DNA of 11,895 bases from assembly GCA_031280855.1 (NCBI GenBank), contig JAITGH010000060.1, positions 1 through 11,895 of the forward strand. The letters are read 5' to 3'. The first letter of the stretch is position 1; each line of letters starts with the position of its first letter. The stretch is from Oscillospiraceae bacterium (lineage in GTDB: Bacteria; Bacillota; Clostridia; Oscillospirales; Oscillospiraceae). The translations under genes were made by a program, and so were the position numbers. The notes under the pieces were generated by a model that worked only from the letters and a program-made list of their open reading frames with translations, was not told the DNA's origin and ran no database searches. Positions 1 to 11,895 of the stretch are shown piece after piece.

Positions 1-255
1 ACGCGGCGTGAGCCCCTGATTCGGCTGATTCCCACCGTCGCCCTGCCCGACGCTGTCTATCACGACTTTCGTTATCTTCGCATCGTTTAGCCCGTACTTC
101 ATGAGCGTTTTCGCGGCAATGCCGCTCTCCTCGCGGATCAGCCCGAGCAAAATGTGCTCCGATCCAACGTAGCTATGCTTGAGATCGTTCGCGGCATCCT
201 GCGCGAGGTTAACAACGCGCTTTGCGCGTTCCGTGAATTTATCCTCGTAGTTCAT
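1..255 (-). CDS. clpC: ClpC ATPase, N-terminal 85 residues (cut by window edge)
   Basis: This is the start of an AAA+ unfoldase of the ClpC type, which feeds substrates to ClpP in the cytoplasm. Only the N-terminal repeat domain is present: the motif FTERAKRVVNLAQ near residues 7-19 and GSEHILLGLIREESGIAAK at 31-49 are typical of ClpC. Glu33 in GSEHILLGL corresponds to the glutamate that contacts phosphoarginine in the Bacillus ClpC N-domain (family knowledge, recalled), which fits the kinase gene just upstream. The ATG at 253-255 is preceded by an AGGAG ribosome binding site (on the minus strand, around 261-265) and follows the kinase stop by 16 bases, so the two genes are very likely co-transcribed. 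The AAA domains lie outside the window, so ClpC is preferred over ClpA/ClpB from the N-domain and neighbourhood only. Confidence 0.93.
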   Translation of the reverse strand, partial: MNYEDKFTERAKRVVNLAQDAANDLKHSYVGSEHILLGLIREESGIAAKTLMKYGLNDAKITKVVIDSVGQGDGGNQPNQGLTPR

Positions 256-271
256 ATATTCTCCTTTGCCA

Positions 272-1522
272 TTAGTTTGCGATATCACCTTTAATAGTGC
301 GGCGCAAGACCTGAGCGCGAACGGAGTTCATCTCCACGTCGCTTAGGTCGCGTCCCGAGTCAAAACAGAGCGTGTTCGGCTGAATCTTGTGGATTAGGTT
401 GTCGATCGTAGAGATCGGGACGCTAAGTTCGCCGATAGAAACCCCGACCCTAACCGCGCTCAGTAACTGCATCGCTTCCTCGCCGGAGATGCTCCGCGCA
501 TTCGTAAGCAGCCCGAACGCTCTCCAGACGTGGTCGTCGATGTAACCGGGGTGATTGTTATCCAGCGCACGCTGAATCTCACGCTCCCGCGTTATAATCC
601 GCAAAACGAGCGCGTTGAGGTTCTCCACAATCTGACGCACGGAAAGCCCCATCGTTTGCTGGTTAGAGATCTGGTACAATCTGCCTACCGGCTTCGTCCC
701 CTCGCCATAGAACCCGCGAATGGTATAGCCGCTTTTCGCAAGCCTCGCGGTTAAGCCGTGAATCGAGCCGCTGTCCGTATGCGCGGGCAGGTGCAGCATG
801 ACGCTGGCGCGAAGCCCGGTTCCCAGATTCGTCGGGCATCGGGTAAGCCAGCCGTGCTCCTCGTCATTGGCGAAGTCGAAGTGACCGGACAGCATCGTCT
901 CAAGCCTGTCGACGGTCTCGAGGCAACTCTTCAGCGCCAGTCCCTCACCAAGCGCCTGGATTCGGAGGTGATCCTCCTCATTGATCATGACGCTGACCTT
1001 CTCATCGGGCGAAATCGCGGCACCGCACTTCTCGGACTTGTGGAACAGCTCCTTAGAGATGAGGTGGCGTTCAAGCAGCGACGCGGCCTCAAACGGATTC
1101 TCAACTTTAAGCTCGACGGTGTCAATGACACGGAACGCCTCGCCCTCCGCGATACCGCCGAGGAAGTCGCCGATCTGCTCGAACACGCTCGACTGCTGCT
1201 GCTCCGTCATCGCGCCGGGGAACGGAGTCTCCGCGAGGTTCCTCGCCAATCGGATTCGACTGGAGACCGCGATATCGCCGAATGACGGGTAATCGCGCAG
1301 CAAGTCAGAGAACTCCGACGGCGGCTCCGGCAGCCGCAGTTGATGCATCCGCTCGATATGAGGGTTCAGGATGTGCTCAAACGTGATATAGCAGTGCGCA
1401 CAGCCCGCCTTCACGCTTTCGATTATGTCATCCTCGTTGGAGCCGCAGACGGGGCACGTCGGCGACGATGCGGACATTAACTCGTCAATACTCAGGTGAC
1501 GTCCTGATGATGCGTTTGCCAT
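272..1522 (-). CDS. mcsB: McsA zinc finger fused to McsB protein-arginine kinase
   Basis: A 416-residue protein-arginine kinase that should phosphorylate arginines on aggregated or misfolded proteins so that ClpC can recognise them. Residues about 80-410 match McsB: SSRIRLARN (87-95), NEEDH (181-185), CPTNLGTGLRAS (229-240) with catalytic Cys229, and GEG (273-275). The first 75 residues are not normal McsB: they hold C-x2-C-x14-C-x2-C (Cys23, 26, 41, 44) followed by a short helix, with the same cysteine spacing and local sequence as the second zinc finger of McsA. Thus the activator's finger is fused to the kinase; McsA's first finger and UVR segment are absent. The RDxxRA phosphoarginine-receptor motif near the C-terminus aligns with MNSVRA (398-403), so its first two residues are changed. 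The ATG has a GGGGGTGAT site upstream and its own promoter. Kinase identity is secure; the fusion is read directly, its consequence is inferred. Confidence 0.95.
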   Translation of the reverse strand: MANASSGRHLSIDELMSASSPTCPVCGSNEDDIIESVKAGCAHCYITFEHILNPHIERMHQLRLPEPPSEFSDLLRDYPSFGDIAVSSRIRLARNLAETPFPGAMTEQQQSSVFEQIGDFLGGIAEGEAFRVIDTVELKVENPFEAASLLERHLISKELFHKSEKCGAAISPDEKVSVMINEEDHLRIQALGEGLALKSCLETVDRLETMLSGHFDFANDEEHGWLTRCPTNLGTGLRASVMLHLPAHTDSGSIHGLTARLAKSGYTIRGFYGEGTKPVGRLYQISNQQTMGLSVRQIVENLNALVLRIITREREIQRALDNNHPGYIDDHVWRAFGLLTNARSISGEEAMQLLSAVRVGVSIGELSVPISTIDNLIHKIQPNTLCFDSGRDLSDVEMNSVRAQVLRRTIKGDIAN

Positions 1523-1542
1523 ATTATATCACCCCCACTGTA

Positions 1543-1571
1543 ATTATAACACGAAAGTACCGCTTTGTCAA
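1543..1571 (-). promoter_or_regulatory. sigma-A promoter of the mcsAB-clpC unit
   Basis: Reading the minus strand, TTGACA (1566-1571) and TATAAT (1543-1548) are separated by exactly 17 bases, and TGT directly before TATAAT gives an extended -10. Transcription would begin near 1536, leaving a leader of only about 14 bases before the mcsAB ATG at 1522. No CtsR-type direct heptads (GGTCAAA repeats) and no CIRCE inverted repeat are visible in or around it, so control of this stress operon is not the usual Bacillus one, or is not encoded at this site. Confidence 0.9.
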
Positions 1572-1624
1572 GTGAATTTTCTGTGAACTTTCTTCCGTCC
1601 CTGCCAACACCGCGCCGACCGCGC

Positions 1625-3775
1625 CTAACCTCCGACGCGTACCTCCACGGTGCCGCTCATGTCGGTGCGGAACACCTTCGCGCCGCTGTTCGCCAAGCGC
1701 AGGAGAGTCTCACCCGACGGATGCCCGTAAGTATTACGCGCTCCAACGCTTATCAGCGCGACCTCCGGGCGCATGATACTCAGGAACAGCTCCGAGCTTG
1801 AGTAGCGCGACCCGTGGTGCCCGACGAGCAGCACGTCAATATCAGGCAGCTGCGTGAACTCCGTCAATCTCAGCTCTGTCTCCGAATCCATGTCGCCGCA
1901 CACGAACGCCTTGAATCGCCCGGACTCCGTCAGTACGGTCAGACCGCGCTCATTCGTCCCCTCTGCGGCAAGCGGCGGGAACAGCGTAAGCGACATGCCG
2001 CTCAAAGTCTCCGTACACGTGTCCGCAACGTATCGGACGGTCACGCCCGTCTCCGACGCGACCGCGAAGATCTCTCGCGCAAGCTCCCCGTACTCGTCGC
2101 CGGATAGCATCGGTACGACAAGCCGCTTCACGGCGATGCGCCGCAGTAACTCCGGCACTCCCGCCGCATGGTCAGCGTGGAAATGCGTGAGGATAAGCGC
2201 GTCGATCGAGTACCGACCTCTCGACGCGAGGTAGTCCGCCGCAAGATCGCCCTCATCGCCCAAGGCGGTGCCGCCGCAATCCACGACCACAGTCGCGTCG
2301 CGGCTCATGAATACGCTGCATTGCCCCTGTCCGACATCCAGCGCGATTACACTGAGCCCGCCGGGAACGTCAAGCCTGTTGAACGCAAGCGCGACTGCAA
2401 GCGTTACCAGCGCGAGTCCCGCAAACACGGCGGGCTTGCGGCGAATTCGCTGCTTAGCAAGCGCGAGCGTTACCGCGAGTATCGCGATATACACGCACCA
2501 AAACGTGATGTACGCACTTCGAACATACACCGCCGCGAACGGGATCTTACTGATTGCAACCGCCACACCCGTCACGTAGCGCGTCAGCAGTGACGGCACG
2601 TACGCGATTGCGGCTCCGACCGATGCCGCAATCGCGCCTACCGCCAGCGCCGGCGCTCCAACCACAAATGCGGCCTCGACCGCCCACAACGCCAGTAGGT
2701 TCGCAGGCAGGAAAATCAACGAGACGTAGCCGAAGTGGTACACCGCAAGCGGCAGCGTAAACGCATTCGCGGCGATAGACAACGCGGCGGCCGAGCGCAA
2801 CGCGTACAGTAGCTTTCTCAACCGCGATGCATTGTGGTTCGGTCTGCCCGCAAGCTTCTTTGAAAACAGTAGTATACCGATTACGGCGGCATAGCTGAGT
2901 TGAAGTGATGGTCCCGCAACCGAGTACGGGTTCGACGCGTACAGCAGCAGAAACGACCCCGGCAGCGCTCTCCACGGTTTATAGTCGCTCTCTGACAGCG
3001 GCGTCACGAGGAATCCCGCAGACATAATGCCCGCACGTACCGCAGGCGCGTTCGCGCCCGTTATGAGCACGAAGACCGCGATAACGGGCAGTCCAACAAT
3101 CGCGCGAAGCCGCACTCTTCCGAGTAACAGCGACAACAGTGCGGTCAGGAATCCGATGTGCATCCCGGATACCGCAACGACGTGGCTAAGGCCCGCAATC
3201 GCGAATGCCGACTTAACATACTTGTCCGCATTCCAATCGAAACGGTCGCCGATAAGGAGAGCCTTCATGAACGGTGCGGAGCCGGGCGTGAAAACACGAT
3301 CCGCAACTTCGCTCAAGTGCCGCGCAATGTATCGCGGCAAGTATCTCACGGAGAACCCGGCGTCACGGATCTGCTCGACCTCATCGGAGCTTGCGCGGAG
3401 GTAAACGAACACTCCCGCCGACGTCTTGTCGTACTCCCGACTTGAGGCAAGCACGGCGGACGCCGTCACGCCGACAATCGCACCCGGTTCGAGCGTGCGC
3501 GGAGCCTCGCCGTGATAGTATATGTACAGATCCGCCTTAATGTCCGCGCCGGAGCGCATTATGCTGACCGGCGTGATTCCGGCGTCGTCGTACACTCGGG
3601 TATAGTCAAGAACTCGCACGGTGAAATCGGACGACGCGCCGTCAAGCGATCTCGCGGGGGCGTAGAAGATCGCGTCGAACCCGAACTTCCATGCGATACA
3701 CGCCGCCGCAATCGCCGCCGCCGCTATCAGTCCCTTATAGTGACGACGAAGCCAATCCGTTACCGCGTTATCCAT
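1625..3775 (-). CDS. comEC: ComEC/Rec2 DNA-uptake channel with metallo-beta-lactamase domain
   Basis: A 716-residue membrane protein that in competent bacteria passes single-stranded DNA through the cytoplasmic membrane. An N-terminal helix (about residues 15-35) and an OB-like extracellular segment precede the multi-helix competence domain (about 155-465), which contains the diagnostic HVVAVSGMHIGFL stretch at 198-210. The C-terminal third is a metallo-beta-lactamase fold: DVGQG (480-484), HFHADH (531-536), GD (627-628) and GHHGS (652-656), all metal-site motifs intact, so nuclease activity is plausible. Length is close to Bacillus ComEC (about 776). I chose the ATG at 3775, 2 bases after the upstream stop; an in-frame ATG at 3823 lies inside the upstream gene and has no ribosome binding site. 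Translation is probably coupled to that gene. No comEA is adjacent, unlike many Firmicutes. Confidence 0.95.
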   Translation of the reverse strand: MDNAVTDWLRRHYKGLIAAAAIAAACIAWKFGFDAIFYAPARSLDGASSDFTVRVLDYTRVYDDAGITPVSIMRSGADIKADLYIYYHGEAPRTLEPGAIVGVTASAVLASSREYDKTSAGVFVYLRASSDEVEQIRDAGFSVRYLPRYIARHLSEVADRVFTPGSAPFMKALLIGDRFDWNADKYVKSAFAIAGLSHVVAVSGMHIGFLTALLSLLLGRVRLRAIVGLPVIAVFVLITGANAPAVRAGIMSAGFLVTPLSESDYKPWRALPGSFLLLYASNPYSVAGPSLQLSYAAVIGILLFSKKLAGRPNHNASRLRKLLYALRSAAALSIAANAFTLPLAVYHFGYVSLIFLPANLLALWAVEAAFVVGAPALAVGAIAASVGAAIAYVPSLLTRYVTGVAVAISKIPFAAVYVRSAYITFWCVYIAILAVTLALAKQRIRRKPAVFAGLALVTLAVALAFNRLDVPGGLSVIALDVGQGQCSVFMSRDATVVVDCGGTALGDEGDLAADYLASRGRYSIDALILTHFHADHAAGVPELLRRIAVKRLVVPMLSGDEYGELAREIFAVASETGVTVRYVADTCTETLSGMSLTLFPPLAAEGTNERGLTVLTESGRFKAFVCGDMDSETELRLTEFTQLPDIDVLLVGHHGSRYSSSELFLSIMRPEVALISVGARNTYGHPSGETLLRLANSGAKVFRTDMSGTVEVRVGG

Positions 3776-3777
3776 CT

Positions 3778-4020
3778 TCAGATATCGTCTAACGCGGCGG
3801 TGATATACTCCGCAAGCGTCCAAACGTCACGGAACGTGTGCACGTCCTCATCGTGGATTTGTATAGTGAACGCCTTCTCGCAGTCGATGACCAGCTTTGC
3901 GAGATCAATCGGCTCGACACCCGCCTCCGGCGTAAGCGCGGAGCGCTCGTGCAGGTGCGAAGCGTCCTCGCTTATCGTTTCGGCTAGCAGCTCAATGATT
4001 CTCTCAACCGTCGTATCCAT
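3778..4020 (-). CDS. Acyl-carrier-protein-like protein lacking the phosphopantetheine serine
   Basis: An 80-residue acidic protein with the helix pattern of an acyl carrier protein: an N-terminal helix (VERIIELLAETI), a loop, then IDLAKLVIDCEKAFTIQI and a final helix WTLAEYITAAL. It aligns along its length with AcpP. At the place where AcpP has the DSL motif carrying 4'-phosphopantetheine, this protein has EPI in AGVEPIDLAKLV (about residues 39-50), so no serine is available there and conventional acyl carriage looks impossible. The codons are GAG-CCG; a TCG serine codon is one base away from CCG. The start at 4018-4020 is chosen because GGAGGT sits 5 bases upstream; an ATG at 4038 would place that site inside the gene. 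It overlaps the helD 3' end by 17 bases and comEC starts 2 bases after its stop. Function unknown: a scaffold or degenerate carrier are possibilities. Confidence 0.85.
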   Translation of the reverse strand: MDTTVERIIELLAETISEDASHLHERSALTPEAGVEPIDLAKLVIDCEKAFTIQIHDEDVHTFRDVWTLAEYITAALDDI

Positions 4021-6079
4021 CGTTGACCTCCGTTGCAAACAGGTTCAGCCGGTGTAAGGCTCGCGTACACGCGACATACAGCAAGTGCTTAGAGAAGCGC
4101 GAGTACTCGCAAACCAGCACCGCGTCAAACTCCAGCCCTTTCGCCATGTACGCCGGAAGTATGAACGCGCCTCGAGCGTCGTACCCGGTCATCAGTCGAA
4201 CGTCTGTAAGCGACTTCAATCGCGCAAGGTGCGACTTCGCGCCGCTCATGCTGTCGCATATCAGCGCGATTGAGCCATAGCCAAGCTCGAGGCATCGGTC
4301 AAGCTCCGCCGCGATCGCGCCGATGTACGCGTCCTCGTCCGCGAAATGCGTTGAAGTCGGAACCTCACCGCTGCGGCCGAAGTTCTCAATCGGCTTCCCG
4401 AGTATCGCGGCACTGAAGTCGAGGATCTCCTTCGTCGAGCGGAAGCTTCGGCTAAGCGTGACGAGCTGCGACGTCCGCGGCTTAAGCGTCGCGCTGATCC
4501 TATCGTACAGCGTCAAGTCGGTCTCACCGACGACAGTCTGGCTGACGTCGCCAAGCACGGTATAGTGTGCGCTCGGGAAGATGCGCTTCAGGATCGCGAA
4601 ATGTACGGAATCGTAGTCCTGCGCCTCGTCGACGACGAGTTGCCGGATATCGCCGAACGGGCGCGACGGCTCCAGCGACAGCTTCAACAGAGTTACGCCG
4701 ACCGCATCGCAGTATTTAAGCGTTGCCGGAACGGTCTCGCCAAGCATCTCAAAATAGAGCGCGGCGTAGTCGAGCCTCGTGAACGTTCGCACGTGCAGGA
4801 TCAGCTCCGTGCTCTCGGCGATTGAGATCATGCGTGCGTACTCGGCGAACTCGTACCTATGTTCCTCAATCTTCTCGGCTTCGCGCTCGAGCTCACGGAT
4901 GTGCGGCTGACGAAGCCGATGCACTGCGTTAAGTATGATTTGCTCGATCTTCATGAGCCTGACCGCAAGCGGAGCGCTCGCGTCCATCGCGTTGAACGCG
5001 GTCTCCAACTCCTCGACCGTGAAGAGCGTACGACCGAGATATTCGACGTCGCGGAACTGCGGCGCGATCGAGTCCGCGAAGTCACGCACTCGGGCGGCGA
5101 ACGCCTCGGAGGCTTTGTACGCGGACTCCGCGCCATCGGCTTGACCCGTGATGATTGCCTCCAATTCGTCGAACTTCGATTGGTAGTCCAATGCGAAGCC
5201 ATGCACGGCATCGACGAGCGACGCGAACGTCAGCGAGGTTACGCTTTGCTCGCCCAGCTCCGGCAAAACTCCGCCGATGTACTTCTCGAACAAGCGGTTC
5301 GGAGCCAATACGGCGATATTATGGGCAGACAGTTTTCCGGTCAAGCCCTCGTACATCAGGTACGCGGCGCGATGCAGCGCGATCGAAGTCTTACCGCTTC
5401 CCGCCGCGCCCTGAACCATCAGCAGTTCATTGCGCATGTCGCGTATGACTTCGTCTTGATCACGCTGAATCGTCTCCACAATCGACTTCATCGACTCGGA
5501 CGCGTTCCGCGAGAGCAGCTTGCGCAAGTACTCGTCAACGATTTGCACGTCGGAGTCGAAGTAGTACTCGAACTTTGCGTTCTTGATCTCGAACTGACGC
5601 TTCAGCGTAACAGTCCCCTCGACCGCACCGATGGGCGCGTTATAGCTCGCGGGCCCGACTCCGTAGCGATAGAACAGGCTCGACACCGGAGCCCGCCAGT
5701 CAAAGACGCGGATATCGCGAGCACTCTCGCCGCGTATGGAGAATCTGCCGATATAGTGCGTGCGAGTGCGGCCGTCCCTTAAGAAGTCAACTCTGGCAAA
5801 GTAGGGACTGTTATATGCGGCGCGAAGCTGAGCCTCACGGTTCAGCGACGACTCGACGGCAAGATTCTCCCGCGCCAGTGAAGTTAGGTACAGCGCGATG
5901 CTCATCGTTCGCTCTTCTTTGTCGATCGCAGTTCTAATGTCATCATACGCATCGTTTGCGGACGCGCCGAGTTCCCGCTCTCGCGAGCCGCTCTCGCGAG
6001 CCGCGTCGATGAGTTGCTCATCGATGATACGCAGTATTCCGTCGAAATATGCAAGTTCCAGTTGCAGTTCGTCTTCCAC
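4004..6079 (-). CDS. helD: HelD-type superfamily 1 helicase-like ATPase (RNA polymerase recycling)
   Basis: A protein of 691 residues of the UvrD/Rep superfamily, HelD branch. HelD binds RNA polymerase and uses ATP to release it from stalled complexes. The N-terminal 60 residues are a charged, helical, probably coiled-coil arm, as in HelD. Numbered from the chosen start, helicase motifs are: Walker A GAAGSGKT (224-231), DEAQ (484-487), GDVSQ (510-514), RSFRS (544-548), AKGLEFDAVLV (646-656) and YVACTRALHRL (668-678). Bacillus HelD has about 774 residues, so this is a somewhat short form. I chose the GTG at 6077-6079 because AGAGGTGA lies 6 bases upstream; the GTG at 6088 would sit inside that site. 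It has its own promoter and is the first gene of a tight unit with the ACP-like gene and comEC. A generic UvrD-like helicase is the alternative, but the N-terminal arm and DWRAPVSSLFY (127-137) favour HelD. Confidence 0.9.
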   Translation of the reverse strand: MEDELQLELAYFDGILRIIDEQLIDAARESGSRERELGASANDAYDDIRTAIDKEERTMSIALYLTSLARENLAVESSLNREAQLRAAYNSPYFARVDFLRDGRTRTHYIGRFSIRGESARDIRVFDWRAPVSSLFYRYGVGPASYNAPIGAVEGTVTLKRQFEIKNAKFEYYFDSDVQIVDEYLRKLLSRNASESMKSIVETIQRDQDEVIRDMRNELLMVQGAAGSGKTSIALHRAAYLMYEGLTGKLSAHNIAVLAPNRLFEKYIGGVLPELGEQSVTSLTFASLVDAVHGFALDYQSKFDELEAIITGQADGAESAYKASEAFAARVRDFADSIAPQFRDVEYLGRTLFTVEELETAFNAMDASAPLAVRLMKIEQIILNAVHRLRQPHIRELEREAEKIEEHRYEFAEYARMISIAESTELILHVRTFTRLDYAALYFEMLGETVPATLKYCDAVGVTLLKLSLEPSRPFGDIRQLVVDEAQDYDSVHFAILKRIFPSAHYTVLGDVSQTVVGETDLTLYDRISATLKPRTSQLVTLSRSFRSTKEILDFSAAILGKPIENFGRSGEVPTSTHFADEDAYIGAIAAELDRCLELGYGSIALICDSMSGAKSHLARLKSLTDVRLMTGYDARGAFILPAYMAKGLEFDAVLVCEYSRFSKHLLYVACTRALHRLNLFATEVNDGYDG
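4026..4031 (-). promoter_or_regulatory. Ribosome binding site deciding the ACP-like start
   Basis: GGAGGT on the minus strand, 5 bases before the ATG at 4018-4020 and inside the last codons of helD. Its position rules out the upstream in-frame ATG at 4038 as the main start. Confidence 0.85.
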
Positions 6080-6102
6080 TCGATTCACCTCTTTCGTATG
6101 CT

Positions 6103-6131
6103 ATTATACCGCAGATGACGTAAAAAAACAA
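6103..6131 (-). promoter_or_regulatory. sigma-A promoter of helD-ACP-comEC
   Basis: On the minus strand TTGTTT (6126-6131) and TATAAT (6103-6108) are 17 bases apart. The transcript would start near 6096, about 17 bases before the GTG start. The -10 is perfect; the -35 matches 4 of 6 and lies in a T-run. Confidence 0.75.
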
Positions 6132-6210
6132 GTCCTTTTTTCGCGTGACGCCCATCAAACTGTGTGACGAAGCTCAAAATATGGCGATCAGATACGGATT
6201 AGCATAAAAA

Positions 6211-6228
6211 TTTGAAAAAATTTTCAAA
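6211..6228. promoter_or_regulatory. Perfect A/T palindrome upstream of the repressor promoter
   Basis: TTTGAAAA (6211-6218), two bases AA, TTTTCAAA (6221-6228) form a perfect inverted repeat with 8-base arms, ending 7 bases before the -35 box at 6236. It could be a repressor operator or an A-tract UP element; the two roles cannot be separated by reading. It lies between the divergent helD and XRE promoters, so it could serve either. Confidence 0.5.
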
Positions 6229-6235
6229 AAAACAC

Positions 6236-6264
6236 TTGACAAGAGTGTAAAGCGGGTGTATAAT
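6236..6264 (+). promoter_or_regulatory. Consensus sigma-A promoter of the XRE-immA pair
   Basis: TTGACA (6236-6241) and TATAAT (6259-6264), both perfect, with 17 bases between. Start of transcription is expected near 6271, giving a leader of about 107 bases before the ATG at 6379. The A-rich stretch upstream (6208-6232) would act as an UP element. Confidence 0.92.
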
Positions 6265-6265
6265 A

Positions 6266-6281
6266 GCACTATAAGTAGTGC
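6266..6281. promoter_or_regulatory. Candidate operator at the XRE transcription start
   Basis: GCACTA (6266-6271), spacer TAAG, TAGTGC (6276-6281): a perfect inverted repeat with 6-base arms covering the expected transcription start. XRE repressors bind short symmetric sites of this size, usually including their own promoter, so this is the best autoregulatory operator candidate. A small hairpin at the RNA 5' end is the alternative. Confidence 0.5.
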
Positions 6282-6324
6282 AGTAGCGATTCTACCCTTG
6301 TTAAGCTGTTATTGCGCCAAATCT

Positions 6325-6351
6325 TACGAAACGTAGTTGCGCACACGCGCA
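6325..6351 (+). other. Two small hairpins in the XRE leader
   Basis: TACG-AAA-CGTA (6325-6335) and TGCGC-ACAC-GCGCA (6338-6351) are perfect short inverted repeats next to each other in the 107-base leader, upstream of the GGAGGT ribosome binding site at 6367-6372. No T-run follows either, so they are not terminators. I recognise no riboswitch. Confidence 0.4.
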
Positions 6352-6378
6352 TAATACGTAAAAAACGGAGGTATTGTT

Positions 6379-6837
6379 ATGTTATTCGGTGAGAAGCTCG
6401 CCCAACTGAGGAAAGCGAAATCCCTTACCCAGACCAAAGCCGCGCAGGCACTTGGCGTGCCGTTCCGCACGTACCAAAACTACGAAAGCTGCAAAATCTA
6501 CCCGCGCAATCGCTCATTCTACAAAACTACCGCAGAGTTCTTTGAGGTTCCGGAATCCTACCTCGTCACCGATGACGACACCTATATCGCGGACGCATAC
6601 GAGCGCGGCGGCTCGACCAGCAAGCGTCAAATTCAAACGCTTCTCGCGGAAGTCGGCGGTCTGTTCGCCGGAGGTGACCTCAGTGAGGCGGACAAGGATA
6701 AGGTCATGCTCACCATGAGTACTCTCTACTGGAAAGCAAAAGAGAACAACAGGAAGTACACGTCCTCCGCACGCCGTGCTCAGGCTGACTCTGCGAACTC
6801 GATCTTGGACGACGACGAGGACGATACGCTTGATTAG
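6379..6837 (+). CDS. XRE-family (ImmR/DdrO-like) transcriptional repressor
   Basis: A 152-residue DNA-binding regulator. Residues 5-65 form an HTH_3 domain; the helix-turn-helix is about LTQTKAAQALGVPFRTYQNY (16-35). A helical segment (about 80-123) probably mediates dimer formation, and the tail is strongly acidic (LDDDEDDTLD). GGAGGT 6 bases before the ATG supports the start. The stop overlaps the start of an ImmA-type protease, the arrangement in which the protease cleaves the repressor under stress (ImmR/ImmA of ICEBs1, DdrO/IrrE of Deinococcus; family knowledge). The likely operators are the inverted repeats in its own promoter region, shared with divergent helD. Target genes beyond this are unknown, and the cleavage site cannot be read from sequence alone. 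No mobile-element gene lies beside it. Confidence 0.9.
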   Translation: MLFGEKLAQLRKAKSLTQTKAAQALGVPFRTYQNYESCKIYPRNRSFYKTTAEFFEVPESYLVTDDDTYIADAYERGGSTSKRQIQTLLAEVGGLFAGGDLSEADKDKVMLTMSTLYWKAKENNRKYTSSARRAQADSANSILDDDEDDTLD

Positions 6838-7330
6838 ACGTATCTCCGCGAACGTCTCTCAACTTGCCAAACGCTACACAGACCGCGACCCGTTCCAAAT
6901 CGCACACTCAACCGGTGCGCAAGTCGAGTTCTTCGATCTCGGCAACCTCAAAGGCTTGTACACCGTCATAATGCGCAACCGCTTCATCGTCATCAACTCT
7001 AGGCTCGATGAGTTCCGGCAAAAGCTTATATGCGCCCACGAACTTGGGCACGACCGCTTGCACCGCAAGCTAGCCGTAGGCGTCACATTTCGGGAGTACT
7101 CATTCTACGACATGACGCTGCGCCCCGAATACGAGGCTAACATCTTCGCGGCCGATCTCCTCGTTTCGGACGAAACGTTCCTCGAGTTGATCGCGAAAGG
7201 ATACGAGTACGAGCAGATCGCTCAAGTCACGCATACCGAGTTGAACTTGATCGCAATCAAGGCGACCTCACTGCAAGCACGAGGTTACGACTTGCGCGCC
7301 CCGGGCTTCCGCTCAGACTTTCTGAAGTAA
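6830..7330 (+). CDS. ImmA/IrrE-type zinc metallopeptidase
   Basis: A protein of 166 residues of the ImmA/IrrE (COG2856) family, which cut a partner XRE repressor. The zinc motif HELGH is at residues 70-74 within KLICAHELGHDRLHR, and the third-ligand region EYEANIFAADLLV follows at about 100-112; all key residues look intact. Start choice: the frame is open upstream to an ATG at 6776, but that start lies deep in the repressor gene, and the peptide it adds resembles no family member. The TTG at 6830-6832 overlaps the repressor stop (TTGATTAG) and has GAGG 9 bases upstream, within the codons of the repressor's acidic tail. Expression is therefore probably coupled and low relative to the repressor. 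A substrate other than its neighbour is possible but less likely. Confidence 0.9.
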   Translation: MIRRISANVSQLAKRYTDRDPFQIAHSTGAQVEFFDLGNLKGLYTVIMRNRFIVINSRLDEFRQKLICAHELGHDRLHRKLAVGVTFREYSFYDMTLRPEYEANIFAADLLVSDETFLELIAKGYEYEQIAQVTHTELNLIAIKATSLQARGYDLRAPGFRSDFLK

Positions 7331-7357
7331 CGCGCCGTCGGCGGTGCTCGGCGCGTT
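7329..7357. other. GC-rich hairpin just after immA
   Basis: AACGCGCCG (7329-7337) and CGGCGCGTT (7349-7357) pair perfectly over 9 bases with an 11-base loop, starting at the immA stop codon. No T-run follows on either strand, so it is not a canonical intrinsic terminator, although it may mark the 3' end of immA mRNA or of a transcript from the opposite strand. Confidence 0.5.
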
Positions 7358-7428
7358 AAGCCGCTCCGGTAACCTCTTTGTAGTTCCGGCATCCGCGAGA
7401 TGCGCGTCCGCGGTCGATGCGGACATGC
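7329..7428 (-). ncRNA. Candidate small transcript opposite the immA 3' flank
   Basis: The stretch 7331-7516 has no recognised gene. A strong minus-strand promoter (7435-7463) would start RNA near 7428. That RNA would fold as a GTCCGC/GCGGAC hairpin (about 7406-7424), a CCGGAAC/GTTaCCGG hairpin (about 7366-7389), and the GC-rich hairpin at 7329-7357. Alternatively it could be read as a leaderless 37-codon frame starting with the ATG at 7424-7426 and ending at 7313, which overlaps the immA 3' end in antisense; codon-level support is absent. No tRNA T-arm or known RNA family was recognised. The 3' limit is a guess based on the last hairpin. Confidence 0.25.
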
Positions 7429-7434
7429 TCTCAT

Positions 7435-7463
7435 ATTATACCATAATTCGGACAAAAAGTCAA
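7435..7463 (-). promoter_or_regulatory. Backward-facing sigma-A promoter between immA and rnpB
   Basis: On the minus strand TTGACT (7458-7463) and TATAAT (7435-7440) are 17 bases apart, with TGG before the -10 giving an extended -10. It points toward the 3' end of immA and no recognised gene on that strand. Its -35 and spacer lie inside a perfect inverted repeat. Confidence 0.65.
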
Positions 7464-7480
7464 GCTTTTTTGTCCGAATT
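7445..7480. repeat. Perfect 14-base inverted repeat
   Basis: AATTCGGACAAAAA (7445-7458) and TTTTTGTCCGAATT (7467-7480) are exact reverse complements with an 8-base spacer. On the plus strand there is no T-run after the stem, so it is a poor terminator. It overlaps the -35 and spacer of the minus-strand promoter, the position of an operator for a dimeric repressor. A bidirectional terminator whose T-run lies inside the stem remains possible. Confidence 0.8.
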
Positions 7481-7516
7481 GGTCACGTCGACAGTCGAGT
7501 AAATTTGAAAAAACAC

Positions 7517-7545
7517 TTGACAAACGGGCAAAAGTGTGGTATAAT
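7517..7545 (+). promoter_or_regulatory. Consensus sigma-A promoter of rnpB
   Basis: TTGACA (7517-7522), 17 bases, TATAAT (7540-7545), with TGG directly before the -10. The A-tract AAATTTGAAAAAA at 7501-7513 abuts it as a likely UP element. The predicted start near 7552 coincides with the first base of the RNase P RNA P1 helix, which supports both calls. Confidence 0.93.
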
Positions 7546-7551
7546 AGTAAT

Positions 7552-9208
<1,657 letters not shown>

Positions 9209-9214
9209 TCCGCG

Positions 9215-11605
9215 CTATCGGCTGTCCCACTCTTCGCGGGTCACCAAAAGTTTACGAGGCTTCGCGCCGTCGTACGGCCCGACGACTCCGTTGTTCTCCA
9301 TCTCGTCCATCAACCGACCCGCACGTCCGAACCCGATCTTCAACCGACGTTGCAGCATACTTACGGAGGCTTGCCCGGTTTCCAGGATCACCTCCACCGC
9401 CGCGACGTACAACTCGTCGTCGGACGTGCCCTCAATCGGTGACTTCCCGCCCGGAACGGGCTCCTTACCCGTAACGCTCTCGGCGCGAGAACCTGCGCCT
9501 TTGCCTTTCGCAAGTCTGTCGTCGATCTCGCTTTTGATCTCTTCGTCATATTGAGCTCCGCCGCCTCGAGCTTTCACGTACTCAATGACGTCTTCACGTT
9601 CCGCGTCCGTCACGAACGTGCCTTGCACGCGCATCGGTTTCCCGGCACCAAGCGGCGCGAACAGCATGTCGCCCTTCCCGACAAGCTTCTCCGCGCCCAT
9701 CGTGTCAAGGATAATGCGGCTGTTTAACGCACTGTCAACCGCGAACGCGATGCGGCTCGGGATATTCGCCTTCATCAGACCCGTGATAACGTCGGCAGAG
9801 GGGCGCTGCGTCGCGATAATCAGATGTATGCCGGAGGCTCGCCCCATCTGCGCGATCCGGCAGATGCTCTCTTCAACGTCTTTCGCCGCAACGAGCATAA
9901 GATCCGCAAGCTCGTCAATCAGCACCACTATCGAGTACAGCGGATGCCCGCCCTCGGTCTTCGCCATGATCGCGTTATACGCCGCAAGGTTCTGCGCACC
10001 GACTTCCGAGAATAGCTTGTACCGCTTCATCATCTCGTACATTCCCCATTGAAGCGCGCCTGCGGCTTCCTTCGGATCTGTCACAACGGGTATCAGCAGG
10101 TGCGGAATTCCGTTGTATATGCCAAGCTCCACCATTTTCGGGTCGATCATTATAAGCTTAACGTCGGCGGGAGCCGCCTTGTACAGCATACTCAGTATCA
10201 GCGAGTTCATGCACACGCTCTTGCCGGAGCCGGTCGTACCCGCAATCAACAAATGCGGGAACCGCGCAATATCGCCCACGATCGCGCTGCCGCCGATGTC
10301 CTTGCCGATCGCGAACGTAAGCTTACTATTGCCGAGCCTAAACTCCGGGCTCTCGATTATCTCACGCAGGAACACCGTTGTGACAGAGCGGTTCGGAACC
10401 TCGATCCCGACCGTGGAGATCTTGTCGGGAATCGGCGCAACGCGCACTCCCGTCGCGCCAAGCGACAACGCGATGTCGTCCGCAAGGTTCGTAAGTTTGT
10501 TCAGCTTGACGCCTTGCTCAAGCTCAAGCTCGTACCGCGTGACACTGGGGCCGCGAGTAACGTTGACGATCTCCGCGTCAATGCGGAAGCTTCGCAGCAC
10601 TTCGTCAAGCCGCTTCGTATTGACCGCCATCTCATCGCGGCCGTCGGAGACGGTTCCGCTTGGAGGCGTAAGCAACCCGATGGGCGGGAAGATGTAATCG
10701 GAGTCGTTGGCGGCGGAGTTCGCGATGACTTCCGCGATCTCGAATCCCGCGTCCGCAACCTCCTTCTCGGTTAGCTTCTTCGATTGCGGCTTCACGTCCA
10801 ACGGCGGCAGATCGTCCTGAACCTCGTCAATCGCGACCGGGACGGCAATCGGGAACGGCGCGAAGTCCTCATTAAGCTTGCGAGTCGGCAGCTTCGGCTC
10901 CGGCTCGTCAAGCGGGATATCAACGACTCCCCTGCCCTTCACTGCTCGCGCCGAGGGCGATTGAGGTGACGCCGGTGCTTGCTGCTTCGCCGGGCGTACG
11001 GGCAGCTCGGACTCCGGCTCATACTCCAGCCGCTCCCGCGTGAGCCACTTCTCCGCCGCAGCCTGAGGATGAAACGCAAGCGTGATGAGTAGGCATACGA
11101 ACATAAGCAATCCTAGTACGAGTCCCGCGCCGACACTCGAAAACAGCGCGGACAGCGCCATAGAAAACGCCCCCGCAACCGCGCCGCCCGCGTTCACCGC
11201 TCGCGCTACCGACTGCGTGTAGAGCGTTGACAGCAACTCCTCAAACTTGAGGTCTGCCGTCGACTTCAACAGCTCAGCCGCGAACAGATGCACGAACGCG
11301 CCAAGCAGTACGGGCAACATCAGCGTGCAAAACACTCGCAAGCGTACCGGTCGTCCTCGATGGAATCCCAAAATCACCGTAGATACAAGAAGTGCCGGGA
11401 CGGCAAGGTAATATCCGGTGCCGATCAAGCCCCGCAGCAAGTTCCCGAAGAACGCGATAAAAATCCCCTCGCTCGTGAAGAATCCCAGGAACGCAAAAAC
11501 GGCGAATAACAGACACACTAACGCGCCGATCTCGCGGCGCTTCGGTTTGCGTTTCGTTTTAGTTCGTGCGGCAGGTCTGCGTGCCGCCGGTTTACGTGTC
11601 GCCAT
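9215..11605 (-). CDS. ftsK: SpoIIIE/FtsK-family DNA translocase
   Basis: A 796-residue membrane-anchored ATPase that pumps chromosomal DNA through the division or sporulation septum. A basic N-terminus (1-25) precedes about four membrane segments (roughly 27-45, 50-80, 90-112, 136-178), then a proline-rich linker (about 190-280), and the FtsK motor: Walker A GTTGSGKS (456-463), Walker B VVLIDELAD (560-568) and RIAQMGRASGIHLIIATQRPS (583-603, split by the usual sensor region). The C-terminal gamma winged helix (about 729-790) binds the KOPS/SRS orienting sequence. Length is close to Bacillus SpoIIIE (787). SpoIIIE and FtsK cannot be told apart from this sequence alone, and the window does not show whether the organism sporulates. 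The ATG at 11605 has GAGGGGG 4 bases upstream. The stop is 6 bases from the obg stop. Confidence 0.95.
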   Translation of the reverse strand: MATRKPAARRPAARTKTKRKPKRREIGALVCLLFAVFAFLGFFTSEGIFIAFFGNLLRGLIGTGYYLAVPALLVSTVILGFHRGRPVRLRVFCTLMLPVLLGAFVHLFAAELLKSTADLKFEELLSTLYTQSVARAVNAGGAVAGAFSMALSALFSSVGAGLVLGLLMFVCLLITLAFHPQAAAEKWLTRERLEYEPESELPVRPAKQQAPASPQSPSARAVKGRGVVDIPLDEPEPKLPTRKLNEDFAPFPIAVPVAIDEVQDDLPPLDVKPQSKKLTEKEVADAGFEIAEVIANSAANDSDYIFPPIGLLTPPSGTVSDGRDEMAVNTKRLDEVLRSFRIDAEIVNVTRGPSVTRYELELEQGVKLNKLTNLADDIALSLGATGVRVAPIPDKISTVGIEVPNRSVTTVFLREIIESPEFRLGNSKLTFAIGKDIGGSAIVGDIARFPHLLIAGTTGSGKSVCMNSLILSMLYKAAPADVKLIMIDPKMVELGIYNGIPHLLIPVVTDPKEAAGALQWGMYEMMKRYKLFSEVGAQNLAAYNAIMAKTEGGHPLYSIVVLIDELADLMLVAAKDVEESICRIAQMGRASGIHLIIATQRPSADVITGLMKANIPSRIAFAVDSALNSRIILDTMGAEKLVGKGDMLFAPLGAGKPMRVQGTFVTDAEREDVIEYVKARGGGAQYDEEIKSEIDDRLAKGKGAGSRAESVTGKEPVPGGKSPIEGTSDDELYVAAVEVILETGQASVSMLQRRLKIGFGRAGRLMDEMENNGVVGPYDGAKPRKLLVTREEWDSR

Positions 11606-11625
11606 GTTTCCCCCTCGCTGTGTTT

Positions 11626-11642
11626 GCCCGGCAATGCCGGGC
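11626..11642. other. Hairpin between uppP and the translocase gene
   Basis: GCCCGGC (11626-11632), AAT, GCCGGGC (11636-11642): a perfect 7-base stem in the 49-base gap between uppP and the translocase gene. On the minus strand it is followed by AAACACAG and not by a T-run, so it is at most a weak attenuator or an mRNA-stabilising or processing structure. Confidence 0.55.
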
Positions 11643-11654
11643 TACGCGCTCACA

Positions 11655-11895
11655 TCAATTGACGATTCCGAGTACCACCGCAACGATTCCGAGCACAATG
11701 CAATACACTCCGAAATACTTGAACTTCGCACGCTCCGCGATCCAGTCGATCAGGCGAATCGCGAAGTACCCGCTGACCGCAGCGGCTATAATCCCCACCG
11801 CGTAAACCGGAAGCATGGAAACCTCGACCCCCGCCGTCACCGCATCCTTTATCTCCAGCACGTTCGCCCCAAGTATCGCCACTATCGATAGGTAG
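11655..11895 (-). CDS. uppP: Undecaprenyl-diphosphate phosphatase, C-terminal part (cut by window edge)
   Basis: The last 79 residues of a BacA/UppP-type membrane phosphatase, which recycles undecaprenyl diphosphate for cell-wall synthesis. The frame runs off the right edge without a stop; the codons at the edge read YLSIVAILGANVLEIKD, matching the SIPAILGA-like segment of UppP, so a GTG at 11880-11882 is internal and not the start. The segment VYAVGIIAAAVSGYFAIRL and the ending YCIVLGIVAVVLGIVN are the last two membrane helices. The active-site motifs lie upstream of the window. The translocase gene follows after 49 bases on the same strand, so co-transcription is possible. Confidence 0.85.
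   Translation of the reverse strand, partial: YLSIVAILGANVLEIKDAVTAGVEVSMLPVYAVGIIAAAVSGYFAIRLIDWIAERAKFKYFGVYCIVLGIVAVVLGIVN

Follow-up and report, generated by a model that had tools for sequence, protein, structure and literature searches.

The closest described counterpart of the locus analysed here is the two-protein McsA–McsB system of Staphylococcus aureus and Bacillus subtilis. According to the available extracts of the cited reports, McsA has two roles, as a helper of CtsR (PMC12634643) and as the activator of McsB through its second zinc finger, finger 2 (PMC7235348), which is the part that contacts McsB in the complexes 8GQD and 8WTB/8WTC (PMC12467219, PMC12387690, PMC7235348). The same extracts place the phosphoarginine (pArg) receptor of B. 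subtilis McsB at R337/D338/R341 (PMC8370763, PMC7235348), report that R337 is required for the kinase signal of that protein and that R169 of B. subtilis McsA, in the C-terminus and outside finger 2, is also required for stimulation (both PMC7235348), and identify E32 and E106 as pArg pocket residues of ClpC (PMC12583610).

A single open frame for finger 2 and McsB

The window, an 11,895-nucleotide stretch of an Oscillospiraceae genome (contig JAITGH010000060.1), contains at 272–1522 one open frame of 416 amino acids in which the second zinc finger of McsA precedes a complete McsB, as a sequence-only reading had proposed. The frame lies on the minus strand, a point absent from that reading, with its ATG at 1522 and its stop at 272–274; read on the plus strand, the interval is interrupted by stops. 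The pair itself is known, and its architecture here is new; the parts and surroundings are as follows.

1..255, minus strand: 5′ part of clpC, adjoining the fusion gene downstream and cut at the window edge (Pfam Clp_N, E 9.3e-16)
272..1522, minus strand: fused mcsA(finger 2)–mcsB gene, 416 amino acids, stop counted in the coordinates (frame, profile matches, alignment)
275..562, minus strand: residues 321–416, McsB C-terminal dimerisation and pArg-binding domain (PDB alignments, model superposition)
314..331, minus strand: residues 398–403, MNSVRA, opposite B. subtilis R337-D338-x-x-R341-A, the pArg receptor (alignment)
563..1282, minus strand: residues 81–320, McsB phosphotransferase domain (Pfam PF00217, PDB McsB matches)
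836..838, minus strand: codon of catalytic Cys229, equivalent to B. subtilis Cys167 (alignments)
1283..1339, minus strand: residues 62–80, linker of 19 residues (pLDDT, dN/dS)
1340..1462, minus strand: residues 21–61, McsA second zinc finger and the helix after it, CYITFEHILNPHIERMH (profiles, pLDDT)
1463..1522, minus strand: residues 1–20, short N-terminal lead with a predicted helix at 12–16 (SIDELMS; sequence, and a model helix of low to middling confidence)
1530..1536, minus strand: GGGGGTG, resembling a ribosome-binding site, 7 bases before the ATG (sequence)
1543..1571, minus strand: perfect sigma-A-type promoter TTGACA-N17-TATAAT upstream of the fusion gene (sequence)

The four cysteines of the finger (Cys23, 26, 41 and 44) follow the C-x2-C-x14-C-x2-C spacing exactly, as had been read. 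Residues 17–60 align with positions 74–117 of the NCBIfam McsA model NF053706 (E 3.4e-5; 23.7 bits, far under the whole-protein cut-off of 210 bits), and a finger-2 HMM derived from 54 McsA proteins that adjoin McsB in other lineages gives the fusion 41.7 bits. McsB models cover residues 78–411 (best E 8.9e-104; 347 bits, short of the model cut-off of 385) and PF00217 covers residues 135–315 (E 5.9e-55), the phosphotransferase and C-terminal domains both being present at full length. Corresponding HMMs for finger 1 and the UVR segment, built from the same 54 proteins, find no match within the fusion frames of the six genomes of the genus (G000–G005), leaving finger 2 as the only McsA module of the six fusions. 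Because UVR is unmatched and NF053706 reaches just 23.7 of 210 bits, the fusion is not a full McsA. The AlphaFold2 (AF2) monomer model has a mean pLDDT of 90.3 and a pTM of 0.86, with block means of 86–93 for residues 21–60 and of 66 and 76 for the linker (residues 61–80).

The fusion shares with the S. aureus and B. subtilis pair the finger-2 cysteine pattern and following helix, the kinase and C-terminal domains, the catalytic cysteine and the clpC neighbourhood, but it is one chain instead of two, is without finger 1, UVR and ctsR, has R337 and D338 of the pArg receptor replaced in the window, and is preceded by a sigma-A promoter free of CtsR boxes. GTCAAA is absent from the 180 bases upstream of all six fusion genes, and no CtsR heptads accompany the promoter in the window; genome-wide counts of CtsR boxes with one mismatch proved too noisy to use, since control matches were about as numerous. 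Upstream of the fusion, the nearest gene of that strand resembles comEC. A CIRCE-like inverted repeat, TTAGCACT-N10-AGTGCTAA, overlaps the −35 element of the fusion promoter in two genomes of the genus (L115, upstream of 10613 in G002; L117, upstream of 5733 in G004); it is imperfect in G004, and no HrcA is found in either genome. G001 and G003 have a gene between the fusion and clpC (L114:5082-6095 and L116:1753-2754), the former encoding a sugar-transfer-associated ATP-grasp protein (PF14397, E 1e-49) and the latter a protein alike by eye.

Ancestry of the fusion and its genomic context

The sequence-only reading had pointed to related genomes for the same domain order, and the fusion is found in six of six searched genomes of its genus, one of uncultured Clostridia, as open frames of 415–422 amino acids. 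A set of 60 genomes, the window's own (which gives a single fusion match) and relatives, yields 23 matches: six are fusions, and in the other 17 mcsA and mcsB are two genes. In a family sample 13 of 200 genomes match, one weakly over 35 residues; the other 12 comprise four fusions, all in the same genus, and eight genomes with a separate finger-2 match. A class sample gives 173 matches in 245 genomes, and among the matches listed the window's own is the sole single open frame over both parts. Likewise, a pattern scan of 113 loci finds both parts in frame only in L001, L002, L005–L009 and L034, all from the fusion genus or its contig. Two further candidates were discarded: the class-survey match in G150 (query residues 21–369, internal stop) proves to be a separate finger-2 frame with mcsB after it, and an apparent McsB–ClpC fusion in G119 (1,160-residue open frame) reads as two frames with one stop between them. 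A finger-only search of a 5.8-billion-sequence set returns two proteins (P0001 and P0002), fewer than the known fusions, and is therefore too insensitive to exclude fusions elsewhere. Confinement to one genus is not proven, the class survey covering part of its matches and two further searches the best 120 and the best 80.

Eleven distinct fusion sequences are available, on separate contigs and from several sources, the other ten being 59–85% identical to the window's. Ten carry all four cysteines, the eleventh (P0007) being truncated at its N terminus, and residues Y45, F48, P54, I56 and E57 of the post-finger helix are as invariant as the cysteines. The dN/dS of the finger is 0.04 and 0.05 in two close pairs, a third being saturated (pN/pS 0.08); among the three close pairs compared, the kinase gives 0.03–0.04 and the linker 0.06–0.08. 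The finger is under purifying selection, and the fusion is therefore neither a chance join nor an assembly error. The fragmentary state of the window's genome (64% complete, 212 contigs) would be a reason to suspect an assembly or annotation artefact, which in the face of eleven divergent sequences on separate contigs is scarcely credible.

A 44-row McsB tree places ten fusion rows in one clade (100/99), nested among McsBs of the same family; the fusion has a single origin. Its sister is P0009, a possibly truncated protein of 345 residues, and next to both, at 93/83, stand G375, G007 and P0010. Unlike the fusion genus, G007, G011 and G375 of the same family encode a separate full-length McsA (finger 1, finger 2 and UVR) as well as mcsB, with ctsR first in the operon; finger 2 of G007 shares 51% identity with that of the window and has a joint top alignment score. 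Two joint alignments that included McsA rows (A1 and A2) were misaligned or doubtful and were left out of account.

A search of the six genus genomes with the McsA model gives no free mcsA; besides the fusion, other frames yield weak sub-threshold finger-1-like or UVR matches, including one to UVR (E 0.08) with an internal stop in a 184-residue frame of G001. With finger 1 and UVR lost, finger 2 kept and no free full-length mcsA found in these genomes (the window's being just 64% complete), the proposed reduction of a two-gene pair to one protein is supported. Two regulators, whose absence the sequence-only reading did not mention, are missing as well: CtsR is above cut-off in none of the six genomes, as against 9 of 16 others in the same search (a sub-threshold candidate in a 40-residue frame of G000 was dropped), and HrcA in none of the six, as against five of five others searched. 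The chance of one gene hiding in the missing part of all six assemblies, taken as the product of missing fractions, is about 2e-5. With neither CtsR nor CtsR boxes upstream of any of the six fusion genes, a CtsR-controlled clpC operon is not matched, and since both repressors are gone, heat-shock repression must work otherwise in this genus.

Partners of the pathway are retained. ClpC is kept in the genus with GSEH and GTEH sites equivalent to E32 and E106; the window's partial clpC includes the first, and the second lies outside the window. These sites do not tell whether the pathway is live, for McsB-free relatives keep them too: by motif, all 16 ClpCs read have the first and 15 of them the second, with none shown for G012. 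A YwlE-like low-molecular-weight phosphatase with the motif C[TSA]GNTCRSP, whose Thr we take to be a mark of arginine phosphatases, is encoded in all six genus genomes (cut in G002) and also in G007 and G011. In NCBIfam the G000 phosphatase has only sub-threshold tyrosine-phosphatase and arsenate-reductase matches, the best, to a tyrosine-phosphatase model, with 44 of 243 bits, and none names an arginine phosphatase.

The kinase part shows both constancy and change. The Cys229 column is invariant across a 56-row alignment. The pArg receptor, whose alteration is likewise absent from the sequence-only reading, is M398/N399/R402 in the window, so that R337 and D338 are replaced. The R-D pair is lost in eight of the eleven fusion rows and retained in G001, G003 and P0008, and on the tree the fusion therefore preceded its loss. 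As R337 is required in B. subtilis and the equivalent residue is Met398 here, the activity of the fusion could be weak. R190 and R194 correspond to G252 and G256 (Arg at 256 in six of eleven fusion rows); pArg194 clamps the B. subtilis McsB octamer, and on these replacements a caged octamer of that kind would be unlikely for the fusion protein.

Separable modules of McsA

Some McsA module is detected by the three HMMs in 37 of the 60 genomes, the other 23, which are McsB-free, being left out of the counts. Finger 2 is present in 23 of 23 genomes with McsB and in one of 14 without it (Fisher p 4e-9, a value that ignores kinship, 12 of the 13 finger-2-less genomes coming from one family). The exception, G039, has no McsB found and a shorter finger-2 match whose following helix looks degraded; it breaks a strict pairing of the two. 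All 14 McsB-free genomes with McsA modules keep finger 1, UVR and CtsR. Finger 1 never occurs without CtsR in the 37 genomes (27 with both, three with CtsR only, seven with neither), the converse failing in G037, G041 and G042, which have CtsR and no finger-1 match, so that this pairing is not strict either; UVR occurs without CtsR once in the 37 (G058). Among McsB-free relatives with CtsR and ClpC, an McsA-like protein with finger 1 and UVR and without finger 2, which the sequence-only reading had not noted, is encoded at loci L121–L126 and L132–L137 (G006, G008, G019, G014, G012, G036, G022, G025, G027, G028, G032 and G059) and L127 (G024).

The opposite reduction is seen in another family, in genus g65 (G063, G099, G150 and G216; loci L169–L172; genomes of about 0.9 Mb), where McsA is likewise cut down to finger 2 and adjoins mcsB and clpC, but as a free protein of 56–64 residues. 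In the McsBs of these four g65 genomes Ser replaces the catalytic Cys and the pArg pocket is altered, and finger 2 is therefore not always kept for ordinary catalysis. As judged from sequence, the partition of finger 2 with McsB and of finger 1 and UVR with CtsR fits the two reported roles of McsA; this natural split may be new, and it lets the two roles be tested apart. A finger-1-like motif also occurs in long frames of about 770–850 residues (G000:C70:2667-2777 and like frames in relatives), which we take to be probably the N terminus of ClpE.

Finger 2 and the phosphagen-kinase N-terminal domain

A second family for comparison, again absent from the sequence-only reading, is that of the phosphagen kinases, which join a small N-terminal domain and a catalytic domain in one chain, an arrangement that the fusion matches in part. 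With its finger included, the predicted model of the fusion superposes on arginine and creatine kinases, from residue 5–20 and mostly to about 315–321, whereas seven McsB entries superpose only from residue 77–78. Residues 28–110 alone match the single arginine kinases 5u8e (E 0.0044) and 1rl9 (E 0.0067), and also the two-domain taurocyamine kinase 4wo8 with a whole-chain E of 3.4e-5 that sums two repeats, each weak (domain E 1.1 and 2.5). In this match fusion residues 38–109 (72 residues) pair with 1rl9 residues 68–144 (77 residues) with two short gaps. The likeness extends beyond fusions: for a profile of 59 standalone McsA finger-2 halves, the top two non-McsA matches in the PDB are creatine kinase 1vrp, at E 0.013, and then 4wo8, at E 0.13; both align in the same register. 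An hhalign comparison of finger 2 with phosphagen kinases scores 34.0 over 39 columns, a value reached by none of 200 column shuffles (maximum 8.5), with finger 1 and UVR as controls at 6.7 and 7.3. With whole finger 2 as the profile, zinc ribbons outrank creatine kinase; in a single-sequence search the alignments of seven phosphagen rows begin no earlier than residue 85, and the Pfam N-domain family gives no match to the fusion at E up to 1.

In both sequence and model the matched part is the last segment of the N-domain, with the motif Y-x2-F-x3-(F/L)-x-P-x-I-x3-H in the matching place, while the front half of the fusion's lobe is a zinc ribbon where phosphagen kinases have front helices. 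The fusion further differs from these enzymes in being of the McsB type, with protein instead of a free guanidino compound as the presumed substrate, and in its additional C-terminal pArg domain. Finger 2 of ordinary McsA resembles the end of the phosphagen-kinase N-terminal domain. This may be new: no mention of it or of a McsA–McsB fusion was found in the literature searched, which lay outside the main McsB structure papers, and the available portions of two reviews do not mention the likeness. It would offer a structural reason for the need of McsB for McsA, since McsB, unlike its animal relatives, has no small lobe.

With about even chances, the likeness reflects descent, finger 2 being a detached phosphagen-kinase N-lobe and McsA–McsB a split kinase whose lobe is supplied in trans. 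The genus would then have rejoined the lobes and dropped the CtsR-linked half of McsA, both repressors and, mostly, the pArg pocket, to leave an unregulated disposal enzyme; the finger 1 and UVR half beside CtsR and ClpC elsewhere would mark two separable functions. Convergence on one docking surface, somewhat unlikely by comparison, would sit well with the shortness of the matched stretch (20–39 columns) and with a zinc-binding half that has no counterpart in phosphagen kinases, but it has to account for a score far above 200 shuffles, an identical order of parts and a similar spacing to the catalytic domain.

For the fusion itself, the reading that probably holds is that of a single-chain, self-activating protein-arginine kinase. 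Finger 2, held beside its own McsB domain, would pack on the catalytic domain like the N-domain of creatine and arginine kinases and would order the loop preceding catalytic Cys229, a task that in S. aureus falls to McsA finger 2 in trans; the tether would make a free activator needless and activation constitutive. The kinase would add phosphoarginine marks that direct proteins to the ClpC of the adjoining gene, and the YwlE-like phosphatase would reset them. With CtsR and HrcA gone, transcriptional control would be lost and the fusion would serve protein disposal and not de-repression of heat-shock genes. The mechanism put forward by the sequence-only reading is in large part supported, and neither of the results that it named as refuting turned up. 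Its contact between finger and kinase agrees with a confidently predicted fold in which, to the extent that superposition ranges of a monomer model indicate, the finger lies against the kinase, a placement that may partly echo phosphagen kinases learnt by AF2. Its suggestion that the fusion defines the minimal activating part of McsA stands in that finger 2 is the McsB-binding part; this is not new, as structures and papers already describe that contact, and the fusion is without the McsA C-terminal part that bears R169.

Docking between chains, with each finger on the kinase of its neighbour in a dimer or tetramer, would fix stoichiometry with no activation in cis. The tetrameric assembly of S. 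aureus McsA–McsB, as described in the available part of the report (PMC12467219), and the lower confidence of the linker (pLDDT block means above) lend this some weight; the monomer model nevertheless already superposes on single-chain phosphagen kinases, and the finger–kinase spacing is near that of 1rl9, so that the between-chain arrangement appears unlikely. It is more improbable still that the finger senses redox state or zinc, or offers a ClpC adaptor surface, instead of being an activator: extracts of two reports (PMC7235348, PMC5506225) describe how thiol stress oxidises McsA finger 2 in B. subtilis, but this oxidation works by breaking the McsA–McsB contact and therefore presupposes binding, and the helix residues Y45, F48, P54, I56 and E57 match the cysteines in invariance among the fusions. 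If the self-activating reading is right, a one-chain McsA–McsB would simplify the study of arginine phosphorylation, which normally takes two proteins.

Elsewhere in the window, a gene for a UvrD-like helicase (4004–6088, minus strand), whose product we take to resemble HelD, overlaps at its end with that of a lone phosphopantetheine carrier protein (3778–4038, minus strand), and an HTH regulator overlaps an ImmA/IrrE-type peptidase (PF06114) at 6379–7330 on the plus strand, with weak capH/capP-like PADLOC matches.
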